Assembly: GCA_902768065.1 (NCBI GenBank) | Contig: CACXJP010000083.1 | Coordinates: 1 to 5,242, forward strand | Source: an uncultured Erysipelotrichaceae bacterium | Lineage (GTDB): Bacteria; Bacillota_I; Bacilli_A; RF39; UBA660 | Direction: 5' to 3' | Length of the DNA: 5,242 nucleotides | Shown: piece after piece, positions 1-5,242 of the stretch | How the letters are laid out: every line of letters begins with the position of its first letter | Position numbering within the stretch: position 1 is the first letter of the stretch | Program-made: the position numbers and the translations under genes | Notes under the pieces: model-generated | Database searches by the model: none | Told to the model about the DNA's origin: nothing | What the model saw: the letters and a program-made list of their open reading frames with translations, nothing else

Positions 1-510
1 ATCAAATTTATCTACTGCCTTCATTAAACCAATGTTTCCTTCTTGGATTAAATCTAAGAATAGCATTCCACGTCCAACATATCTTTTAGCAATACTAACA
101 ACTAAACGAAGGTTTGATTCAGCCAATAGTCTTTTAGCCTCCTCATCTCCTTCTTCAGCTCTTTTTGCATATTCAAATTCTTCATCTGAAGTAAGTAAGT
201 TAATACGTCCAATCTCTTTTAGATACATTCTTACTGGATCGTTTATTTTAACATCTTTTGAAAGTGTTAAATTTTCAACTGACATATCTTGAGTTATTTC
301 TTCTCCTGATGCATCATCTGATCCATCTTCTGATACTATTTCAATATTTTCTTCTACTAATGAATTATATAATTCATCTAAAGTATCACTATCAATATCT
401 AATCCTTTTAATTGTTCTGCTAGTTGTTCATATGTTATATATCCTTGTTGTTTTCCAAGTGCAATTAATTTTGCTTTTCTTTCATCAAGAGTTTTAATTA
501 CTTCAACCAT
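1..510 (-). CDS. rpoD: RNA polymerase major sigma factor RpoD (SigA), N-terminal part, cut by window edge
   Basis: The window holds the first 170 residues of the primary sigma factor, which directs RNA polymerase to housekeeping promoters. What is seen: a short N-terminal helical segment of region 1.1 type ([20 protein letters not shown], about residues 8-27), an acidic linker (about 55-75), the region 1.2 signature [18 protein letters not shown] (89-106), and the start of regions 2.1-2.2 with [17 protein letters not shown] (132-148) and [19 protein letters not shown] (152-170). The frame runs cleanly off the left edge, so the -10 and -35 binding regions 2.4 and 4 lie outside. The ATG at 510 is the first possible start, because a TAA sits four codons upstream in the same frame. 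No strong Shine-Dalgarno is visible, and the start overlaps the 3' end of dnaG by 13 nt, so translational coupling to dnaG is likely (inference). The dnaG-rpoD order is the classic macromolecular-synthesis operon. Confidence 0.96.
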
Positions 511-2216
511 ACTACTATCTTAGCTTGTTCAATTGGGTCTACTTCTTTTTTCATTAAATTTGTGAGTCTTTTTATTTCTTGTTTTTCACAATATTCTTTT
601 GTAACTTTGAAATATAAGAATAGCTCATCTTTTGTAGTTTTCTCATTATATGAATCACCTAAGATATCATTTATTAATATTAGAATATTTGATTTATCCT
701 GAATATAAGTATAAAAATCAGCAATATTAATATTACCATATTTTTTGTAATAATAGGTTATCTCACTGCATAGTTCTCTCATTTCCTCTGTCGGGAATAT
801 TATTCTTTCTTTTTCAACTTGAGTAATTACCCAATCATTATTAAGCATAAAATAGATAATTTGTTCATATGCTTTTGTATACTTATTCTTTTTCTTTTGT
901 TCTTTTTTTGGTATTATAACTTCTTCTTTTTGTGGTTTTTCTTCATTGAAGCTATTTATACGCATTTCCAGTGTATTATAACCTATATCGAATTCTTTTG
1001 CAAGTCTTTTTAATACTACTTCTCTTCTTATTGGGTCATCTAGTTTAGCAGTTTCTTTTAAAACCTCATTAATATAGTTTGCTTTTTCTTCATCACTTCT
1101 AAAATCAACATTTTCTCTTAATCTTTGAAATTTAAAATCTGAAAAGTTTATAGCAGATTCTACTAATCCTACAAATCTATCTTTACCATTTTTTAGAATA
1201 TAGGTATCAGGGTCATCTGGATTTGGGAGTTTTATTATTTTAACTTCAATTCCTTGTTCTAATAAATGGTCTCCTATACTTAGCATAGCTTTTTGTCCTG
1301 GATCATCACCATCTAAACATAAAATAATATTATTTGATAATCTTCTAAGTAATGCTATTTGTTCTTTTGTTAGAGCTGTTCCCATTAATGCTACTGTATT
1401 ATTAATACCAATAGTTGATGCTCTAATAACATCCATAAAGCCTTCCATTACTATTACAGAATGTGCTTTTCGACATTCTTCTTTTGCTATATGATAATGA
1501 TATAATAATTGGCCTTTTTTAAAGATGTCTGTTTCTTTAGTATTTAAGTATTTATTTTTTGTTTTGTCTTTTAAATCTTTTTCTTTATAAATTCTTCCAC
1601 TAAATGCAACTACTCTTCCATTTGTGTCATATAGAGGAAACATTATTCTTTCGCTATATATATCATATTTATCTGTAGATAATCCTATTCTATTTAAAGT
1701 TACTAAATCATTGTCTTTACTTTGTAATAAAGTAGTTAAGTCATCTCTTTTATCTAGAGATAATCCAATTTCATATTCTTTTATTATTTTTTCATCAATT
1801 TTTCTTTTTTGTAAATAATCCTTTGCCTCTTTACCCACACTACTATTTAAATTATTTTGATAGTACTTTAATGATAATTTATAGGCATCATAATATTTAT
1901 CGTATTTAGTACTTTTTTTTGCTATATGAATACTTCCTGTATCAATTCCTACTCTATTTCCTAAATACTTTAATGTTTCTTTAAAGTCCATGTGTTCATA
2001 ATTCATCAGAAATGTAAAAACATTTCCTGTTGCATGACAAGAAAAACATGTGTATATTTGTTTTTCTCTTGATACACACATTGAAGGGTTTGAATCATCA
2101 TGGAATGGACATACTCCAAAGAAATTTTTTCCTTTAGCGACTAGTGGTATTCTTTCACCAACAATATCTACAATATCAACTTTATTTCTTATTTGATTTG
2201 TAAGTGTATTATCCAT
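498..2216 (-). CDS. dnaG: DNA primase DnaG
   Basis: This 572-residue protein makes the RNA primers for lagging-strand synthesis and for restart at the replication fork, acting with the DnaB-type helicase. The N-terminal CHC2 zinc-binding domain is visible with C36-P-F-H39 and C57-F-S-C60 as ligands. The catalytic core follows, with ERIMFPLYD (189-197) and GRVVAFSGR (200-208). The TOPRIM fold shows E258-G-F-M-D262 and D302-G-D-D-P-G307, the acidic residues that bind metal in this family. After a lysine-rich linker (about 427-446), the C-terminal ~125 residues are helical and should be the helicase-binding domain, which is poorly conserved in sequence. The length is normal for bacterial DnaG (roughly 580-600). 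The ATG at 2216 is preceded by AAGGTGGTG, a usable ribosome binding site. The stop overlaps the start of rpoD. An extended -10 promoter lies just upstream. No missing motif or frameshift is seen. Confidence 0.98.
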
Positions 2217-2221
2217 GTTTT

Positions 2222-2230
2222 CACCACCTT
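2222..2230 (-). promoter_or_regulatory. Ribosome binding site of dnaG
   Basis: Reading the minus strand, AAGGTGGTG ends 5 nt before the ATG at 2216. It matches the anti-Shine-Dalgarno imperfectly (AAGG plus GGTG) but is the only purine-rich stretch at the right spacing, and it supports the chosen dnaG start. Confidence 0.6.
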
Positions 2231-2243
2231 ATAAACAAAATAT

Positions 2244-2252
2244 ATTTTAGCA
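2244..2252 (-). promoter_or_regulatory. Extended -10 promoter for dnaG-rpoD
   Basis: The minus strand reads TG-C-TAAAAT, an extended -10 element one base from consensus. It lies in the 59-bp gap between the upstream gene and dnaG. The matching -35 position (17 bp upstream, TAGTAA) is poor, as is common when a TGn extension is present. The predicted start is near 2237, giving a leader of about 20 nt. The prediction is by eye only. Confidence 0.5.
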
Positions 2253-2275
2253 CATTTTATTTTACTTTACTATAT

Positions 2276-2815
2276 TTATCTGTATACTTTTTGACTTGCT
2301 TTTTCTAGATTACTCAATTTATTATTAGCAAACTCATCAATTACTTTTTGATTATCTTCATATCTTGAATTACTAAAACATAGACCTTTTAATTCCATTT
2401 CTAGTTTATCTCTTCTATACTCATAATAATCAATTTCTTTATTATAATATTCAGTTAAAAAATCTGTTAATTTTAATAATTCTTCATAGTTGTTTTTGTT
2501 TGCTAGTTCTGCTATTTTCTTAAAGTATGACTGGTATTTCAAGACTAAAAGAGTTAATTCTTCTAAAATATTATTATCATAATCATAAAAGGATTCTTCT
2601 TCTTCTTCAAAAATGAAATTAAAGAAATTTCTTATTTTTGCCGATAATTGCCATCTTTTATTTTCTTTTATCTCTTTTTTATAATCTTTTTCTATTTCAT
2701 ATGTATCATCTATACCTATAATGATAAATGCTAGAAATTCTTCTAAACTATTTACATGTTTACTTTTAATTTCAAATTTTTCATATTCTTCTTCAAGTTC
2801 AGTAATTGTTTTCAT
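2276..2815 (-). CDS. Hypothetical acidic, helical protein (179 aa)
   Basis: I do not recognise this family. The protein is rich in Glu, Lys, Asp, Tyr and Asn, has no signal peptide or convincing membrane segment, and looks almost entirely helical. It opens with an acidic ELEEEYEKFEIK stretch, has a run of five acidic residues followed by FYDYDNN near its middle, and a second helical half with EYYNKEIDYYEYRRDKLEMELKG. A cytoplasmic coiled-coil or helical-bundle protein is the most that can be inferred. A GTG at 2824 would add three residues, but it lies inside the AGGTGA Shine-Dalgarno sequence, which sits 5 nt from the ATG at 2815, so the ATG is the better start. It has its own near-consensus promoter and is followed 59 bp later by dnaG, which also has its own promoter. 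It occupies the place where rpsU sits in the textbook rpsU-dnaG-rpoD operon, but it is not an S21 homologue. Base composition matches its neighbours, so transfer is not indicated. Confidence 0.75.
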   Translation of the reverse strand: MKTITELEEEYEKFEIKSKHVNSLEEFLAFIIIGIDDTYEIEKDYKKEIKENKRWQLSAKIRNFFNFIFEEEEESFYDYDNNILEELTLLVLKYQSYFKKIAELANKNNYEELLKLTDFLTEYYNKEIDYYEYRRDKLEMELKGLCFSNSRYEDNQKVIDEFANNKLSNLEKASQKVYR

Positions 2816-2820
2816 ATAAT

Positions 2821-2826
2821 TCACCT
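2821..2826 (-). promoter_or_regulatory. Ribosome binding site deciding the start of the 179-aa gene
   Basis: The minus strand reads AGGTGA, 5 nt before the ATG at 2815. It overlaps an alternative GTG start at 2824, which is therefore unlikely to be used. Confidence 0.65.
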
Positions 2827-2836
2827 ATAGTTTTAT

Positions 2837-2865
2837 ATTATAACACTGAGTTTTTCACAAGTAAA
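2837..2865 (-). promoter_or_regulatory. Sigma-A promoter of the 179-aa gene
   Basis: On the minus strand, TTTACT (2860-2865) is followed by a 17-bp spacer and a perfect TATAAT (2837-2842), extended by TGT immediately upstream. This is the best promoter in the window. The predicted start is near 2830, giving a leader of about 15 nt. It lies just downstream of the T-run of the terminator hairpin at 2875-2912, so the gene appears insulated from upstream transcription. Confidence 0.72.
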
Positions 2866-2874
2866 TTTTTTTAT

Positions 2875-2912
2875 AAAAAAACATCTGATTTCAACTTAGT
2901 TGATTTCAGATG
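2875..2912 (-). terminator. Intrinsic terminator (minus strand)
   Basis: CATCTGA (2882-2888) pairs with TCAGATG (2906-2912). A symmetric 2x2 mismatch separates this from an inner TCAAC/GTTGA stem with a 3-nt loop. On the minus strand the stem is followed directly by seven T residues (2875-2881). It would end transcripts arriving from the secreted-protein gene, or from a small RNA started in the intergenic region. Its stem arm can also pair with the neighbouring hairpin at 2921-2960, so attenuation is possible. Confidence 0.75.
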
Positions 2913-2920
2913 CATCCATT

Positions 2921-2968
2921 AAGGAGGTTACGTCTGATTCCGACAATCAAACGTATCCTTTTTGTTTT
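2921..2968 (+). terminator. Hairpin with T-tract on plus strand; possibly half of a structured minus-strand RNA
   Basis: AAGGA (2921-2925) pairs with TCCTT (2956-2960), ACGT (2930-2933) with ACGT (2951-2954), and TGATT (2935-2939) with AATCA (2945-2949) around a CCGAC loop. On the plus strand the stem runs into TTTGTTTT, so it could terminate plus-strand transcription. However, no plus-strand gene precedes it. On the minus strand the same hairpin stands just before the 2875-2912 terminator, so it may instead be the first stem of a structured leader or small RNA. Confidence 0.45.
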
Positions 2969-3052
2969 ATGAAGTTTCTTTCATTCATATACAATATATC
3001 ATAAAATAAGATATAATTTAATATTTATAATTTAAAACTATTAAAATCAACT

Positions 3053-3078
3053 CCATGAACTTAACATTAAGTTCATGG
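3053..3078. terminator. Inverted repeat, candidate bidirectional terminator
   Basis: A perfect 12-bp stem (CCATGAACTTAA and its complement) encloses a 2-base centre. The plus-strand side continues into a T-rich run (TATTCTTATTTCTTTATTTT at 3081-3100), and the minus-strand side into GTTGATTTTAATAGTTTT. Neither T-tract is uninterrupted, so termination is plausible but unproven. It could end the transcript of the secreted-protein gene. Confidence 0.4.
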
Positions 3079-3100
3079 TGTATTCTTATTTCTTTATTTT

Positions 3101-3128
3101 CAAATGACTAAATTAATTTAGTCATTTG
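3101..3128. repeat. Perfect 28-bp palindrome
   Basis: The arms CAAATGACTAAATT (3101-3114) and AATTTAGTCATTTG (3115-3128) are exact inverted copies with no spacer, giving about 12 pairs and a minimal loop if extruded or transcribed. Neither strand has a following T-run, so it is not a standard terminator. It sits exactly at the change from AT-rich to G+C-rich sequence. It could be a protein-binding dyad, a remnant element end, or an RNA-processing or stability hairpin. Confidence 0.6.
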
Positions 3129-3137
3129 CTGTCGGAT

Positions 3138-3184
3138 GGTTTCTGCTTGTCCGCAACGATCGTTCGGAGCGCGCTTTAGAAACC
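3138..3184. repeat. Long imperfect hairpin in the G+C-rich 3' flank
   Basis: The outer stem GGTTTCT/AGAAACC (3138-3144 with 3178-3184) encloses an inner stem TCCG-AAC / GTT-CGGA (3150-3157 with 3162-3168) with one bulged base and a GATC loop. It has no adjacent T-run on either strand. Its composition is unlike the surrounding AT-rich DNA and matches the adjacent variable-region segment. Function unknown; it may belong with the retroelement target site. Confidence 0.5.
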
Positions 3185-3236
3185 TTTCTTTATCGGTATT
3201 GGGCTATTCCTCATCCTTAGTATGAGATTTGCCTTT

Positions 3237-3256
3237 ATTAGAACGCTTGTTCTAAT
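3237..3256 (-). repeat. 8-bp stem, 4-nt loop inverted repeat at stop codon: candidate DGR target-site hairpin
   Basis: ATTAGAAC and GTTCTAAT form a perfect 8-bp stem around AAGC (minus strand). It begins at the last base of the TAA stop of the secreted-protein gene and is followed by AAAGGC, not a T-run, so it is not an intrinsic terminator. DGR target genes such as mtd of Bordetella phage BPP-1 carry a hairpin or cruciform of about this stem size with a 4-nt loop a few bases after the variable region; it raises the efficiency of mutagenic homing. The loop here is not the GRNA tetraloop reported for several DGRs, which weakens the match slightly. Confidence 0.6.
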
Positions 3257-4548
3257 TACCCGATTCGGAAAGCTGGAGCGACACCGCGAGTACCAGTAGC
3301 ATTACCGCCATTCCAATTACCACTAATATCGACATTGGCAAAATGATTACCACTACCAGAAGAGGCCGGGCGCAACCACCACCCTGTGTTTGAGGAATTA
3401 TATTGTTTGATTGCTTTATCATAATTTGTTCCACTCCAACTATTTGTTGAATAAGTTACACTATTATTACTATAATATTCTAATTGATGTGATGTTCCTA
3501 CTGCTGTATCATAGAAATTGTTTCCTCCACCATCAGTTCCAAATACTTCTTCTCCTGATAACAAGTATAATGATTGATTAATACTTGTGAAGTTTGCTGT
3601 ATCTGTTCCATTATTTCCATATCCTGATATTACTCTTGTTGGTTTTATTGCACTTTGTAATTGTGGTGGTAATTGTCCTAGTAATGTATTATTTAAATAA
3701 TCATATACTAATGTTGCAGGATACCCTCCTATGTTTGTATTTGTTGAATTCATTGATTTTCTTTCTACTATATCTACAAATTCTACTACGAAACCACATG
3801 CTGTTTGTGAGAATGCTGTATCATTATCTCCGCAATGATCTCCCGTTGTTTTATTTGCTATTCTTACTGTATAATCTACATTATTTATTGTTACTTCTTT
3901 TGTATCTCCTATGTTGTATGCACTTGTATTATTATCTTGTACTGCTTTCTTTATTGTTGCCCATGAATCTGTTGCAAATGATTCTGGTTCTCCTGCTATC
4001 TTTGATTTAGGACTACTTCCTGTTGCGTTTTCGTTTTCTATTGGTGTTGCTGTTAAGGTTCCTGTGACACTTGTTGTTACATCTGCTTGTATTGGAGTCT
4101 TTATCATTTCTACTCTTATTGTTGCTGTTGTTGTATCTCCTGCTTGTAGTTGTGAATCTGCTACTGTCTCTGTTATTTTGAAGTATTCGTTATTTGAGTT
4201 TGTTAATTGTAATGAGATATCTGCACCTATTCCATTTGAATTGTTTGATATTGTATATGTTGCTACTCCATAGTCTCCTACTTTCGTTAATCCTGATACA
4301 TCAAAATATGCTATTGTTGCATCATTATCATCTATACTTGATGTTCCAGAAACTCCTGTTGATCCTGTGATACTTTGTGCTTGTGTAAAATACACTTTAA
4401 AGTTTTCTTGATTTACACTTGCTGTTGCATTACCATTAATTAGTAAATTAATCGCTGTAATAGATGCATAACCTATACCTAAAGTCAATACAGCTATTGC
4501 TACTAATAATACTATTTGTAACGTTTTTTTGTTTTTAAAATTTTTCAT
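3256..4548 (-). CDS. Secreted or membrane-anchored DUF6273-like protein, putative DGR target (430 aa)
   Basis: The N-terminus has lysines (K2-K8) followed by a hydrophobic segment (about 10-32) ending in GYASITAINLLINGNATA. This is the signal/anchor style of TasA/SipW-dependent and related uncultured-Bacillota surface proteins, so export to the cell surface is expected. Residues ~45-172 look like a beta-sandwich rich in Thr, Ser and Asn. After a linker (173-192), residues ~193-430 resemble DUF6273 / formylglycine-generating-enzyme-type C-lectin folds: YNIGD (211-215), MNSTNTNIGGYPATLVYDYLN, LYLLSGEEVFG, then W390-W391-L-R-P and a terminal GVAPAFRIG. C239 and C251 might form a disulfide. The last ~43 codons are much richer in G+C than the rest and fit a DGR variable region. 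The ATG at 4548 is chosen because GAGGAG lies 8 nt upstream; an in-frame ATG at 4653 would overlap the thrS terminator. The ligand is unknown; binding of a variable surface partner is inferred from the fold. Confidence 0.88.
   Translation of the reverse strand: MKNFKNKKTLQIVLLVAIAVLTLGIGYASITAINLLINGNATASVNQENFKVYFTQAQSITGSTGVSGTSSIDDNDATIAYFDVSGLTKVGDYGVATYTISNNSNGIGADISLQLTNSNNEYFKITETVADSQLQAGDTTTATIRVEMIKTPIQADVTTSVTGTLTATPIENENATGSSPKSKIAGEPESFATDSWATIKKAVQDNNTSAYNIGDTKEVTINNVDYTVRIANKTTGDHCGDNDTAFSQTACGFVVEFVDIVERKSMNSTNTNIGGYPATLVYDYLNNTLLGQLPPQLQSAIKPTRVISGYGNNGTDTANFTSINQSLYLLSGEEVFGTDGGGNNFYDTAVGTSHQLEYYSNNSVTYSTNSWSGTNYDKAIKQYNSSNTGWWLRPASSGSGNHFANVDISGNWNGGNATGTRGVAPAFRIG
3257..3391 (-). 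repeat. Putative DGR variable region (VR) at 3' end of the target gene
   Basis: This covers residues ~387-430. By hand count the segment is about 50% G+C, against far lower values upstream in the same gene. Invariant-looking anchors (GWWLRPA, F403, V406, W412, GVAPAFRIG) use codons such as CGC, CCG, GCC, GTC and GGG that are rare elsewhere here. Between them nearly all codons are NNT or NNC (TCT, GGT, AGT, CAT, GAT, ATT, ACT, CGC), the set reachable from AAY template codons by adenine mutagenesis. The 3' end (GTCGCTCCAGC...ATCGGG) would hold the initiation-of-mutagenic-homing sequence. Boundaries are approximate, because the template repeat is not in the window. Confidence 0.6.
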
Positions 4549-4556
4549 TTTTTCTT

Positions 4557-4562
4557 CTCCTC
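4557..4562 (-). promoter_or_regulatory. Ribosome binding site fixing the start of the secreted protein
   Basis: GAGGAG on the minus strand lies 8 nt before the ATG at 4548. It also places the lysine-plus-hydrophobic signal segment at the very N-terminus, ruling out the 35-residue longer form. Confidence 0.8.
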
Positions 4563-4581
4563 TTTCTAGTTTTATAAATAT

Positions 4582-4611
4582 ATTGTACCCTCTGCCATGA
4601 GAAAAATCCAA
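4582..4611 (-). promoter_or_regulatory. Possible promoter of the secreted-protein gene
   Basis: TACAAT (4582-4587) with a weak TTGGAT (4606-4611) 18 bp upstream on the minus strand, directly after the thrS terminator T-run. The -10 is good (5/6) and the -35 poor (3/6). A promoter is expected here, because the terminator separates this gene from thrS and only about 65 bp remain before its ATG. Confidence 0.4.
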
Positions 4612-4612
4612 T

Positions 4613-4648
4613 AAAAAAGCAGTCCCAACTGCACTGTTGACACTGCTT
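4613..4648 (-). terminator. Intrinsic terminator of thrS
   Basis: AAGCAGT pairs with ACTGCTT (4617-4623 with 4642-4648), and the stem is prolonged inward by a GTCAAC/GTTGGG arm with one G-G mismatch and one wobble. On the minus strand the stem ends in a run of six T (4613-4618, partly within the stem). It lies 14 nt after the thrS stop codon. Confidence 0.85.
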
Positions 4649-4662
4649 GACATATGTGTAAA

Positions 4663-5242
4663 TTAAAACTTATCTTTTTGTTCATCTTCTATTAGTTTTA
4701 TGAATTCTTCTAATGAGACTGTTGTTGTTTCTTTTGAACCAAATAATCTATAACTTACTGTGTTACTTTCTTTTTCGTTATCTCCTAAGATAAGTGTATA
4801 TGGTATTTTTGAAGTTTGTGCTTCTCTTAGTCTGTATCCTAATTTCTCATTTCTATCATCTAATTCTACTCTAATATTTTTATCTCTTAATTTATTATAT
4901 ATTTCTTTTGCATATTCTCCTTGAAATTCAGCATTTACTGGAATAACTACTGCTTGAACTGGAGCCAACCATACTGGTAGATTTCCTTTAGTCTCTTCTA
5001 AGTAATAAGCAATTGTTCTATCAAGGGATCCAAATACTGCTCTATGAAGAACTACTGGAGTTTTCTTTTCTCCATTTGAATCAACATAAGTTAAGCCAAA
5101 CTTCATTGGTAAGCAGAAATCTATTTGACAAGTTGATAATGAGAATTCATTTCCAATAGCTGGTTTAACTTGAACATCAAGTTTTGGTCCATAGAATGCT
5201 GCATCTCCAACCATTTCTTTATATGGAATTCCGATATCATCT
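4663..5242 (-). CDS. thrS: Threonyl-tRNA synthetase, C-terminal 192 residues, cut by window edge
   Basis: This class II aminoacyl-tRNA synthetase charges tRNA-Thr. Seen in the fragment: GDAAFYGPKLDVQVK and the strand STCQIDFCLP of the catalytic core, then V-V-L-H66-R-A-V-F-G-S-L-D-R75, which holds the third zinc-ligand histidine of the family (His511 of E. coli ThrRS) and motif 3 with its arginine. From WLAPVQAVVIPVN onward comes the anticodon-binding domain, ending with a Lys/Glu-rich tail and TAA. The frame is open through the right edge: nine codons (DDIGIPYKE) precede the first internal Met, so that Met is not the start. The N-terminal TGS and editing domains and motifs 1-2 lie outside. 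The gene ends in its own terminator, so it is not co-transcribed with the next gene. An upstream T-box leader would be typical but is not in view. Confidence 0.96.
   Translation of the reverse strand, partial: DDIGIPYKEMVGDAAFYGPKLDVQVKPAIGNEFSLSTCQIDFCLPMKFGLTYVDSNGEKKTPVVLHRAVFGSLDRTIAYYLEETKGNLPVWLAPVQAVVIPVNAEFQGEYAKEIYNKLRDKNIRVELDDRNEKLGYRLREAQTSKIPYTLILGDNEKESNTVSYRLFGSKETTTVSLEEFIKLIEDEQKDKF

Follow-up and report, generated by a model that had tools for sequence, protein, structure and literature searches.

A probable diversity-generating retroelement target, detached from template and reverse transcriptase, between housekeeping genes of an uncultured Erysipelotrichaceae bacterium

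The DNA analysed here, referred to as the window, is a stretch of 5,242 bases in which all genes run on the minus strand: a partial rpoD, dnaG, an open reading frame (ORF) of 182 amino acids, the target gene considered in this report, and a partial thrS, all delimited as ORFs. From their products we take the named genes to be rpoD, dnaG and thrS, and a profile search confirmed the sigma-70 domains. The target gene was taken to start at 4548, where GGAGAA precedes it, rather than at 4653, the earliest ATG in the open frame; its reading frame is intact. The encoded protein consists of a hydrophobic N-terminal segment modelled as a helix (residues 7-25), a modelled beta-sandwich at about residues 44-171, and a C-terminal DUF6273 domain (PF19789, residues 262-429, E = 7.1e-15, 55.7 bits against a cut-off of 23.5), which upholds the DUF6273-class ending proposed by the first-pass annotation. 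The structure model is unreliable over residues 303-430, where pLDDT is below 50; the hydrophobic N-terminal helix makes export plausible. Here and below, statements on published work refer to the available parts of the papers cited; a link between DUF6273 and C-lectin domains is described in one of them (PMC10743442). The features discussed below are as follows, in window coordinates.

3256-4548, minus strand: target gene for a 430-residue probable exported protein (ORF, PF19789 match, structure model)
3255-3379, minus strand: variable repeat (VR), from alignment with a template repeat (TR) of a relative and an all-against-all scan for adenine bias
3292-3363, minus strand: candidate diversified codons 396-419, with 17 TR-adenine codons and high entropy
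3256-3282, minus strand: constant 3' VR anchor (VAPAFRIG and stop), conserved in the homolog alignment and, by analogy with the literature on diversity-generating retroelements (DGRs), the putative IMH
3237-3256, minus strand: 8-bp inverted repeat immediately following the stop codon, with AAGC as its 4-nt loop, seen in the sequence and paired in folds
3138-3184, minus strand: post-VR hairpin element with the core CTCCGAAC....GTTGCGGA, aligned with seven other loci
3039-3113, minus strand: flank 88% identical to the stretch just upstream of an Avd-like gene in a related genome (G002:C13; blastn against L146 11718-11793)

Elsewhere in the window, an intergenic region before the 182-residue gene (2870-2990) contains hairpins that finish in a run of T resembling a terminator. 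They had no match in Rfam, and part of the region resembles a stretch in another genome (G013:C10, L157).

The end of the target gene departs abruptly from what precedes it. The final 46 codons, counting the stop, have a GC content of 0.51 against 0.31 before them, and a third-position pyrimidine share of 0.74 against 0.35. Within codons 391-420, 87% end in T or C, compared with a maximum of 63% and a mean of 35% in 30-codon stretches further upstream and a maximum of 73% in such stretches of the four adjoining genes, of which two are incomplete. All 17 codons that lie opposite AAY or AGY codons of a relative's TR are NNT or NNC. Both the compositional break and the NNT/NNC pattern noted at first reading are therefore real. 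The VR had been placed at 3257-3391 and does lie there, but its upper limit shifts, as similarity to the TR covers 3255-3379, about 12 bases shorter. Positive selection of the ordinary kind, acting on a binding surface, or an artefact of composition could be invoked, since DUF6273 surfaces are plausible binding sites; selection on amino acids, however, is not expected to switch codon endings and GC or to yield the adenine-specific mismatches described next, and the probability left to this account is negligible.

Relatives were gathered by a DnaG search of GTDB contigs, from which the best 80 of 168 loci were taken; these are labelled mostly as uncultured Erysipelotrichaceae, Bacilli or Bacillales, several of them from ruminant guts. 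Thirty of those 80 genomes were searched for the VR, and matches to VR plus flank were found in seven (E 0.001). In one of them (G013:C15), the VR and flank of a sister target are 84% identical to the window over 323 bases, and an AAT-rich repeat of the VR, the TR, lies about 350 bases beyond the sister VR (L141 15629-15760, aligned with the window VR). The window VR differs from this related genome's TR at 19 of 40 adenines and at 4 of 85 other bases (Fisher 3.7e-8), such that 19 of 23 mismatches (83%, above a 75% level) face A. The neighbouring sister VR differs from the same TR at 23 of 40 adenines and 4 of 85 other bases. As a control, in 30 gene-body alignments with relatives A accounted for 42% of bases and 28% of the 2,800 mismatches, and its share stayed at or below 36% in every alignment with at least 15 mismatches. 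A near-repeat with A-specific mismatches, a prediction of the first-pass annotation, thus exists in a relative; within the 5,242-base window, the A-bias scan detected no TR. G013 is a different species from the window strain (DnaG 77% identical), and its TR may itself be recombinant because its 3' end is VR-like. This TR carries its own terminator-like hairpin with no reverse transcriptase (RT) adjoining (L141 15600-15830), and upstream of it only the tail of an Avd-like gene seems, by eye, to be left. Repeated searches of the G013 genome found no RT.

Complete cassettes are present in other related genomes. From the family of G013, 386 genomes were sampled out of a larger group; the TR had matches in 16 of them, G013 included. 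A search with the RT adjoining the G088 TR reached 84 genomes at E 1e-10, eight of them at 55% identity or more (G088 included), and in seven of these eight the best TR match lies on the contig of the RT (G088, G209, G349, G177, G400, G306 and G032; not G149). Accordingly, the expected DGR-type RT near the template is found for the same TR class in related genomes. In G002, too, the Avd-like gene, TR and RT stand together. The cassette order, read in G088, G400 and G306 and partly in G177, G209 and G002, is a target with VR, a hairpin, an ORF of about 190 amino acids, an AAY-rich TR and the RT. Mismatches between TR and VR in cis are confined to A in G088 (21 of 21; 0 of 69 other bases) and G400 (20 of 20; 0 of 66) and nearly so in G306 (15 of 16; 1 of 73); over longer alignments the A share is 96% of 23, 100% of 20 and 88% of 17, respectively. 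These cassettes therefore combine a TR beside an RT with A-specific TR-VR mismatches, as a DGR should. The protein of about 190 residues encoded between VR and TR (L208 9729-10307) belongs to no Pfam family and has the Avd fold (Avd 4dwl), supplying the accessory component of the cassettes; it is a sequence-diverged Avd and a modest addition to what is known. Several copies look damaged: beyond motif 4 the G400 RT diverges, stops interrupt the G032 RT, and an in-frame stop lies in the Avd-like ORF of G177. Separately, a second DGR class occurs in the same group (G019:C25, L152 7600-9718), with a VR-bearing target, an AAC-rich TR, an ORF that is Avd-like by position, and an RT with IGAMTSQ.

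The RT of the first class (L208 8237-9295; homologs P0241-P0360) is unusual in motif 4. Whereas (I/V/L)GxxxSQ is characteristic of DGR RTs (PMC3521204), the relatives' RT has GxExAQ, a motif shared by 111 of the 120 RT homologs among the matches listed (189 were found); of the others listed, one has SQ (P0360, the last), one has VQ, and seven have no recognised motif. AQ is listed among the variants of 15/155 deviating elements, variants that look functional (PMC3521204); the present RTs are alike in having AQ for SQ, with the difference that here AQ prevails throughout a lineage. TR-VR mismatches in this lineage remain adenine-specific, and its RT motif is likewise a modest extra beyond the known kind of DGR.

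Variation among homologs is concentrated in the same codons. In an alignment of the window protein with 39 homologs, taken from 120 listed of 2,185 matches and spanning species and paralogs rather than strains, mean entropy is 2.86 bits at the 17 TR-adenine codons, compared with 0.67 bits at the 13 other VR codons and 0.61 bits over codons 1-389. This agrees with the excess variation at NNY codons foreseen among relatives. Seventeen of the 25 most variable positions lie inside the VR and eight outside. The closest protein among the matches listed (P0001) has a body 99% identical to the window protein and the same VR. Whole and partial paralogs are numerous, with 25 matching pieces in G002 and 17 in G013. 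Four groups among the 40 proteins (P0002/P0008; P0003/P0006/P0011/P0028; P0014/P0024/P0038; P0021/P0036) carry identical VR proteins on bodies that are only 76-88% identical, which may reflect exchange of VRs between family members or chimeras in metagenome assemblies.

Both the many paralogs and the shared VRs would suit antigenic variation in which silent copies feed gene conversion and no DGR takes part. Such conversion, however, does not explain differences from one template that are restricted to adenines, as in G088 and G400, nor the linked RT and Avd-fold protein; the A-specific TR-VR data make it insufficient by itself, and chimeras may also account for the shared VRs. As a sole explanation it is thus very improbable, although gene conversion and a DGR may both be at work. 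A broader and more speculative proposal, about one chance in three in our judgement, is that one TR-RT-Avd core rewrites dispersed exported DUF6273 proteins, that VRs also recombine between members, and that the serine of SQ is dispensable where the motif is GxExAQ. If so, that serine would not be needed for adenine-specific error, because the RT would work with GxExAQ.

Downstream of the VR, inverted repeats at 3237-3256 and 3138-3184 place a hairpin or cruciform where DGRs have one. The 161-nt stretch 3100-3260 folds with z scores of -6.3 as DNA and -5.4 as RNA. In an alignment of eight hairpin elements, CTCCGAAC-loop-GTGAGGA forms the shared centre, flanked by outer stems that differ in sequence. 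When nine inner pairs are named, 86% of cells pair (24-44% in slid controls), and four of the nine pairs are changed on both sides. Of 500 shuffles, 4 reached the observed value for cells paired, 26 that for pairs changed, 3 that for covariation and 463 that for further pair types. When each element is folded on its own, seven of nine, the window included, adopt the common architecture as their best fold, the exceptions being G177 and G103. By eye, the loop fits GRNA, as described for phage DGRs (PMC3240598), in G013, G400, G177, G019, G209 and G103; it does not in the window (GATC at 3138-3184, AAGC at 3237-3256) or in the cis targets of G088 (GTAA) and G306 (AAAT). The relatives' hairpin sits where that of BPP-1 sits (PMC3240598). 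Within 200 bases of the two targets on G088:C71 the core is absent, so it is not an absolute requirement; the BPP-1 stem-loop is likewise reported to be important though not strictly required (PMC12875486).

ORFs and the A-bias scan revealed no Avd-like gene, TR or RT in the 5,242-base window. The distance from thrS to the 182-residue gene is about 1.84 kb here; among 13 loci with both genes it is 75-80 bases in three (L003, L013 and L031), 123 in L010 and 210 to 3,286 in the other nine, and the target gene is absent from the best 80 of 168 DnaG loci as extracted. As the flank at 3039-3113 stands without the Avd-like gene, either the target brought cassette flank along when it arrived or the core of a cassette has been lost from this site.

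To weigh these possibilities, the extracted loci yield 37 VR-like ends, one of which is the G013 TR itself; the other 36 were each scored against the best-fitting of seven TRs. At least 75% of mismatches fall at A in ten, the window included, and fewer in 26. The two VRs on G088:C71 have 25 and 17 A mismatches with 2 of 69 others each, the VR of G002:C37 has 25 with 5 of 70, and that of G013:C40 has 24 with 1 of 70 against the G002 TR. VRs of G002:C30, C16 and C2 fit their own genome's or other TRs poorly, with non-A mismatches at 11 of 69, 12 of 69 and 23 of 66 bases. The 26 ends that fit poorly may belong to other TRs or be old. Some remote targets, not all, therefore look freshly rewritten. 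These nearly pure A mismatches make rewriting in trans plausible, and the few targets in relatives that seem to have drawn on a TR of a different contig make it likelier, although location on another contig does not prove distance, since the reference genomes are metagenome assemblies.

Alternatively, the window target may be a fossil that is no longer rewritten, either what is left of a cassette after loss of the Avd-like gene, TR and RT or a target copied to another place. The flank reaches near the start of an Avd-like gene that is itself gone. Decayed copies make such loss plausible. In G019:C3 and G101:C110 a VR survives while the Avd-like gene is cut down to roughly its first 43 codons; the hairpin core is clear in the former and diverged in the latter. 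G013:C15 has VR, hairpin and TR in a genome where no RT was found. The poor fit of most VR-like ends points the same way, and similar remnants exist in Treponema denticola (PMC4891356). Against this stand the freshly rewritten appearance of remote targets such as those on G088:C71, the intact target frame, and the window VR itself, which retains 81 of 85 non-A template bases even though the TR compared is from another species. A fossil has a substantial minority chance once DGR origin is granted, and slightly less overall; granted the same origin, the sequence comparisons lean towards present rewriting in trans.

That the segment derives from a DGR is close to certain, and the explanation of it as the VR of a DGR target gene is highly probable; that this target lies apart from its TR and RT and is at present rewritten in trans is somewhat more likely than not. 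The RT and Avd-like protein would copy TR RNA into cDNA, placing random bases opposite adenines, and this cDNA would replace the VR. The DUF6273 binding surface, facing outward, would thereby change at about 17 codons, with the scaffold codons left as they are. The target, situated between thrS and the gene on the dnaG side with part of a cassette 5' flank, would be rewritten in trans.

The window locus belongs to a known type of diversity system from which it stands detached: the machinery absent here adjoins sister genes in related bacteria. It resembles the BPP-1 DGR (mtd/avd/TR/brt) in its 3' VR, TR, Avd-fold accessory, RT and post-VR hairpin (PMC3240598); the window differs in lacking avd, TR and RT, and the relatives differ in their GxExAQ RT and in a longer hairpin with an inner GA/GA loop. 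Among gut phages, tentaclins and the DGR targets of Faecalibacterium prophages also carry the VR in DUF6273 (PMC10743442, PMC11792537), whereas the window locus lies between housekeeping genes and has a beta-sandwich towards the N-terminus of its product. Nothing in the window points to a virion gene, and one phage record among 50,697 matched the target protein (30% identity over 56%). Treponema denticola likewise has targets far from, or without, an RT/TR core (PMC4891356). That species belongs to a different phylum, and its cassette is of another lineage. Many DGRs have several VRs (PMC6642488). The parts are those of known DGRs, and the literature already describes remote targets, leftovers, DUF6273 targets and AQ motifs. 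Searches of the available literature, with subscription journals thinly covered, showed no work naming this lineage among that on DGRs with DUF6273, Erysipelotrichaceae or rumen Firmicutes surface proteins, and no mention of DGRs in that on TasA or camelysin.

With this finding, targeted hypermutation reaches uncultured gut Bacilli and a chromosomal DUF6273 family there, probably of surface proteins and with several members per genome. The window locus is of a kind missed by DGR surveys that seek a VR beside an RT, and one such survey states that it would miss remote targets (PMC8144416). The prevalence of AQ with intact adenine specificity offers a natural test of the role of the SQ motif. 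If a single core does serve dispersed targets whose VRs also recombine, diversity in this family would be built in two layers, the random rewriting of binding codons and the exchange of finished VRs between scaffolds.
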